Shown piece by piece: positions 1 through 64,000 of a DNA stretch of 64,000 nucleotides. Under the pieces are notes generated by a model that saw only the letters and a list, made by a program, of their open reading frames with translations, did not search any database and was not told the origin of the DNA. The position numbers and the translations under genes are program-made. Numbering within the stretch: position 1 is the stretch's first letter; the number at the start of each line of letters is the position of its first letter. This DNA comes from FCB group bacterium (GTDB lineage Bacteria; Zixibacteria; MSB-5A5; GN15; JAAZOE01): positions 1 through 64,000 of the forward strand of contig JAAEQF010000083.1 of assembly GCA_024231695.1 (NCBI GenBank). The letters are read 5' to 3'.

Positions 1-1
1 A

Positions 2-73
2 AATACCGAAGAGCCCGAATTGGGCACCTGGTGGCCATGCAGAAACGATGACACACATCCTCCTACACCTTAA
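2..73 (+). CDS. possible 3' end of a gene entering from the left
   Basis: Frame 2 is open from the window edge to a TAA at 71-73 and would give a 23-residue C-terminus ending in THPPTP. Frame 3 is also open to a TGA at 78-80, so the frame is not decided. Either way, the palindrome that follows would fit the end of a transcription unit. No domain can be recognised in so short a piece, and it may be non-coding. Confidence 0.2.
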   Translation, partial: NTEEPELGTWWPCRNDDTHPPTP

Positions 74-97
74 TTGGTGAGGTAGATATGGTTTATG

Positions 98-131
98 AAA
101 GTGGGAAATCCCAATTGGGATTTCCCGCTTT
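98..131. repeat. near-perfect 34-bp palindrome
   Basis: The 12-base arm GGGAAATCCCAA is followed at once by its exact reverse complement, and flanking AAAG(T) and (C)GCTTT extend the match to 34 bp with one G-T pair. There is no long T-run on either side, so it is not a classic intrinsic terminator. It could be a terminator-like hairpin closing the gene that enters from the left, or a binding site. The rest of the 281-base stretch before the first full gene shows no convincing gene. Confidence 0.5.
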
Positions 132-215
132 CCAATCCATAACCAAATAAAAAAACATCCGTGATGGTGAAATTAATCCCCTTTGCCATCCTGACCTGAC
201 ATCGTTAGAGAATCG

Positions 216-241
216 AGAAGCCTCGGAATCCCGAGGCTTCT
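216..241. terminator. stem-loop downstream of the EamA transporter gene
   Basis: Perfect 11-bp stem (AGAAGCCTCGG and its complement) with a 4-base AATC loop, 41 bases past the stop codon of the minus-strand transporter. The T-tract is poor on the minus strand, so termination strength is uncertain. Confidence 0.45.
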
Positions 242-281
242 TGCCTGATGGGTGTTCTTTTAGACAATTGTATCGAGGTTT

Positions 282-1178
282 TCAGGAAAATGTAATGATA
301 AATGCTCCGGCCACACCGAGTATGATGCCGATTACTCGCTGGCGATTGATCGGTTCGCGAAGAAAGACAGCGGCAAAAATAAAGATGAAGATATTGCTGG
401 TTTGGTTGAGAGAGGCGGCGATTGACGCCTGAGTATATTTCATCCCTCCCAGCCAGAAGATTAACGCCATATAAGTACCAATAAATGACCCCGATAAAGT
501 GTACTTCCATCCTTGTCTGTTACGCAATGTGGATAATATCGCTACACGACGCGGATGAAAGGCCAACACAGTAATAAGAACGGCGATTCCTCCCAGTAAT
601 CTGATTTCGGTCACCCACAGGAGGGGGGAATTATTGAGTAGTGGCTTGGCGATAACAATTCCGACGGCAGTGGTCGCCATTGCCAGCGCACCATAGAACA
701 ATCCCAGCCATAAATCGCGGCGTGACAAATGGCCGCTACCCTTACGATGAGTCGCAGTTAAAACTGCCGACAGAATTAACAAAACGCCGATAATCTGTAA
801 AAACGTCAGCCTTTCGCCCAGCCAGATCATCGACATGCCGATGACAAAAGGACTATACAGACAATCTACCACTGCCGAGAGACCTGCGCCAAGAAGATTA
901 AGGCTTTTGAAAAACAGCGTGTCGGCAATCCCAATTCCCAAAGCACCACTAATTAATAGTAAAAGATAATCGTTGGTCGACGCCGACCGGGTGAGCGATT
1001 CGCCCATAATCATCACGGTTGGAATTACCAAAATGACGGCCAAGAGGTTCTTGAACAGGTTCAGGCTTAGGGGATGAACTGTTTCGCCGCTTTTTTTGAA
1101 AAAAATGACTCCGATGGCCCACGTAACCGCTGTTAAGAGCGCCAGAAATTCACCGAGATTGGACGACCAGATGTTCAT
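282..1178 (-). CDS. EamA/DMT-family membrane transporter
   Basis: A 298-residue, very hydrophobic protein with the two tandem EamA repeats (about residues 6-137 and 150-296), giving roughly ten membrane helices, the normal size for the drug/metabolite transporter superfamily. The N-terminus (FLALLTAVTWAIGVIFFKKS) is typical of the first helix. Family members export or import small metabolites such as amino acids across the inner membrane; the substrate cannot be told from sequence. It has its own promoter (TTGACA and TATATG) and stands apart from the next gene, so it is probably a single-gene unit. The ATG at 1178 is the natural start because the first helix begins just after it. Confidence 0.85.
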   Translation of the reverse strand: MNIWSSNLGEFLALLTAVTWAIGVIFFKKSGETVHPLSLNLFKNLLAVILVIPTVMIMGESLTRSASTNDYLLLLISGALGIGIADTLFFKSLNLLGAGLSAVVDCLYSPFVIGMSMIWLGERLTFLQIIGVLLILSAVLTATHRKGSGHLSRRDLWLGLFYGALAMATTAVGIVIAKPLLNNSPLLWVTEIRLLGGIAVLITVLAFHPRRVAILSTLRNRQGWKYTLSGSFIGTYMALIFWLGGMKYTQASIAASLNQTSNIFIFIFAAVFLREPINRQRVIGIILGVAGAFIITFS

Positions 1179-1231
1179 GATTTAAAAGTACATTCTCCCC
1201 ATAACCGGTGTTATTTTGATTTTGCTCAATG

Positions 1232-1261
1232 CATATAAGATATAAAATGTGTCGATGTCAA
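1232..1261 (-). promoter_or_regulatory. sigma-70-type promoter of the EamA gene
   Basis: On the minus strand a perfect -35 TTGACA (1256-1261) is followed after 18 bp by TATATG (1232-1237). The predicted start of transcription lies about 45 bases before the ATG at 1178. Confidence 0.6.
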
Positions 1262-1306
1262 TAACGGTGGATGATAATATGAATTTCTGGGAATGGTCTT
1301 CTATAA

Positions 1307-3247
1307 TTATTTCTCGCGACCGTAGGATTCCATTTGTTGCCGGTCCCAATCGGATAGAGGGCGGCCTCGCAAGAAATCCTCGATCCCTTCCACGATGCTT
1401 TGGGCGATTTTCCTTTGGAATTTGGCCGTTCTAAGCAGTGCCTCTTGTTCCGGGATCATCATAAAGGCGCATTCCACCAAAATGGCTGGGTATTGTGTCG
1501 GCCGATTGACGGCCAGATTGCCGTAATATGAGCCAAAATCGTTCAATCCCAGATTGCGGGCCATAGCCCCTTGCACGGCATTGGCCAGCGGCTGGGAGTG
1601 AGGATGATAATAATAGGTCGAAACACCATTGTTGACAAAAGGATTTCTTCCATCGGGAAGCGCATTGTTGTGGATAGAAATAAAAATATCGGCCTTCTCG
1701 CGCACCGCTATTTTGGGACGGTCGTACAACGGCAGCGTCGTATCGTTTCCTCGAGTAAGGACAACCTCGGCGCCATACCCTTCAAGCTCCTCTTTCAGGC
1801 GAAGGGCAATGGCCAGATTGGCTTCTTTCTCGGTCAATCCGGTTGGACCCACGGCGCCCAGGTCGGGTGCATGCCCCGCGTCAATCACAAAGCGAATTTC
1901 CGAAATTTCCGTATCATACCGAGGGGCTTTCTTGATATCAAGTCGAAATTGGTTATCAACGTAATAGCCGTCGTAGCCCCAAATATTTTCCTCGTTAAGA
2001 TAGATCTTTAAACCATACACACCCGGCTCATCTTGAAACCAGACTATATGATCAATCAGGTCATCGCTGCTATCATACCGTATCCAATCGGTATCCGAAT
2101 CGGCGCCATACAGATACACTGTAATTGACTTTTCACGAATATTTTCCACCACCCGGAAAGCGTGCCTGTCAGAAGTGGATGCGGTAACCCGGACATGATC
2201 CTGATAGTTTTCGGTGGCCAACCGGCTGATATACGAGTGCGGCGGAGTTTCTTCCGGCAATTCATGAATTACTACTGACGTGTCTCGAACCCAACCCTGC
2301 TGAAATTCAGAAAGCTGAAGTTTTATCCATTGTCCATCACGACCGATTATCGGGGCTTTGATTCCGGCTGGCTGATGGATGCACAAGTATCCCTTCCCCG
2401 GTCCGGTTCTAATAATGGTCAGGCTGTCTTTCGTTTCCGCAAACAAATGCCCATTAGGATCGAGGACCATGATATCGACTTGTGAAGTATCAACCAGCAT
2501 CGGCCTGAGGCTGTCTGGAAAAGTGTAATTTATGGGGAAGTTGCCGGTTTCGAAAAACCGCATTAAATAGCCGGGGTCGCCAAATAATGGCGGATGCATA
2601 TGATGAATCAGTTTCAGGCTATCTGCTTCTGCTTCAGGAATAATATAGAAGCCTCGATATAGACCGCGATAAAGCATGGAATCCGGGATCAGGCGGAGGC
2701 CAAGAGAGTCTTTCTTAAAAGCGTTAGCTTCACCATAATATGCCTTGGGAGTACCAGGTCTCATAAAGACAGTGTCGCCGACCGGCTCAATTACACAGAA
2801 AGCGCCGTTATAAAGCGCTCCCCGTAAGGAAATTTCAATTTCATCACCGGGTCTGACCCATAGAGTTCTGGAGGGATGAAATGAACCCGGCACAAAATAG
2901 AGACTATCGATTGAAATAAAAGGGAGCGGCGGTAGATTGACCGGTACTGTCACAGAATCGATCAGCCCATCTTTCTCAGCCCGAACTTCAAATTCGAATG
3001 ATCCCGGATTAATCGGCACGAAAGCCAGCCATCCTCCGCCTTTATGGACATCAACCGGATGACCGTTAACCGATAAATGCGCTCCCGGTTCAACCGAACC
3101 GAAAATAAAAGTTGAATCGACGGGCGGAAGGTTTTGATCCGATTTAGGATAGACGACATTGAGATTCAGTTCACCAGCTTCCACGACAACACCAAGCAGG
3201 AGAAATACAACCAGACCCATAAAATGTCTATGCCAGCGATACACCAT
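1307..3247 (-). CDS. exported N-acetylmuramoyl-L-alanine amidase (Amidase_3)
   Basis: A 646-residue exported protein. A basic N-terminus (VYRWHRH) and hydrophobic core ending near VVVEAG form a Sec signal peptide. About 420 residues follow with Ig-like or SH3-like beta segments, and the last 200 residues are a zinc amidase of the AmiC type. The zinc and catalytic residues are visible: H in DAGH, E in TEKEANL, H in SIHNNA and E in VECAFM. It should cut the bond between muramic acid and the stem peptide in the periplasm. It is the last gene of a run with a dipeptide epimerase and an NlpC/P60 endopeptidase, suggesting use of released murein peptides. The ORF opens at a TTG (3262); ATGs exist at 3259, 3253 and 3247 with no clear ribosome site, so the start is uncertain by a few codons and overlaps the epimerase gene slightly. 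Confidence 0.9.
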   Translation of the reverse strand: MVYRWHRHFMGLVVFLLLGVVVEAGELNLNVVYPKSDQNLPPVDSTFIFGSVEPGAHLSVNGHPVDVHKGGGWLAFVPINPGSFEFEVRAEKDGLIDSVTVPVNLPPLPFISIDSLYFVPGSFHPSRTLWVRPGDEIEISLRGALYNGAFCVIEPVGDTVFMRPGTPKAYYGEANAFKKDSLGLRLIPDSMLYRGLYRGFYIIPEAEADSLKLIHHMHPPLFGDPGYLMRFFETGNFPINYTFPDSLRPMLVDTSQVDIMVLDPNGHLFAETKDSLTIIRTGPGKGYLCIHQPAGIKAPIIGRDGQWIKLQLSEFQQGWVRDTSVVIHELPEETPPHSYISRLATENYQDHVRVTASTSDRHAFRVVENIREKSITVYLYGADSDTDWIRYDSSDDLIDHIVWFQDEPGVYGLKIYLNEENIWGYDGYYVDNQFRLDIKKAPRYDTEISEIRFVIDAGHAPDLGAVGPTGLTEKEANLAIALRLKEELEGYGAEVVLTRGNDTTLPLYDRPKIAVREKADIFISIHNNALPDGRNPFVNNGVSTYYYHPHSQPLANAVQGAMARNLGLNDFGSYYGNLAVNRPTQYPAILVECAFMMIPEQEALLRTAKFQRKIAQSIVEGIEDFLRGRPLSDWDRQQMESYGREK

Positions 3248-4229
3248 GACCATACCCATCAATAGTATTCAATAACCCATCGGAGTATTCAAGTCCGGTA
3301 AACGGATCACCCTCGACCAACAGCCTGCCATCGAGATCTATGTAATCAACCGGGCCCGAAAGATTATATGCGGCGGCGATGCCCACCGAAGATTCAATCA
3401 TACAGCCGAGCATTATTCTTAGATTCAATTTCAGGGCCGTCCTCATCGCCTCCACTGCCGTTTCCAGTCGCCCCGATTTTTGAATCTTGATATTCACTCC
3501 GTCTATATAATTGGATGCCTTTTCCATATCATCGGCTGTTACAATCGATTCATCCATAAAAAGCGGTATGTCAGACATTTCTCTTAATTTCAGCCAGGCC
3601 TTCTTGTCATCGGCGGCAAAAGGCTGTTCGATCAGTTCGATTCTATCGACAGGCAATTGGTCGATAATCTTTTTAGCATCGTCAGTTGTCCAACTTCCAT
3701 TGGCGTCGATACGAAACCTTGTATCTTCGCTTGATGAAATAAGCCTGATTACTTCCCGGCAATCATCCGTATCAGCATCCATCTTGACTTTGACAATTCC
3801 GTACTCGGCTGCAATCAGTCTTTCCAGTTCAAGCCGGTCCCCGACCGAAGCCGTAATTGAAGTCTTTTTCGGATAGGGCCGAGGTAAACCCAAATCTGCA
3901 TAAAGCCCCTGGCCATGAGATTTGCATTTATAGTCATGCCAGGCGGTGGATAAGGCGCACATGGCCGGTGGGCAAATTTCTTTTTCAATGTCCGATAAAT
4001 ATTTGTCTAAATCGCTCGATTCCATATTTTTCGATATGCCCGAAATTGCCTTGATCAAATCGCTTTCGATCTTCTCGGCCGAAGCCCCATAATGCACCGA
4101 TCCGGCCGCTTCACCCAGTCCGAGATCATTAAGAATGACTACATAATTTCTCTTTTGCCGGGTCCGGCCTCCGGCCACGACAAATTCACGGATAAGCGTC
4201 AGGTCGATAGGCATCAGCTTGCAGGTCAT
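3228..4229 (-). CDS. L-Ala-D/L-Glu-type dipeptide epimerase (enolase superfamily)
   Basis: A 333-residue enolase-superfamily enzyme of muconate-lactonizing-enzyme fold. The expected active-site series is present: KVKMD (KxK base), DANGSW, EQPF and MDES (the three metal ligands D, E, D) and KIQKSG on the far side of the barrel, with a GCMIESS and DLDG tail typical of Ala-Glu dipeptide epimerases. These epimerise L-Ala-D-Glu from murein so it can be reused as L-Ala-L-Glu. The ATG at 4229 overlaps the stop of the upstream NlpC/P60 gene (ATGA), which implies translational coupling. The pairing matches Bacillus ykfB/ykfC, which supports dipeptide epimerase over other family reactions. Confidence 0.87.
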   Translation of the reverse strand: MTCKLMPIDLTLIREFVVAGGRTRQKRNYVVILNDLGLGEAAGSVHYGASAEKIESDLIKAISGISKNMESSDLDKYLSDIEKEICPPAMCALSTAWHDYKCKSHGQGLYADLGLPRPYPKKTSITASVGDRLELERLIAAEYGIVKVKMDADTDDCREVIRLISSSEDTRFRIDANGSWTTDDAKKIIDQLPVDRIELIEQPFAADDKKAWLKLREMSDIPLFMDESIVTADDMEKASNYIDGVNIKIQKSGRLETAVEAMRTALKLNLRIMLGCMIESSVGIAAAYNLSGPVDYIDLDGRLLVEGDPFTGLEYSDGLLNTIDGYGHGVSLA

Positions 4230-5017
4230 GGAATTATCCTGCGGGCGAATTCGAAGCCACGGTCCAAATCGGGACGATAATTCGGCGCTTCGGAATCGAA
4301 GGAATCGATGACTGTCATACCTCTCTGAGCCGAGGCATGAATAAATCTATTTCCGCCGCAGGAGAGGGCCACATGACCGGGGAAAAAGAGTAAATCACCG
4401 GCTCTAACTGAATCGCGTTTCACGGCAATGCCCTCCCGTCGCTGATCACGGCTATCGCGAGCCAGTTCCAATCCATGAAAACGGTAAACCATCTGCACCA
4501 ATCCGCTGCAATCGATACCGGCCGGACTGATTCCACCCCATAGATATGGTGTTCCAAGGAAAATCCGACTTGTATTTATTATTATTCTTCCGCTGATTTT
4601 CCGGTTTTTGCCTACCTGCATTTTCAGGGCACTTTGGCTGATCCTGACCATGCCTCCGCCGGGCATCTCAAAACGAGTTTCTCCCGCGCTGGAGCTGACA
4701 ATCAGTTCCGTCCCCAAATAAAGCAGGAATTGATCCTTCGGGCCGTAAACCGGGCCGCGTACCCGGACGGATGCAGCCTTAACGCGAATTTTCCGTCGTT
4801 TGGCATATTGGGCCAATCGATTTTTTGTTACCGGCTCAATATGTCCACTGCGGCACCAGCCCCTGTAACCTTCCGGCAGAACAACTCGGGAAAAGCCTTT
4901 TTGTGTCGAACCGATCTTCACCGGAGTCCCGAAAAGAGCTTGACTTAATCTTTCTTGGGCTGAATCGGGACCGGATCTCAAATCGGTGACCGGAATTTTG
5001 ATAATACCATATTGCAT
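4226..5017 (-). CDS. NlpC/P60 murein endopeptidase with SH3-like domains (YkfC type)
   Basis: A 263-residue cysteine peptidase from the ATG at 5017. Two bacterial SH3-like domains come first (VTDLRSGP and PVYGP turns mark their starts), then an NlpC/P60 domain with catalytic Cys170 (GIDCSGLV), His215 (FPGHVAL) and His227 (FIHAS). Family members cut gamma-D-Glu-diamino acid bonds in murein stem peptides, producing the L-Ala-D-Glu dipeptide used by the epimerase encoded next. No signal peptide is visible, in keeping with a cytoplasmic recycling enzyme. The ORF track opens at a GTG (5089) without a ribosome site; the ATG at 5017 has AAGGGG upstream and begins where related proteins begin, so I prefer it. 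Confidence 0.87.
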   Translation of the reverse strand: MQYGIIKIPVTDLRSGPDSAQERLSQALFGTPVKIGSTQKGFSRVVLPEGYRGWCRSGHIEPVTKNRLAQYAKRRKIRVKAASVRVRGPVYGPKDQFLLYLGTELIVSSSAGETRFEMPGGGMVRISQSALKMQVGKNRKISGRIIINTSRIFLGTPYLWGGISPAGIDCSGLVQMVYRFHGLELARDSRDQRREGIAVKRDSVRAGDLLFFPGHVALSCGGNRFIHASAQRGMTVIDSFDSEAPNYRPDLDRGFEFARRIIP

Positions 5018-5117
5018 ATCTGATCTATACCCCTTAACCTGGTTCAGGGCAATAAAAAACCGATCTGAGGAAGTACTGATATTGGTCACTTTTTCTGAAC
5101 AGTAACGCCGATTTCTG

Positions 5118-5145
5118 TTGAATTTCTCGAATTTCGTATTATATT
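5118..5145 (+). promoter_or_regulatory. likely promoter of the DUF1015-serA-serC operon
   Basis: TTGAAT (5118-5123) is followed after 16 bp by TATATT (5140-5145), about 50 bases before the DUF1015 start. The predicted transcription start sits at the left edge of the palindrome at 5153-5170. Confidence 0.5.
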
Positions 5146-5152
5146 TACTCGG

Positions 5153-5170
5153 TTGTGAAAATATTCACAA
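5153..5170. promoter_or_regulatory. palindromic operator candidate TTGTGAA-AATA-TTCACAA
   Basis: A perfect 7-4-7 inverted repeat covers the predicted first transcribed bases of the serine operon, a position typical for repression. An extra half-site TTGTGAA lies at 5178-5184. The core GTGAA-AATA-TTCACAA recurs at 41244-41261 upstream of an aminotransferase gene, so a shared regulator is likely (inference). Confidence 0.6.
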
Positions 5171-5197
5171 ATGACGATTGTGAAAGTGAGGTTATAG

Positions 5198-6442
5198 ATG
5201 GCAACAGTTCGACCTTTCCGAGGACTTCGGCCACGGCCGGAAGCGGCCGCCGAAGTGGCCTCACCTCCATACGATGTCTTAAGCGCACAGGAAGCGCGAA
5301 TGATAGCCCTGAACAATCCCAATTCCTTTCTGCGCGTAAATAAGGCCGAACTCGAATTTGATGAAAGCACCGATCCTTACGGCGAAGAAGTTTATCGCCG
5401 GGGCAAGGAAAACCTGAATCGCCTGCATACGGAAGGCATGATGTTGCGCGAGGAAAAACCGGCTTTTTATCTGTATCGTCTGACTATGAACGGCAAAAGT
5501 CAGACCGGGCTGGCCACGCTGACCTCGGTCGAAGAATATAATCAGGGGTTGATTAAAAAGCATGAACATACCCGTCCGGAGAAGGTTAGTGATCGAGCCA
5601 ACCATATCTCCTTTCTCGAGGCGCAAGTAGGACCCGTGTTTTCCACTTTCAAACACAATGATCAAATTGACAGCCAGTTCAAAAAGATCATGGGCAGTTC
5701 CCCGACCACAGATTTTGTGGCCGACGATGGCATTCGCCATGAATTTTGGGTGATCGACCGGGATGATGCGATAAAGGAAATTATCGACGCCTTCGCGGCC
5801 ATGAAAGAATTATACATCGCTGACGGTCATCATCGCAGTGCCGCGGCGGCCGAAATCTGTCGCCGCCAACGCGCAAGTAATCCCGATCATACCGGCGAAG
5901 AACCGTATAACTTTTTCCTCAATGTCCTGTTCGCCGACCGCGAACTGAACATCCTCCCCTATAATCGAGTGATCACCGAATTGAATAATATGTCGCTCGA
6001 TCAGGTATTGGAAAAAGCGGCCGAGAAATTTGAAATTACACCGGTTGAAGGCGAGATTACCCCCGACACAATTCATCATTTTGGCCTGTATGCTGAGGGC
6101 AAATGGTACAAACTGGTTGCTCGCCCGGATAGTTTCGATTCGGCCAGTGTTACCGGATCAATTGATACCTCGGTTTTGGCCGACAATCTGATCTCTCCGA
6201 TTCTGGGTATCGACAATCCCAAAACCGACAAACGGATTGACTTCATCGGAGGAATTCGCGGTACCAAGGAATTGGTCAAACTGGTTGATTCCAAGAAATT
6301 TAGAATTGCTTTTTCACTATATCCAACCTCAATACAACAGCTTCTTGACGTAGCCGATGCCGGCGAGGTAATGCCGCCGAAATCGACGTGGTTTGAGCCG
6401 AAACTTAGAAGTGGCATGGTTGTAAACATGTTAACCGAATAA
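5198..6442 (+). CDS. DUF1015 family protein, first gene of a serine biosynthesis operon
   Basis: A 414-residue soluble protein that matches the DUF1015 family over its full length. It begins with the family hallmark RPFRGLRP followed by SPPYDVLS, and contains the conserved IADGHHRSAAA and the HEHTRPEK segment. The biochemical function is not established. It is placed 20 bases ahead of a serA-like gene and then serC, an arrangement also known in Bacteroidetes, which suggests a role tied to serine or phosphoserine metabolism. The ATG at 5198 has GTGAGG seven bases upstream. Expression is probably controlled at the palindrome just upstream. Confidence 0.85.
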   Translation: MATVRPFRGLRPRPEAAAEVASPPYDVLSAQEARMIALNNPNSFLRVNKAELEFDESTDPYGEEVYRRGKENLNRLHTEGMMLREEKPAFYLYRLTMNGKSQTGLATLTSVEEYNQGLIKKHEHTRPEKVSDRANHISFLEAQVGPVFSTFKHNDQIDSQFKKIMGSSPTTDFVADDGIRHEFWVIDRDDAIKEIIDAFAAMKELYIADGHHRSAAAAEICRRQRASNPDHTGEEPYNFFLNVLFADRELNILPYNRVITELNNMSLDQVLEKAAEKFEITPVEGEITPDTIHHFGLYAEGKWYKLVARPDSFDSASVTGSIDTSVLADNLISPILGIDNPKTDKRIDFIGGIRGTKELVKLVDSKKFRIAFSLYPTSIQQLLDVADAGEVMPPKSTWFEPKLRSGMVVNMLTE

Positions 6443-6462
6443 CAGAGACAAGGTGGTATAAT

Positions 6463-7350
6463 ATGTTGATATTACTTTCCGATGCGTTCGACGCCGGTCT
6501 TCCCGGTAAGTTGAAAAAGTATGGTGAGGTCACCGACGACAAGAGCCGTCTGGCTGATGTCGAAGTCGTTTTGATCCGCAGTAAGACCAAAGTTACCAGA
6601 GAATACATCGATTCCGCACCCAAGCTGAAACTGGTTATCCGCGGCGGTGTTGGACTGGACAATGTGGACCTCGACTACGCCAAGGAAAAAGGGATCATCG
6701 TTCACAATACAGCAGCAGCTTCTTCCATCGCCGTGGCCGAACTGGCATTTGCCCTTATGATCGCCTTGCCCAATCATCTACCTAAGGCCGACCATACCAT
6801 GCATGACGGCAAATGGATGAAAAAGGAGCTCAAGCGCACTGAACTTTATGGCAAAAAACTGGGTATTCTGGGCATGGGCCGAATCGGAACCGAAATTGGC
6901 CAGCGAGCCAAGGCCTTCGGCATGTCCGTTATCGCTTACGATCCTTTCGTGGAAAAATCAAATGTGGCCGAAATGAAAAGCGATATCAAGGAACTATTGG
7001 GTGAGTCTGACTATATTTCCCTGAATATGCCCTTGACCGAAGAGACTAACGGGTTAATCAATAAAGAATCTCTGGCCGGTTGCAAAGACGGCGCTTTTGT
7101 GATCAACAGCGGGCGTGGTAAATGCGTAGTTGAGGAAGATGTTGTTGAAGCGCTTAAAAGTGGAAAACTGGCCGGGTTCGCCACCGATGTCTGGTATAGC
7201 GATCCCCCGGAAAACTCGCCGCTTTTGAATGCGCCCAATGTCATCATGGCCCCGCATATCGGCGCCTCGACCAAGGAAAACCTGTTACGCATTGGCGAGA
7301 TTATCGACGATTTAATCGGGAAATATGTCGCCGAGTTCCACGGCAAGTAA
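6463..7350 (+). CDS. serA: D-3-phosphoglycerate dehydrogenase-like enzyme, short form
   Basis: A 295-residue D-isomer-specific 2-hydroxyacid dehydrogenase. The NAD-binding glycine motif LGMGRIG sits near residue 135. The catalytic Arg lies in NSGRGK and the His in APHIGAST. It lacks the C-terminal regulatory (ACT) domain of long SerA proteins, so it is unlikely to be feedback-inhibited through an ACT domain. Between DUF1015 and serC it should oxidise 3-phosphoglycerate to phosphohydroxypyruvate, the first step of serine synthesis. The ATG at 6463 follows AAGGTGG. Family sequence alone would also allow another hydroxyacid substrate; the serC neighbour makes serine synthesis much more likely. 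Confidence 0.87.
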   Translation: MLILLSDAFDAGLPGKLKKYGEVTDDKSRLADVEVVLIRSKTKVTREYIDSAPKLKLVIRGGVGLDNVDLDYAKEKGIIVHNTAAASSIAVAELAFALMIALPNHLPKADHTMHDGKWMKKELKRTELYGKKLGILGMGRIGTEIGQRAKAFGMSVIAYDPFVEKSNVAEMKSDIKELLGESDYISLNMPLTEETNGLINKESLAGCKDGAFVINSGRGKCVVEEDVVEALKSGKLAGFATDVWYSDPPENSPLLNAPNVIMAPHIGASTKENLLRIGEIIDDLIGKYVAEFHGK

Positions 7351-7375
7351 ACGCAAACAAGGAGATATAAATAGA

Positions 7376-8464
7376 ATGACCCATAGAGTCTTCAACTTCA
7401 ACGCCGGTCCCTCGACTCTGCCTCTGGACGTACTCAAAATCGTCCATGAGGAATTACTCGACTATCGCGGCTCCGGCATGTCGATCATGGAAAGCTCGCA
7501 CCGCTCTCCCGAATTCGATGCCATCAACAATGAGGCTATGTCTCTGGTTAAGGAACTTTTGGGCCTGGGTGATAATTTCCAGGTAATGTTCCTGACCGGC
7601 GGGGCATCATCACAATTCGCCATGATCCCGATGAATTTCCTCGGTCCCGATCAGGTGGGAGCCTATGTCGATACCGGCACCTGGTCAACCAAGGCCATCA
7701 AGGAATGTGAGATACAAGGCAAGATGCATCTGGCTGCCTCTTCCAAAGACGCCGGCTTTACCCATATACCCGCTCCGGCTGAAATCACCTATCCTGACAA
7801 CGCCGCTTACCTGCATATCACTTCCAACAACACCATTAAGGGCACACAGTATCATCAGTTTCCTGATACCGGTAATGTTCCTTTAATCTGTGACATGTCT
7901 TCCGATATAGCCTCGCGCAGAATCGATTACAGCAAATTCTCCTACATCTACGCCGGGGCCCAGAAGAACCTCGGCCCGTCAGGCGTCACTTTGGGTGTTA
8001 TCCGTGACGACTTGTTGGCTCGATGCAAAACTGGCCTGCCGACTATGCATTCCTACAAAACCCATGTCGAGAAGAAATCACTTTTCAATACTCCTCCCTC
8101 TTTCGGTATTTACATCATGAAACTGGTTTTGGAGTGGATTAAGGGTCAGGGCGGTCTGGAAGCGGTGGAAAAGATCAATCGGACCAAGAAGGATATCATT
8201 TATGGCCTGATGGACGAGCATCCCGATTTCTTCAAAGGCACCGCCGAAACTGCCAGTCGTAGCTGGATGAACGTCACCATGCGTCTCCCTAACGAAGATA
8301 TGGAAAAGGCATTTATCGCCGAAGCCAAAGAATCCGGCTTTGTCGGTATCAAAGGTCATCGTTCTGTCGGTGGTGTCCGTTTTTCCATGTACAACGCTAT
8401 GCCGCTTGAAGGTGTTAAAAAGGCTGGCGAGTTTATGGAAACCTTCCGTAAAGCCAACCAGTAA
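7376..8464 (+). CDS. serC: phosphoserine aminotransferase
   Basis: A 362-residue class V PLP enzyme of normal SerC length. It opens with the diagnostic FNFNAGPSTLP and contains GMSIMESSHRS and the PLP lysine in YAGAQKNLGPSG. It converts phosphohydroxypyruvate and glutamate to phosphoserine. The ORF track begins 51 bases too early. The ATG at 7376 has AAGGAG ten bases upstream and starts at the conserved N-terminus. It closes the operon and is followed by a strong terminator hairpin. No phosphoserine phosphatase is seen in this window. Confidence 0.95.
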   Translation: MTHRVFNFNAGPSTLPLDVLKIVHEELLDYRGSGMSIMESSHRSPEFDAINNEAMSLVKELLGLGDNFQVMFLTGGASSQFAMIPMNFLGPDQVGAYVDTGTWSTKAIKECEIQGKMHLAASSKDAGFTHIPAPAEITYPDNAAYLHITSNNTIKGTQYHQFPDTGNVPLICDMSSDIASRRIDYSKFSYIYAGAQKNLGPSGVTLGVIRDDLLARCKTGLPTMHSYKTHVEKKSLFNTPPSFGIYIMKLVLEWIKGQGGLEAVEKINRTKKDIIYGLMDEHPDFFKGTAETASRSWMNVTMRLPNEDMEKAFIAEAKESGFVGIKGHRSVGGVRFSMYNAMPLEGVKKAGEFMETFRKANQ

Positions 8465-8487
8465 TTCGATTATAGAATATGATGAAT

Positions 8488-8526
8488 AAAAAAAGTCGGG
8501 ACCGGTTAAAACCGGTTCCGACTTTT
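8488..8526. terminator. bidirectional terminator between serC and the aminotransferase gene
   Basis: A long near-perfect stem (AAAAGTCGG...CCGACTTTT enclosing ACCGGTT repeats) with A-runs on one side and T-runs on the other serves two converging genes. Confidence 0.85.
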
Positions 8527-8549
8527 CTATTTATGGCTTATGCGACCGC

Positions 8550-9740
8550 TTAGTTGCTTTTAACCGGCGCCTTAAGCAGGGCAGGCATCGCCTCTTTGAG
8601 TCGATTGATAGCTTTGTAAATGTTTTCGATCGAGTTGGCGTAGGAGAAACGTAGATAACCCTCGCCCTCTGCCCCAAATGCTGTCCCGGATAACCCGGCT
8701 ATACCCAGTTCATTAAGCAGATATTCGGACAACTCGAGTGATTTCCAGCCTGTTTTTTTGATATTTGGCCAGACATAGAATGCGCCATGCGGTTTGGTAC
8801 AGCAGAAGCCCTCAATCTGATTGAGTCCTTCGATGAAGACATCGCGCCGTTTACGGAATTCCGTGACCATTTTCCCGGGATCGGTTTGATCACCACTCAA
8901 CGCCTCAATCGTCGCCTTTTGGACAAAAGAAGTGGCACAGGATGTTATATTGGTCTGCATACGGATGACGCCCTGGGCCAATGCTTTGGGCATTAGGCCC
9001 CAACCCAACCGCCAGCCACACATGGCATAGACTTTGGAGAGACCGTCCATAACGATCACCCGTTCCTGCTTACCGTCGAATTGTGAAATCGAAGCGTATT
9101 CAACGTCATAGATGATGCGCGAATAGATCTCGTCGGTCATAATCAGGAAATCATGATCGCAGGCCAGTCTATAAATACGCTCGACGTCATCGTGGGTTAA
9201 GACGCCTCCAGTCGGATTCTGAGGACTGTTGATAATCAGAATCCTGGTTTTGGAGGTAATCAGTTTCTCCAATTCGGAAATATCCAGCCGGAATTCATTT
9301 TCCTCGCGCAGCGGAATAGGTACGGCTTTGGCGCCGGAATAGTCGATAACCGATTTGTAGATAGGGTACCCAGGATCGGGATAGATCACTTCGTCGCCAT
9401 CTTCGACCAGCATCATTATAAGCGAGTACATGATTTCTTTGCTTCCGGGCGTAACCACGATCTGATCGGGATCATAAGTCACTCCGCGGAGTTTGGCGTA
9501 GTACTCCGAGATGGCCGCACGGACATCCGGCATGCCGGCCGGAGCGGTGTAATGAGTGAATCCATCGTTGATAGCAGCGATGGCAGCATCTCGTATATTC
9601 CTGGGCGTATCAAAATCTGGTTCACCGATTTGCAGATGAACCACCTCAATCCCCTTCTCTCTTTCCAGCCTTTGAGCTCGAGCCAGGATTTCGAAAGCGG
9701 ATTCAGTGCCCAAGCGAGACATTCTTTTTGCAAACTTCAT
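8550..9740 (-). CDS. class I/II PLP aminotransferase, aspartate aminotransferase-like
   Basis: A 396-residue fold-type I aminotransferase of the I-gamma group. It shows HLQIGEPDFDTP, THYTAPAGMPDVR, NSPQNPTGG and the PLP lysine in DGLSKVYAMCGWRLGW, with the substrate-binding Arg in the C-terminal YLRFSYA segment. Members transfer amino groups between aspartate, alanine, prephenate or aromatic acids and 2-oxoglutarate; the exact substrate is open. It is separated from the transketolase gene by only 21 bases and likely shares its transcript. Confidence 0.88.
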   Translation of the reverse strand: MKFAKRMSRLGTESAFEILARAQRLEREKGIEVVHLQIGEPDFDTPRNIRDAAIAAINDGFTHYTAPAGMPDVRAAISEYYAKLRGVTYDPDQIVVTPGSKEIMYSLIMMLVEDGDEVIYPDPGYPIYKSVIDYSGAKAVPIPLREENEFRLDISELEKLITSKTRILIINSPQNPTGGVLTHDDVERIYRLACDHDFLIMTDEIYSRIIYDVEYASISQFDGKQERVIVMDGLSKVYAMCGWRLGWGLMPKALAQGVIRMQTNITSCATSFVQKATIEALSGDQTDPGKMVTEFRKRRDVFIEGLNQIEGFCCTKPHGAFYVWPNIKKTGWKSLELSEYLLNELGIAGLSGTAFGAEGEGYLRFSYANSIENIYKAINRLKEAMPALLKAPVKSN

Positions 9741-9761
9741 GCCTTGAACCCTTTATTCTAT

Positions 9762-11774
9762 CTACCGGTTATCTACAAGTTTCTTGGCCTTTTCGGCGAT
9801 ATGTTCTGCCGACAGTCCAAATTCTTTTATTAATTGCCACGATTTTCCAGATTCGCCAAAGCGATCCTGAACGCCAAGCATATCAAAATGGATTCTCTTT
9901 CCGGCCAGAGCCGTGTCGCAAAGCACGGTTGAGGCTATCCAGTTGCCCATACCGCCGACCTGATGCTCTTCACAAGTAAGAATGGCCCCGGTTTCCACTG
10001 CAGCCCGGATAATGGCTTGACGGTCAAGAGGTTTGATCGTGTGCAGGTTGACAACTCGTGTTTCCAGCCCGAATTCCTCCTTCAGAATCCAAGCCGCCCG
10101 GCAGGCTTCGGCCGTTTCCGGACCGCAAGCGATAAGCGTCAAATCTTCTTTTTCATCTTTATAGTTTTCGGCCAGACAGACATCAAAGGCGTCGATGAAA
10201 TTTTCCTTTTCACCCCGATAACGGAATATATTTGCTTTACCGAAAATATAAGGAGTTTCCTCGGTTGTGATAATCGGTGTGGCTTCGCGGGCAAAACGGA
10301 GATACTTCGGTCCAACGACTTCAAAGAGCAGTCCCCGGGTCGCCTTCTTGACCTCGACCGAGTCGCAGGGAGCGCTGACATTCATATTCGGCATACCACA
10401 CATCTGGAACAGAGATTCCAGTTCCTGATGAGTCGCCCCGTCAGGTCCAACCGATACACCGCCATGAGCTCCGACAATAAGCACGTTCAATTTGGCATAG
10501 GCCACGGAAACCCGCAGCTGATCGAGGTTTCGGGCCGAGGAGAAAACGCCGTAAGTACCGAAAACCGGAATTTTCCCTTCCCGGGCCAGTCCGGCGGCTA
10601 CAGTCGTGCCACCCTGTTCGGCAATCCCGACCGAGAACCAGCGGTTCAGCCGTTCCGGGTGCTTGTCGTAAAAATTGGAAATGGTGATCGAGCCGGAGAT
10701 GTCGGCCCCTATACAGCAGATGCGTTCGTCATCGCCGTATTCGTCGAGAGCACGGCCCATCCCTTTACGGGTCGGATCCATCTCGGCTTTCATATTATCA
10801 CCTGTGTTCCACCAGTAATCGCGGGAATATTTCGGCATCTTGGTGGTTAGCCCGGTCTCGACTTTAACTTGATAGTCATTGATTGATTTAAAATATTTCT
10901 GCACATCAAAAGTATCGGTAAGGCCAAGCTCAACCAGACTTTTGTCCAGCTCTTCGCGATTCGGCGACTTGCCGTGCCAGCCGGCGACATCTTCCATAAA
11001 ACTGATGCCTTTGCCCTTGATGGTCGTGGCCAGAATACAGATCGGCTTGTCGCCGGTGTTATCGCGAGCTTTTTCCAAAGCCGGGACAATCTGTTCCATA
11101 TCATGACCATCTATTTCAATAACTTCCCAGCCAAAGGCACGATATTTGTCAGCCAGCGGCTCAAGTTTCATCACATCCTCGGTGCGTCCGTCAATCTGCA
11201 GATGGTTGCGGTCCAGAATCATTATCAAGTTGTTAAGTTTGAAATTGGACGCGCACATGGCTGCTTCCCACATAGAGCCTTCCTGTTGCTCGCCGTCGGA
11301 AGAGATGATATATATTTTGTGGTCTTTCTTGTCCAGCTTGGCTGCCAGAGCCATGCCTATTCCAACCGAAAATCCCTGCCCCAGCGATCCGGCGGACATT
11401 TCCACACCAGGTAAATCGCGCCAATGTGGATGGCCCTGATAGGGCGCTCCGAGAGCCCGTAATTTGGCCAGTTCCTCTTCCGGGAAATAACCGGAGACAG
11501 CCAGCGAAACATAAAGAGCCGGAGCTTTGTGACCGGCCGACCAGACGATACGATCACGATCATCCCAATCCGGTTTTTTGGGATCGTGTTTGGCTACTCT
11601 CAGATAGAGGGCGGCCAGTAGATCCATCATCGACAGAGTACCACCGGAATGTCCTGATCCGGCACAGCATAAAGACACCAGGTTTAGTCCGCGCATGTAG
11701 TTGGCGCGCTTTTTTAATTGCTCTATGGTCATATCAGTTCCTGCCATTATGGTTCCTGTATTCACTGAGTTCAT
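9762..11774 (-). CDS. tkt: transketolase, built like two fused half-subunits
   Basis: A 670-residue transketolase. The N-terminal half binds thiamine diphosphate through SSDGEQQEGSMWEA and the metal motif ending LDRN. The C-terminal half has the catalytic Glu in GIAEQGG and the C-terminal domain after residue 540. The N-terminus (AGSGHSGGTLS, then the WSAGHKAPALY segment) resembles the split two-gene transketolases of archaea and some bacteria rather than the E. coli type, with a linker near residues 285-325. It links glycolysis and the pentose phosphate pathway. ATG codons exist at 11774, 11747 and 11732. I chose 11774 because GGGAGG lies four bases upstream. Confidence 0.92.
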   Translation of the reverse strand: MNSVNTGTIMAGTDMTIEQLKKRANYMRGLNLVSLCCAGSGHSGGTLSMMDLLAALYLRVAKHDPKKPDWDDRDRIVWSAGHKAPALYVSLAVSGYFPEEELAKLRALGAPYQGHPHWRDLPGVEMSAGSLGQGFSVGIGMALAAKLDKKDHKIYIISSDGEQQEGSMWEAAMCASNFKLNNLIMILDRNHLQIDGRTEDVMKLEPLADKYRAFGWEVIEIDGHDMEQIVPALEKARDNTGDKPICILATTIKGKGISFMEDVAGWHGKSPNREELDKSLVELGLTDTFDVQKYFKSINDYQVKVETGLTTKMPKYSRDYWWNTGDNMKAEMDPTRKGMGRALDEYGDDERICCIGADISGSITISNFYDKHPERLNRWFSVGIAEQGGTTVAAGLAREGKIPVFGTYGVFSSARNLDQLRVSVAYAKLNVLIVGAHGGVSVGPDGATHQELESLFQMCGMPNMNVSAPCDSVEVKKATRGLLFEVVGPKYLRFAREATPIITTEETPYIFGKANIFRYRGEKENFIDAFDVCLAENYKDEKEDLTLIACGPETAEACRAAWILKEEFGLETRVVNLHTIKPLDRQAIIRAAVETGAILTCEEHQVGGMGNWIASTVLCDTALAGKRIHFDMLGVQDRFGESGKSWQLIKEFGLSAEHIAEKAKKLVDNR

Positions 11775-11838
11775 TAATCCTCCCGACATTGTAAATTCAG
11801 GGTTCTATGGATGAATCTGGCATATTACAAGGTTGATG

Positions 11839-12429
11839 TCAACCCCTTTTGATGAGGCCAAGGTACATTTTTTCAGCTTTTTTCCTCAGGTCGGCCAAGT
11901 CTTTATTATTTGTGATTATCAAGTTCGATTCCCGGCGCAAAACGGCCAGACTGAGTTGGGATTTGGTTCTTCGCCTGATTTCTTCTTCAGTCAAACCTCG
12001 CGCCAGAAGACGCTCCTGGCGAAGACGTGATATGGAATTGACCAGAATAGTGTAATCCATTTTCCGGTTATAATTCCACGCAATCAATAGCGCCGCATCG
12101 ACCACGGCATGGCCGCCTCGTGCCCTTACTCGCGCTATTCGCTGGTCAAGTCTATTGAGAAGTCCCGGATGGACTATCTCGTTGAGGATTTCCGTTTTTT
12201 CGGCCGAAGCAAAGGCCAGAAGACCCAGAGCACGGCGATTTAGAGTTCGGTTGGGGTTTAATATTGTCGGCCCGAATTCAACTACTAGACGATAAAAAGC
12301 CACCGAATCGTGTTCGATCACTTCCCGTCCGAGATCATCACCACTGATAATTTCCGCTCCCAGTCTGCCAAACACCGCAGCCACTTCCGACTTGCCGGAC
12401 CCGATCAAACCGGTCAGCCCCAGAATCAT
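11839..12429 (-). CDS. coaE: dephospho-CoA kinase
   Basis: A 196-residue P-loop kinase. GLIGSGKSEVA near the N-terminus is the Walker A loop and DDLGREV holds the conserved acidic residue. The lid region (LLARGLTEEEIRRR) and QLS segment match the CoaE family. It phosphorylates dephospho-CoA to finish coenzyme A synthesis. The start follows the polA stop with no gap, the last gene of the ftsK-coaE run. The polA-coaE neighbourhood is common in bacteria. Confidence 0.93.
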   Translation of the reverse strand: MILGLTGLIGSGKSEVAAVFGRLGAEIISGDDLGREVIEHDSVAFYRLVVEFGPTILNPNRTLNRRALGLLAFASAEKTEILNEIVHPGLLNRLDQRIARVRARGGHAVVDAALLIAWNYNRKMDYTILVNSISRLRQERLLARGLTEEEIRRRTKSQLSLAVLRRESNLIITNNKDLADLRKKAEKMYLGLIKRG

Positions 12430-15165
12430 CTATTTGGCCTCCAACCAGTTCGTCCCTATGCCGATATCTACTACCAGTGGCGCTTTCAACTTAAGGGCAC
12501 TGGTCATTTTATCGCGCACAATCTCGGTCAGCTTTTTTAACTCCTCTTTGGGCGCGTCAAAAACAAGTTCATCGTGAACCTGTAAAACCATCTTTGATTT
12601 CATGGAAATCAGCGTCCGGTCGATTTTTATCATAGCCAATTTAATCATGTCGGCCGCTGTCCCCTGAATCGGAGTATTTATGGCCATGCGTTCGGAGAAC
12701 TGACGGCGCTGGAAATTCTTGCTGTTTATCTCCGGTAAATACCGACGTCGACCTGACAGAGTGGTCACATATCCTTTTTTGCGAGCCATGGCAATGGTTT
12801 CATCCATATAGGTGCGGATACCCGGATAACGTTCAAAATAGGTGTCGATGAAATCTTTCGATTCGCTGAGATTCAATTCTGTCTGCCGGGCTAACCCAAA
12901 GGCCGATACGCCATAGACGACTGCGAAATTTGCTGTCTTGGCTGCCCGCCGCATCTCCGGCGTGATGTCCTCAACCGAAACGCCATACACTTCGGCCGCC
13001 GTTCGCGAATGAATATCCTCGCCCGAATTAAAAGCCTCAATCAACCCGGGATCGTTTGAGAAATGGGCCAGTATCCGCAGTTCCACCTGTGAATAGTCGG
13101 CCACCAGAAGCGCATGATTTTCATCGGTCGGGATAAAAGCTTTTCGAATCTCGCGACCGGTTTCGGTCCGTACCGGAATATTCTGTAAATTGGGATCTGA
13201 GGAGGATAACCGCCCGGTAGCCGCCACCGCCTGATTATAAGACGTATGTACGCGCCCTGTTTCCGGATTAACCAGTTCCGGCAGCGCATCAACATAAGTG
13301 GATTTCAATTTGTTCAACTGCCGATATTCGAGAATTGATTTGGGAAGCGGATGAACGGCCGAAAGCTCTTCCAACACCCGCACATCAGTCGAATAACCTG
13401 TTTTCTTGGCCGTCTTTCGTTTGGTGGGAAGCTTCAATTCTTCGAATAAGATTTTTGACAACTGCTGAGTCGAATTGATATTAAACTCAGACCCGGACAT
13501 TTCGTAAATCGCGCTGGTAATTGAGTATATTTCTTCCTGCATCTGATCGGAGAGCCGCCCAAGAAAATCAGTATCTATTCGGATGCCATGCTGTTCCATC
13601 CGCGACAGGACGCCGACCAGCGGCAGTTCCATGTCATAATAGAGCCGGGCAAGTTTCAATTCTTCGATTTTAGGAGCAAAAATGCCCCGGAGACGAAAAG
13701 TATAATCGGCATCCTCAGCCGCGTAACGAGCAGCCGTTTCCGGATCTACAGTGGCGAAAGATTTCTGTTTCTTTCCGCTTCCGATCAAATCACTGATGGT
13801 GATCATTTGATGATTAAAATGTTCAATAGCCAGATTATCCAGATTGTGTCCGCGCGCCGAAGGATTGAGAACATAGGAGGCCAGCATCGTATCGAATGAT
13901 ATCGGCGTAACCGTATATCCCGCACGTTCCATTATTTGCAGGTCATATTTAAAGTTCTGGGCAATCTTCTGCACATTTTGCTTTTTCATCAATGGCGAAA
14001 GAATTTTGAAGACATCATCGGCTGGTAAATTCAATTCCGGCTTTTCGGTATGACCGATTGGAATATAATAGGCTTCCCCCGCCTTGGCCGATATTGATAT
14101 TCCCACCAGATTGGCAATTAGCGGATCAAGCGAGTCGGTCTCGGTATCAAAAGCAAATTCTCGAACTTTGGTCAGCCTGTTAACAAACTTTTTCAAGTCT
14201 GCCAGAGATTCCACCCGATGATAGGCGGATTTGTCTTCGGCTTCTTTTTCCGATGGGAGCTGCTTCTGCTCACCAAACAATTCATTCAGCAGATTGAAAA
14301 ATTCCAAATCGGTGAAAAGAACTTTGCATTTATCGAGATCGGGTTCCTGGTGGGCAATATCATCCAAAGATATTGTCAGCGGGACTTGGCGGTCAATTGT
14401 CACCAATTGGCGCGATAACCGGGCCAGGTCTTTATTGCCAGAGACCTTGGCGCGCACGCCTTTGGCCTTGATTTGTTCGGCGTTTTCAAGGATAGTATCG
14501 AAATTACCGAATTGATCCATCAGCGCCAAAGCCGTCTTGGGCCCAACGCCGGGAATTCCGGGGATATTGTCGGAACTGTCGCCGGTCAGGGCCATCAAAT
14601 CAATAATCTGCTCAGGATAAACGCCCACCTTTGCTTTGACCGCGTCGCGATCCATCTTGAGCGCCGGCAAGACCCCCTTCTGCGGGATATACATTTGTAT
14701 TCGTTCGCCGACAAGCTGAAAAAAATCTTTATCCGCCGAGACGAGTTTGACTTCCAGGTCTTTCTTCGCACCCATGTCGGCCAAAGTGGCAATAATGTCG
14801 TCGGCCTCAAATCCCTCTAAGGCTAAATGGGGAACGTTCAAGGCCTCAATCGCCTCATTGATGCGAGGAAGCTGTGACACCATATCATCCGGCATCGGGG
14901 CTCGATTCGATTTATACTGGTCATACATCTCATGACGGAATGTCGGCGCCTTGGTATCAAAAATCACGGCCAGGTAATCAGGTCTTTCCTCACGAATTAT
15001 TTTGATCAACGAATTTATAAAACCGTAAACGGCCGATGTATTTTCGCCTTTGGAATTTATGAGCGGATTGCGAATAAAAGCGTAATAAGCCCGGTAGGCC
15101 ATGGCTGACCCATCGATAAGAAACAAACTTTTAGATTTGCCGGACGATTCCTTATCCTTTGACAT
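12430..15165 (-). CDS. polA: DNA polymerase I with active proofreading motifs
   Basis: A 911-residue three-domain polymerase. The 5' nuclease (about residues 13-300) opens with DGSAMAYRAYYA and carries EADDIIA and SADKDFFQL. The 3'-5' exonuclease (about 325-510) keeps its acidic residues in FDTETDS and in AAEDADYTF, so proofreading is probably active, unlike in Taq polymerase. The polymerase has motif A (VADYSQVELRIL), motif B (RRAAKTANFAVVYG) and motif C (QVHDELVF). It fills gaps in DNA repair and removes Okazaki primers. It overlaps the nadD gene by 14 bases. Confidence 0.97.
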   Translation of the reverse strand: MSKDKESSGKSKSLFLIDGSAMAYRAYYAFIRNPLINSKGENTSAVYGFINSLIKIIREERPDYLAVIFDTKAPTFRHEMYDQYKSNRAPMPDDMVSQLPRINEAIEALNVPHLALEGFEADDIIATLADMGAKKDLEVKLVSADKDFFQLVGERIQMYIPQKGVLPALKMDRDAVKAKVGVYPEQIIDLMALTGDSSDNIPGIPGVGPKTALALMDQFGNFDTILENAEQIKAKGVRAKVSGNKDLARLSRQLVTIDRQVPLTISLDDIAHQEPDLDKCKVLFTDLEFFNLLNELFGEQKQLPSEKEAEDKSAYHRVESLADLKKFVNRLTKVREFAFDTETDSLDPLIANLVGISISAKAGEAYYIPIGHTEKPELNLPADDVFKILSPLMKKQNVQKIAQNFKYDLQIMERAGYTVTPISFDTMLASYVLNPSARGHNLDNLAIEHFNHQMITISDLIGSGKKQKSFATVDPETAARYAAEDADYTFRLRGIFAPKIEELKLARLYYDMELPLVGVLSRMEQHGIRIDTDFLGRLSDQMQEEIYSITSAIYEMSGSEFNINSTQQLSKILFEELKLPTKRKTAKKTGYSTDVRVLEELSAVHPLPKSILEYRQLNKLKSTYVDALPELVNPETGRVHTSYNQAVAATGRLSSSDPNLQNIPVRTETGREIRKAFIPTDENHALLVADYSQVELRILAHFSNDPGLIEAFNSGEDIHSRTAAEVYGVSVEDITPEMRRAAKTANFAVVYGVSAFGLARQTELNLSESKDFIDTYFERYPGIRTYMDETIAMARKKGYVTTLSGRRRYLPEINSKNFQRRQFSERMAINTPIQGTAADMIKLAMIKIDRTLISMKSKMVLQVHDELVFDAPKEELKKLTEIVRDKMTSALKLKAPLVVDIGIGTNWLEAK

Positions 15166-15766
15166 ACAACCCCTCTTGATAGATTATCTTTTCCACTTCC
15201 GCCGGAACCATATACTTGATGGACATGCGCGACCGCACGCGCTCTCTGATATCGCACGAGGAGACATCATATTGAGGAATCATGATCCGCTCGGCTCCTT
15301 TCAGGACATCATTGCCGGCCGTGTTAAAACTGTATCCCGGACGGGCGGCTATGACGATCTTGATCCTATCCACAATCTCTTCGTATTTATGCCAGCTTTC
15401 AAATTCTTCAACCAAATCCGATCCGATAATTAGTAACAGTTCCACAGCGGTGTATTTGCCTTGCAGATAGTCGATCAAATCGATGGTATATTGCAAATCA
15501 GGAGGAGAATCCTCGAGTACGAATCGGTGGTTACTGGACAACGCCGCCCGTACCATTTCCCGCCGCTGATCATAGTTGTTGACATGATTGTCCGGCTTGA
15601 AGGGATGCAATCGGGCCGGGATAAATATCATCCCATCGGCCTCGACTGAATGCATGACCGCTTCGGCCATCACCAGATGTCCCATATGGACGGGGTTGAA
15701 AGTCCCCCCCATTATTCCCCAGCGGCCGCCCTGTGAAGGACTACTCTTTTTCTGTTGTTTCGGCAA
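15152..15766 (-). CDS. nadD: nicotinate-nucleotide adenylyltransferase
   Basis: The HxGH nucleotidyltransferase signature GGTFNPVHMGH and the C-terminal YMVPAEVEKII (usually Y.VP..V..YI) identify NadD, which adenylates nicotinate mononucleotide in NAD synthesis. The start is a problem. The ORF extends to 15832 with a Trp/Lys-rich stretch overlapping bamD and unlike NadD. The only nearby ATG (15712) sits directly before GGTFNP and would remove the first beta-strand (RWGI). The TTG at 15766 keeps that strand and gives 204 residues, close to normal length, but has no good ribosome site. I used 15766 and regard the N-terminus as unsettled. Confidence 0.88.
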   Translation of the reverse strand: MPKQQKKSSPSQGGRWGIMGGTFNPVHMGHLVMAEAVMHSVEADGMIFIPARLHPFKPDNHVNNYDQRREMVRAALSSNHRFVLEDSPPDLQYTIDLIDYLQGKYTAVELLLIIGSDLVEEFESWHKYEEIVDRIKIVIAARPGYSFNTAGNDVLKGAERIMIPQYDVSSCDIRERVRSRMSIKYMVPAEVEKIIYQEGLYVKG

Positions 15767-16535
15767 GTTTTTTGTTTGTTTTGCCCACCATTTGCCGGGC
15801 CTTATCCACCAACTCATGCCCGGGATAGACAACCATAAAATTGTTGAATTTTTGAAGAGCTTCTTCGAATTTACCCCGTTTGAAATTCAGCTCTCCCTGG
15901 TAGAATAACGCCCGCGCCGACCATTCGCTGTCGGTATGTTCGTCAATAACGGTTTGAAAGTAGATATCGGCGGAATCGTAATAACTCAGACGCAAATAGG
16001 TCCGCCCACTTTCGAAGCGCTTTTTAGCCAACCTTTCGCGAGCTGCGTCCAACGCGGCTCGGGCATCTTCGTTGGCATCCGATTCCGGATAATCGGTGAT
16101 GAAATCTTCCAGGGCCTTGATTGCCCGTAAAAGTTCAGTTTGATCGAGTCCATAATTACCCGGCGATGATTTGAAATAACAAAGACCAGTCATGTATTGA
16201 GAATTGTCCACAAAGGGCGATCCGGGATAAGTATTGACCAGCCGTTCAAACTCGGCGGCGGCCATGTAATAATCTTTCTGAGAGTAATAGGATTGAGCCA
16301 GATAAAACTGGGCCGAGTCAACCATCGCGGCGCCACTGAAGTTATATATCAACTTTTGAAAACCATCGATCGCTTTTAGATAATGCCGTTTGCCATATTC
16401 ATTCATCGAATAACTGTACTGCTCATCAGCGGTTGGGTATATTTTCATTGTTGTGCCACCGCACCCGGCCAGGAGGCCGAGAAGTATAGTGGTGATTATC
16501 AATCCGGAAGTGAACTCGGTGCGCTTAAATGTCAT
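15741..16535 (-). CDS. bamD: BamD-like outer membrane assembly lipoprotein with TPRs
   Basis: A 264-residue lipoprotein. The signal peptide ends in the lipobox LLAGC (Cys24-25 region), followed by tetratricopeptide repeats at about 38-70, 75-110, 130-160 and 195-240, the architecture of BamD/YfiO, with the typical YPGSPFVD and DYPESD phrases. BamD helps insert beta-barrel proteins into the outer membrane. It lies between the lytic transglycosylase gene (11-base overlap) and nadD (overlap), in an envelope-rich operon. A C-terminal Lys-rich tail is slightly unusual. Confidence 0.85.
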   Translation of the reverse strand: MTFKRTEFTSGLIITTILLGLLAGCGGTTMKIYPTADEQYSYSMNEYGKRHYLKAIDGFQKLIYNFSGAAMVDSAQFYLAQSYYSQKDYYMAAAEFERLVNTYPGSPFVDNSQYMTGLCYFKSSPGNYGLDQTELLRAIKALEDFITDYPESDANEDARAALDAARERLAKKRFESGRTYLRLSYYDSADIYFQTVIDEHTDSEWSARALFYQGELNFKRGKFEEALQKFNNFMVVYPGHELVDKARQMVGKTNKKLAETTEKE

Positions 16536-17178
16536 ATTTTTCTTTCAGCATGTTGAAGTTTTCCCATATCCTGCGGAAGTATTCACGCGGCAACGGCTGA
16601 TTTTGCCGCAACCGCCCTCGCAGGCGACTCTCTCCAAAATTATATGCTATTATACCCTTTTTGACATCTTTAAATTTAAGAATTTGTTCAAAAAGATGCA
16701 AAGTTCCCAGCCGGACATTGGTCACCGGGTCGAAAAGCTGATCAGAACCTCTCCAGCCAAGGCCGCTTCGCTCGGCCAGATCCGCTCCGGTGCGGGGCAT
16801 CACCTGCATAATTCCGCGGGCGCCGACATTCGACACCTGTCCTTTTTTAAAGGTCGATTCGGTCAGGATTACGGCCATAACCAGAAGCGGGTCATAGTTG
16901 TAACGATTGCTTTCCTCAAAAACAACTGCCGCCAGCTGCTGCTTTTCCTCTTCGTTAAAGCCAATCTGAAAATCCTCAATTACCTGAAAGATTTTCAGTT
17001 TCTCCTCCATTTCGGTGAGGCGCTGGCGTTGATAATCTATAATCCGGTGCAGATCGTATTTGTCCTTAATCAAGAAAACCAACAGAGTAGACTGCAGTAA
17101 ATAGATCAGGACTAAAAGCAAGGCAATTGTTTTGGAAAAAAAGATGCCGGTTTTTTCGAAATTAACTCCGGGACTCAT
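16525..17178 (-). CDS. membrane-anchored lytic transglycosylase (SLT domain)
   Basis: A 217-residue protein with one N-terminal membrane helix (about residues 17-37), a short coiled-coil stretch (40-65) and a C-terminal SLT domain. The catalytic Glu107 lies in LTESTF, and GARGIMQVMPRTG and IAYNFGESR are the usual family motifs. It should cleave murein glycan strands in the periplasm, leaving 1,6-anhydro ends. It is translated four bases after the rimO stop and overlaps bamD. Confidence 0.9.
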   Translation of the reverse strand: MSPGVNFEKTGIFFSKTIALLLVLIYLLQSTLLVFLIKDKYDLHRIIDYQRQRLTEMEEKLKIFQVIEDFQIGFNEEEKQQLAAVVFEESNRYNYDPLLVMAVILTESTFKKGQVSNVGARGIMQVMPRTGADLAERSGLGWRGSDQLFDPVTNVRLGTLHLFEQILKFKDVKKGIIAYNFGESRLRGRLRQNQPLPREYFRRIWENFNMLKEKYDI

Positions 17179-17182
17179 GAGA

Positions 17183-18502
17183 CTATCCCTTTCTTCCCAG
17201 AAGGTCGTAGCCGTCGCAACCGGTGATTAGCGCAGGGACAATGCTGCCGGGAGCTGCATCGACAAAATCCAGCCGTACCGATTGATCAATTTCGGGTGCA
17301 TCGTATCGCGTGCGCCCGATTGAGAATCCGTTCTCTTTATCGACTGTTTCAACCAGGACTTCCAGTTGGCGTCCTTTCTCTTCCACGTTCAATTCGAAAG
17401 CTATATCCTGTTGCATCATCATCAACTGGCTGTACCGATCCTGAGCCGTTTCCTCGTCGATACCGCGATCAAGTGTACTTGCCGGAGTATCCTCTTCGGC
17501 CGAATACACAAATGCACCCATTCGATCAAAACGTTGTTCGGCGGCAAAAGCGGCAAGTTCGTCGAATTCCTTGTCCGTTTCTCCCGGAAAACCAACTATA
17601 AAGGTCGTGCGCACGGCAACTCGGTCACCATGTAATCGTATCCGTTCCAAAAGTTTTTCGATCTGCAACCGAGTAACTCGCCGATTCATCCGTTTCAGAA
17701 TCCGGTCGCTGATATGTTGTAACGGTAAATCAAAGTAGGAACATATGCGCGAATTGTCAATCATATACTCGATCAGTTCGGGTTGCAATCTGGCCGGGTG
17801 CAAGTACATAATTCTCAGCCAAAAGTCGCCGGGAATGGCGCCAAGTGCATCCAGCAGTTTCAACAATTGAGGCCGGTTATATAGATCACGGCCATAGGCG
17901 GAGGATTCCTGGGATACCAGAATTAATTCGCTTTTGCCACTATCGACAAGCATCCGGGCTTCATCGACGATATTTTCAATCTTACGGCTTCGAAACGGGC
18001 CACGGATGTCAGGTATAGCACAATAACTGCATCTATTGTCGCAGCCGTCAGAAATTTTTAAATAGCCGTAAACCTCGTCCGGGTTGACGGTTCGCCTGAA
18101 ATCGTATTCCGGGAAATGCCTAAGATTCTCACTACGGGCAATCACTCGGCCCTTTTTACCTTCAAAAATTAAAGGAATATCGGTGATATTATTGAGGCCG
18201 AAAATACCGTCCAGTTCGGGCATTTGCTTTTGCAAATCCTCGGCGTAGCGCTGGCTGAGGCATCCGGTCAGAATCAGTTTTTTTTCGCTCCCGATTTCTT
18301 TGAGCTGAGCCAGTTTCAGGGCTGCCTCAATTGATTCCTCTTTGGCCGATTGGATAAAAGCGCAACTGTTGATGATCAAGAGATCGGCCTGATCGGGATT
18401 ATCGGTGGGTAGCATTTGTTGTTGTTGCAGAAAGCCGGAGATATAATCGGCATCGACGTCGTTTTTGGGACAACCCAGCTTGTGTATGTAAAATGTCTTC
18501 AT
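17183..18502 (-). CDS. rimO: ribosomal protein S12 methylthiotransferase
   Basis: A 439-residue radical-SAM methylthiotransferase. The N-terminal cluster is bound by Cys11, Cys47 and Cys81. The radical SAM cluster is bound by Cys154, Cys158 and Cys161 in SDGCDNRCSYCAIP. The SAKEESIEAAL motif and the DLPLQHISD phrase separate RimO from MiaB. A TRAM domain fills the last 65 residues. It methylthiolates Asp88 of ribosomal protein S12. The gene overlaps lolA by 4 bases. Confidence 0.94.
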   Translation of the reverse strand: MKTFYIHKLGCPKNDVDADYISGFLQQQQMLPTDNPDQADLLIINSCAFIQSAKEESIEAALKLAQLKEIGSEKKLILTGCLSQRYAEDLQKQMPELDGIFGLNNITDIPLIFEGKKGRVIARSENLRHFPEYDFRRTVNPDEVYGYLKISDGCDNRCSYCAIPDIRGPFRSRKIENIVDEARMLVDSGKSELILVSQESSAYGRDLYNRPQLLKLLDALGAIPGDFWLRIMYLHPARLQPELIEYMIDNSRICSYFDLPLQHISDRILKRMNRRVTRLQIEKLLERIRLHGDRVAVRTTFIVGFPGETDKEFDELAAFAAEQRFDRMGAFVYSAEEDTPASTLDRGIDEETAQDRYSQLMMMQQDIAFELNVEEKGRQLEVLVETVDKENGFSIGRTRYDAPEIDQSVRLDFVDAAPGSIVPALITGCDGYDLLGRKG

Positions 18503-19119
18503 GGCATCAGGATGATTTCCACCTTTGGCCCCGGTTTGAATTCGAACAGGGAGTCTGGCAGATTTTCCAGCCGGGAATAGCCCTCCAGCCGCACTTCGAT
18601 CCGCGAGTCATTATCATCAAAATAAACCACTTGCAACGGCCTGTAATCCTTATTCGAAACCAACAGAGAAAAAGTTTGAGGTTCTGTCAGGCTATCGAGC
18701 GCTATCATGCTGAATTCCAGTTGAGCCGAGTCCTGTGACTGGCCCTGACAGCGATAAACTCCTTCCGGGTCATAAAGCAAGGTCAGCGGATTCCATGCTC
18801 CCATCTTGACTACCGAATCAACCATGACCTGTTGATTCTCTTCCGAATAACTCCAGTAGAGGGTGCCATTGGAGACAATAATCTGCCCCGGCATATCCAA
18901 ACGGAAACGGCCGTTCCCGCCGGCCCAGAGAGACCCGCTCAAAGTATCGACCGATTGGAAAATCTCGGAATGAGTTGTTTGAATAAAATCGACAGTAATA
19001 TACTTATGAGCCTGAAGATTTTGCCGCAGATCGGAAATTTCAGGGCAATCATCGGCAGCCGTCGGAACAGACAGATTGATCATCAATCCCAGGACAGCTA
19101 TATATTGAATTAATCTCAT
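18499..19119 (-). CDS. lolA: LolA-like periplasmic lipoprotein carrier
   Basis: A 206-residue secreted protein with a signal peptide cut near PTAADD. The mature part has the LolA order: LRQNLQAHKYITVDFIQ, GSLWAGGNGRFRLDMPGQIIVSNGTLYWSY and a beta-rich C-terminal half. Such proteins ferry lipoproteins from the inner to the outer membrane. It follows ftsK by 24 bases, as in several bacteria. Sequence divergence is high, so assignment rests on the conserved N-terminal half and context. Confidence 0.83.
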   Translation of the reverse strand: MRLIQYIAVLGLMINLSVPTAADDCPEISDLRQNLQAHKYITVDFIQTTHSEIFQSVDTLSGSLWAGGNGRFRLDMPGQIIVSNGTLYWSYSEENQQVMVDSVVKMGAWNPLTLLYDPEGVYRCQGQSQDSAQLEFSMIALDSLTEPQTFSLLVSNKDYRPLQVVYFDDNDSRIEVRLEGYSRLENLPDSLFEFKPGPKVEIILMP

Positions 19120-19143
19120 ATTGCTTATACAGAAGAGGTCGGT

Positions 19144-21468
19144 TTATGTTTTGCCGATTTTTCCGTTTTTAATATCATCAAGAAAAGACTTGTCCACCAG
19201 CACATCGCGCGCTTTTGATTCATTGTATTGGCCGATAATTTTCATATCTTCCAGATCATCAATCAATCGCGCGGCCCGCTGATAACCGATACCCAATTTT
19301 CGCTGGAGAAGCGATACCGAAGCCTGCCCTTGCCTGACCACGGTTTCGACTGCCTCCAGAAGTACCGGGTCGTTGAATTGGCGCATCTGGGCTTTCTCCT
19401 CGGCCACCACTATTGACTCCTCTTCCCGTTCCTTACTGAACGTCTGTTCGGTCATAAAGGCCACCAACCGTTCAGTATCTTCGGAAGAGACATAGGCACC
19501 GTGAAGCCGTACCGCTTCGGGTGAGCCTGATTCAAGATAGAGTAAATCGCCGTTGCCCAAAAGCCGTTCGGCTCCATTACCGTCGAGAATCGTTCGCGAA
19601 TCGGTTTTGGTAGCTACCTGAAACGCCACCCGGGATGGGAAATTGGCCTTGATCAATCCGGTTATGACATCAACCGACGGCCGCTGAGTAGCCAGGATCA
19701 GATGAATGCCAACCGCCCTGGCCATCTGAGCCAGACGGGTAATCAATAGTTCTACCCGGCTGGAATGAGTGGACATCATCAGATCGGCCAACTCATCAAT
19801 TATGATAACAATATAGGGCAGCATATCGTTTTCTGATTCTTGCTTGTTGTTGTAGTCGACTATACTGCGCACCGCCGCCGCGGCCAAAAGCCGATAGCGT
19901 TTTTCCATTTCAGTAACGGCATCAGCCAATACTCGTTCAGCCTGCTTGGGGTGCGTGACCACCTTTTCGTCAAGATAAGGAATACCCTTGTATATTGAAA
20001 GTTCCAGCATTTTGGGATCAATGAAAATAAACCGCAGCCGATTGGGATGCAGAGCATACATCAGCGAAGTAATCATTATATTAATGCCGACCGATTTTCC
20101 CGACCCGGTCGTACCGGCAATCAACAAATGGGGCATATCAGCCAGATCGGTGACGAACGGTTTACCAGCAATATCTTTGCCTAAAATTAGCGGCAATTGA
20201 TATTTGTTCTGTTGAAAAGCATTGGAAGTGATTAACTCCCGCAAATGAACTATTTCCGGATGACGATTTGGAATTTCAATCCCAACCGCAGCCTTACCCG
20301 GAATCGGAGCAACAATCCGAATACTCTTGGCCCGCAGGTTTAAGGCCAAATCTTCGGACAAATTAGCAATCTGATTGACTTTAATCCCGGCCGCCGGTTT
20401 TATTTCAAAACGGGTTATAACCGGGCCCGGAAACATTTCAATATTACCACTGAGCTTTACGCCAAAAGTCTCTAATGTATCCCGTAGCGATCCGGCTGTA
20501 TCAGCCAATTCCTTTTCATCATAAACCGGCGCAGTCGGGCCGTGATCGGTTAAAAGGTCAACCGTCGGTGGCACGAACTCTCTTGCGAGGGTTCCGTCTT
20601 CTTCACCTTTCGCTCCTGAGGTCTCGGCCGTTCGGGACATGACCACTTTTCGTTTGGAGCCGGTATCAATTTTAGCTTTGGAGTTGGCCGGCGGCGTCAT
20701 GATTCTATCAGGTGCCGGTTTGGCCGGTGTCGAGGCAGCGGCATCGGTGAAGTCGGCGCCTTTTTTGCGCGTTTTTCTTTCGGCCTTCTTCAGTTCTTTT
20801 TTAAATTGTGGTTTTCTGAGAACTGCCCGGTTTTTAAGATTCAATCGACCGAATACGGTCTGCAACTGCGGGCGAACCTGCTCGTAAAGTCTTTTCAATA
20901 TATCCAGAAGCGCGTTTCCGGTAACTGAGGCGCTGTTGCGAAAACGATGTGAAATTGAGGCGTAATAAAATAGTGTACAGGTTATTGTCGCCAGCAATAA
21001 TATGTAAGCGCCAGGGACGCCGATAAGCTTCAGGATCAGTTCGATGGCTACATGCCCCAGGGAGCCGACGCCGTCGGGGACATTGACTATTTCCAACCTC
21101 CCCCCGGCAACTTTGGAAATATCCAGAATAAACAGCAGCTGAAAAACCAAAACCCAGGCCATTAGCGCATGCTTGAAAAGGCGGCGGCCAAAACTAAAGC
21201 CAATTGTCAACAGGGCCACAACGGCCAAAAACGGCGCCATCAAAAACGCCGACCAGCCCAGGAAAAACAGCGTTACATAACTCAGATAAGCGCCCATCAT
21301 TCCACCCGGATTAACATAACCGAGTCGGAAGGGGTTGCCGAAGACAGCTTCATCCGAAGTTATTTGTACATCGTCGATGGCTGCATGCCCTACCAGACTG
21401 ATAAAGTACATCAGGGCAAACGCCAGAAGCAGGACGCCGATAATCTGTATTTTTCGTTTCTGATTCAT
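19144..21468 (-). CDS. ftsK: FtsK/SpoIIIE DNA translocase
   Basis: A 774-residue protein. Four to five membrane helices fill residues 8-175. A charged, Ala/Pro/Lys-rich linker follows to about 290. The hexameric motor has Walker A GTTGSGKSVGIN and Walker B IVIIIDELADLMM. The gamma winged-helix domain covers the last 65 residues (QRKLGIGYQRAARLID), which reads polar DNA motifs (KOPS-like). It pumps chromosome ends across the septum during division. The ORF opens at a TTG (21486), and the ATG at 21468 fits the helix start better. It leads the ftsK-lolA-rimO-SLT-bamD-nadD-polA-coaE run. Confidence 0.95.
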   Translation of the reverse strand: MNQKRKIQIIGVLLLAFALMYFISLVGHAAIDDVQITSDEAVFGNPFRLGYVNPGGMMGAYLSYVTLFFLGWSAFLMAPFLAVVALLTIGFSFGRRLFKHALMAWVLVFQLLFILDISKVAGGRLEIVNVPDGVGSLGHVAIELILKLIGVPGAYILLLATITCTLFYYASISHRFRNSASVTGNALLDILKRLYEQVRPQLQTVFGRLNLKNRAVLRKPQFKKELKKAERKTRKKGADFTDAAASTPAKPAPDRIMTPPANSKAKIDTGSKRKVVMSRTAETSGAKGEEDGTLAREFVPPTVDLLTDHGPTAPVYDEKELADTAGSLRDTLETFGVKLSGNIEMFPGPVITRFEIKPAAGIKVNQIANLSEDLALNLRAKSIRIVAPIPGKAAVGIEIPNRHPEIVHLRELITSNAFQQNKYQLPLILGKDIAGKPFVTDLADMPHLLIAGTTGSGKSVGINIMITSLMYALHPNRLRFIFIDPKMLELSIYKGIPYLDEKVVTHPKQAERVLADAVTEMEKRYRLLAAAAVRSIVDYNNKQESENDMLPYIVIIIDELADLMMSTHSSRVELLITRLAQMARAVGIHLILATQRPSVDVITGLIKANFPSRVAFQVATKTDSRTILDGNGAERLLGNGDLLYLESGSPEAVRLHGAYVSSEDTERLVAFMTEQTFSKEREEESIVVAEEKAQMRQFNDPVLLEAVETVVRQGQASVSLLQRKLGIGYQRAARLIDDLEDMKIIGQYNESKARDVLVDKSFLDDIKNGKIGKT

Positions 21469-21521
21469 ACCGTCATATACCGCCAATTTAAAAATACTGG
21501 GCCATTGGCTTGCCGGTCAAC

Positions 21522-21552
21522 AAAAAAAGGCAGGACGATCTTCGCCCTGCCC
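21522..21552 (-). terminator. intrinsic terminator of the HU gene
   Basis: On the minus strand GGCAGGGCGA and its complement form a GC-rich hairpin followed by TTTTTTT, 22 bases past the HU stop. Confidence 0.85.
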
Positions 21553-21573
21553 ATTAATCACACATAAATCTAA

Positions 21574-21849
21574 TTAGCGTTTGACTGCGTCGCGCAGCGA
21601 TTTTCCGGCTTTGAATTTGGGTACGCGAGCCGCGGGAATCTTGAGAGCTTCGCCGGTCTGAGGGTTGCGACCGGTGCGGGCTTTTCTCTTGGTTGTCGAG
21701 AAAGTGCCAAAGCCGACAAAGCTGACTTTCTGCCCCTTTTTCAGTGCGGTTGTAACCGATCCGATAAACGTCTTGACGGCGTCATTGGCCTGCCGCTTAC
21801 TGAGGTTACAATCCTTGGCGATCTTGGTTACCAATTGTTCCTTGGTCAT
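21574..21849 (-). CDS. hup: HU-family histone-like DNA-binding protein
   Basis: A 91-residue protein of exact HU length. It begins MTKEQLVTKIAKD, has the GFGTFSTTKRKARTGRNPQTG beta-arm with the DNA-intercalating proline context, and ends IPAARVPKFKAGKSLRDAV. It binds and bends DNA as a dimer. It forms its own transcription unit: a strong promoter, a GGAGG ribosome site ten bases upstream, and a terminator. Confidence 0.97.
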   Translation of the reverse strand: MTKEQLVTKIAKDCNLSKRQANDAVKTFIGSVTTALKKGQKVSFVGFGTFSTTKRKARTGRNPQTGEALKIPAARVPKFKAGKSLRDAVKR

Positions 21850-21898
21850 GATCGTTCCTCCATGAGAATAATGTTGTGTAACCTTTGTCTGTCGTAAA

Positions 21899-21928
21899 AA
21901 TTTAGGCCGTTTTTAAAACCTTTGTCAA
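21899..21928 (-). promoter_or_regulatory. promoter of the HU gene
   Basis: TTGACA (21923-21928) and TAAATT (21899-21904) lie 18 bp apart on the minus strand, giving a leader of about 40 bases before the HU ATG. Confidence 0.65.
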
Positions 21929-21962
21929 CTTAAAAACTACCTCAAAACACCAAAATAATGCA

Positions 21963-22010
21963 TAAAATAGGGCTTTTTCGAGGTATCTATCCCGTAAACA
22001 CCCTATTTTA
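21963..22010. repeat. inverted repeat between the LptD-like gene and the HU promoter
   Basis: The 10-base arm TAAAATAGGG (21963-21972) is matched perfectly by CCCTATTTTA (22001-22010), with 28 bases between. It is 30 bases past the LptD-like stop and 35 bases upstream of the HU -35 box. It could end the lptD transcript or bind a regulator of hup; the T-tract is interrupted. Confidence 0.45.
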
Positions 22011-22039
22011 GCCATTTTATGGAGAGGGTGGCGTGTAGA

Positions 22040-25000
22040 TCAGCGATTAAAAAGGGCTCCCCGCAATCCCGATTCAGATTTTTCCAGCTTAATATCGGGG
22101 ATAGCCACGACGCTCAATTTGAAATAAAATCCCTGCCGGGACCCGTCCGGTATCCAATAAAAGTGTCCTTCCCAGCAATGAAGTTTACGCATGATATCGA
22201 TTACTTTTTCCGTGGAGCGATGGTGTATAAAATCATAGTTTTGCTGATACTTGATCTTCCAGTTGTCGGTCAGATCGACATTAAAAGTAATTTTAGCCCA
22301 ATGAGTCCGCTGGACGCTCCCGGTCAAAAGTCCGGACTCGCTGTACCGATGGGATACATTCAGATTCCAGTTGGTGGAGGAAGAAGACGATTGTGGTTTG
22401 GTGATATCGTGATTGAGCGGCGATTCAGTATCGGCTTCAAGGCTGTCGGCCTCGGTATCACCACTTAGTCCCTGACGAACATAATCATCGGCCACGGACC
22501 CTCTCAATTGGAATGATGAAGCAACTGAAAACGATTCCATCCGTGGCGACAATAACTGCAGTTGATCTTCATCGTCATAGAGGTCATGGCGCATGTTGCC
22601 GCTGAGGTTAATTTTGCTCAAAGAGGTGGACATAGTCGTGGTCAAATCGGAAAACTTCCGCCCCGTTGCTTCAAAATTGTATCCCGTCGAGGAATTCAGG
22701 TTAAGCAAGTCGATTTTCTTGTCCTCTTCTCCCCGCTTGACCCTGGCCTGAAATAACTGCGACAGACCAAACGACATTGATCTTCGCTTGTTTCCGCTGC
22801 CGCCACCCATGCCGACATAAATCTTGACCGGATCGTTCTTGGTAATCGCCGGGGTCATGCTGAAGCCGACGGTCGGAGTCAAAACATGCCGCAAGGCCAT
22901 CAGTCCGAAAAGATTGATCGGGAATGTTCCATACAATTTGGTATTGAGGCCGATACTGCCCGTAACCGACCCGCGGCGGTAAAAATCTTCAGGAACGCCG
23001 GCTGCCTGAGATTGATCGGTTTCTCTGACGGCATACCAGGTCTCGGTGAACGATACCCGTGGGCTGATGCTGAAATACTGCAAAATCTTTTGCGAAGCCG
23101 TCAGCGACATGGAATGATCGAGATAGGCATATTCCTTTAATGTCGCTGCCGTATCACCCAGATTCTTTCGATCAAAATAAACCGAAAAGCTGTTCCGATA
23201 ACTGACATAAATTTGATTATACCATTTTTTGATCGTTTTCCCATCAACCTCCCGCCCACTCCCAAATGGTTGAAATGACTTCACGGAAAAACGGCCCGAA
23301 GGCAACTTACTATTTTTTGAATCGGTGTCGAGATTATTGGTATGATTGAACGATAAAGCCAGAGACGATCTCCCAAATTTTTTACTAAAGTTCGCTTTGG
23401 AGATAATATTCCGGTTTAATCGCTCATCCTGATCGGTCGAGTATTCGGTATAATAATCCTTACTGGAAACATAGGTCCCATTGGCGGAAAATTTGATATC
23501 ATATGGCAAGGTTTGACTATGATTGCCACTCAAAGTCCATTTGTCGCTTTTAGATTCCTGGTTGTATGATTCCTGCCGATTGCGAGCAAAGGTCCCCCGC
23601 ACACTGCCTGTATAGCCATACCGCTTGTTATATCGAAACTGCCCGCTGAGATTCCAGCCGCTGTTTTCGAAGTAATCCAGAGCTGCCTGCATATCCCAAT
23701 ATTCCGAAGCGGCCCAGTAATAGCCGAGATTGCCGAGATAGCGGTTCCCCTGTTCGAAATTCCCCAGTTTGATCGGCAGGATTCCGGAATGCCGACCTCG
23801 TTTGAGGGGAAAAACATAATATGGGATATACATGACCGGCAGAGTTTCAATATATAAAATCACCGGTCGGGCCACGGCCTTTTCATTATGAATTAGTTTC
23901 ATCCGCTGCGATTGAAAATGGAAATGAGGTTCGTCTAAGTTGCAGGAACTGAGTGTTCCGTCATCGACATAAAATATCTTTTCCTCTTCCTTATAGATAT
24001 CCTCACCGGTATAATAAGCTCGTTCGTATTGGGTGGTGGCATCCTCAACCAATCCTCGCTTGGTATCAACATTGAAAACCAGCCGCGATCCAAAAATTTC
24101 CTCCGATCCGTCCTTGAGCGATAATGGTCGAATCACCGTACTGTCGCCGATTGAATCGGCCCGGGCCTGAGCCAGCACTACCCGCTGCCGGATATTATAA
24201 TCAATGGTGTCGGCGTGCAGGATCACAGCCTCCTGCCGAACGACTGAATTGCCGGAGATGCGAATGACCCGGTTAGCAACGAAAAACTCGAGATATTCGC
24301 CTTGATAGTGAATGGAATCCTCAGGCACAGTCGACGGCAATGAATCGTTTACCATTGTCGAATCAATCCCGGCCATCAAAGTATCATCTACAACCATAAT
24401 TGAATCAGGAACAGAAGCGAAGTCGGTTGTATCGGCCAATGAAAGGGAATCGCCCGGCAAAGGTTCGGGACTTGTCTTCTCGGTTATATAAACGCCCTCA
24501 GCCCCTCCTTTAATTTCGATCTTATTCGATTTGCGATTCTTGACATAGATAAAGATTGAGTCACCGGAAACAATATTCTTGCCAGCGCCGGTCGTATCGT
24601 CCGCCGCAGGATAATACTCGGAGCGAGCCGCGCCATTGGCTTCGATCTTGCGGATTTCATCATCAACGAAAATGAAACTGATATCCTTGCCGATCAGATG
24701 CGATTCGCCTGAAAACTCGCTGGAAGAGCTGTCCGACTCTTCATGAAAAAAGGCCTGGGCATCTTCGAAAACATCGATCCGGTCAATATCGCCTTCGGAA
24801 AAGAGAATTTCCATCTCTTGTCCCGTAATCTCTGATTCACCCTGTTCGGCCAGAGGATTACCGATTAGGGTCAAACGGTTCTCATCCATAAAAAACTCGG
24901 CACAGCGGCATTTAGCCCGCGTATCGCGATGTTCTATTATGACACTGTCCTCGGCTTCACCGTACTTTAACTCCGAGAAAAAAGTCAGGTAATCACCATT

Positions 25001-25477
25001 GATAGTCAACAGATCGGCCGTGTCCGGGTAATTGAGGAATAATATCGGTTCACCTTCAAGATACAGAATTTCATCCGCCTGATCGAACTCGGCCTTCTGA
25101 GATTCGGTGCGGATCGAATCGAGCCGGTTGACCATTATTACATTACCCTCAGCCAGAAAAAGTGAATCGCGCTGAAAGAACGATACTTTATCAGCCTCGA
25201 TATGACGTGAGGAATCATATACTTCCACCTGATCAAAAAACTCGATCAGATCGCGGTGAACATACCAGATAACTGAATCGCAGATGATATGAGTAGAATC
25301 GATACGAATGTGAACATTGCCGTATCCATACCATATTTCGGTTGAATCGCTGCGGATGGTGCGCATGCTGTCGAAATTATCAAACACCACCGACCTTTTC
25401 CCTTCGGCCGATAGAGCCTGACTGCCGCCAGCCAACCCGGCGATCAATACGATAATTAAGAATACCCGCCAATGCAT
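22040..25477 (-). CDS. LptD/OstA-like outer membrane LPS-assembly protein
   Basis: A 1145-residue exported protein with a signal peptide ending near SQALSA. The first 420 residues are a long run of OstA/LptA-like beta-jellyroll repeats (phrases such as YGYGNVHIRIDS, HIEADKVSFFQRD, FLAEGNVIM). The last 650 residues form a beta-barrel with the LptD phrases LPVMYIPYYVFPLKRGRHSG and a C-terminal CWEGHFYWIPDG. LptD delivers lipopolysaccharide to the cell surface, and the extended jellyroll resembles FCB-group versions, where it may replace a separate LptA. An acidic, Asp-Ser-rich insert lies near 345-395. This gene argues strongly for an outer membrane with LPS-like lipid. Confidence 0.85.
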   Translation of the reverse strand: MHWRVFLIIVLIAGLAGGSQALSAEGKRSVVFDNFDSMRTIRSDSTEIWYGYGNVHIRIDSTHIICDSVIWYVHRDLIEFFDQVEVYDSSRHIEADKVSFFQRDSLFLAEGNVIMVNRLDSIRTESQKAEFDQADEILYLEGEPILFLNYPDTADLLTINGDYLTFFSELKYGEAEDSVIIEHRDTRAKCRCAEFFMDENRLTLIGNPLAEQGESEITGQEMEILFSEGDIDRIDVFEDAQAFFHEESDSSSSEFSGESHLIGKDISFIFVDDEIRKIEANGAARSEYYPAADDTTGAGKNIVSGDSIFIYVKNRKSNKIEIKGGAEGVYITEKTSPEPLPGDSLSLADTTDFASVPDSIMVVDDTLMAGIDSTMVNDSLPSTVPEDSIHYQGEYLEFFVANRVIRISGNSVVRQEAVILHADTIDYNIRQRVVLAQARADSIGDSTVIRPLSLKDGSEEIFGSRLVFNVDTKRGLVEDATTQYERAYYTGEDIYKEEEKIFYVDDGTLSSCNLDEPHFHFQSQRMKLIHNEKAVARPVILYIETLPVMYIPYYVFPLKRGRHSGILPIKLGNFEQGNRYLGNLGYYWAASEYWDMQAALDYFENSGWNLSGQFRYNKRYGYTGSVRGTFARNRQESYNQESKSDKWTLSGNHSQTLPYDIKFSANGTYVSSKDYYTEYSTDQDERLNRNIISKANFSKKFGRSSLALSFNHTNNLDTDSKNSKLPSGRFSVKSFQPFGSGREVDGKTIKKWYNQIYVSYRNSFSVYFDRKNLGDTAATLKEYAYLDHSMSLTASQKILQYFSISPRVSFTETWYAVRETDQSQAAGVPEDFYRRGSVTGSIGLNTKLYGTFPINLFGLMALRHVLTPTVGFSMTPAITKNDPVKIYVGMGGGSGNKRRSMSFGLSQLFQARVKRGEEDKKIDLLNLNSSTGYNFEATGRKFSDLTTTMSTSLSKINLSGNMRHDLYDDEDQLQLLSPRMESFSVASSFQLRGSVADDYVRQGLSGDTEADSLEADTESPLNHDITKPQSSSSSTNWNLNVSHRYSESGLLTGSVQRTHWAKITFNVDLTDNWKIKYQQNYDFIHHRSTEKVIDIMRKLHCWEGHFYWIPDGSRQGFYFKLSVVAIPDIKLEKSESGLRGALFNR

Positions 25478-25483
25478 AATCTA

Positions 25484-26671
25484 TTATTTCAAAACTGCCG
25501 ACGGATCGGCAAGTAAAATTTTGATATCCTCTGGTTTGAATCCTCCACCCTGAGCAATTTGAGTCGATCCGCCTCCTCGGCCATTAAATAATTTTGCGGA
25601 TTTCTTGATGATTTCGGAAGCTGATAACTTGATGTCGGGTGAAACGGCGACCAGCAGTTTATCGTCACAGCCGATCAGAACGATCAATTCATGGGCGCTA
25701 ATCAACGCCAGCGCCGTCTGTTTGACATCCTTGAAATCATCGCCGGACATATCAAGAGTCACGATTTTTCGGCCTTCCCAGGTAGCCGCCTCGTTATACC
25801 ACTTTTCCATCAGGGACGGCAACATTTCCTTTTTCAACTCGGTGACTTTTCTGCGTAAACGATTGCGGTCTTCTATCAAAGCCTCGACCGCGGAAAGAGA
25901 TTCTTTTCCGTGTCGGGTGAACGTATTTGATATTGCTTCAATCTGATCAAGTCGCCAGCGATAATCTTCCAAAGCCAACAGGCCGGTCAAAAAATGAATC
26001 CGCAAGAGCCCCCGGATTTTCTCAGTTCTGCTGATTTTAATTATTCCCACTCCGCCGCTGGCTGAACAATGAGTACCACCGCAGGTCGACCAATCGAAAT
26101 CCTCGATAGTAATAATTCGAAACTCTCCATCGCGCCGTTCCGGCATTTTACGCAAAGGTAAATCCTGTAATTCATCGAATAATAAAAAAGAAATCGACAC
26201 CGGTCGGTTCTTGAAAATAACAAGATTTGCCAGATCTTCAACTCGCTGGATATCATTGTCGTTGATTTCATCACCCTTAATGTCGATTGTGCTGTCCTCT
26301 TCGCCTAAACGGGCGCTGATTGTCGCCGCGCCGCAGACGTCAACCAGAGCGGCCGAAAGAATATGCTGACCGGTATGTTTCTGCATATTATCCCGCCGGC
26401 GCTTTTCATCTATGATACAGGACACTTTTTCACCTATGGCAAAATCAGGCTCTTCGTTTAGGATATGAATTATTTCGCCGTTATCCTCGGCAACTTCATG
26501 GACCACGTATCTACCCATTCGACCGGTATCATAAAGCTGTCCACCGGAAGTGGGATAAAAAGCGCTACGGTCAAGCCAAACCCTGAATCCTTCATCGCCC
26601 TTTTCCACGGCGGTCACGGCGGCATCGAATTCAAGTTGATAGCTGTCCTGATAATACAATCGTTCAGTCAT
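25484..26671 (-). CDS. alanyl-tRNA editing protein, AlaX type with DHHA1 domain
   Basis: A 395-residue free-standing relative of the editing half of alanyl-tRNA synthetase. The zinc-binding editing site is complete: His99 and His103 in HTGQH, Cys197 and His201 in CGGTHC. An SAFYPTSGGQ start, a coiled-coil segment (about 275-300) and a DHHA1 domain with GRGGGSTQIAQGGG at the end make it the long AlaX form. It removes Ser or Gly wrongly attached to tRNA-Ala. The ATG at 26671 follows GAGG by seven bases, and the ORF track start is seven codons upstream. The genes for LptD, AlaX and FAH are close and co-oriented. Confidence 0.88.
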   Translation of the reverse strand: MTERLYYQDSYQLEFDAAVTAVEKGDEGFRVWLDRSAFYPTSGGQLYDTGRMGRYVVHEVAEDNGEIIHILNEEPDFAIGEKVSCIIDEKRRRDNMQKHTGQHILSAALVDVCGAATISARLGEEDSTIDIKGDEINDNDIQRVEDLANLVIFKNRPVSISFLLFDELQDLPLRKMPERRDGEFRIITIEDFDWSTCGGTHCSASGGVGIIKISRTEKIRGLLRIHFLTGLLALEDYRWRLDQIEAISNTFTRHGKESLSAVEALIEDRNRLRRKVTELKKEMLPSLMEKWYNEAATWEGRKIVTLDMSGDDFKDVKQTALALISAHELIVLIGCDDKLLVAVSPDIKLSASEIIKKSAKLFNGRGGGSTQIAQGGGFKPEDIKILLADPSAVLK

Positions 26672-26704
26672 TTCATTCCTCATACACGCCACGGATTCCG
26701 AGGT

Positions 26705-27466
26705 TCAAACTATCGTATTAAAAAGCGAACCTATGTTCTCTACGCGCACTTCAACTCGGTCCCCTTTTTGCATTGGATCTATCCCCTGAGGCGTACCAGT
26801 GGAGATGATATCGCCTGACTCCAGGGTCATCACCGAGGAAATATAATTGATCAAAAACGGGATCGAAAAAATAAGATCGGAAGTTCGACCATACTGTTTG
26901 CGTTCGCCATTCAGATAGGCCTCGACCGAAAGATCGGAGGCATCTATACCAGCCACAACGTGGGGGCCTACCGGACAGAACGTATCGAACCCCTTGCCCC
27001 GCGTCCATTGGCCATCAGCCTTTTGTACCTTGCGGGCGGTAACATCATTGAGACAGGTATAGCCGAATATATATTGATCCGCCTCGGATTCTGGAATTTT
27101 AACACCTCGCCGCCCGATCACTACCGCCAGTTCGGCCTCATAGTCAACCCGGTCGATTCCCTCGGGATAGACAACGCCACCTTCAGGTTCAAGAACGGAA
27201 GTCGGCGGTTTGAAAAACAGCACCGGGTTTTTAGGAGCCTCCTTTGCCGATTGGGACTCTTTGACATGTGCATGATAATTGAGACCCACACAGATTATTT
27301 TCGACGGCTTTACCGGAGCCAACAACTTGACTTCGCTTAAAGGCACCATCTTTCCCGTTGGTCGAATCGAATCCCAGTAAGGACCATCAAGAATTTCAAT
27401 AAGATCATCATCCAAGCGCCCATATAAGGCGATTCCGGATATTTCAAAGCGTACGTATTTTTCCAT
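26705..27466 (-). CDS. fumarylacetoacetate hydrolase family protein
   Basis: A 253-residue member of the FAH superfamily. The catalytic core carries ICVGLNYHAHVKE, the metal-binding YEAELAVVIGR, GYTCLNDVTARKVQ and the C-terminal STGTPQGIDPM. The length fits the bacterial type of about 250 residues, which acts on 2,4-diketo acids, acylpyruvates or oxaloacetate (hydrolysis or decarboxylation). No aromatic catabolism genes are nearby, so a housekeeping role such as acylpyruvase or oxaloacetate decarboxylase is more likely than tyrosine breakdown. AAAGGA precedes the ATG at 27466. Confidence 0.87.
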   Translation of the reverse strand: MEKYVRFEISGIALYGRLDDDLIEILDGPYWDSIRPTGKMVPLSEVKLLAPVKPSKIICVGLNYHAHVKESQSAKEAPKNPVLFFKPPTSVLEPEGGVVYPEGIDRVDYEAELAVVIGRRGVKIPESEADQYIFGYTCLNDVTARKVQKADGQWTRGKGFDTFCPVGPHVVAGIDASDLSVEAYLNGERKQYGRTSDLIFSIPFLINYISSVMTLESGDIISTGTPQGIDPMQKGDRVEVRVENIGSLFNTIV

Positions 27467-27484
27467 GATGCTTTCCTTTCAAAT

Positions 27485-28846
27485 CTAAGCTTGTATCATT
27501 CCCGTTTTTTTCCAGCGGCCCAGACTGAACCAATAAACGACGACAATCGCCTTCAGCCAGGTGGTAATCGTCAACGTCCACCACATGCCGGAAATACCCC
27601 AGTCGAGGGTAAAGCAAAGATAATAAGCCATTGGCAGTCTGAGTATCGATCCGGGAATGGATACAGCCATCGGCGGGATCGTATCCCCGGCCCCGTTGAA
27701 GGCCCCCTCGAGAACGATCTCGGCGGCCATGAATATCTGGGACAAAGCCAGAATGCGCAAATACTCGATAGCAATGACGATAACCTGTTCATCATTGATA
27801 AAAAAGGCCGACAGCTGTCGGGGGAAAACCATAAATATTATCGAAATAACGGTCGTGAAAACAACCGTAATACCCAGCGATACCCAGGCCGATTTGGCCG
27901 CCCGTGCGGGTTTGCCTGCGCCCAGATTTTGCCCAACCACTGTCGAGGCAGCCATCGAAAAACCGAAACAGGTCAAATACGAAAGCGACTCCATCCGGTT
28001 TCCGACCATAAGCGCCGCAATCGAAACTGTACCGAATTCGGCCACGATTCGATTAAGGAATATATATATCACCGAAAAGGTGATAGATGCTATTGCCGGC
28101 GGATAGCCGATTTTTATAATCGTCCGGATCAGTCCGAGATCTATTTTATCCAGTAGTCTAAAATCAAGCGCAAAACCCAGTCTCCCTCGGCGCAGCATTA
28201 TTATATAAACCAGCGTGCCGCAAGCAAAGGCGATGACGGTGGCGACCGAGGCTCCATCCGTTTCCCACCGAGGAAACGGTCCCCAGCCGAAAATTAACAA
28301 CGGATCGAGGATAATATTTACACCCACGGCGGTTGAAGAGGCGATCAGGAACGCTTTGGCGTCGCCCAAAGCACGAAATATCCCTGAAAATGCATCGTTG
28401 ATAAACAAAAACACGACGCCAATGAAAAATATCCTGAGATAACTGACGCCTAAGCGGCTGACAGTTTCGTCCGTGCGCATGAAGTCAAAAATATGCGGGA
28501 CAAAGTAATATCCCAGCAGGCTGAAAGCCAGACCAACCCAAATGGAAAAACTGATCGATTGCCTGGAAATGCGGCTGACTTCGGATGTGTTACCGGCTCC
28601 GACGGCTCGAGAAATTATAGCCACCAGCCCGGTGGGAATAATGATCAGGACCGAGAACACGCACCACATGGTAAACATGCTCGACGTGACTGCGGCCATT
28701 TCCTCAGTCCCCAGTTTGCCGACCCAGAAAGCATCGGTGATCGACAGAAAGGTCTCGAAAAACATCGAAGTAACCGCCGGCCAGGCCAGCCGCCAGACAG
28801 CCCTCAGTATCGAACCTTCGGTATATTTTTGTTCGTCATTTTTCAT
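27485..28846 (-). CDS. MATE-family multidrug/sodium antiporter
   Basis: A 453-residue inner membrane protein with twelve predicted helices in two homologous halves. The first half starts WPAVTSMFFETFLSITDAFWVGKLG and the second near residue 240. VAIISRAVGAGN and VVGQNLGAGKP are the conserved loop motifs of each half. MATE proteins expel organic cations in exchange for Na+ or H+. The start is odd: the ATG at 28846 comes just after the U-tract of the preceding terminator and has no Shine-Dalgarno sequence. The TTG at 28864 lies inside the terminator hairpin and is unlikely. Confidence 0.9.
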   Translation of the reverse strand: MKNDEQKYTEGSILRAVWRLAWPAVTSMFFETFLSITDAFWVGKLGTEEMAAVTSSMFTMWCVFSVLIIIPTGLVAIISRAVGAGNTSEVSRISRQSISFSIWVGLAFSLLGYYFVPHIFDFMRTDETVSRLGVSYLRIFFIGVVFLFINDAFSGIFRALGDAKAFLIASSTAVGVNIILDPLLIFGWGPFPRWETDGASVATVIAFACGTLVYIIMLRRGRLGFALDFRLLDKIDLGLIRTIIKIGYPPAIASITFSVIYIFLNRIVAEFGTVSIAALMVGNRMESLSYLTCFGFSMAASTVVGQNLGAGKPARAAKSAWVSLGITVVFTTVISIIFMVFPRQLSAFFINDEQVIVIAIEYLRILALSQIFMAAEIVLEGAFNGAGDTIPPMAVSIPGSILRLPMAYYLCFTLDWGISGMWWTLTITTWLKAIVVVYWFSLGRWKKTGMIQA

Positions 28847-28849
28847 AAC

Positions 28850-28878
28850 AAAAAGGGGAGGCAATTAATTGCCTCCCC
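28850..28878 (-). terminator. intrinsic terminator of the aro operon
   Basis: A perfect 24-base palindrome with arms GGGGAGGCAATT is followed on the minus strand by TTTTT. It is 28 bases past the last gene of the aro run and ends three bases before the MATE start codon. Confidence 0.8.
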
Positions 28879-28906
28879 TGCTATATACTATAATCTTGAG
28901 TGTGGG

Positions 28907-30487
28907 TCAAATGCCGCCGTATTCCAGGTAATACTCTGCCCGTAATTTTTCTCCAGTGCCCCGCTCTAAAAGCGTTGTCCAATCTTCAAGGCACCCGAAG
29001 CGGTAGAAATTCTGGACCAGAAATTCCCGGGTATGCTGATTATCCAGAATCGAACCGTATTTCACTACCAGATAGTTGTAAGTTTGGGCTGCTATGCAGG
29101 AAGCAATCAGCCGGTTTTGAAGTCCGACCGGGTCAGAAATATACTCCGTTTGCAGCGCCCAGGGTTTCTGTTCTACCGAGCAGGGAAACATCATCAGTTC
29201 CTGGAATATTTGGCCATAAATCCGGTCCAGATCAGAGAAAGGTTTTCTATATAATTCCCGTTCAAAACGAAGCTGAACCAGCATCAACCGCAGATAATAG
29301 AGGCGGAAAAATTCACGAGCCGTTGCCAACTCCGACACCGCCGGTGCCGGTAATCCACCGTATTTCTGCTTCCAGCCATCCAAATCAATCAGACCGGAGA
29401 AGATATGAGCCATTGCCTCATCAAAACAAGGAGCCGGTGGCCCAGAAAACAGAAATTCCCGTTGGTCGATATTCGCCAAATATATCGCCCGCCCGGTTTT
29501 CCGGAATAACCGATCCATTGAATTACGACCGTTTTTAAGCTCGATTACGACCCTGATATCATTAGGCGTATGAATGTCAAAGACGCTCGCCGTGCTGCCC
29601 TCTGACAACATGTTAACGGTATAATATATCGGTGTGGCATCAAGGCTTACGCCTATACCCTTAAAGGTATTCTTTAATGCTCGCAACTGACGATCGGCAC
29701 CATAATACGGCTCGTACTGAAGCTTCAATTGTTGCTCGGCATAATCGATATCCCCAATATGCATCTCGGTCAGATTAAGCGAGCCTCTTAGGGAATCAAG
29801 GCCTTTCCGATAGGCACCGGCGGATAATTCTTCCAAATCATCAAGCAATCCCCAGTAAGCCTCCCGGTCAATACCGTCCGCCTTCAACATTAAATCATAA
29901 TAGGAATTATAGCCGAGCCTGACCGCCGCTTGATTTCGCATTCGCGCCAGTGTTCCCAGACCATCGGCTACATCCTGCCCCATTCCCGTCAAGACGTTGT
30001 AGATTTCCTCGCGACGAAAACGGTTCGGCTCGGAACCAAGCGTTTCAGTTAACTCAAGTCGAGTTAATTGTCGTCCGTTATAATCAAATCTTTGGCCATC
30101 AACCACCGCCGCCAGTGAATCAGTCATTTTCTTGATTGGGCGGCTGTAATCAATCACTGTTCGCAAATGTTTCCGCTGAATCAATTCCAGTTTTCGTTGA
30201 TAACGTCCATCATCGACCGCGACTGCGTACCTTTGCAATTTCGAAAATCGCTCAGGGTCACCCAAGAAAGCTGTCTGGGCCTTTTGATAAAAATCCAGAG
30301 AATCAGCTAGGCTGGAACTCATATTTTTCCAGCCCTGTAGAGCCAACTGCCTTTTCAGGAATTCGGCTCGGGATTCATAATCATCGACAAAAGCGGTGAT
30401 TTCAGATTGTGTTACCTGCTGAGTTCGGCATGATAACGTTCCCAACAGAACAAGCAGGATAATTGAACATAAGATGTGGATTTTCAT
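28907..30487 (-). CDS. lipoprotein resembling M2 (ACE-like) peptidases but lacking the zinc motif
   Basis: A 526-residue lipoprotein (lipobox LGTLSC, Cys20). The helical body resembles peptidase family M2/M3. The stretch FDIHTPNDIRVVIELKN is followed by SMDRL, and CFDEAMAHIFSG lies where active enzymes have HEAxxD. Between them, active enzymes have L-HExGH-A-x-Y; here the aligned residues are F-RKTGR-AIY (residues 329-333). Both zinc histidines and the catalytic Glu are gone, while the downstream Glu remains. I infer a non-catalytic periplasmic or outer membrane protein, perhaps a binding protein. GAGGTGG precedes the ATG at 30487. It is the last gene of the aro operon, seven bases after aroQ. 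Confidence 0.72.
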   Translation of the reverse strand: MKIHILCSIILLVLLGTLSCRTQQVTQSEITAFVDDYESRAEFLKRQLALQGWKNMSSSLADSLDFYQKAQTAFLGDPERFSKLQRYAVAVDDGRYQRKLELIQRKHLRTVIDYSRPIKKMTDSLAAVVDGQRFDYNGRQLTRLELTETLGSEPNRFRREEIYNVLTGMGQDVADGLGTLARMRNQAAVRLGYNSYYDLMLKADGIDREAYWGLLDDLEELSAGAYRKGLDSLRGSLNLTEMHIGDIDYAEQQLKLQYEPYYGADRQLRALKNTFKGIGVSLDATPIYYTVNMLSEGSTASVFDIHTPNDIRVVIELKNGRNSMDRLFRKTGRAIYLANIDQREFLFSGPPAPCFDEAMAHIFSGLIDLDGWKQKYGGLPAPAVSELATAREFFRLYYLRLMLVQLRFERELYRKPFSDLDRIYGQIFQELMMFPCSVEQKPWALQTEYISDPVGLQNRLIASCIAAQTYNYLVVKYGSILDNQHTREFLVQNFYRFGCLEDWTTLLERGTGEKLRAEYYLEYGGI

Positions 30488-30494
30488 CGCCACC

Positions 30495-30923
30495 TCACTT
30501 GTCGATAAAATACTCCAGCGCCAGCAGATAACCGTCTATACCGAGCCCGCTGATCAGGCCGATGCATACTTCGGTCATAACCGATTTGCGCCGCCACTCT
30601 TCCCTTTGCTGGAGATTCGATATATGCACCTCAACTACCGGCCTGTCTACTGCGGCCAGACAATCGCGCAGGGCATAACTATAATGAGTAAAGGCTCCGG
30701 GATTGATAATTATTCCATCCGCGGTTTGGTATTCGGCATGAATGAAGTCGATCAGGCCGCCCTCATGATTGCTCTGGAAAGATTTGATTTCAAGGCCCAG
30801 TTTTTGACCCTTTTCTTTCATCATCGCTTCGATTTCCGGCAATGTCGTCCGTCCATAAACGTCCGGTTCGCGTCGGCCCAAAAGATTGAGATTGGGTCCA
30901 TTTATAACCAGTATCGTTTTCAT
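30495..30923 (-). CDS. aroQ: type II 3-dehydroquinate dehydratase
   Basis: A 142-residue protein of normal type II length. It starts ILVINGPNLNLLGRREPDVYG, which supplies the catalytic Tyr and the lid, and has NPGAFTHYSYALRD and EVHISNLQQREEWR with the conserved His and Arg. It forms a dodecamer and makes 3-dehydroshikimate, step three of the shikimate pathway. The ATG overlaps the aroB stop (ATGA). Confidence 0.96.
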   Translation of the reverse strand: MKTILVINGPNLNLLGRREPDVYGRTTLPEIEAMMKEKGQKLGLEIKSFQSNHEGGLIDFIHAEYQTADGIIINPGAFTHYSYALRDCLAAVDRPVVEVHISNLQQREEWRRKSVMTEVCIGLISGLGIDGYLLALEYFIDK

Positions 30924-32026
30924 CGAATGCTCCGGTTGTTGACAAACTCTTTCATAAAACCAATCGCTTCCAGAACCGCCCTCTCCGACTTGACTGTCTT
31001 CACGGTTGGCCGTCCGATTCGATCCAGGAGTACAAATCGCAAACAGCCATTGTTACTTTTCTTATCGACAAACATGGGAGAGAAATAATCATTCAACTCT
31101 TTTTTAAGCGGTGGCAATTCGGCCACCAAGCTCTCTAATAATCCAAGATAGCGCTTCATGGCAGGGAGGGAAAGCTTTCCGACGGTTTGCGACAGGTGCA
31201 GAGCTCCGATCATTCCGGCCAGTACAGCGGCTCCGTGGCGGTAACGCCGAAGGCCTTCGGCCTTCTCAATTGAATGCCCGAATGTATGACCGAAATTCAA
31301 TATTGCCCGTACGCCGTGATCGCACGTATCTCGCGAGACAATGTCGGCCTTGAACCGGGCCGCCTCGCGCACGAGATACTGCAGTCGTTTTGGATGACGG
31401 AAAAGTGATTCTGGATCGCATTCAACCGCCTCGGTCAAGAATTTCCGTGAGGAGAGAAAACCAACTTTGATGATTTCCCCCAGTCCTTCCAGCATTTCCC
31501 GGTGGCCAAGAGTACCCAGCCAAAATGGATCAATCAGCACTGCCCGGGGCTGATAGAAAGCGCCCAGCAGGTTTTTGCCCAGTTTGTGATTTACACCGAC
31601 TTTACCCCCGATGGACGAATCGACCATGGCCAGAAGCGTCGTCGGTACCTGGATGAAATTAACCCCGCGCATATAGGTCGCGGCCACCATCCCGGCCGTA
31701 TCGCCGACAACGCCCCCACCGAAAGCAATAATGGTATCGCGTCGCCCCATCCGAATATCGAACAGGTGATCATAAAGGCGGTTTACGGTCAGTTGCGACT
31801 TGTACTTCTCCCCGTCACCGATCATAATCGGAATAGTTTCCAGGCGACCGGGCAAAAGCCTATTGATCAAAGCCCGGCCGTGTAAAGCATACACATTGGG
31901 ATTAGAAATAATAACCGCCCGCCCGGTGTCGCTGACAATCCGGGCCACTTGCCTTTTATGATCGGAAAAGACAATCGGGTAATTGTTCGACCCGGTCTTG
32001 ACCAATATATCTTTTTTGTTAGCCAT
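30920..32026 (-). CDS. aroB: 3-dehydroquinate synthase
   Basis: A 368-residue NAD- and metal-dependent cyclase. AFGGGVVGDTAGMVAATYMRG is the NAD/substrate loop. The metal ligands lie in EIIKVG, NFGHTFGHSIE and RHGAAVLAGM. It is step two of the shikimate pathway. It overlaps aroK by 8 bases and aroQ by 4, so the operon is tightly coupled. Confidence 0.96.
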   Translation of the reverse strand: MANKKDILVKTGSNNYPIVFSDHKRQVARIVSDTGRAVIISNPNVYALHGRALINRLLPGRLETIPIMIGDGEKYKSQLTVNRLYDHLFDIRMGRRDTIIAFGGGVVGDTAGMVAATYMRGVNFIQVPTTLLAMVDSSIGGKVGVNHKLGKNLLGAFYQPRAVLIDPFWLGTLGHREMLEGLGEIIKVGFLSSRKFLTEAVECDPESLFRHPKRLQYLVREAARFKADIVSRDTCDHGVRAILNFGHTFGHSIEKAEGLRRYRHGAAVLAGMIGALHLSQTVGKLSLPAMKRYLGLLESLVAELPPLKKELNDYFSPMFVDKKSNNGCLRFVLLDRIGRPTVKTVKSERAVLEAIGFMKEFVNNRSIR

Positions 32027-32567
32027 CCCTGCTTAGACTATCCCTAATTTCCTCGGCCACTTCGGTTGGCGTCTTACTATCGGTATCGATAGTATCGTCA
32101 GCCTCCAGATAAAACGGCGTGCGCGTTTCTAGAAGCGATTTGATCCGAGACATGGCTGCCTCTTTCTCGTCGCCTTTGGTGCCACTCAGGGCTTTCAGCA
32201 TCGGCCGCATATCGCTGTCCTGCAAACGCTCATAGACCGTTTCCGGCGATACTTTCAGATAAATCAAATGACCACAGCTTTTCAAGTAGGCCACAGCATG
32301 CTCATCTCCCATGGTGCCGCCGCCCAAAGCAATCACTATTTTTGACTGCTTGGCGGCCATGCGAACGACATCCGATTCGGCAAATCGAAACTTGCCTTCG
32401 CCCAACTGCATGAATATTTCTGGTATTGTTTTCCCGAAATGATCCTCGACTACCTTATCGGTATCGACGAATTCATATCCTATTTGCTCAGCCAGAATTT
32501 TTCCGGTTTCGGTTTTTCCCGAACCTGAAAAACCGCATAGAAGTAAAACCGCCGGCATATCTTTCAT
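32019..32567 (-). CDS. aroK: shikimate kinase
   Basis: A 182-residue P-loop kinase. The Walker A motif is GFSGSGKTETG. The substrate-binding FVDTDKVVE, GEGKFRFAE and LGGGT motifs follow in order, and an Arg in the lid (DMRPMLKA) closes the site. It phosphorylates shikimate at O3. It lies two bases after aroE. Confidence 0.94.
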   Translation of the reverse strand: MKDMPAVLLLCGFSGSGKTETGKILAEQIGYEFVDTDKVVEDHFGKTIPEIFMQLGEGKFRFAESDVVRMAAKQSKIVIALGGGTMGDEHAVAYLKSCGHLIYLKVSPETVYERLQDSDMRPMLKALSGTKGDEKEAAMSRIKSLLETRTPFYLEADDTIDTDSKTPTEVAEEIRDSLSRDG

Positions 32568-32569
32568 TG

Positions 32570-33418
32570 CTAATCCTCACTTATTGACAATTGTTTACAG
32601 ATATTCTGCCCCAGGCCATCAATGTCTATTTCCCTCTCCGTCCAGACATTATACGATGTCAGGGCCTGTATCACCAGCATTGAAATCCCATTTATCGTCC
32701 GGCATTCACTTTTTTTAGCCCGGTTTAAAAAAACAGTTTCCCGGGGCCGGTACACTAAATCATAACATAATGGTTTTCCGGCAAAGCGAAACGATTCCGG
32801 CATGGGCGATATATCACGATATTCAAAACCGCCCAAAGGAGTACAGTTTATTATCAGATCGAATTTATCGTTGTCGATTATATCATCATAACAACCGCCC
32901 TGCAATTGGGCCGCCTCGGAATACTCGTTTACCTCCGAGGCAAAGCGGGTCGATTTTTCCCGGTCTCGCCCGATAATTTTAATTTCGGTTTGAGGATATT
33001 CTCGAAGAAGAGCCCAGATAACCGCCCGCGCTGCACCGCCGTGCCCCATAACCATAATCTTTTTCAATTCCTGGGTCAGACGGCGTATAGGATAAATAAA
33101 TCCGGCCGTATCGGTATTCAAACCGAACAAGGAACCATCGCGTGTCTTGATCGAGTTGACCGCACCGATTTGCCGGGCCTCATAACTGGAAAAGTCAAGA
33201 TATGGCATGATTGCCCGCTTGTGCGGAATAGTGACCGAGATTCCGTCGAGTTTTTTCAAGTCTTCCTTAAGCTCAGGTAGCCTGCTAATAGGTTGGTCAA
33301 ATATTGTAAACTCGATCGCGATTCCTTCCAGTTTGGCTATTTGTGAAAATATTTCTGGCGAAAGCGAATAAGATATCCCCTGCCCCACCAGTCCAAAATG
33401 AAAAGGGCCTTCGCTCAC
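32570..33418 (-). CDS. aroE: shikimate dehydrogenase
   Basis: A 282-residue NADP-dependent enzyme. The shikimate site is YSLSP, the catalytic Lys is in VTIPHKRAIM, and the Asp in GLNTDTAGF. The nucleotide fold has GHGGAARAVIWAL. The usual GxPIxHS at the start reads GQGISYS, a mild change. Its start overlaps the aroA stop by 4 bases. Confidence 0.93.
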   Translation of the reverse strand: MSEGPFHFGLVGQGISYSLSPEIFSQIAKLEGIAIEFTIFDQPISRLPELKEDLKKLDGISVTIPHKRAIMPYLDFSSYEARQIGAVNSIKTRDGSLFGLNTDTAGFIYPIRRLTQELKKIMVMGHGGAARAVIWALLREYPQTEIKIIGRDREKSTRFASEVNEYSEAAQLQGGCYDDIIDNDKFDLIINCTPLGGFEYRDISPMPESFRFAGKPLCYDLVYRPRETVFLNRAKKSECRTINGISMLVIQALTSYNVWTEREIDIDGLGQNICKQLSISED

Positions 33419-34767
33419 AACCTCAAGCCTTCCAGCATAGTAAAGAAATTCGGGCAGGAAGTCTCCACCGCCTCACTGTTGGTGATAACCGTTTTGCCAT
33501 GAGCGGCCATGCCGGCAACGGCGAAGGCCATGGCAATACGATGATCGCCGAACGAATCAAGCTCAGCCCCGCTAAGATCCTCGACGCCCTCAATGATAAA
33601 ACCGTCGGGCAGTTCCCCAACTTTGACACCCATCAAGCTCAAATTTGCCACAACCGCCCTGATCCGATCAGTTTCCTTGACGCGCAGTTCCGACGCATCC
33701 CGAAATATGGTTGTGCCCTCCGTCTGCGCCGCCAGAACGGCCAGAATGGGTATTTCGTCGATCAGGTTGGGAACAACATCGCCGGATACTTTGCGAGACC
33801 TCAATTTTGCATAGGATATTTCGATATCCCCTACCGGCTCGCCCGACAATTCCCGCCTGTTTTTTATTATTAAATTCGCGCCCATTCTTTTCAAAATGGT
33901 CAAAAAGGCGCTGCGCGTCGGATTCAGTCCGACATCCTTGATTATCAGATGGCTATTGCGAACCATCAAGGCCAGCGCAATAAAATACGATGCTGTCGAT
34001 AAGTCGCCGGGGATTTCCACCGTTCCTCCAGCCAATGCTGTCCCGCCATTCAGGATTATTGCGCGTTTATATTCTTCGGTGTCCAATACCCGTTTCTTTT
34101 TGCGAGGATCATCAGGATCGGGAACAATTCTGGACTTGACATCCTCTACCTTAATACTGCCGCCAAAATGAGCAATCATTCGTTCTGTATGATCGCGAGT
34201 CAGGTTCTTTTCCCGGATTGTAACGGCATTACCCGAGGCCAGTCCGGCCAATAGCAAGGACGATTTAATCTGAGCCGAAGCTAATGGCATCGTATAATCG
34301 ATCGGTATCAGCAATCCCGGAGCGATGTTCAACGGAGCGATATCATGTTCACCAGCATCAATAGCGGCATTCATCTGCCGCAATGGATCGACAATTCGCT
34401 TCATTGGTCTTTGCGAAAGCGAATCATCGCCGATCAGTCGTGCGGTCACGCCGGCTCCGGCTAATAGACCGGCCAGCAGTCTCATCGTTGTCCCGGAATT
34501 GCCGCATTCAATTGGTCCATCGGGATCGGCAATTCTGTTCGGCGGTGTCAGCTGCACCGTGCCGTTGTCTTTTTCTACCTGCGCCCCCAAGGCACGCACA
34601 GCTTCAAGCGAGTGATTGCAGTCGGCTCCATCGGCGTAATTGACCGCCACCACTTTTTCCTGACATAACAATGACATAAGGGCGACTCGATGTGAGATAG
34701 ACTTGTCTCCGGGTAGGGTTAGACAGCCCTGGATTTTCTTGCAGCGTTCTATTTTTATTTCGCTCAC
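33415..34767 (-). CDS. aroA: 3-phosphoshikimate 1-carboxyvinyltransferase (EPSP synthase)
   Basis: A 450-residue two-domain enzyme. LPGDKSISHRVALM and ECGNSGTTMRLLAGLLAG are the signature segments, with DDSLSQRPMKRI, DEIPILAVLAAQ (catalytic Asp/Glu) and FGDHRIAMAFA. It joins shikimate-3-phosphate and PEP. It opens the aro gene run 35 bases downstream of argS. The product chorismate would feed the trpD-like gene a few kilobases away and the prephenate-type aminotransferases. Confidence 0.96.
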   Translation of the reverse strand: MSEIKIERCKKIQGCLTLPGDKSISHRVALMSLLCQEKVVAVNYADGADCNHSLEAVRALGAQVEKDNGTVQLTPPNRIADPDGPIECGNSGTTMRLLAGLLAGAGVTARLIGDDSLSQRPMKRIVDPLRQMNAAIDAGEHDIAPLNIAPGLLIPIDYTMPLASAQIKSSLLLAGLASGNAVTIREKNLTRDHTERMIAHFGGSIKVEDVKSRIVPDPDDPRKKKRVLDTEEYKRAIILNGGTALAGGTVEIPGDLSTASYFIALALMVRNSHLIIKDVGLNPTRSAFLTILKRMGANLIIKNRRELSGEPVGDIEISYAKLRSRKVSGDVVPNLIDEIPILAVLAAQTEGTTIFRDASELRVKETDRIRAVVANLSLMGVKVGELPDGFIIEGVEDLSGAELDSFGDHRIAMAFAVAGMAAHGKTVITNSEAVETSCPNFFTMLEGLRL

Positions 34768-34802
34768 TGATTACTCCGTCAAAATCACAATATGTTCGAA
34801 AG

Positions 34803-36569
34803 CTACATTTCTTCCGGCGCTTCGATCCCCAAAAGATATAAGCCCTCTTTTAAAACCGTCTGCACCGCCGCTATCAAAAGCATACGCGCCCGTGTCGCCT
34901 TTTCGTCATCGGAAATAATTTTTATCAGCCGGCCCTCGGCATCCTTACGCTGATAAAAACGATTGAAAACCGCTGCCAACTCCAAAAGATATTCGGCCAT
35001 CATACTGGGTTCATATTTCTTGGCCGCCGATTCGACGACCTGACCGAAACGATAGAGTTGGAGCAGAAGTTCCTTCTCCTCAAACGACTCATACTGATCG
35101 AAATCGACGTCAGGCTTTACAGAACCTCCGAATTTGCGCAGCAAGGCCGACAAACGCGCATGAGTATATTGCAGGTACGGCCCGGTTTCACCTTCGAAAT
35201 TGAGCACTTCTTCCCAGGAAAAATTGACATCTTTATGTTTCTTCACTCCCAGGTCGGCGAATATTATCGCCCCCAGGGCTACCGTCCGAGCCGTCTTATC
35301 CAGATCGGGAAGATTCGGGTTTTTGCTTTTAATAATTTGTGTGGCCTTTTCCACGGCCGTGTTGATAACGTCATCGAGGAAAACGATATTTCCCTTGCGA
35401 GTGGACATGGCCTGATCTTTAAATCGTATCCAACCGAATTCGACATGCACCAGCCGGTCGGCGTAATCCTCTCCCAGCAGTTCGACTACTTTGAAAACCT
35501 GTTTGAAATGTTCGCGCTGAGCTGATCCGACGACATAAATCGCCTTGTCAAAATGAAATTGCTCGTGACGGAAAAATATCCCGGCCAGATCGCGTGTGGC
35601 ATATAGAGTAGCACCATCCGCCTTTTTCAATAGGCAGGGCGTCATATCGAAATCATCCAGCTTGACTACCAACGCGCCCTCGGATTCGACGGCCAGCCCG
35701 GCCTCTTTAAGTCTATTTACCGCCGGCTCTGTTTTGTCATTATAAAATGACTCACCAGTATAATGATCAAACCTGACTCCAAGGGTGTCGTAAATACGCT
35801 GAAATTCTTCCAGTGAATATTCCTTGAACAGGTTCCAAAGGGCAGTCGCCTCTTTATCGCCCTCCTCTAATCCCTTGAATGCGGTTCGAGCCTCATCGCC
35901 AAGCGCTGGATTTTCTTCCTCTTCGCTATGAAAACGAACATAGAGATCGAAAAGCGTATCAATCGGTTTCTTTTTCAGTTCCGCCTCATCGCCCCACTTT
36001 TGAAAGGCGACGATCATCTTGCCGAATTGAGTGCCCCAATCGCCCAGATGATTGATCCCGATAGTGTTGTAACCCAGTTTATGGTAAAGGCGATAGAGAG
36101 AATTACCCAGCGCGGTTGAGCGCAGATGCCCGACTCCGAATGGCTTGGCGATATTCGGTGAGGAAAAGTCGATAACGATATTTTTTTCCTGACCGACTTT
36201 TTGACTGCCATAAGCATTTCCCTCGCGGTGAATACCGGGCAGAACTTCTTTGGCCAAATCAGGTACGGTAACGGTAAAGTTGATATATGGTCCGGTAATT
36301 GAATAGCCGCTCACCTCAAGCTTTTCCGCTATATTGGCGGCAATTACGGGCGGCTTTTCTTTGAGTACACCCGCCAGGAAAAAAGCCGGAAAGGCAAAAT
36401 CGCCCATTTTATGATCCCGCGGCCTTTCAATTTTGCCGTAGAGAAAATCTTCCAGTTTCTCCGGCTCTACTTTGAAAAATGCGGCGATATCCTCAAATCT
36501 ATCCTTATAAGCCGCCTCAACAGCCTGGATTAAATGGCGGGCGATATCTCTTTTAAATACGTTTTCCAT
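34803..36569 (-). CDS. argS: arginyl-tRNA synthetase
   Basis: A 588-residue class Ia synthetase of normal length. The N-terminal Add-1 domain is followed by the HIGH-type motif in FGVGHLRSTALGN and by the KMSKS-type loop MSTRKGN. The C-terminal anticodon-binding domain includes the conserved DALRF-like and ARxxLL segments. It charges tRNA-Arg and needs tRNA for activation. It has its own promoter and may also carry transcription into the aro genes. Confidence 0.95.
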   Translation of the reverse strand: MENVFKRDIARHLIQAVEAAYKDRFEDIAAFFKVEPEKLEDFLYGKIERPRDHKMGDFAFPAFFLAGVLKEKPPVIAANIAEKLEVSGYSITGPYINFTVTVPDLAKEVLPGIHREGNAYGSQKVGQEKNIVIDFSSPNIAKPFGVGHLRSTALGNSLYRLYHKLGYNTIGINHLGDWGTQFGKMIVAFQKWGDEAELKKKPIDTLFDLYVRFHSEEEENPALGDEARTAFKGLEEGDKEATALWNLFKEYSLEEFQRIYDTLGVRFDHYTGESFYNDKTEPAVNRLKEAGLAVESEGALVVKLDDFDMTPCLLKKADGATLYATRDLAGIFFRHEQFHFDKAIYVVGSAQREHFKQVFKVVELLGEDYADRLVHVEFGWIRFKDQAMSTRKGNIVFLDDVINTAVEKATQIIKSKNPNLPDLDKTARTVALGAIIFADLGVKKHKDVNFSWEEVLNFEGETGPYLQYTHARLSALLRKFGGSVKPDVDFDQYESFEEKELLLQLYRFGQVVESAAKKYEPSMMAEYLLELAAVFNRFYQRKDAEGRLIKIISDDEKATRARMLLIAAVQTVLKEGLYLLGIEAPEEM

Positions 36570-36598
36570 CTATCCACTTTCCCGTTCGTCAATCTGTT

Positions 36599-36627
36599 AA
36601 TGTAATTACGAGCGATCCGAAGCGCAA
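36599..36627 (-). promoter_or_regulatory. candidate promoter of argS
   Basis: TTGCGC (36622-36627) and TACATT (36599-36604) lie 17 bp apart on the minus strand, about 30 bases before the argS ATG. Both boxes are imperfect. Confidence 0.4.
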
Positions 36628-36671
36628 CTTTATATTTGGGACGTTTTGTAAGCCTCGCCGGCCAACTGGCA

Positions 36672-37952
36672 TCAACCGGTCATTTTATAATCGGTTTTAA
36701 TAATAAATCCTTCGGGTGTGAACTTCTCCGCTTTACGAAAAGCAACGTAGTAGATCACCGCCGAAATAATATATAGAATTATCGCCACTACCAATGAAAC
36801 GGTGTATCCGTGCTTTTCGATAACATATCCCCCGATCTGAGTGGATATCATCCATGAGGATGTCCAGGCGAACATCAGGAAAGCATTGACCAGGGCATGC
36901 ATTGATTTGGGGACCATCTCCATGGCAAAATTAGTTCCGATCGGATGGCCCATATTCATGAGAGCGCCCCGCAGAAGAAAAGCGAGGAAGACCAGCGGAA
37001 AGTTGTAGCTGAAAGCCAATATCAGCATGAACGGTATCGAAGCCAATTCGGTAAAAACCATGGTCCGCACCATTCCCAATTTTCGCACCAGAATCGGCCC
37101 GGCCATAATCCCGATAAACATGGTCAGGTTCACCAGACCAAAGTACAGGCCGATCTCATCCGGCTCCCGACCGAACCGATCACGAAAGAACAGGTTGAGA
37201 AACGGGATGATCATCCCGGCTCCGGTACCGACGACGAAATACGGCAGACTGAGTTTGAACAGAAGCCCTTTCAAAGGCGCTAATGAGCGAAAACTCATTT
37301 CGAGGCGATCCTCGTCCGCCAGACGTTTCGGCATCTCGATCAAGCTGAAAGGGAAAAGCGCCAATAGTGAAAAAAGTATGCCGACGGTCATGGCCAGTCG
37401 ATGGGCTCCGATCATATCATAGCCGGCCGTACCTGCAAAATATTCAACCATTTCGCCGAAAACAAGTGATCCGATCACACCGGCAACAACGGCAATCCCG
37501 AATGAAAGCGAAAACAGATAGGGTCTTTCCGTTGGCGACGAATTACGCATAAAAAACGGCGCCGCAGCGATGCGATAAAAGGTCATCATCGCTCCGGTGA
37601 GAAAATACGCTGCCCAGATCAGTTCCTTGACATCGGTATAGATGGTAAACAGGCCGAAAACCACAAACAGCAGGGTGGAGATAATCAACACCGGCTTGAG
37701 ACGCACCCGGGATAAGAGCACGGCTCCGGGGATAGATACCAGGGTCATACCGATTGCCCCGGCGGATAAAACCGAGCCGATAAATCCTTCGCCATATCCC
37801 TTTTCGCGAAGATAGAGATTAAGCAGCAGCATAAACGAGGAGAAAGTCATCCCGATAAAAAAGGCGCCCAGAAGATACTTGCGCGCGTTCGGCGTAAGCT
37901 TTTTCAAATCGCCGATGTAAGTTGTTATTCCAACTCTGATGCGGTCAATCAT
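36672..37952 (-). CDS. major facilitator superfamily transporter
   Basis: A 426-residue inner membrane protein with twelve predicted helices. A loop rich in charged residues (about 205-225) lies between the two six-helix halves, and FRDRFGREPDEIGLYFG resembles the second-half A-motif region. No substrate can be named. The track start (37985) lies inside trpD. The ATG at 37952 overlaps the trpD stop as ATGA, so translation is coupled to the phosphoribosyltransferase gene and the two products may act together, for example transport of an aromatic metabolite. Confidence 0.88.
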   Translation of the reverse strand: MIDRIRVGITTYIGDLKKLTPNARKYLLGAFFIGMTFSSFMLLLNLYLREKGYGEGFIGSVLSAGAIGMTLVSIPGAVLLSRVRLKPVLIISTLLFVVFGLFTIYTDVKELIWAAYFLTGAMMTFYRIAAAPFFMRNSSPTERPYLFSLSFGIAVVAGVIGSLVFGEMVEYFAGTAGYDMIGAHRLAMTVGILFSLLALFPFSLIEMPKRLADEDRLEMSFRSLAPLKGLLFKLSLPYFVVGTGAGMIIPFLNLFFRDRFGREPDEIGLYFGLVNLTMFIGIMAGPILVRKLGMVRTMVFTELASIPFMLILAFSYNFPLVFLAFLLRGALMNMGHPIGTNFAMEMVPKSMHALVNAFLMFAWTSSWMISTQIGGYVIEKHGYTVSLVVAIILYIISAVIYYVAFRKAEKFTPEGFIIKTDYKMTG

Positions 37953-38968
37953 TTTACGCCCAAGCGTTTGGAAAACGCTTTCCACTCTCCCAGCTTTTCT
38001 TTGGCCTTACCTGATTTGATTGTCTCCACAGCCGCGTCAACGCCCTCCTTGATCGAAGCCGCTTGTCCGGCGGCATAAATCGCCGCTCCGGCATTAAAAG
38101 CGGCTATGTCGAAACAAGCACCCGTTCTGCCTTTTAATATATCGTTAATAATGACCGCATTATGATCGGCGTCGCTTCCTCTAATTTCGCTAATATCGGC
38201 TGCGGCCAAACCGACATCCTCCGCCGTCAGATCATACTTTTTCATATTCACGCCGTCAATTTCAACCAGATGATTAACAGCCGACAAAGACAATTCATCC
38301 AATCCATCTTCGGAAGAAAAGGCCACAACTCTTCCCGTATCGAGTCGCGCCAAAGCCTCGGTTAAAAGCTCCAGTCGTGCGGTCGGATGAACGCCCATAA
38401 CCAAAGCTCCGGATCCGGCCGGTCCGACCAACGGCGTTAATAGATCAAAGGCGGTCATAAACCCCAATTCCCTGCGCGCGCCCAATGTCCAGGTCAGGGT
38501 TGGGTTGAATATCGGTCCAAACATACAACCAATACCGGTTTCCTCAATCGAGGCCACCACTGATTTCGGTCCGCAATCTACTTTAATTCCCAAGGCCATC
38601 AAAACGTCGGCCGATCCGCATGGCGATGACACAGCCCGGTTGATATGCTTGGCGATTTTCACTCCGGCCGCCGCGGCCACAATTGATGCCACCGTGGAAA
38701 TATTAAAGGTCCGGCCGCCATCCCCTCCGGTGCCACAGATATCAACAAGATCAGCCGAATGGATTCCGGTTGCCAAAGATCTTTCCCGAACGGCTTTGAT
38801 CATCCCGGCGATCTCGTCCACCGTCTCCCCTTTGGCCTTCAAGGCCGCCAGGAAGCCACCCAGTTGCGCCGGAGTTGCTTTACCCGACAATATCTTATGC
38901 ATGGCCCGTTCGGATTCTTCGAACCCGATATCATTACCAGCCGTAAGTTGTTCAAGAATTTTCTTCAT
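37949..38968 (-). CDS. trpD: anthranilate phosphoribosyltransferase or close relative
   Basis: A 339-residue nucleoside phosphorylase/TrpD fold. The PRPP loop DICGTGGDGGRTFNIST is intact and GSADVLMALG is present. Several anthranilate-site residues differ from standard TrpD: KHGNR reads KHINR, the FHPAM segment reads FNPTL, and the LGPLTNP segment reads LTPLVGP. No other tryptophan gene occurs in the window. It could be a divergent TrpD or a TrpD-like enzyme using another aromatic substrate. It begins six bases after dapF. Confidence 0.78.
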   Translation of the reverse strand: MKKILEQLTAGNDIGFEESERAMHKILSGKATPAQLGGFLAALKAKGETVDEIAGMIKAVRERSLATGIHSADLVDICGTGGDGGRTFNISTVASIVAAAAGVKIAKHINRAVSSPCGSADVLMALGIKVDCGPKSVVASIEETGIGCMFGPIFNPTLTWTLGARRELGFMTAFDLLTPLVGPAGSGALVMGVHPTARLELLTEALARLDTGRVVAFSSEDGLDELSLSAVNHLVEIDGVNMKKYDLTAEDVGLAAADISEIRGSDADHNAVIINDILKGRTGACFDIAAFNAGAAIYAAGQAASIKEGVDAAVETIKSGKAKEKLGEWKAFSKRLGVK

Positions 38969-38974
38969 ATCATC

Positions 38975-39817
38975 TTAGCGTTTGAGGTATTCCCCTGAAA
39001 AAACAAACTCCACCGGTCCCTTGATGATTATCTCATCGGTTTGCACCGCCCATTCAACCTGCAATGTTCCAGCCGGGCTGAGGACATCCACTTTCCGACC
39101 GGTAAAACCTCGCATAATCGATATCGCCGCTGCGGCGGCGGCTCCGGTACCCGAAGAACGGGTTGGTCCAACTCCTCGTTCCCAATCACGGACCTCAATG
39201 TTTTTATTGTCACGGACGATCACAAAACCAACATTGATCCTATCCGGAAACATACTATTGAATTCAAGCTGTTCGCCGATGCTCTCCCAGTCGAAATCGA
39301 AATCATCGCAAAAAAGAATTAAATGAGGATTGCCGACCGACACCGCTGAAGCGACAAACGACCGTCCGCCCAAATCAATCTTCTGATTGACGAAGTAACG
39401 ATTCTTGCTTTTGACAGGGATATCAGGTGCGTCAAAAATTGGCTTGCCCAGCGAGCCGGATACTATCTGCCGGTTGACGCCGCCCCGATGAAATGTTATT
39501 CGTGAAGGTCCGGAAGCAGTGCTCAATTCGGTCGAGCGAGCGGAAATCAGTTTATTGCGCAGCAAGTGCATCGCCGCAATACGGAGACCGTTGCCCGATT
39601 TTTCGGCCCAGCTTCCATCGGCATTGAATATTTCGACATGAAAGGAACCGCCCCGATCGAAGATCACCATCAATCCATCGGCTCCAACACCATCGGGGCC
39701 AGCGCATATTTTTTCAGCCAGCAGACCGAACTTCTTGCGGTCGTTTCGGGATTGAATCTTTTCCAGGACAATAAAATTATTGCCCAACGCGTGGTATTTG
39801 GAAAACGGTATCATCAT
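38975..39817 (-). CDS. DapF-fold epimerase homologue with both catalytic Cys changed to Ser
   Basis: A 280-residue protein clearly of the diaminopimelate epimerase family: MIPFSKYHALGNNFIVLE at the start, FNADGSWAEKSGNG and WERGVGPTRSSGTGA. Standard DapF uses two cysteines in MCGNG and ACGTG. Here both are serine (Ser74 and Ser222, codons TCG and TCG, read from the DNA). The binding Asn, Glu and Gly-rich loops are kept. It may be a much slower epimerase, an enzyme with another reaction, or an inactivated copy. The gene length and frame are intact and it sits in a tight run with trpD, so it is not an obvious pseudogene. Confidence 0.83.
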   Translation of the reverse strand: MMIPFSKYHALGNNFIVLEKIQSRNDRKKFGLLAEKICAGPDGVGADGLMVIFDRGGSFHVEIFNADGSWAEKSGNGLRIAAMHLLRNKLISARSTELSTASGPSRITFHRGGVNRQIVSGSLGKPIFDAPDIPVKSKNRYFVNQKIDLGGRSFVASAVSVGNPHLILFCDDFDFDWESIGEQLEFNSMFPDRINVGFVIVRDNKNIEVRDWERGVGPTRSSGTGAAAAAAISIMRGFTGRKVDVLSPAGTLQVEWAVQTDEIIIKGPVEFVFSGEYLKR

Positions 39818-39858
39818 AATGACAATTAATCTACGCGAATAGAAAGGTCAAACCAACG

Positions 39859-39884
39859 AAAAACCCGCCACTTGGCGGGTTTTT
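39859..39884. terminator. bidirectional terminator after the aminotransferase gene
   Basis: AAAAACCCGCCA and TGGCGGGTTTTT form an almost loop-less GC-rich stem flanked by A- and T-runs, 90 bases past the stop of the minus-strand aminotransferase. Confidence 0.85.
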
Positions 39885-39972
39885 CAAAAAAAAGCTCATC
39901 CCGTCCTCCCCAGGAACTCGGGGAGGGAAAATCAAGATGTGTCTCCACAGATGAAATATCTTATTAAAACCG

Positions 39973-41202
39973 CTATTGCGGCATGTTTTCCTTAATAATG
40001 CGGCCCAGCCGTTTGATCCCCTCGACGATATTCTCATCGTTGGCGTTGGAAAAGTTTAACCTCAGGGTCTCTTCCCCTCCACCATTGGGGAAGAACGGTG
40101 AACCATAAACGTAGGCAACCTTGGAATCGACCGCTTTGGGCAATAGATCCTTACCTGACATACCATTTGGAAGAGTCACCCACAGGAACAAACCGCCATT
40201 AGGTTTGATAACTTTAACTTCGGACGGGAAATGTTCGCTGATCGTCTTGAGCATCAAATCTCTGCGCGGACGATAGAGCTTACAGATACTTTTAATCTGA
40301 TCGTCAAGTTTGTCCATCAAAAGATATTCAAGCAAAACCATCTGACCAAAAGTGCTTGTATGCAGATCGCCGCACTGTTTAACTTTTTCGAAAACGCCCA
40401 TCATATTCTCTGGCGCAATCAACCAGGCAATCCTGAAGCCGGGAGCGCAAATTTTGGAGAAAGTTGAAAGCGAAATAACTGTATCACCGCCCAATGCCCG
40501 AAGCGAATCCACCGGCTCGCCTTCAAAACGAAGATCGCCGTAAGGATTATCATCGATAATCGGCAGATGGTAACGATTGGCTATATCGATCAACTGCAGG
40601 CGGCGTTTGAGAGACATCGTGATGCCTGACGGGTTTTGGAAATTGGGTACGACGTAGATAAATTTCGGCTTGTGTTTCTTTACCGCCGCTTCAACTTCAT
40701 CTACAATCATCCCTTCCTTATCCATACCTACCGTGGCATAACGAGCCTGATAGAAATTAAACGCCTGCAAGGCGCCGACATATGTAGGAGCTTCGCAAAC
40801 TACATAATCGCCAGGATCGAGGAAAGCACGCCCGACCAAATCCAGTCCCTGTTGGGAACCGGAGGTGATGATAATGTTTTCGGCCCTGAGTTCCGGAATC
40901 CGCCGCCGACCATAATCGGCGATGGCTTCGCGAAATTCGCGCACTCCCATCGACAGCGAATACTGCAATGCCTGATGATGATATTTGTCATAAACCCTGA
41001 TGGTGGCTTCTCGGAGATCATCTTCGGGAAACGATTCAGGCGCCGGCAACCCGCCGGCAAAGGATATCACCCCCGGCTTGGAAGATAACTTGAGAATCTC
41101 GCGGATAATCGAAGTTTCCAGATCCAGCACGTGGGGGACAACACCCCATTTTTCTGGTGTAGTCATTTTGGTTAAATCCGATTTTATAGTATTTGTGTCC
41201 AT
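39973..41202 (-). CDS. PLP aminotransferase of the LysN / 2-aminoadipate type
   Basis: A 409-residue fold-type I enzyme. FAGGLPAPESFPEDDLR, ITSGSQQGLDLVGR, PNFQNPSGITMSL and the PLP lysine in STFSKICAPGFRIAW mark the MocR-aminotransferase/LysN group without its DNA-binding domain. Substrates in this group include 2-aminoadipate, aromatic and branched-chain amino acids. A very good promoter lies directly upstream and predicts transcription starting within a base or two of the ATG at 41202, so the message may be leaderless. Translation could also begin at Met13 (41166). A palindrome shared with the serine operon lies upstream of the -35 box. Confidence 0.88.
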   Translation of the reverse strand: MDTNTIKSDLTKMTTPEKWGVVPHVLDLETSIIREILKLSSKPGVISFAGGLPAPESFPEDDLREATIRVYDKYHHQALQYSLSMGVREFREAIADYGRRRIPELRAENIIITSGSQQGLDLVGRAFLDPGDYVVCEAPTYVGALQAFNFYQARYATVGMDKEGMIVDEVEAAVKKHKPKFIYVVPNFQNPSGITMSLKRRLQLIDIANRYHLPIIDDNPYGDLRFEGEPVDSLRALGGDTVISLSTFSKICAPGFRIAWLIAPENMMGVFEKVKQCGDLHTSTFGQMVLLEYLLMDKLDDQIKSICKLYRPRRDLMLKTISEHFPSEVKVIKPNGGLFLWVTLPNGMSGKDLLPKAVDSKVAYVYGSPFFPNGGGEETLRLNFSNANDENIVEGIKRLGRIIKENMPQ

Positions 41203-41207
41203 GCTTA

Positions 41208-41235
41208 ATTATAATAAACAATAGCAGAAAGTCAA
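41208..41235 (-). promoter_or_regulatory. strong promoter of the LysN-type aminotransferase gene
   Basis: TTGACT (41230-41235) and a perfect TATAAT (41208-41213) lie 16 bp apart on the minus strand. The predicted start falls at about 41201-41202, on the annotated start codon. Confidence 0.7.
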
Positions 41236-41243
41236 GCCACGGG

Positions 41244-41261
41244 AGGTGAAAATATTCACAA
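41244..41261. promoter_or_regulatory. second copy of the GTGAA-AATA-TTCAC palindrome
   Basis: The site reads AGGTGAA-AATA-TTCACAA and lies eight bases upstream of the -35 box, around position -50. Sixteen of 18 bases are identical to the serine-operon palindrome at 5153-5170. The upstream placement suits activation, whereas the serine-operon copy sits on the transcription start. Confidence 0.6.
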
Positions 41262-41277
41262 AACTTGACCAGAAAGG

Positions 41278-42507
41278 TCAGGATAGCAACGTTCCTGCCA
41301 GCTTGATGCTCTTCTCTCCATAACGATCACGGATGGCATCCACCGCCTCGGTCAACCGACCGATTTCCTCTTCCTGAGGATTAACCATTAATTCCAGTTG
41401 GACGCTTTCTCCGGTCTTGTGGTTCAAAGTCTCGTCCCCCTGATCATTGAAGCGGATTTTTATTAACTGGGACATTCGCACCCCCAAAAGCCGAACCGGA
41501 ATTTTCATGCCGTATTCCTTGGGAATTAATCGCATTGCCTGCTGAAAAACAACATCACAGCGATCGGTCGGATGGTTGATTGTATGAGAGCGAGTGATGG
41601 TCTGGAAATCATGGGAACGGATTTTAACCGATATGGTGCGTCCGATATAGCCGCGCCGTCTCAACCTCCGGGCCACTTTATCGGCCAGCCACAACACCGT
41701 GGCCTTGATCCGAGTGGGGTCCTGAAGATCTTTGCCCAGGGTTGTTTCATGCGACATCGACTTGTCATGCGGCCTCTCCCGGTAGGGAACGGCCTTGGTT
41801 CGATCTATCCCCTGCGAAATGACCGACAATCCCTCGCCGTTTTTCCCGAGTATTCCTTTAAGCAATTTTGAATCGGTCGACGCCAGATCAGCAACGGTAT
41901 GTATCCCTTTACCGGCCAGAACCTTTTTGGTGCTTTCCCCCACGCCCCACAAAGCATCAACCGGCCGAGGATAATATATACGCTTGAATTCATCGCGATC
42001 CAAAACCGTCAACCCATCCGGCTTGTTTAAACCGGAAGCCAGCTTAGCCAGATACTTGCTCGGGGCGATCCCCACCGAACAACTCAATTGCAACTGATCT
42101 CTGATTTCCTGTTTCAATGCTTCGACCAGTTCTATCGGCCCGCCGAATAACTTCTCGGTCCCGGTGATGTCCATCGAAGCCTCATCCACACTGAACGGTT
42201 CGACAATGGGTGTGTATTTTTCAAATATCTGCTGAAGGCGAGCCGAAACATAGACGTAGCCACGCAGGCCTGATGATATAAACACACCCTGGGGACACAA
42301 ACGCCGCGCTTTCACCGCCGACATTCCCGAATGCACACCGAATTTCCTGGCCTCGTATGAACAGGTCGAAACCACCCCTCTCTGCCCCGCACCACCGCCG
42401 ACAATAACCGGCTTGCCTTTCAGATGCGGGTTATTGCGAACCTCCACCGCAGCAAAGAAAGCATCCATGTCAACATGGACTATGACCGGACTGAATTCAA
42501 TCATCAT
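41278..42507 (-). CDS. dinB: DNA polymerase IV (Y family)
   Basis: A 409-residue translesion polymerase. VHVDMDAFFAAVE and SVDEASMD give the catalytic acidic residues, CSYEARKFGVHSGM the finger, and the thumb and little-finger domains follow. The length beyond 350 residues leaves a C-terminal tail (LMVNPQEEEIGRLTEAVD) without an obvious beta-clamp motif. It overlaps the DUF6504-like gene by 4 bases and is the last gene of the lexA run, so SOS control is expected. Confidence 0.95.
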   Translation of the reverse strand: MMIEFSPVIVHVDMDAFFAAVEVRNNPHLKGKPVIVGGGAGQRGVVSTCSYEARKFGVHSGMSAVKARRLCPQGVFISSGLRGYVYVSARLQQIFEKYTPIVEPFSVDEASMDITGTEKLFGGPIELVEALKQEIRDQLQLSCSVGIAPSKYLAKLASGLNKPDGLTVLDRDEFKRIYYPRPVDALWGVGESTKKVLAGKGIHTVADLASTDSKLLKGILGKNGEGLSVISQGIDRTKAVPYRERPHDKSMSHETTLGKDLQDPTRIKATVLWLADKVARRLRRRGYIGRTISVKIRSHDFQTITRSHTINHPTDRCDVVFQQAMRLIPKEYGMKIPVRLLGVRMSQLIKIRFNDQGDETLNHKTGESVQLELMVNPQEEEIGRLTEAVDAIRDRYGEKSIKLAGTLLS

Positions 42508-42752
42508 TCAACCCATATCTTGCTTATTACCCAGTGCGTCTTGCGCTCGTCGTATGAAAGCTGAAAAAAATTGGAAGAACTGTCAACTACGGCAAAATGT
42601 CTGATTCGATATGCCCCTACATCGGTTTTCCAGTCGCCGGTCACTTCCGATATTTTGTACACCTGTCCATTCCAGCGAAACCGTGACGGCCGCATACTGT
42701 TGTTCTGGAACAACACTACGACCTCGACTGATTCATCCATATCCTGATACAT
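42504..42752 (-). CDS. small DUF6504-like protein coupled to dinB
   Basis: An 82-residue soluble beta-rich protein. The pattern RPSRFRWNGQVYKISEVTGDW ... YRIRHFAVVD ... FQLSYDERKTHWVISKIW resembles DUF6504, a small domain often encoded beside Y-family polymerase genes in other phyla. Its function is unknown. The overlap with dinB (ATGA) suggests the two are made together. It may bind or modulate the polymerase (inference). Confidence 0.65.
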   Translation of the reverse strand: MYQDMDESVEVVVLFQNNSMRPSRFRWNGQVYKISEVTGDWKTDVGAYRIRHFAVVDSSSNFFQLSYDERKTHWVISKIWVE

Positions 42753-42753
42753 A

Positions 42754-42840
42754 TCACCATTTCACCATAAAGAAATACTTTATTATATCAGCCATACTTG
42801 TTAGTAACAATAGAGTTGCGACACCCGCAATATACCGCAT
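42754..42840 (-). CDS. possible 28-residue single-helix membrane peptide in the SOS operon
   Basis: Too short for the ORF track. From ATG 42838-42840 to TGA 42754-42756 it would encode MRYIAGVATLLLLTSM... ending in FFMVKW: one hydrophobic helix with a basic residue near each end. AAAGGGG lies four bases before the ATG. The stop is one base before the DUF6504-like start, as expected for coupled translation. It lies 43 bases past the lexA stop. SOS-induced peptides of this size and type are known elsewhere (TisB, SidA). Against it: a good promoter for dinB overlaps the same bases, so the ORF could be accidental. Confidence 0.5.
   Translation of the reverse strand: MRYIAGVATLLLLTSMADIIKYFFMVKW
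42782..42810 (-). promoter_or_regulatory. internal promoter and palindrome before the DUF6504-dinB pair
   Basis: On the minus strand TTGTTA (42805-42810) and a perfect TATAAT (42782-42787) are 17 bp apart. The -35 box is half of the palindrome TTGTTA-C-TAACAA (42798-42810), a plausible operator for LexA or another repressor. Transcription would start about 22 bases before the DUF6504-like ATG. Confidence 0.55.
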
Positions 42841-42883
42841 ATATCCCCTTTCTGATCATTTCATTCCCTTAAATTCGTCCCGA

Positions 42884-43504
42884 TCAGCGCATCCTGCGCA
42901 TCAAACCGACCACTCTCCCGGCGATATAAAACCCCGGCGTATCCTCCTCGACAATAATCGGACCGAAAGCATCATTCTGCGGCTCCAGCCTTACCCGGTG
43001 TTTCTCCGGATAAAATTTCTTGACCGTCGCCTCTTCTCCGATAACGGCCACCACAATATCACCTCGAATCGGCTGTGCCTCCCGATGAACAAGAACGAAA
43101 TCACCATCGAAAATACCGGCATTGATCATCGATTCCCCTTTGACTCGAAGACAGAACACATCCTCCGTCGGCAAAAAAGTGGTATCGACGGCAATCTCGC
43201 CTTCCCGATTTTCGATCGCCGTAATCGGCAAACCGGCCGGAACCGATCCGACCAATGGGACTGTATGGTACCGAACCAGCGTCTGCCGGACCAGTTCGAT
43301 TCCCCGCGACACCAATTTTTGGCGGCGAATATATCCTTTGGTCTCCAGAGCATCCAGAATCGAACGAACGCCGTTGGTCGAAGATATACTAAATTGCTCG
43401 CCGATCTCCCTGATTGTCGGCGGCATACCCGAACCGCGAATCTTATCCTCGATAAACGATAAAATTTGCTTTTGCCGTTCGGTCAGTTTTATTATGGGAC
43501 TCAT
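42884..43504 (-). CDS. lexA: LexA SOS repressor
   Basis: A 206-residue repressor. The winged helix-turn-helix (PTIREIGEQFSISSTNGVRSILDAL) is followed by the self-cleavage site Ala90-Gly91 (SVPAGLP) and the catalytic Ser125 (GESM) and Lys162 (ATVKK). RecA-stimulated cleavage would release the SOS genes. The true start is the ATG at 43504, with GGAGGAGAC directly upstream; the track start is 11 codons too long. It heads a run with a possible small peptide, a DUF6504-like gene and dinB. Its operator sequence could not be fixed. Confidence 0.95.
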   Translation of the reverse strand: MSPIIKLTERQKQILSFIEDKIRGSGMPPTIREIGEQFSISSTNGVRSILDALETKGYIRRQKLVSRGIELVRQTLVRYHTVPLVGSVPAGLPITAIENREGEIAVDTTFLPTEDVFCLRVKGESMINAGIFDGDFVLVHREAQPIRGDIVVAVIGEEATVKKFYPEKHRVRLEPQNDAFGPIIVEEDTPGFYIAGRVVGLMRRMR

Positions 43505-43540
43505 GTCTCCTCCATTGAGAACACCGTTAAACTGCACATA

Positions 43541-43569
43541 AAGTTACTGCCCAAATGTTCAGGCGTCAA
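43541..43569 (-). promoter_or_regulatory. promoter of lexA
   Basis: TTGACG (43564-43569) and TAACTT (43541-43546) are 17 bp apart on the minus strand. Neither an E. coli-type CTG-N10-CAG box nor a Bacillus GAAC-N4-GTTC box is present, so the local LexA site must differ. Confidence 0.6.
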
Positions 43570-43626
43570 TCATAAAATCGGCATTATTTCGATAAAAATG
43601 AGATAAGTGACAGGGAAAATTAACTG

Positions 43627-44613
43627 CTAATAACGGCAGCTGAGACCGAAAATGAGTCCGAAATCGACTGAATTGCGGAATTTGAAAAGGTTTTCAACTA
43701 TTCCATATTCCAGCATGAGATGCGGTGAAACAACATGTTTAACGCCAAGGATCAACTCATGAGTCGGGTCAGAAAATCCCTCAAAAGTAGCCGCTACGCC
43801 TGAATTCGACAATTGCTGAGCAATCAGAGATATCTTTTTGCTGACTGAATATTCAACCGCGGCAAAAAAGGTCCATTGGTACGGTCTTAATTCTATATCA
43901 AAGAGGCTTCCCGAACCGTACTCCCCGTAGCCCAGTGTAGTATAAAGATAAAATGGTCCTGACCGGTGAGTGCTGGCCAGCGAAAAAGCGCCATCGACCC
44001 CTCCGGAACCGTAATACTCACGCTGAGTGGCAGTCGGTAATCGCAACAGAGCCGTCCAAACCAGCGATCTAAGCCACCCCTGCCCCCCGTATAGCCTATG
44101 GCGAGCCAGGAGGCTTACATCGCCCATGATCGTGCCCTTATCGGTGTTATCGAATACAACTACTTCCTTACCGCTATTGTTGACAAAACTTACCTGTATG
44201 GCATTTACCGGAAATTCGCCCCGGTCAGCTTGTCCCAGCCCAAAACGGTCATGAAATCTCATTATCATCGGATCGAGAACCCCTCCGGAACGGCTGATTA
44301 GCGGAGCCATAACAGCGAATTCAATATCTTTCCCGATCCCTATGGAAAAACCAATAATATTTTGCAGGATTTCCACATCAAGCAAATAACGGTCAGTCTT
44401 GTTCCAGCGGTTGGTCAAGCTGTTGAAAAGCGTCAGTTCCCATCTTCCCCGCTCCAATATTTCCGGGCGAATGGGCACCAGATCGAGTCGCAGAGTCTGA
44501 AGCGGTGTTTGCCCGGTTATGGGCAATGGCCCTTTGGGCGGATTCTGCCCGGCCGCGACCAATTGGCCCCAGATGAGCATCATCAGCAGAAAGGCTATCC
44601 TGGTTGTTTTCAT
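43627..44613 (-). CDS. DUF3187 family exported protein
   Basis: A 328-residue protein with a signal peptide ending at LVAAGQ. The rest alternates short amphipathic beta strands with glycine turns and ends in an aromatic residue (LSCRY), as outer membrane beta-barrels do. The pattern GPLPITGQTPLQTLRL...GRWELTLFNSLTNRW and RFHDRFGLGQADR fits DUF3187, a family of unknown function. It is convergent with nothing and divergent from the selenoprotein gene, with 217 bases between. Confidence 0.72.
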   Translation of the reverse strand: MKTTRIAFLLMMLIWGQLVAAGQNPPKGPLPITGQTPLQTLRLDLVPIRPEILERGRWELTLFNSLTNRWNKTDRYLLDVEILQNIIGFSIGIGKDIEFAVMAPLISRSGGVLDPMIMRFHDRFGLGQADRGEFPVNAIQVSFVNNSGKEVVVFDNTDKGTIMGDVSLLARHRLYGGQGWLRSLVWTALLRLPTATQREYYGSGGVDGAFSLASTHRSGPFYLYTTLGYGEYGSGSLFDIELRPYQWTFFAAVEYSVSKKISLIAQQLSNSGVAATFEGFSDPTHELILGVKHVVSPHLMLEYGIVENLFKFRNSVDFGLIFGLSCRY

Positions 44614-44711
44614 CTAAAGAGACCCGTTCCCGTTCAATGTCTTCACCCCAATATTCATTGATATCGGAACAATCTCTTTTAATTTCAGTTCCCGCAAGAC
44701 GGTTAATCCAC

Positions 44712-44739
44712 TTGACTTGCGTGATAAATACATTAAATT
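44712..44739 (+). promoter_or_regulatory. candidate promoter of the DUF1573 selenoprotein gene
   Basis: TTGACT (44712-44717) and TAAATT (44734-44739) are 16 bp apart, giving a leader of about 85 bases. A second TTGACC follows closely, so the exact start is uncertain. Confidence 0.45.
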
Positions 44740-44830
44740 GACCGTATATTTGGCTGGAAGACCTCTATCGGGAACCTTTCCGGTCGATTATGTATATAAC
44801 AGTTAGGAATTGCATATACTTGGAGGATTG

Positions 44831-45616
44831 ATGCGAAACGTATGGCTAACGGCCGTTTCAGTTATTATTATAACTCTTCTTTTGGCAGCGACGGTAATGG
44901 CTTTGCCGAAAATGTATTTGCCCGAAGAAGTGTTTGATTTCGGATATACGCCCCAAAACAGCAAAATATCTCATGTCTTTTGGATAAAATCGGTCGGCGA
45001 GGATTCGCTCAAAATTGTCAGCGTAAAACCTGGCTGAGGATGCACCAAGGCTCCAATTAAGAAGTCGGAGCTTGCTGTCGGTGACAGCACTGAGCTTGAA
45101 ATTATTTTCTCCACCGGTAAACGGGTCGGCAAAACGAGTAAACGTCCGACTATCACGACCAACGAGGGACCTCCCTCGCGCCGGGTAACAGTCAAGGCGG
45201 ATATTATCCGCCAACCCGATTCTACTTACCCTATTGTCATCAATCCTTATCGTATTTATGTTTCCAAGGCAGGCGATACGGAAGTTGATGAGGCGAAGTT
45301 CACCATTACCAACGTTTCCGACATAGATCTTGAACTCGAAATTCTCAGCGAACCGTATGGTTACTTTGTACTGGATATTCCCAAGACGATCAAGGCCGGC
45401 GAGGCTATTGACTGTGAGCTTAAAGTTAATTATATGCAGTTGGGTCACTCTTTCAACAAATCGATAACGATCGGATTAAATGACCCGATTAATTCGCGGT
45501 TTACAATTCCGATAGTCAGAAGATTGATTGGCCACCAGGCTACTGCCAACAAAACCAACAAAGCCAATAAGCCTAAAGCCCAGCCGCAACAGGATAAAAA
45601 GCCTGGCGGCAAATAA
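44831..45616 (+). CDS. exported DUF1573 protein, likely selenoprotein (in-frame TGA at 45035-45037)
   Basis: Read through one TGA this is a 261-residue protein. It has a Sec signal peptide (residues 1-24), a DUF1573 Ig-like domain and a second Ig-like domain, then a Lys/Gln-rich tail. The family hallmark VFDFGYTPQNSKISHVFWIKS leads to VSVKPG-U69-GCTKAPI. Other DUF1573 proteins have PGCGCT, so the TGA falls exactly on the first Cys of the CGC motif. Downstream, 192 codons stay open with family-like sequence. The ATG at 44831 has GGAGG four bases before it. Two stem-loops follow the TGA (see SECIS entry). A periplasmic redox or metal-binding role for U-x-C is inferred. The alternative is a pseudogene or sequencing error, which the second example next door makes unlikely. 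Confidence 0.82.
45047..45088 (+). promoter_or_regulatory. candidate SECIS stem-loops of the DUF1573 gene
   Basis: Two hairpins lie back to back. AAGGCTCC pairs with GGAGCTT (one bulged G, 12-base loop starting 17 nt after the TGA). GCTGTC pairs perfectly with GACAGC around a GGT loop 42 nt after the TGA. Known bacterial SECIS loops have a G in the first two positions and lie about 16-37 nt from the TGA, so each hairpin meets only part of the rule. Confidence 0.45.
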
Positions 45617-45638
45617 GACTCCTTACAAGCGATTTTTT

Positions 45639-45675
45639 ACGGCCCCTCGAAGATTAATTCGGCGGGCCGTTTTTT
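45639..45675 (+). terminator. intrinsic terminator after the DUF1573 gene
   Basis: ACGGCCC pairs with GGGCCGT and is followed by TTTTTT, 22 bases past the stop. It separates the two selenoprotein genes into distinct units. Confidence 0.75.
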
Positions 45676-45689
45676 ATATGATTTTGTTC

Positions 45690-45717
45690 TTTGCGTTTGC
45701 CGATCTTTTATTATAAT
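45690..45717 (+). promoter_or_regulatory. candidate promoter of the HesB-like selenoprotein gene
   Basis: A perfect TATAAT (45712-45717) has TTTGCG 16 bp upstream. The leader before the ATG at 45817 would be about 95 bases, with GAGGAG ten bases before the start codon. Confidence 0.5.
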
Positions 45718-45816
45718 AACAGGAGACTGGGAACAAACGCGGCCAATCGATGGTTGAATTTGAAGACGATTAACGCGGTTTCAGCCCATGTATTGTAGAT
45801 GAGGAGAAACAACTCG

Positions 45817-46170
45817 ATGGTAGATATATCCAACACCGCCAGCCAGGAACTGACCAAGGTTCTTGGAGCTGAACAACATAAAGGCAAAGAGCTCTTTGTC
45901 AATTTTATGGGTTTTGGCTGAAGCGGTCCCGTTCTGGGATTGGCTCTGGATGAGCCAAAAGACACTCATAGCCGGTTTAACTCAAACGGTATTGACGTTT
46001 ATTTGCATACCGACATGGTCGGCCAGCTCGATCAGTTGGGCGGGGTTTTTATAGATTTTGTGGATCGTGGCCCGCAGGAGCGGGGTTTTATGATCACGAC
46101 CAAAAAGAAACCAGATGGCGCCGATTGCAGTGGGTGCTCCAGTGCCAGCGACAGTTGCAGTACCGATTAA
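45817..46170 (+). CDS. HesB/IscA-like selenoprotein (in-frame TGA at 45919-45921)
   Basis: Read through one TGA this is a 117-residue HesB/IscA-fold protein. Residues 1-34 (VDISNTASQELTKVLGAEQ..., ELFVNFMGFG) are followed by U35-SGPVLGLALDEP, the place of the first conserved Cys (GCSG) of A-type Fe-S carriers. Other fold phrases follow: NSNGIDVYLH, VFIDFVDRGPQERGF. The tail has Cys104, Cys107 and Cys114 in place of the usual CGC. HesB-like selenoproteins with GxGU-SGP are known from some anaerobes and marine metagenomes. GAGGAG precedes the ATG and a perfect SECIS-type hairpin follows the TGA. It may carry or sense Fe-S clusters or act in redox; this is inference. Confidence 0.88.
45940..45958 (+). 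promoter_or_regulatory. bacterial SECIS element of the HesB-like gene
   Basis: TTGGCTC and GAGCCAA form a perfect 7-bp stem around the loop TGGAT. The loop starts 25 nt after the TGA and has G at its second position, both within the bacterial SECIS rules. The element lies inside the coding sequence, as in bacteria. Confidence 0.75.
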
Positions 46171-46193
46171 ACCGAAATTTCTGATCAAATAAA

Positions 46194-46228
46194 AAAACCG
46201 GTCTCCTTAAGGGATCGGTTTCTTTTTT
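46194..46228. terminator. bidirectional terminator between the selenoprotein and GWxTD genes
   Basis: AAACCG-GTC-TCC and GGGATCGGTTT form an imperfect stem with a TTAA loop, flanked by an A-run on one side and TTTTTT on the other. It serves two converging genes. Confidence 0.7.
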
Positions 46229-46250
46229 GACCATTATCTTTTCAAATAGA

Positions 46251-47660
46251 TCAATCATCGCCGTGCTTCCAGGATTCCTCGGGCGCTTCTTCACTCATTT
46301 TCGTTTCCCAAGAGGGGTCATATTTCTCGCGGGGATGGGTCGAATGAACCAGCCGATAGTCAATACCTCCGGCCATCGGATCGCTGGCAAAGATAAATAT
46401 CACACCACCTTCAAGTTTATAATATTCCCATTTGATCATGGGATAATTCATACCCTGCATGGCCAGATCGACTTCACTATCATAGGGTCCGTAAGTAATA
46501 TAAACTCTTCCCCGATCCGTATGCCATCCGTCATGAAGGGAACTATGGGTGGAGAATTTATCAATGGCAAACATATATCGCTGCACGACCTGGTTATAGA
46601 ACGGATTTTCCGGCGTGGTTGGATCATCATCCATGCGTCGCCAAAATTGCAGGAGCATATTTTTCTGAGCCAGGGGATCCAACTTTCTAATCTGGATTTT
46701 GTCCGCTTCACTTAGATGATACCAGGCGATATTAACCATTAATTCAGCGTCGGCGGCACTTATAGCTGTCGTGTCCTCCAAAGGCGCCACAACGGTAAAT
46801 GGCTTGACTGTCAGCGTATGTCGGTCGGTACTCGGATCATTTATTTCAAGCGACAGAAAATAATCCCCGGCGTTGACCCCTTCAATCCCCAGCGCATTAG
46901 ATAGAACGGCCGACGCTCCCGGTTTATCATACTTGATCTCGCCGAAGTCATGAACCACTGTGCCCAATTCATCTTTGATTTTATAATTGACAACAAACCC
47001 TTCATCATCCGTGCCCGAGCGTTCAAGACCGTAAAGCTCGCTGTACACATAGATAACGCTGTCGATCCCCAGCTGGTAAGCGGCTGATGGGTTGGGTACA
47101 ACCAGACGATTCTCCTTGACCAAACGAGGATTGATAGTCTTCCCGGGATTTTCATCTATGTCGCGGATATAATAAGCCAGTTCCATACCGCTAAGCATCA
47201 TGCTATGCTGGTCAAACGGGGGCACAGTCACTTTCAGTTCCGCTCTGCCGGACGCCTTGGACACATCATCAATAACGCTTATTTCCGCTCGATAACTACC
47301 GGGTGCGGCATTCACCAGCAGATAATCAAACAGGCGTTGGTTAGTTTGTGCCACCTCAACCGTATCCTCAATTTTCGACAAGAAGTAAGTTGAACTCGAA
47401 TCGATCAGACCGCCTTCATCGTCATATAGGCCGACCGAGACATAAACGCCGGCAAACCTGTAATCCAAAGTATCGGCGCCGATAAATCCGAGTTGATTCT
47501 GATACAAACCATAGTAGAACTCAATATTGGCCGACCGGTTATCCGGATTATAGAAAACGGCATAGTCGGCTTGTATGGTCAGATCCTCGACAGCCAATGC
47601 TGCCGGATTCAGTGCCGCAATCATAATCAATAAAGCCAAGTAAATCGCTGTATTTTTCAT
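46251..47660 (-). CDS. GWxTD domain-containing exported protein
   Basis: A 469-residue protein with a signal peptide ending near ALAVED. An N-terminal beta-rich half (repeated Ig-like strands) is followed by a GWxTD domain with FWRRMDDDPTTPENPFYNQV and the naming motif GWHTDRGRVYITYGPYDSEV. The GWxTD family is found mainly in the FCB superphylum and its function is unknown. It starts eight bases after a second GWxTD gene, so the two are co-transcribed and perhaps form a pair. The tail (EAPEESWKHGDD) is acidic. Confidence 0.83.
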   Translation of the reverse strand: MKNTAIYLALLIMIAALNPAALAVEDLTIQADYAVFYNPDNRSANIEFYYGLYQNQLGFIGADTLDYRFAGVYVSVGLYDDEGGLIDSSSTYFLSKIEDTVEVAQTNQRLFDYLLVNAAPGSYRAEISVIDDVSKASGRAELKVTVPPFDQHSMMLSGMELAYYIRDIDENPGKTINPRLVKENRLVVPNPSAAYQLGIDSVIYVYSELYGLERSGTDDEGFVVNYKIKDELGTVVHDFGEIKYDKPGASAVLSNALGIEGVNAGDYFLSLEINDPSTDRHTLTVKPFTVVAPLEDTTAISAADAELMVNIAWYHLSEADKIQIRKLDPLAQKNMLLQFWRRMDDDPTTPENPFYNQVVQRYMFAIDKFSTHSSLHDGWHTDRGRVYITYGPYDSEVDLAMQGMNYPMIKWEYYKLEGGVIFIFASDPMAGGIDYRLVHSTHPREKYDPSWETKMSEEAPEESWKHGDD

Positions 47661-47668
47661 AAACTCCC

Positions 47669-48985
47669 TTAAAAAGACAATCCATTGAAAGGCGGCTGCA
47701 ATTCATAATCTCCATCCCCCCACTCATCAATGAACAGAAACCGGCGAGGAGGCGTGGAACGGTAGTAATGCCAATACTGATAAGGTTTGGTCGCCAACTC
47801 AAACGGATAATCTTCCACCTCGTCTGGTTCGCCGTGTGTAATATAAACCATCCCCCGGCCGGTTTTCCAGCCTTCTTTTTTCATAAATGAAAAATAACGA
47901 TTTGAATGTCGTACCCGCCGAAAATACTCTTTCTTGTTGGGATTTTCCCGCCCACGGGCATTATCGTCGCGTAAACTCCAAAAATCATCCCAGAGTTGTC
48001 GTCTTTCCCCTGGCTGCTTGGCCTTTTCCAGTTTCTTTAGTTCTTCCCGCGTTGCCAGATATTTCAGCATCTTTATGGCTGTCTTGTAATCATTGCGGAA
48101 CATGGTCTCGGCGGTCAACTCCAGTTCAAACGGCTCAATTAGTTTATTATATACTTTTCCCCGCCGCCCTTCCAATCGCAATTCCAGTTCATAATCACCG
48201 GGCAGGATATTGGCCACGTTGACGGTATGAAGTTCGCGTTTAATTTCATCGACGACACCATAAAAAATAGTATCCTGATACACGAATCCCTTGGTCTTAT
48301 GGTATATCCGATTTATTAATTTGATCTGTTTTTCCTGGGAGCGCCCCGGATAGACTTCGACATAATAATGCAGAAGGCTGTCGTTGTCACCACCATACAA
48401 TCGGCTTACGCTGGGGATAACCCGAAAATCGCCTTTATTGAATTTGGAGTCCCTTGAGCCGGTGTCGAATTCGCGGGCAAACTCAACCCGTGAGACATTT
48501 GGGTACTTACGCCAATAGTCTCGTTTCTTGAGCTTGCGAGTTATTTCACGGGCCGTCTGAGCATGCTTGTCGATTAGTGAGGCCCGAATATTCACATCCT
48601 GCTGATCCAAAGGAATGCGAAACATGTTAATCACAAAATCTTTCGATCGCCTGGTTTCTGGATAAGTCTTGACAAAAATGCGGCTTTCCTTGATCTCGCC
48701 ATAGATCTGAACGTCATTCTTGCCGTCCACGACCAACGCGATTTCATAAAGCGCCTCGTAACCATCTTCCAACTTCTGATAACTCAGGGCATCGTAGAAT
48801 ATTTTATAATATATTTCAAGAACAGCAGTCTTTTCCTGCTCGCCCCTGAAGTCTGCCGCTTCAATGGCAAATCGAGCCTCTCCAAACTCATTAGCGGGTC
48901 GATAGCCGGTTTGCCCGAGGACGATACCTGCCAGCAATATCAGCAATAAGCCGCGTGCGATAGAATGTAAAGAATTTATTTTCAT
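47669..48985 (-). CDS. second GWxTD domain-containing exported protein
   Basis: A 438-residue protein with a signal peptide (LLLILLAGIVLGQTG). The N-terminal half contains beta-sandwich strands, the C-terminal half the GWxTD domain: WDDFWSLRDDNARGRENPNKKEYFRRV, then GWKTGRGMVYITHGEPDEVED and YQYWHYY. The motif is GWKTG rather than GWxTD. It is the upstream partner of the gene at 46251 and shares the layout but little sequence with it, as expected for an old duplication. Confidence 0.83.
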   Translation of the reverse strand: MKINSLHSIARGLLLILLAGIVLGQTGYRPANEFGEARFAIEAADFRGEQEKTAVLEIYYKIFYDALSYQKLEDGYEALYEIALVVDGKNDVQIYGEIKESRIFVKTYPETRRSKDFVINMFRIPLDQQDVNIRASLIDKHAQTAREITRKLKKRDYWRKYPNVSRVEFAREFDTGSRDSKFNKGDFRVIPSVSRLYGGDNDSLLHYYVEVYPGRSQEKQIKLINRIYHKTKGFVYQDTIFYGVVDEIKRELHTVNVANILPGDYELELRLEGRRGKVYNKLIEPFELELTAETMFRNDYKTAIKMLKYLATREELKKLEKAKQPGERRQLWDDFWSLRDDNARGRENPNKKEYFRRVRHSNRYFSFMKKEGWKTGRGMVYITHGEPDEVEDYPFELATKPYQYWHYYRSTPPRRFLFIDEWGDGDYELQPPFNGLSF

Positions 48986-49057
48986 GCGTCACCACCGTCT
49001 CTCAATGGAATTTACGCTAATCTAACTCCATGATGTTATACGAAGCAAGCGAATATT

Positions 49058-50305
49058 TTATTCGTACCGAAGCGATATGATCGGATCGACCTTGGCCGCT
49101 TTGTAGGCCGGGTAAATGCCGGCCGCCAGGCCGACAAAGACCGAAACGAAGAATCCTAGACTCATCCATAATATTGAGACGGTGAAAGGCATCGAAAAGA
49201 GCAATTTTACGATAAAAGCAAGTGTAATTCCGGCCATAATGCCCAATACCCCTCCCGTTCCGGACAAAGTCATGGCTTCGGTAAGAAATTGTATCAATAT
49301 ATTCATCCGCCGGGCTCCAATAGCCTTGCGTACACCAATTTCCCGTGTCCGCTCGGTTACCGAGACCAGCATAATATTCATAACCCCCACGCCGCCAACC
49401 ATCAGTCCTACCGACGAGATGACGATCATGGCAATATAGATCACGTCCGTGATATTGTTAACCATTTCCTTGAGGTTATCCTGCGTCCATATGGCAAAAT
49501 CATTCGGTTTATGATAAGGGACACCTCGCTGGTTGCGCAATGCAGCCGTGACTTCCTCTATCGCCTGGGGGATAGCTTGACTACTGACGGCACTGACCTG
49601 CAAAAACAGCGCTTTCTCCCAAGGGTGTAATTTGGCGAAAGTAGTGTAAGGCAGGATGACAAAATTATTGTCTGATTCACCCAAAAACGGCTCTTTTTCT
49701 TCCATCACGCCGATCACCCGAAGGAGCCTCGAATTGACCCGGATATTCTGATTTATTACCTGATCGTTTTTTTCAAAAAGCGCATTGGCTACATCGGTGC
49801 CAATGACGCAAACCATGGCCCGTCGCTCCATGTCGAATTCATTGAAGAACCGACCTCGATCGACATAACGCTTGTTGACTCTGGAATAGTCGGGGGGCGT
49901 GCCAAATAGATTGGGTCGATTAGCCTGCTTGCTCTTGTATTTGACAATATTGCCACCGGGAGCAAAATAATAATTCTGTGGCGACACGGCCGTAACCGAG
50001 GGGCACATTTCCCGAATCACCTGGGCCGCTTCATAATCGATCGGCTTGCGATTGCGCTCTTCCTCGGTCAACTTATCATAATCAACATCGGGGGCAAATT
50101 TGGTCACAAATAAAACATTCGACCCCATGTTTTCGATCTCGCTCTGGACCATCTTGTCCAGACCGGAAATTATTGAAGCCATACCAATGACTGCAGCCAC
50201 ACCAATAAGGACGCCCAAGATGGTCAAAAATGATCGCAATTTGTTTTCCCGAAGCGAGCTCATGGCCAGCAAAATACCTTCTTTTATTTCAATCGTACTT
50301 ATCAT
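49058..50305 (-). CDS. MacB-type ABC transporter permease
   Basis: A 415-residue inner membrane protein. One helix (about 22-45, preceded by LRENKLRSFLTILGVLIGVAAV), a large periplasmic MacB_PCD domain (to about 285) and three C-terminal helices with TERTREIGVRKAIGARRMNI make the four-helix MacB/LolCE permease. It is the last of six co-directional genes and abuts the second permease with no gap. With the ATPase, adaptor and TolC it should form a MacAB-TolC-like efflux pump, the two permeases perhaps as a heterodimer. Confidence 0.9.
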   Translation of the reverse strand: MISTIEIKEGILLAMSSLRENKLRSFLTILGVLIGVAAVIGMASIISGLDKMVQSEIENMGSNVLFVTKFAPDVDYDKLTEEERNRKPIDYEAAQVIREMCPSVTAVSPQNYYFAPGGNIVKYKSKQANRPNLFGTPPDYSRVNKRYVDRGRFFNEFDMERRAMVCVIGTDVANALFEKNDQVINQNIRVNSRLLRVIGVMEEKEPFLGESDNNFVILPYTTFAKLHPWEKALFLQVSAVSSQAIPQAIEEVTAALRNQRGVPYHKPNDFAIWTQDNLKEMVNNITDVIYIAMIVISSVGLMVGGVGVMNIMLVSVTERTREIGVRKAIGARRMNILIQFLTEAMTLSGTGGVLGIMAGITLAFIVKLLFSMPFTVSILWMSLGFFVSVFVGLAAGIYPAYKAAKVDPIISLRYE

Positions 50306-51529
50306 TTAAGTCTCAAATCGCAGGGCTTCAATGGGGTTCATATTGGATGCTTTCACCGCTGGGTAAAGGCCGAAAAACACACCCACTCCGGTTGAAATCG
50401 ATAAGCCGGCCGATATGGCAAACAATGATGGTTCCACTGGCAGAGATATTTGCCCGCCGAGTATTATAGCGATTACAATTCCCAATGCGGTACCGATCAT
50501 GCCCCCGCCCATCGACAGGATCAAAGCCTCGAATAAAAATTGAGTTAAAACGTTTTTTCGCCGGGCACCGATTGATTTACGAATGCCGATCTCGCGCGTT
50601 CGTTCGGTTACCGACACCATCATAATATTCATGATTACTATACCACCGACGACAAGGGCGATCGAAGATATGCCCACCAGAGCGACTCGCACCATGCGAG
50701 TTGTATTTTCAACAAAACCCAGAATATTCTCCGCCGTCAGAATATCAAAATCATCCTCCTCTTTATAATCAACTCCCCGTCTCGCCCGCAAAATAACCCG
50801 GGCCTGATCCATTGTGTCTTCAATCCCCTCAATCGTATTCGATTTTATGGCCAGATTGAAATTATGGCGCGGTTTCCCAAACAGCTTGATATGCGTCGTC
50901 AATGGAATAAAGGCAAAATTATCCTGATTATTCCCCAGCATTGAGCCCCTCTTTTTGGCCACACCGACAATAGTGAATTTACGGCCTTTGATCTTGATCG
51001 TCCTGCCGATCGGATCAACTCCGTCGCACAGTTCCTCGACAATAGTCGGCCCAACGAATGCGACCTGGTTTTTATGTTCATATTCAGCCTGTGTGAAATA
51101 CCGCCCCTCGGCTACTTCAAAATCGATAACATCGATAAAATTGGCCGGTGAACCACCAATGGGTACTCGGCGAAGGCCCTGATTCCCTCGTTTGATAGAT
51201 GATCGGGAATAAGTACGCCCGGAGACTTCCAGGCAATCGGGACATCCTTCGGCCACAGCATCCATGTCCCTGATGGACAAATCTTTGCGCTTAAGGGCCT
51301 TGAAATAATCTTCCTCGGAAGTGATAATACCGAATTTGGTTACGATAAACGTTGCCGGTCCAAGGGCACTCAGCGAATCCTCGATACTACCCATCAATCC
51401 CTCCAGGGCGGAAATAATGGTGATCACCGAGGTCACGCCGACAATGACTCCGAAGAGAGTCAAGATCGACCGCAAACGGTTGGCCCAGATAGCAGCCAAA
51501 GCCATCTTTAAAGATTCATACAGAGACAT
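50306..51529 (-). CDS. second MacB-type ABC transporter permease
   Basis: A 407-residue paralogue of the preceding permease: N-terminal AIWANRLRSILTLFGVIVGVTSV, a periplasmic domain with CPDCLEVSG (two close cysteines), and TERTREIGIRKSIGARRKNV between C-terminal helices. The ORF track runs to 51586 inside the ATPase gene. The ATG at 51529 leaves a 13-base gap after the ATPase stop and matches the usual N-terminus, so I use it. Confidence 0.9.
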   Translation of the reverse strand: MSLYESLKMALAAIWANRLRSILTLFGVIVGVTSVITIISALEGLMGSIEDSLSALGPATFIVTKFGIITSEEDYFKALKRKDLSIRDMDAVAEGCPDCLEVSGRTYSRSSIKRGNQGLRRVPIGGSPANFIDVIDFEVAEGRYFTQAEYEHKNQVAFVGPTIVEELCDGVDPIGRTIKIKGRKFTIVGVAKKRGSMLGNNQDNFAFIPLTTHIKLFGKPRHNFNLAIKSNTIEGIEDTMDQARVILRARRGVDYKEEDDFDILTAENILGFVENTTRMVRVALVGISSIALVVGGIVIMNIMMVSVTERTREIGIRKSIGARRKNVLTQFLFEALILSMGGGMIGTALGIVIAIILGGQISLPVEPSLFAISAGLSISTGVGVFFGLYPAVKASNMNPIEALRFET

Positions 51530-51542
51530 GATATATAGCCGC

Positions 51543-52232
51543 CTACGCCGACTGCTTGAATTCCTCTTTTTCCACCTTACCGTCAATGATATGAACTATC
51601 CGGTCGGCGTGCTGAGCCACGCTGTATTCATGCGTGACCACGATCAGAGTATTGCCCTGCCGATGAAGATCGGCCATCAACTGCATAATCTCGGCGCCGG
51701 TAGTAGTGTCCAGATTACCGGTCGGTTCATCGGCCAGAATAATCGACGGGTTGTTGACCAGCGCCCGGGCTATAGCCACCCTCTGCCTCTGTCCCCCGGA
51801 AAGCTCGCTCGGCTTATGGGTCATCCGATCGCCCAAACCGACGATTTCCATCGCCTTGATGGCGTTCTCCCGCCGCGCATCGCTTGAGGTGCCATTGTAA
51901 ATCAAAGGCAACTCCACGTTGTGCAGGGCCGTGGCCCGCGGTAAAAGATTGAATGTCTGGAAGACAAACCCGATTTCCTTGTTACGAATCCGGGCCAGGT
52001 CGTCGTCGCTGAGATCGGCTACTGACTGGGTATTCAGGTGATAGACTCCCTCAGACGGCGTATCCAGGCATCCGATCAGATTCATCAGTGTCGATTTGCC
52101 CGATCCAGACGGCCCCATGATCGCCACATATTCGCCCTTGGCAATCGACAGAGTGATACCGCGTAGAGCATGAACCTTTTCCTGCCCCATCACATATGTT
52201 TTCCATAGTCCTTCGACTTCGATCAGACTCAT
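51543..52232 (-). CDS. ABC transporter ATP-binding protein (MacB/LolD type)
   Basis: A 229-residue ATPase. Walker A is [11 protein letters not shown], the signature [15 protein letters not shown], Walker [13 protein letters not shown], and the switch histidine [27 protein letters not shown] is typical of the lipoprotein/macrolide exporter group. It overlaps the adaptor gene by 4 bases and powers the two permeases. Confidence 0.94.
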
Positions 52233-53551
52233 CGCCCATCTTCCTTTTTTGCTTTACTGTTGTCCACTTCTATTTCGTCGCCATTCTTGATCGTTCGCAG
52301 AATACGGAAACTGCCGGTAATGATCTCGTCGTCTTCCTGCAAACCGGAAATGATTTCGATATTCTGCCGGTCGGCTATGCCGGTTTCCACTTCAACGAAC
52401 TCGGCCACTCCGTCCCGGTTGACGAAAACACCCTTGCGGTCTTCCTCTTCCTCCGCCTCATCGCCTTCGTCGGCCTCTTCAACTTCATCCACTGTCGAAG
52501 CCACAGCGACATTGCCGTCGTCATCGACGTTCTCGTCCGAATCAACCTCGGTCGAATCTTTCTCAGGGCCGCGCATTACGATTGCCTGAATCAGAGTCGC
52601 CAAAACATCATTGTGCTCGTTGGTAGTTATATCCACAGTAGCCGACATTCCCGGCTTGATTTTGCCATACACATCCAAAAGAGTAACTTTGACCTTGAAA
52701 TTGATCTGTTGATCGTTGGAACCCAACCCGGTGATCGTCGCCGTGTTACCGATTTCAATGACTTCGCCATCGAAAGTCGTATCCGGGAAAGCATCGATTT
52801 CAACTCCCGATTTCTGACCCACCGCAAGGTCGGCGATATCGGTTTCGTCAATTTCGACTTCGACTTCAAACTCAGAAAGATCGGCTACGATCATCAGCGT
52901 CCGGCCCTGAGAATATGGCGTTTGAGCCTGGGCGATTTCGCCCACTTCGACGTCCACCCAGGTCACGACCCCATCCATCGGCGATTCTATCGTCGTTTTG
53001 TTCAGTAGATCACGAGCCTTTTCCAAGCGCGAAGACGCCGCCCGTTTCTGCTCCACCATGGCCTTATAACCGGCCTCTTGATTCCGGAAGGCATAGTGCG
53101 CATCCTTATAGGCCTGCTCCGAAGTCAGCTTCTTATTGTAAAGCTCCATCTGGCGGTTGTATTCCTCGCGGCGCTGATCCAGAAGAATCTGTGCGCCGTC
53201 CAGACGGGCTTCGGTTTCGTTGGCCGAATAGAGAGCCGATTCCATATCGGATTTCAACTGAATCGTATCCAGTTGAATCAAGATCTGGCCTTTATTGACC
53301 CAGTCGCCTTCCTTAACCGGCAGGCTGATCACTTCGGCTGAAGCTTCTGAAACGATATTCACCTTGGTCTTGGGCTGAATCCGTCCCGAACCGGAGACAA
53401 TCGATGTTACATCGGTGGTGAAGACCTTTTTGGTCTGTACGGTAATTAAACCCCGTTTACCCTGATTCATGTTAACGGCCACCAGAACGGCCACCAGAAT
53501 CACTACACCCAGAATAATAAACAGCTTCTTTTTACTTTTTTTCTTTCCCAT
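52229..53551 (-). CDS. HlyD/MacA-type periplasmic adaptor with an acidic insert
   Basis: A 440-residue membrane-fusion protein. A Lys-rich start, one membrane helix (about 9-27), a lipoyl half-motif, a coiled-coil hairpin (about 90-170) and beta-barrel domains follow in the usual order, with [17 protein letters not shown] as the second lipoyl half. Around residues 325-370 lies an unusual Asp/Glu-rich insert ([17 protein letters not shown]) that is not part of the family core. It connects the inner membrane transporter to TolC. The ATG at 53551 follows AAGGGTGAG, and the track begins at a GTG three codons upstream. Confidence 0.9.
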
Positions 53552-53584
53552 CACGCTCACCCTTAATTATACGCCAAAAAGCGC

Positions 53585-54961
53585 TTACTCCCCCATCGCA
53601 TTCTGTAATTTTGCCAAAGCCAGATTATAATCAAACTCAGCCCTGACTTTGTTGAACTGAGCCGATTTCAAGCTCACCTGCGCATCCAAAAGTTCCCACA
53701 ACGCGGCCGCGCCGAGATTATACTTGGCCTGAACCAGATCCATATCTTCACTGGCCGCTCGTTCGCTTTCCTCGGTCACGCTGAGGGTCTTGTCTGCAAC
53801 TGTTATATCCAGATGGGCATCCCGAATATCACGGATTACCTGATGTCGAGTATTCAGCTGCGAAGCCCGGGCATTATTAAGACTGGCCTTGGCCCGACTC
53901 ATGTTATACTCACGACTGAAACCATCGAATACGTTGTAACTAAGTGTTACACTCAAACGGCTCGAATGATCAAACGATCCGAACTTGATAATATCGCTGA
54001 ATCGATCTTTTGACCAGCTATAAGAATACCCGACCGACAGGTTGGGCATATAGCTGCCCCAAGCCGATCGGACATCATAATTAGCCACGTCTATATTGGC
54101 TTGAGAGCCTAAAACCGAAGGATGCCCCTGAGTCGCCTTGGCAATTAAATCATTGATATTGCTGATCTGCGCCTTACGTAGATCCAGATCTGCGATGTCA
54201 TACTCGGTTTGCGGATCAAGGCCGATATCGACGGCCAAATCGTCCAAATAAAATTCCAGGTTTTTTTCGGCCTGCAGGAGGGTAAGCTGATCGTTGCCGT
54301 ATTGAACCTTTTGCTTGAGGACTTCGGATAGAGAAGCTGAACCGAGTTCATATTTTTCCTCAAACAATTTTAACAGTTCTTCCGAACGCCCAACCGTCTG
54401 CTTGGCCACTTCCAGGTCATTCTTGGCCTTGAGCACCAGGTAGTACTCGGCCTTGATGCCAAATGTCACATCAGACAGCGCATTGGCATAATTATAATCC
54501 GTGCCCTTTTTATACGCTTTACTTCCGAGATAATTCCAAACGTTCTGCAGACCGTTGAACAATGTGTAATTGAGCGAGATCCCAGCCGTATGCGATTTGT
54601 ATTTCACGTCGTTGGGATTGCCCGACAACAATAGTGTGTCGCGAAAGACCGGCATAAAAATGACTGTATCGGCCTCAACTCTTCCGGATAATTCGGTAAT
54701 TGTGGTCTCCCGGAGCTGTGGAGATTCCGGTCCTGAGGTGATTTCGGTGGAATTGTACGATACTGATGCCGAAGGTAAAAACCCACCAGCCGACTGCCAG
54801 ACACCCGCACCGGCCGTCTTGACCGAATTCCGGAAACTGACCAGATTCGGGTCGGTTGCGACCGCCATCTGAACACACTCTTCCAGCGTGTATGTTTCGG
54901 CGGCGACGCTACCCCACGCCACTACCAGGAAAGCTGTGAAAATCAAAAAGGCCTTTTTCAT
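53585..54961 (-). CDS. TolC-family outer membrane efflux protein
   Basis: A 458-residue protein with a signal peptide (FLVVAWGSVAAET) and two outer membrane efflux repeats (about 25-235 and 250-455) rich in long alpha-helices. The start YTLEECVQMAVATDPNL and the second repeat's SWSKDRFSDI are typical. It forms the trimeric exit duct of the pump whose adaptor is encoded 33 bases downstream. Confidence 0.9.
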   Translation of the reverse strand: MKKAFLIFTAFLVVAWGSVAAETYTLEECVQMAVATDPNLVSFRNSVKTAGAGVWQSAGGFLPSASVSYNSTEITSGPESPQLRETTITELSGRVEADTVIFMPVFRDTLLLSGNPNDVKYKSHTAGISLNYTLFNGLQNVWNYLGSKAYKKGTDYNYANALSDVTFGIKAEYYLVLKAKNDLEVAKQTVGRSEELLKLFEEKYELGSASLSEVLKQKVQYGNDQLTLLQAEKNLEFYLDDLAVDIGLDPQTEYDIADLDLRKAQISNINDLIAKATQGHPSVLGSQANIDVANYDVRSAWGSYMPNLSVGYSYSWSKDRFSDIIKFGSFDHSSRLSVTLSYNVFDGFSREYNMSRAKASLNNARASQLNTRHQVIRDIRDAHLDITVADKTLSVTEESERAASEDMDLVQAKYNLGAAALWELLDAQVSLKSAQFNKVRAEFDYNLALAKLQNAMGE

Positions 54962-54979
54962 ACTTACCTCAAAATAAAA

Positions 54980-55735
54980 TTAAAAGAAACTCATTTCCAC
55001 ACCGGCGAAACTCATCCCAAAGGCCATCATACCGATGGCACCGAGGATAAACAATAGTCCGGTGATGACCGACACGGCGATACCCTTGCCGCGCGATATG
55101 CCCAGAACCGCCGCATATCCGAATCCGGTGATGATCAGCGACCAGATCATAAATCCGTCCAGATAGAAAAGCAGCGAATAAAATATCGAAGTAAAATCCT
55201 TATCCGGGAAAAAGGCCGCCAGACCCAGAGTAACGTACCCGCTGTCCTGAGCTATAGCCAAAGGCGCTCGAACCAACGCTCCCAGCTGCATAATCAAGCT
55301 ACCCAAAAGCCCTGCTCCCCAAATGGCCTTGAATTTAGCCGTACCGCCGAAAACAAAGCTGCCCAGAAACCAGGCTACCAATGCCCCTAAGACACTAAAG
55401 ACCACGATCATTACCGGTGCAAAGATTACTCCCATAATCATTTTTGGGTTCTCTGCATCGGCTTTCATCTGTTCCAAAGCCTGGGCCGGTAATACCGTGG
55501 AGTTTTTCATCAGATCATACTGCATGCTGGCATTGGGACCGGTCATCAGCCCGGCAACTACGGCCCCAAGGACGAGAACCACTACCAGTGGGATAATTAT
55601 TGATGGTGATTTTTTGTAATTGTCGAATGCCTGAGTAGGTGAAGTAAATACACCGATCATGATCGACCAAATGCTTGCGCCGCCGGGGGCGGGTGCGTTT
55701 GTTCCGGTCTGTGCGGATTCGAAATTTGACTCCAT
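54980..55735 (-). CDS. YIP1-family membrane protein
   Basis: A 251-residue protein with five predicted helices. The start WSIMIGVFTSPTQAFDNYKKSPSIIIPLVV is the YIP1 signature, and the C-terminal half contains YSLLFYLDGFMIWSLIITGFG. Bacterial members have no proven function. It leads the efflux operon, 18 bases before tolC. TTGGAGG lies seven bases before the ATG. The 185 bases upstream hold a promoter region and the pyrophosphatase terminator. Confidence 0.8.
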   Translation of the reverse strand: MESNFESAQTGTNAPAPGGASIWSIMIGVFTSPTQAFDNYKKSPSIIIPLVVVLVLGAVVAGLMTGPNASMQYDLMKNSTVLPAQALEQMKADAENPKMIMGVIFAPVMIVVFSVLGALVAWFLGSFVFGGTAKFKAIWGAGLLGSLIMQLGALVRAPLAIAQDSGYVTLGLAAFFPDKDFTSIFYSLLFYLDGFMIWSLIITGFGYAAVLGISRGKGIAVSVITGLLFILGAIGMMAFGMSFAGVEMSFF

Positions 55736-55865
55736 GTCTTAACCTCCAACCAATTGCCGTTCACTAATTCTGATAGACGGTTTATTCAAGTTTTTGTTTC
55801 AAAAAACAGGGATTCGTATTTCACATGTTTTTCAATATACTCAACGGCAACCAGAATATTCACAC

Positions 55866-55905
55866 AAAAAAAGCAGGTCTAACATATTTGTTAGACCTGC
55901 TTTTT
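55866..55905 (-). terminator. intrinsic terminator of the pyrophosphatase gene
   Basis: A 17-bp perfect stem (AAAAAGCAGGTCTAACA and complement) with a short TATT loop and a T-run on the minus strand, 15 bases past the stop. Confidence 0.9.
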
Positions 55906-55920
55906 GAACAAAAGACCAAA

Positions 55921-57909
55921 TTAAATGAACATCGGAGCCAAAACCAAAGACACAATGGCCATCAGTTTGATGAGGATATTCATCGAGGGTCCCGAAGTAT
56001 CTTTAAAGGGATCACCGACGGTATCGCCAACTACGGCCGCTTTATGGGCATCCGAGCCCTTACCGCCGTGTGCTCCGCCTTCAATTAATTTCTTCGCATT
56101 ATCCCAGGCACCGCCGCCATTAGACATCATCAGGGCCATAAGAACGCCAGTCAGAGTCGCACCGGCCAGCATACCGCCGAGAGCTTCCTTACCCAGCACT
56201 GTTCCGACAATGATCGGAGCCAGAATGGCGAAAACGCCGGGAGCAATCATCTGCTGCAATGCTCCGACAGTGGCAATATCAACACACTTGGCGCTGTCCG
56301 GTTTGGCTGTGCCTTCCATGAGACCGGGGATCTCTTTAAACTGACGGCGCACTTCCTGCACCATCTTGAAAGCCGCCTTGCCCACCGCGCTCATGGTCAG
56401 TGAAGCGACCAGGAAGGGTAGGATACCGCCGATGAACAACCCGACGATAACGCGGACATTCATCAGATCGATCTTGTCCAGGTTAACTGCCGAGCTGTAA
56501 GCCGAGAACAGGGCCAGTGCGGTTAACGCCGCCGAACCAATGGCAAAACCTTTGCCGATGGCTGCCGTGGTGTTGCCCAGTGCATCCAGTTTATCAGTAA
56601 TTTTTCTGACATTTTCACCCAAACCGGCCATTTCCGTAATACCACCGGCGTTATCAGCCACCGGGCCATAGGCGTCAACCGACATGGTTACGCCGATTGT
56701 TCCCAGCATACCAACTGCCGCAATACCGATACCGTACAAGCCAGCCATCATATGGGCGATATAAATGGCCGCTGCGATAACGAGAACCGGCAAAGCCACC
56801 GACTGCATTCCGACATCGAGACCGGCGATAATACAGGTCGCCGGGCCGGTTTTGCAGTTTTCGGCAATCTTGCGCACCGGACCCGCTGCCGTGTAATATT
56901 CGGTCAGAAGGCCAAGAATAATACCAGCTATATTACCGGCAACCACCGCCCAGAAAACGCCCATGGCAACATCGGTTTTGATAACCAGTATATATGTGGC
57001 AACCAACATCAATACCGAACCGACATAGGTGACGACACGCAGCACTGCGGCCGGATTCATTTTGGAAAAAACGTGTACGGACAAAATGCCGATCATCGAG
57101 GCCACGATACCAACCGTGACGATCAGAAGCGGCAACTGCATATAATCCATACGCGCAGCCGGGATATTGCCCCACATTGAAGTTGCTGCAATAGTGATGG
57201 CGGCAATGATTGAACCGACATAAGATTCGAACAAATCGGCACCCATACCGGCCGTATCACCGACGTTATCACCAACATTGTCGGCAATCACAGCGGGGTT
57301 ACGCGGATCGTCTTCAGGAATACCGGCTTCCACTTTACCCACCAGATCGGCGCCGACATCGGCTGCCTTGGTGAAAATTCCACCACCGACACGAGCAAAC
57401 AACGCAATCGAGGAAGCGCCCATGGCAAATCCGGTCACGTACGTAATTTGGTCGGGATTACCCCAGAAATAGAAGAATATGCCTATGCCGACCAATCCCA
57501 GACTGGCCACCGACATGCCCATAACGGCACCGCCGGTGAAAGCGATTTTAAGTGCCGCTGCCTGGCCCGAATCATTGGCCGCCGCCGCCGTGCGGACGTT
57601 GGCCTTGGTCGCTGCCTTCATACCAAATACACCGGCCAGCATGGAACAACTGGCTCCGGATATGAATGCTATGGCTGTGTTAAGACTAATTTTCCACATT
57701 AGCATCAAAAAGACGATGGCGATGAATATGGCCAGAATTGAGTATTCCCGTTTGAGGAATACCATGGCTCCGTCGTGAATGGTGTTGGCCAACTCGTTCA
57801 TCAAATCGTTGCCGGTTGGCTTCCTCTTGATGTTCAGAAAAAGCATAAGTGCAAATAGAAGTCCTACCGCACCCAGTACCAACGCCCCAATGCCTGCATC
57901 GAAATTCAT
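55921..57909 (-). CDS. hppA: membrane-bound pyrophosphatase, probably K+-dependent and Na+-pumping
   Basis: A 662-residue protein with about sixteen helices, somewhat shorter than the usual 700-770. The active-site loops are complete: [30 protein letters not shown] and [17 protein letters not shown]. Ala449 in [10 protein letters not shown] is the residue of K+-dependent enzymes (Lys in K+-independent ones). [11 protein letters not shown] with Glu228 matches the Thermotoga-type Na+ pump rather than the plant H+ pump. I therefore infer a pyrophosphate-driven Na+ (or Na+/H+) pump. It has its own promoter and terminator, with GGAGGG before the ATG. Confidence 0.94.
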
Positions 57910-57972
57910 TAATTGCCCTCCGGTCTATAAACCACTATCGGTTCGTGAAATTTTTCTCAAACTTCAGGTCGA

Positions 57973-58001
57973 ATTATAATATGCTGGAAATAAAAAGGCA
58001 A
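57973..58001 (-). promoter_or_regulatory. promoter of the pyrophosphatase gene
   Basis: TTGCCT (57996-58001) and TATAAT (57973-57978) are 17 bp apart on the minus strand. The predicted leader is about 55 bases. Confidence 0.65.
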
Positions 58002-58036
58002 GTAGATACAATAATATATTTGCGACTTTTGGCAAT

Positions 58037-58068
58037 AAAAAAGGCCGACATAACTTCATGTCGGCCTT
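58037..58068 (-). terminator. intrinsic terminator of the lipoprotein gene
   Basis: AAGGCCGACAT and ATGTCGGCCTT pair around a 6-base loop. On the minus strand TTTTTT follows. It lies 18 bases past the stop of the 470-residue lipoprotein. Confidence 0.85.
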
Positions 58069-58085
58069 AATAATAAGTATTTTTT

Positions 58086-59498
58086 CTATTCGTGAACGTT
58101 GACAATCACGTCGATTTCCGGAAGGAATTGACTCCAATTATGAAGGGCCGGCACCACACCGGTACCTTCCTCATAATATGGCAGAAAGTCGATCATGAAT
58201 ACCATCGGGAAATTACGATTCTCGTCAATCGTCATATTCGCGCTCGGTATAGGCTCCATGCCGATTACAATACTACCAAATTCACCGCCGGTAGCGTCGT
58301 CACCAATATGCAATTCCAGATCCAGATTATCATACGCCGGTGAGGCATCGACGATGAAATCCTCTCCAGGATAATCCGGTACTTCCATGAAGGAGATGTG
58401 CGGATTGGACAAATCGGCTGAGTCAGGACGATAGAAAGCGCCCAGCGAAAGAACAGTCCAGTTCGTATCGCCCGAATAATTCTGCTGCCCTTCAAAACCG
58501 AATGGAGACATCCGATCTAAATTCAAACCGGAATTCTCGCCTGAAGGCTGGTCTTCCAGAAGAACCCAGGCGTTATATCTCCAACCGTATGGCTGTACGT
58601 CAGGAAGCTCTTCCAGAGGGGAAGTATAGTTCCAATAACCGAATTGCCCCAGATGACTGCAATCCTGACCTGAGGAACAGGCACTCTTGATTTCAAAATC
58701 CACTTCCAAAAGATAATCTTCTTCGGGTACTGTATCGATAATCCACTCCAGGTTCAGCCGTCGATGGAACAAAGTATCATAGCCAAAAACGACAATAGTG
58801 TCGATCACTGACCAAATACTGTCAACCGGCCAGACAATACCAACCGTATCCGGTCTGATGGAATCTTCCGGCTCCGGATCGGCAATAGGATAGACTATCA
58901 AATTGGTGCTGTTTACGCCCAAAGTATCATGATTATTAAACTGACTCGGTGCCCGGGAACAGATCCATAAGCCCTTTTCCTCGTTGGTCCTATCGGACAT
59001 ATCGTCGGTCGGAGTGGCCACAAAATAATATCCCAAAACATCAAACATATTGGCCGGGAATTTCATGACAATAGGACGGCTGATTGGATCGACCACTTCG
59101 TCCGCCATCATATAGGTTCCCGACGGCGTGGACGCATCCCCATTCCGGTTTTCCACGGAAAGAACTATATAATCATACGACAGCCACGGTTCAGGAACCT
59201 CATAGACGCTGTCGATTACGTTGCCATCCAGATCCTTGAACGCATAAGCATAATTATCCCAGACAAACCTACCCAGAGAAGTAAAGGTTGAATCATGGGT
59301 GCTCTCGTCCACGGAAACCATCCATAGTTCATAGACATATAAAGCGGTATCCAGATTCGGCAGATTCTGCGGCCTCAGAGTAATGGACGCCATTTCTTGC
59401 GGCTGCACGACATCATCATGCTGGGAGCAACCGAAGGCGATCAAGAAAACGCCGCCAAGCACAAGTGAAATTAAAAGATACCTAAATCTGATTCTCAT
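58086..59498 (-). CDS. large lipoprotein of unknown function
   Basis: A 470-residue lipoprotein: basic start RIRFRYLL, hydrophobic core, lipobox IAFGC. The mature protein is rich in Asp, Tyr, Trp and Ser, with beta-sandwich-like strands (SITLRPQNLPNLDTALYVYELWMV). Two cysteines in SACSSGQDCSHLG might form a disulphide. No known domain is recognised. It could be a surface-exposed binding protein. The ATG at 59498 has GGGAGG nine bases upstream, seven codons inside the ORF track start. Its promoter contains a palindrome in the spacer, so it may be regulated. Confidence 0.8.
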   Translation of the reverse strand: MRIRFRYLLISLVLGGVFLIAFGCSQHDDVVQPQEMASITLRPQNLPNLDTALYVYELWMVSVDESTHDSTFTSLGRFVWDNYAYAFKDLDGNVIDSVYEVPEPWLSYDYIVLSVENRNGDASTPSGTYMMADEVVDPISRPIVMKFPANMFDVLGYYFVATPTDDMSDRTNEEKGLWICSRAPSQFNNHDTLGVNSTNLIVYPIADPEPEDSIRPDTVGIVWPVDSIWSVIDTIVVFGYDTLFHRRLNLEWIIDTVPEEDYLLEVDFEIKSACSSGQDCSHLGQFGYWNYTSPLEELPDVQPYGWRYNAWVLLEDQPSGENSGLNLDRMSPFGFEGQQNYSGDTNWTVLSLGAFYRPDSADLSNPHISFMEVPDYPGEDFIVDASPAYDNLDLELHIGDDATGGEFGSIVIGMEPIPSANMTIDENRNFPMVFMIDFLPYYEEGTGVVPALHNWSQFLPEIDVIVNVHE

Positions 59499-59543
59499 CC
59501 TAATCTTCCTCCCGGACAACGGGTGCTAAAATACCAAAGGCAA

Positions 59544-59572
59544 AATTTATTCAATCCGCATGCGGATGTCAA
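59544..59572 (-). promoter_or_regulatory. promoter with a palindromic operator in its spacer
   Basis: TTGACA (59567-59572) and TAAATT (59544-59549) are 17 bp apart on the minus strand. The spacer holds the perfect 14-bp palindrome ATCCGCATGCGGAT (59554-59567), well placed for a repressor or a MerR-type activator. Confidence 0.6.
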
Positions 59573-59709
59573 GCCGTTTTTGGCAATAAATGCCTTAAGC
59601 CATTGATGATCAGGGCGCTTCTGCACCCGACGCCCGCAATTTAACAGTCAAGAATATGACTAATTCGCCGATAAATTGTTTAGCAGAAAATCGCGGAAAA
59701 GGAGAATTT

Positions 59710-61806
59710 TTGTCTTTTTGTAATGTCTGTAAATACCAGCTGGCCGATGATTCCGTTAAGGCCTGTCCTAATTGCGGGGCCGTGATCGAAATCGTCGCCA
59801 AAGAGGCTCAAGACCAGGCGACCAAAGAAGATACGCCAAATGAGAACCTCCCTGAAGGCAGTCCGTCACCAGACAACATCGAAATCTGCGATCCGGGTAC
59901 TTTCATCGGAGCAGCCGAAGAGGAGGACGATCTCTCGGCCAAAGAAGATCACCAACCTATAGGCCAAACGACCCCTCCCCTACCGCCTCAGGTTGATTCC
60001 GAATTACCGTTTGAAGACCAGGACGATTCTGCCCATATTGATTCCGACCAGCTTAAAAAGCTTTCTCCTGAGCAGGCCGCAAAAATCCGATCGGCGTTCA
60101 ACACCGAGCCGGCCGAAAGCGACAGCTTGACCCCCGAGGACGCCTCCTCCATTATGAATCAGATGGCCTCTGGTCCGGAGAAGGAAGATAAGGAGCCTTC
60201 TGACAAAAGCCGGCCCGATCTTGATCGGATTATTCAAAATTCCGATGAAGCCACCATCAGACAAAAGAAAAACAAACCGGAAAAAATGACATCTGAACCA
60301 GTACCGGAAATGGAACCGATTCCTTCGGTTCGAAGAGTAGCTTATTTTCATAAGAGTTTTATCCAGCTGACCGGTCCGCAAATTCCTAAAACCGGCGAAG
60401 AATTAATCCTTGAAGATCGTCACTATCTGCTCAAACCAAAAAAAATCAAACAGCAATATACCATTGCCACCTTTGTTGTCGCCCTGGCCATTCTTCTCTT
60501 TTACGCGGGCAGTCAGTTTATTTCTCCAACACTACCCGGAGCCGGTTCCATAGTAGGCGTTCTGCTTGATGTGGAAGGTCGCCCGTTCGCCTCTTCTGCC
60601 GAAATCACTCTTCCTGAAGCCGGCCAAAAGTCCCATACCGACGCCATGGGGTTTTTCCGTTTTAATGATGTGGCTACTGGATCTTATGTCATCCGCTACC
60701 AATTCCCCGACGGCACAGTCGGAACCGAAAATATTTCTGTCGTCAGCAGTCAAATTACCACTCTCTCCCTTGGCCTTGACGACTACGAACAAGTCGAAAA
60801 TGTCCGGGTAGATACGGGAAACCGGAGATCGACTAAGCAAAGCAAGGGGACCACGAAGAAGATCGAATCGACGTCTCCCACACCAAAACAGGGAGCCAAC
60901 AAAAAATCTCAAAAATCATATTCCTCGCTCAAGCTAAAAGCCAACGTGGATGACGCCAGGTTAACCGCCTCGGGATCGGTTCTCGGTTCGGGCAACCTGA
61001 CTTATAAAAAGTTGATGCCGGGCAAACATCAGGTTATGGTCTCCAAAAACGGCTATAAAGCCTGGAAGGGAACCGTGACCCTAAAGGCCGATAAGACTTA
61101 CACCCTGTCTGTCAACTTGGAAAAGATCGAATCCCCGGTAGTCGAGGAAACGACTTATTCGGCCATGGATTTCTATCAATCCGGTAAGACCCAACTGGCC
61201 GAGGGCAACATGAACGCGGCCGTCGATGATTTTACCGAAGCAATTAAAATTGATCCGCAACTGGCCGATGCCTATCGCCAGCGCGGTGACGCCTACCGTA
61301 TTGCCGGCAACAATTCCTCCGCCGAAAAGGATTTGATCCGCGGTGCGGAATTAATGGCATCTCAAAACCGGATAGAAACCGCTCATGAAATGTATGCTCA
61401 AGTCCTGAGTATCAACAAGAAATCGACGCAGGCCTATCTTGGTCAGGCTTCGCTTTACATGAAACGGAATAACCTCGACAAAGCGATCTCCTCCTATAAA
61501 TCAGCTATTCAATACGACAAGAAGAACTTCAAAGCCAATTTCGCTCTCGGCAAAACCTATTTCTCGATAAATAAAAATAAATACGCCGACAAATGGCTGA
61601 CCAAAGCCCGGAATATAAATCCTGACGTGCCCGAGGTGTATCATTACCTGATGCTGAATTATTTCGCCCGAGATGATTTCGGTAAAGTCAAAAATGTTTA
61701 CACCAAGTTCAAAAGCAAAATGAGTTCCGATCAAGTGGCCGCCTTCAAGGCTAATCCCAAATTCGAACCGATTATCCGTGTCGTCGGCGAATACGAACGA
61801 CCCTGA
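59710..61806 (+). CDS. zinc-ribbon, single-helix, PEGA and TPR protein
   Basis: A 698-residue protein. Order: a zinc ribbon (Cys4, Cys7, Cys19, Cys22); a long acidic, probably disordered region (to about 245); one membrane helix (about 248-270); a carboxypeptidase-regulatory-like domain (277-357, GRPFASSAEITLPEAG); a Lys/Ser-rich linker; a PEGA-like domain (402-474, MPGKHQVMVSKNGYKAWKG); and four or more TPRs (485-697). This places the ribbon in the cytoplasm and the TPRs outside. The ORF track starts too early: the TTG at 59710 has AAGGAG five bases upstream and begins just before the ribbon. The role is unknown; assembly or scaffolding at the envelope is a guess. Confidence 0.85.
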   Translation: MSFCNVCKYQLADDSVKACPNCGAVIEIVAKEAQDQATKEDTPNENLPEGSPSPDNIEICDPGTFIGAAEEEDDLSAKEDHQPIGQTTPPLPPQVDSELPFEDQDDSAHIDSDQLKKLSPEQAAKIRSAFNTEPAESDSLTPEDASSIMNQMASGPEKEDKEPSDKSRPDLDRIIQNSDEATIRQKKNKPEKMTSEPVPEMEPIPSVRRVAYFHKSFIQLTGPQIPKTGEELILEDRHYLLKPKKIKQQYTIATFVVALAILLFYAGSQFISPTLPGAGSIVGVLLDVEGRPFASSAEITLPEAGQKSHTDAMGFFRFNDVATGSYVIRYQFPDGTVGTENISVVSSQITTLSLGLDDYEQVENVRVDTGNRRSTKQSKGTTKKIESTSPTPKQGANKKSQKSYSSLKLKANVDDARLTASGSVLGSGNLTYKKLMPGKHQVMVSKNGYKAWKGTVTLKADKTYTLSVNLEKIESPVVEETTYSAMDFYQSGKTQLAEGNMNAAVDDFTEAIKIDPQLADAYRQRGDAYRIAGNNSSAEKDLIRGAELMASQNRIETAHEMYAQVLSINKKSTQAYLGQASLYMKRNNLDKAISSYKSAIQYDKKNFKANFALGKTYFSINKNKYADKWLTKARNINPDVPEVYHYLMLNYFARDDFGKVKNVYTKFKSKMSSDQVAAFKANPKFEPIIRVVGEYERP

Positions 61807-61830
61807 TCGAAGACCTCCAAAGCTGCCTGT

Positions 61831-61870
61831 AAAAGGGTCTTAACGCATAAGTGCGTAAAAAGACCCTTTT
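61831..61870 (+). terminator. terminator after the zinc-ribbon/TPR gene
   Basis: AAAAGGGTCTT and AAGACCCTTTT pair, with an inner ACGCA/TGCGT stem, 25 bases past the stop. Confidence 0.75.
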
Positions 61871-61912
61871 CTTCTTCAACTATGGATGGACAAGCGATGG
61901 CAGCCTCTCCCC

Positions 61913-61939
61913 TTGACACCCTTCCCCCAATATTATACA
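61913..61939 (+). promoter_or_regulatory. candidate promoter of the S9 peptidase gene
   Basis: A perfect TTGACA (61913-61918) has TATACA (61934-61939) 15 bp away, slightly short spacing. The leader would be about 35 bases. Confidence 0.45.
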
Positions 61940-61982
61940 TTGCCCTCCAAAGCGACTATCTTTTAATCACAAGGGAGGTTCC

Positions 61983-63902
61983 TTGAAACGCTCTATTTTT
62001 CTTTTGGCTGTCACAATCCTTCTCTCAATTGTTGTCGGCTGTAACATTGAAAAAGAGGTTGACTTCGCGGCAGGAGAAACCTCGACCGATCTGTCGGCCT
62101 GGTTCGGCAAGGACACATATATTCCCGATATTGAAACATTCATGAAAATCGGCTGGACGTCCGGCCCTGGAATATCAGATGACGGGCAACAGGTCTTCTT
62201 TCAAACCGGTTTCAGCGGTGTCAGCCAGCTTTACCGCCTGACCAAAGAAGGCTGGCCGTCGCAGATAACGTTTTTCCCCGACGGTATTGACTGGTATGTC
62301 TTGTCGCATAGCAGTGACATGGCCATTGTCGGAGCTTCGGTCGGTGGTTCCGAACAATCCCAGCTAAATCTGGTGGATACCCGCAGTGGGCGTACCCGCC
62401 AGTTGACCGACACACCCAAAATTCAGTATGGTTCAGTCATTTGGGATTTGGAAGACAAAACCATATTCTTCCGTTCAAACATGGATAACTTGCGTGATTT
62501 CAAACTGTACCGGATGGATGTCGCTTCGGGCGAATACGAAAAACTGGTTGACGCCGAGGGTTATCACGGTTGGGGCGATCTTTCGTTAGACGGCAAAAAA
62601 CTCCTTTATTACCGTTTTGATTCCAATGTCAACGACGAACTTTTCCTTTTCGAATTGGAAAGCGGCGAAAGCACTCATCTGACCCCGCACGAAGGCGACA
62701 TTCTATATGATAACTTCTTCTTCTCGGCCGACGGCAACGCTATCTATCTAACCTGCGACGATAACGACATGGGTTTCAATCTGCGGGCTAAGATGGATCT
62801 GGCTACCAAGGAAATCACCTATCTTGACGCGGACGCCCAGTGGAATGTGGAAGGGGTCAGCTATTCACCTGATCGCGACATCATGGCCTGGATTCTCAAT
62901 GAGGACGGTTATGGTCGGATGAAACTGGCTGAAATTGAATCCGGCCTTGAGCTTCCCGCCCCCGACTTCGATGGTATCATGGGTAGCGCTACGTTGTCAA
63001 AAACTTCGCGGATGCTATTCAGTTTCAGTTCGCCTCAGCAGACAGCTGATATCTGGAGTTGGAATTGGCAGACCAAGAAAGCCAAAAAGCTTACCAATTC
63101 GGTTTATGCAGGAATCGACCCGACCATTTTCACGGCTCCAAAGCTGATCAAATACAAATCATTCGATGGCATGGAAATCCCGGCCTTTATTTATCTACCG
63201 GCCGATTATGACGGCAGCCCGATACCGTTCATCCTCGATATTCACGGCGGCCCGGAAGGTCAATTCCGGCCCTATTTCAATCGCCATTTCCAATACCTGA
63301 TGCTAAACGGCTTCGGTTTGCTGGCACCCAATGTCCGAGGTAGTGATGGTTACGGCAAGGAATACCTGGCATTGGACAATTACAGGAATCGTCTCAAATC
63401 GGTCAAAGATATGAAAGCCGGCGCTGACTGGCTGATCGAACAGGGCTATTCCCAACAAGGAATGATCGGCGTTAAGGGTGGAAGTTACGGCGGATACATG
63501 ACCATGGCCGCCGTTACCGAATACCCCGGCTTCTTCTCCGCCGCCTGCAACAATGTCGGTATCGTCAATTTCGTCAGCTTCCTGGAGAATACTTCCGCCT
63601 ATCGCCGGCACCTACGTGAATCCGAATACGGGCCTCTGACGGACAAACCGTTCCTGAAATCTATCTCCCCCGTCCACAAGGCTAACCTGATCACCACGCC
63701 GCTGATGATCGTCCATGGCGAGAACGATCCTCGCGTTCCAGTCGATGAAGCGCGCCAGATCATCCGGGCCATTGAAAGGAGAGGCGGCATTGTCGAACCG
63801 TTGATATTCCCCGACGAAGGTCACGGGATCGGCAAATTAGCCAATCGCCTGACTTTCTACCGCCAGATGGCAGATTTCTTCAAGAGACATTTGCAGAAAT
63901 AA
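61983..63902 (+). CDS. S9-family prolyl-oligopeptidase-type peptidase, lipoprotein
   Basis: A 639-residue serine peptidase. The signal peptide ends in the lipobox VVGC, so it is anchored to a membrane and faces the periplasm or surface. A beta-propeller (about 50-390, with TolB-like repeats such as GWGDLSLDGKKLLYY) caps an alpha/beta hydrolase with Ser501 (KGGSYGGYM), Asp582 (GENDPRVP) and His614 (DEGHGI). It should trim short peptides, like dipeptidyl or acylaminoacyl peptidases. The TTG start at 61983 is real: GGGAGG lies six bases upstream and no ATG fits the signal peptide better. Confidence 0.92.
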   Translation: MKRSIFLLAVTILLSIVVGCNIEKEVDFAAGETSTDLSAWFGKDTYIPDIETFMKIGWTSGPGISDDGQQVFFQTGFSGVSQLYRLTKEGWPSQITFFPDGIDWYVLSHSSDMAIVGASVGGSEQSQLNLVDTRSGRTRQLTDTPKIQYGSVIWDLEDKTIFFRSNMDNLRDFKLYRMDVASGEYEKLVDAEGYHGWGDLSLDGKKLLYYRFDSNVNDELFLFELESGESTHLTPHEGDILYDNFFFSADGNAIYLTCDDNDMGFNLRAKMDLATKEITYLDADAQWNVEGVSYSPDRDIMAWILNEDGYGRMKLAEIESGLELPAPDFDGIMGSATLSKTSRMLFSFSSPQQTADIWSWNWQTKKAKKLTNSVYAGIDPTIFTAPKLIKYKSFDGMEIPAFIYLPADYDGSPIPFILDIHGGPEGQFRPYFNRHFQYLMLNGFGLLAPNVRGSDGYGKEYLALDNYRNRLKSVKDMKAGADWLIEQGYSQQGMIGVKGGSYGGYMTMAAVTEYPGFFSAACNNVGIVNFVSFLENTSAYRRHLRESEYGPLTDKPFLKSISPVHKANLITTPLMIVHGENDPRVPVDEARQIIRAIERRGGIVEPLIFPDEGHGIGKLANRLTFYRQMADFFKRHLQK

Positions 63903-63919
63903 CCGTCGTAAAATATAGA

Positions 63920-63950
63920 AAAAAAGGCCCGTCATATAACGGGCCTTTTT
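63920..63950 (+). terminator. intrinsic terminator of the S9 peptidase gene
   Basis: AAAAAGGCCCGT and ACGGGCCTTTTT pair around a short AT loop and end in a T-run. After it, the last 50 bases of the window hold no recognisable gene. Confidence 0.85.
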
Positions 63951-64000
63951 AATTTCAAATTTTGGATGCAGGAAAATGCGCACCCCACCCGGAAGTTCAA

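Follow-up and report, generated by a model that had tools for sequence, protein, structure and literature searches.

A conserved gene for a predicted small membrane peptide directly downstream of lexA in part of the Zixibacteria

SidA of Caulobacter crescentus is an SOS inner-membrane division inhibitor. It has 29 residues and binds FtsW (PMC4211646). SosA and its counterparts, division inhibitors of Gram-positive bacteria, have a single transmembrane segment and are encoded next to lexA; their location is kept despite sequence divergence (PMC6851548). FtsW is a likely common target of such inhibitors (PMC13396833). TisB is a LexA-repressed, pore-forming membrane peptide of 29 residues whose helix bears a strip of four charges (PMC8309996). 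In Pseudomonas aeruginosa, the SulA-like PA3008 adjoins lexA, and peroxide induces both (PMC1250226).

The locus described here lies in a 64,000-nucleotide stretch of DNA (the window) from a genome of Candidatus Zixiibacteriota (5.1 Mb in 1001 contigs); its named relatives are metagenome-assembled Candidatus Zixiibacteriota. The minus-strand gene order is lexA, a small ORF, an 82-residue DUF6504 gene and dinB, with the following features:

43504-42884, minus strand: lexA, 206 residues, Pfam PF01726 and PF00717, ATG at 43504 after GGAGGAG
42851-42845, minus strand: AAAGGGG, Shine-Dalgarno-like
42840..42754, minus strand: small ORF of 28 residues, MRYIAGVATLLLLTSMADIIKYFFMVKW-stop, a predicted conserved small membrane peptide
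42752-42504, minus strand: DUF6504 gene, 82 residues, Pfam PF20114 (E 8e-7)
42507-41278, minus strand: gene for a dinB-type Y-family DNA polymerase, 409 residues, PF00817 and PF11799

The sequence-only reading had pointed out the 28-residue ORF, and its details were found as described: an ATG that AAAGGGG precedes by four bases, a single hydrophobic stretch, a Lys-Trp C-terminus and a TGA that is separated by one base from the next ATG at 42752. Its placement between lexA and dinB was correct on the lexA side, where the ORF follows directly after a gap of 43 bases, but the next gene is the DUF6504 gene, which precedes and overlaps dinB (42504 versus 42507). An ORF of 28 residues is too short for the usual gene finders, and a Pfam search with the peptide gave no match. 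When the intergenic stretch was dinucleotide-shuffled, 2% of the shuffles yielded a hydrophobic ORF of such kind, and the ORF by itself was barely above chance; what raised it above chance was its presence at 17 of 17 loci of three families together with codon-structured conservation.

Several features of the neighborhood were recorded alongside. The DUF6504 protein has 44 of 82 columns invariant among 16 relatives, its gene travels with dinB whenever the pair is parted from lexA, and a literature search under the name DUF6504 found no paper. Directly upstream of the lexA promoter lies a 328-residue minus-strand ORF (43627-44613) with a signal-peptide-like start. In one relative (L011:254-1500, family f3), the peptide and DUF6504 genes are separated by an insertion of repeats and an ORF that by eye resembles a small DUF559-type endonuclease; L016 has repeats there as well.

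The stretch 3′ of lexA was read in 63 loci: six from the window's own family (f1, window included), two from f2, nine from f3, 35 from f4 and 11 from other families. A hydrophobic small ORF was present just 3′ of lexA at all 17 loci of three GTDB families (6/6 in f1, 2/2 in f2 and 9/9 in f3), at one of the 35 f4 loci and at none of the 11 loci from more distant families of the class. Family f4 is a natural control, in which the same gene and the same search were used but the ORF is missing. The ORFs of f1 and f3 encode 25–33 residues and those of f2 49–66 residues. All six f1 members with the locus had ORFs of about 25–29 residues, for example MSRYYTLVILLIIMSKSLLLNYYFM and MSKIFGSFYIFVTLLLLVCKSDILNLWFI, with earlier-start readings also possible in L004 (42 residues) and L014 (67 residues). 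All nine f3 loci had ORFs of 27–33 residues with a common motif, for example MSLRKILSMVLILLLMPVGFEPVMELLRRIL, and both f2 loci had the longer form with a similar helix that contains Pro. A further f1 genome (G006, 87% complete) gave no lexA or DUF6504 match and stands outside the f1 count, so the f1 figures include no within-genus comparison.

Conservation at the amino-acid level was measured on ungapped codon blocks by comparing their translated similarity with that obtained after permuting the order of the alignment columns. The BLOSUM sum-of-pairs was 1.46 in f1, compared with 0.26 ± 0.32 for permuted columns, and 2.43 in f3, compared with 0.62 ± 0.27; 0 of 5000 permutations reached the observed value in either family, in a comparison where aligning the blocks as protein somewhat favors the reading frame, an effect kept in check because the alignment has no gaps and no stops occur. 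Identity at the first, second and third codon positions was 0.56/0.69/0.46 in f1 and 0.48/0.78/0.47 in f3, and the highest values at second positions are the expectation for a hydrophobic coding sequence. The ORF thus combines an open frame with amino-acid-level conservation in relatives, as expected of a conserved protein-coding small ORF, and it is almost certainly a real gene. A profile of the f3 peptides retrieved all nine lexA-linked f3 copies (E 1e-12 to 8e-16), the same copies from which it had been built; across 133 genomes of the phylum no further match was convincing (all E > 0.02). The f1 and f3 peptides showed no significant sequence similarity to each other; with an hhalign probability of 8.6%, they are not demonstrably homologous by sequence, and it is their position and shape from which we infer one family with one shared function. 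No earlier description of this family of small genes, which some Zixibacteria carry in the transcription unit of lexA, was found in the libraries and papers searched.

At eight of the nine f3 loci, the peptide start overlaps the lexA stop, as ATGA (L051, L052, L057, L058 and L060), GTGA (L056) or GTGATG (L053 and L054). This overlap suggests that lexA and the peptide are probably translationally coupled in f3. In addition, the f3 peptide remains beside lexA where DUF6504-dinB is out of reach (L052, L058 and L060) or 1.2 kb off (L055 and L057). The tight linkage of the peptide is to lexA, not to dinB, and its retention after the departure of DUF6504-dinB argues against a role as a dinB leader and speaks for a function connected with expression under LexA control. 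Adjacency to lexA, a trait of YneA, SosA, DivS and ChiZ, was found at every one of the 17 loci in f1, f2 and f3.

Four minus-strand elements bear on the expression of the peptide in the window:

43564..43569, minus strand: TTGACG, -35-like hexamer of the lexA promoter
43562-43547, minus strand: LexA-operator-like palindrome CTGAACATTTGGGCAG in the lexA promoter spacer
43541..43546, minus strand: TAACTT, -10-like hexamer after a 17-base spacer, with corresponding hexamers in relatives
42782..42810, minus strand: TTGTTA-17-TATAAT, a promoter-like match within the peptide ORF that relatives do not share

The general form upstream of lexA was the palindrome CTGNNCANNTGNNCAG between TTGAC -35 and TAnnnT -10 hexamers. 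A relaxed palindrome was found upstream of lexA at 6/6 loci in f1, 9/9 in f3 and 32/35 in f4, with 0 expected from mononucleotide shuffles, and we infer that it is the LexA operator. Because this operator-like palindrome is conserved in the lexA promoter, co-expression of lexA and the peptide in the SOS response is very likely. As it is retained beside lexA in relatives, the peptide is probably a DNA-damage-response protein. Given the 43-base gap to lexA, the peptide in the window may have a separate promoter. A second exact promoter-type match in the genome lies on contig C390 (L108:1501-1523), upstream of an operon with a DEAD-box-helicase-like ORF. No upstream match to the candidate operator was seen at recA of the window genome (L114 region); recA may be outside the LexA regulon or controlled from further upstream.

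The promoter-like sequence inside the ORF had no counterpart at that place in relatives, where the best promoter-like matches were weaker and located elsewhere. A conserved internal promoter was ruled out on these grounds, and the match probably either arises from AT-rich codons as a side effect or is peculiar to the window genome. An Rfam search of the region returned no known RNA family, and a structured RNA at the locus was set aside for want of a match. No antisense promoter-like site was seen over the peptide ORF in a search to which a trans-encoded RNA would be invisible. The sequence-only reading had proposed checking the conservation of the peptide in relatives and had regarded a broken ORF under a conserved overlapping promoter as evidence against it. 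The opposite pattern emerged: relatives keep the peptide, with codon-structured conservation, and not the promoter-like sequence that overlaps it. Its proposal of an SOS membrane peptide was upheld in part, in that the ORF is a gene for a small, predicted membrane protein directly after lexA, behind a promoter with a LexA-operator-like palindrome.

The peptides have a short basic N-terminus followed by an uncharged hydrophobic core, which measures 12–16 residues in all 17, and the net charge is mostly +1 to +3. A single membrane helix is predicted from hydropathy and charge counts; 12–16 uncharged residues would be short for a full membrane span, unless polar flanks are also buried. In f3, the core is followed by a near-fixed PVxFEP motif, the last two residues of which vary in L056 and L058, and then by an amphipathic tail. 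The f1 motif, S/C-K-S..LN, differs from it. A near-fixed motif would suit a specific membrane partner.

The resemblance to SidA is one of size and shape only, comprising length, one hydrophobic helix and probable LexA control; the peptide gene differs in lying directly 3′ of lexA, in f3 overlapping its stop. YneA, SosA, DivS and ChiZ share the plan of a small protein with one membrane segment beside lexA, conserved in position and divergent in sequence. However, SosA has 77 residues with an extracellular C-terminal part and is encoded divergently from lexA, whereas the peptide gene is on the same strand directly downstream. YneA and ChiZ carry a LysM domain, which the Pfam search did not find in the 28-residue peptide; the f1 and f3 peptides, with 25–33 residues, have no extra domain. 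The Gram-negative example PA3008, next to lexA as well, is a putative division inhibitor but is SulA-like and not a membrane peptide. TisB and DinQ of Escherichia coli are alike in size class and in LexA-linked control, which is probable here. TisB is amphiphilic, with charges at D5, K12, D22 and K26, and has an RNA antitoxin, whereas the peptides here have an uncharged core and no antitoxin was seen; an amphiphilic helix with a charge strip was found in none of the 17.

How these peptides act can be approached by weighing several explanations, two of which give the peptide itself no role. The ORF could be a chance frame over a genome-specific internal promoter for DUF6504-dinB, in keeping with the TG that precedes the -10 hexamer of the internal match and with the 2% of shuffles that hold such an ORF. 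This explanation has a negligible probability, because relatives lack a promoter match at the corresponding position but retain the ORF across f1, f2 and f3, with a coding signature; the f4 and other-family control and the codon permutation ruled out a chance ORF. It is also very improbable that the ORF is a leader that sets DUF6504-dinB translation by coupling, with the peptide itself unimportant. The window would fit such a leader, as the stop lies one base before a DUF6504 ATG that has no clear Shine-Dalgarno sequence, but the other f1 gaps are 11–14 bases, mostly with purine-rich Shine-Dalgarno-like sequences, and the peptide is conserved at the amino-acid level. The f3 peptide persists where DUF6504-dinB is located elsewhere, which ruled out a leader function as the conserved role.

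The remaining explanations are all SOS-controlled membrane peptides and differ in the target. A TisB/DinQ-like peptide that depolarizes or permeabilizes the inner membrane and induces dormancy would agree with the size class, the mostly positive net charge and the probable LexA-linked expression, as for the LexA-repressed, 29-residue TisB (PMC8309996). We consider it quite unlikely. The charge strip of the TisB helix is missing, the f3 start overlaps lexA and so leaves no separate regulated leader of the IstR-target kind, no known RNA family was found in the region, and for a pore-former, low-level co-production with LexA throughout the population would presumably be costly. The uncharged core, together with the PVxFEP motif of f3, points to a membrane effector that binds a partner, of the SidA, SosA or YneA type, rather than to a TisB-type pore, and the depolarizing action suggested in the sequence-only reading is accordingly not supported. 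A small SOS membrane protein with another target, as a modulator of a membrane enzyme, a transporter or a protease, or as a membrane-located feedback factor for LexA or RecA, is possible though on the unlikely side: the linkage is tight to lexA rather than dinB, and the differing f1 and f3 motifs suggest differing or co-evolving partners, but no particular partner is positively supported. A division brake is favored by the near-fixed motif, the SosA and SidA precedents, FtsW as a possible common target and the FtsW/RodA-family genes present in the window genome. As a hypothesis by analogy, division inhibition is plausible but falls short of an even chance.

In the explanation that we tentatively prefer, the peptide would be a small single-helix inner-membrane protein co-transcribed with lexA. 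DNA damage would lead to LexA self-cleavage and de-repression of the lexA promoter, and the peptide would be made alongside new LexA. It would probably insert with its basic N-terminus inside and act on a partner in the membrane, for which a septal-synthesis protein such as FtsW is the likeliest candidate, so that division would be held back during damage repair, with the logic of SidA, SosA and YneA. The whole f4 family manages without a peptide beside lexA, and this counts against the explanation, which taken as a whole we judge to be close to, but below, even probability.

It is conceivable, although we would sooner doubt it, that these genes represent a new family of SOS checkpoint peptides in the Zixibacteria lexA transcription unit, translationally coupled to LexA in one family. 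If so, each de-repression of lexA would yield two products in a fixed ratio: LexA, the repressor by which the response is shut down, and a brake in the membrane that acts on division or some other process of the envelope. Most known SOS-controlled small membrane proteins beside lexA come from Gram-positive bacteria, and Caulobacter has SidA; the theme would here reach an uncultured phylum, in a simpler version of about 30 residues and, in one family, with a start that overlaps the lexA stop. Synteny combined with codon-level conservation can recover genes that fall below the usual length cut-offs. The f1, f2 and f3 peptides provide a defined set of natural variants for testing, and the palindrome of the lexA promoter is a testable candidate LexA-binding motif for the Zixibacteria.
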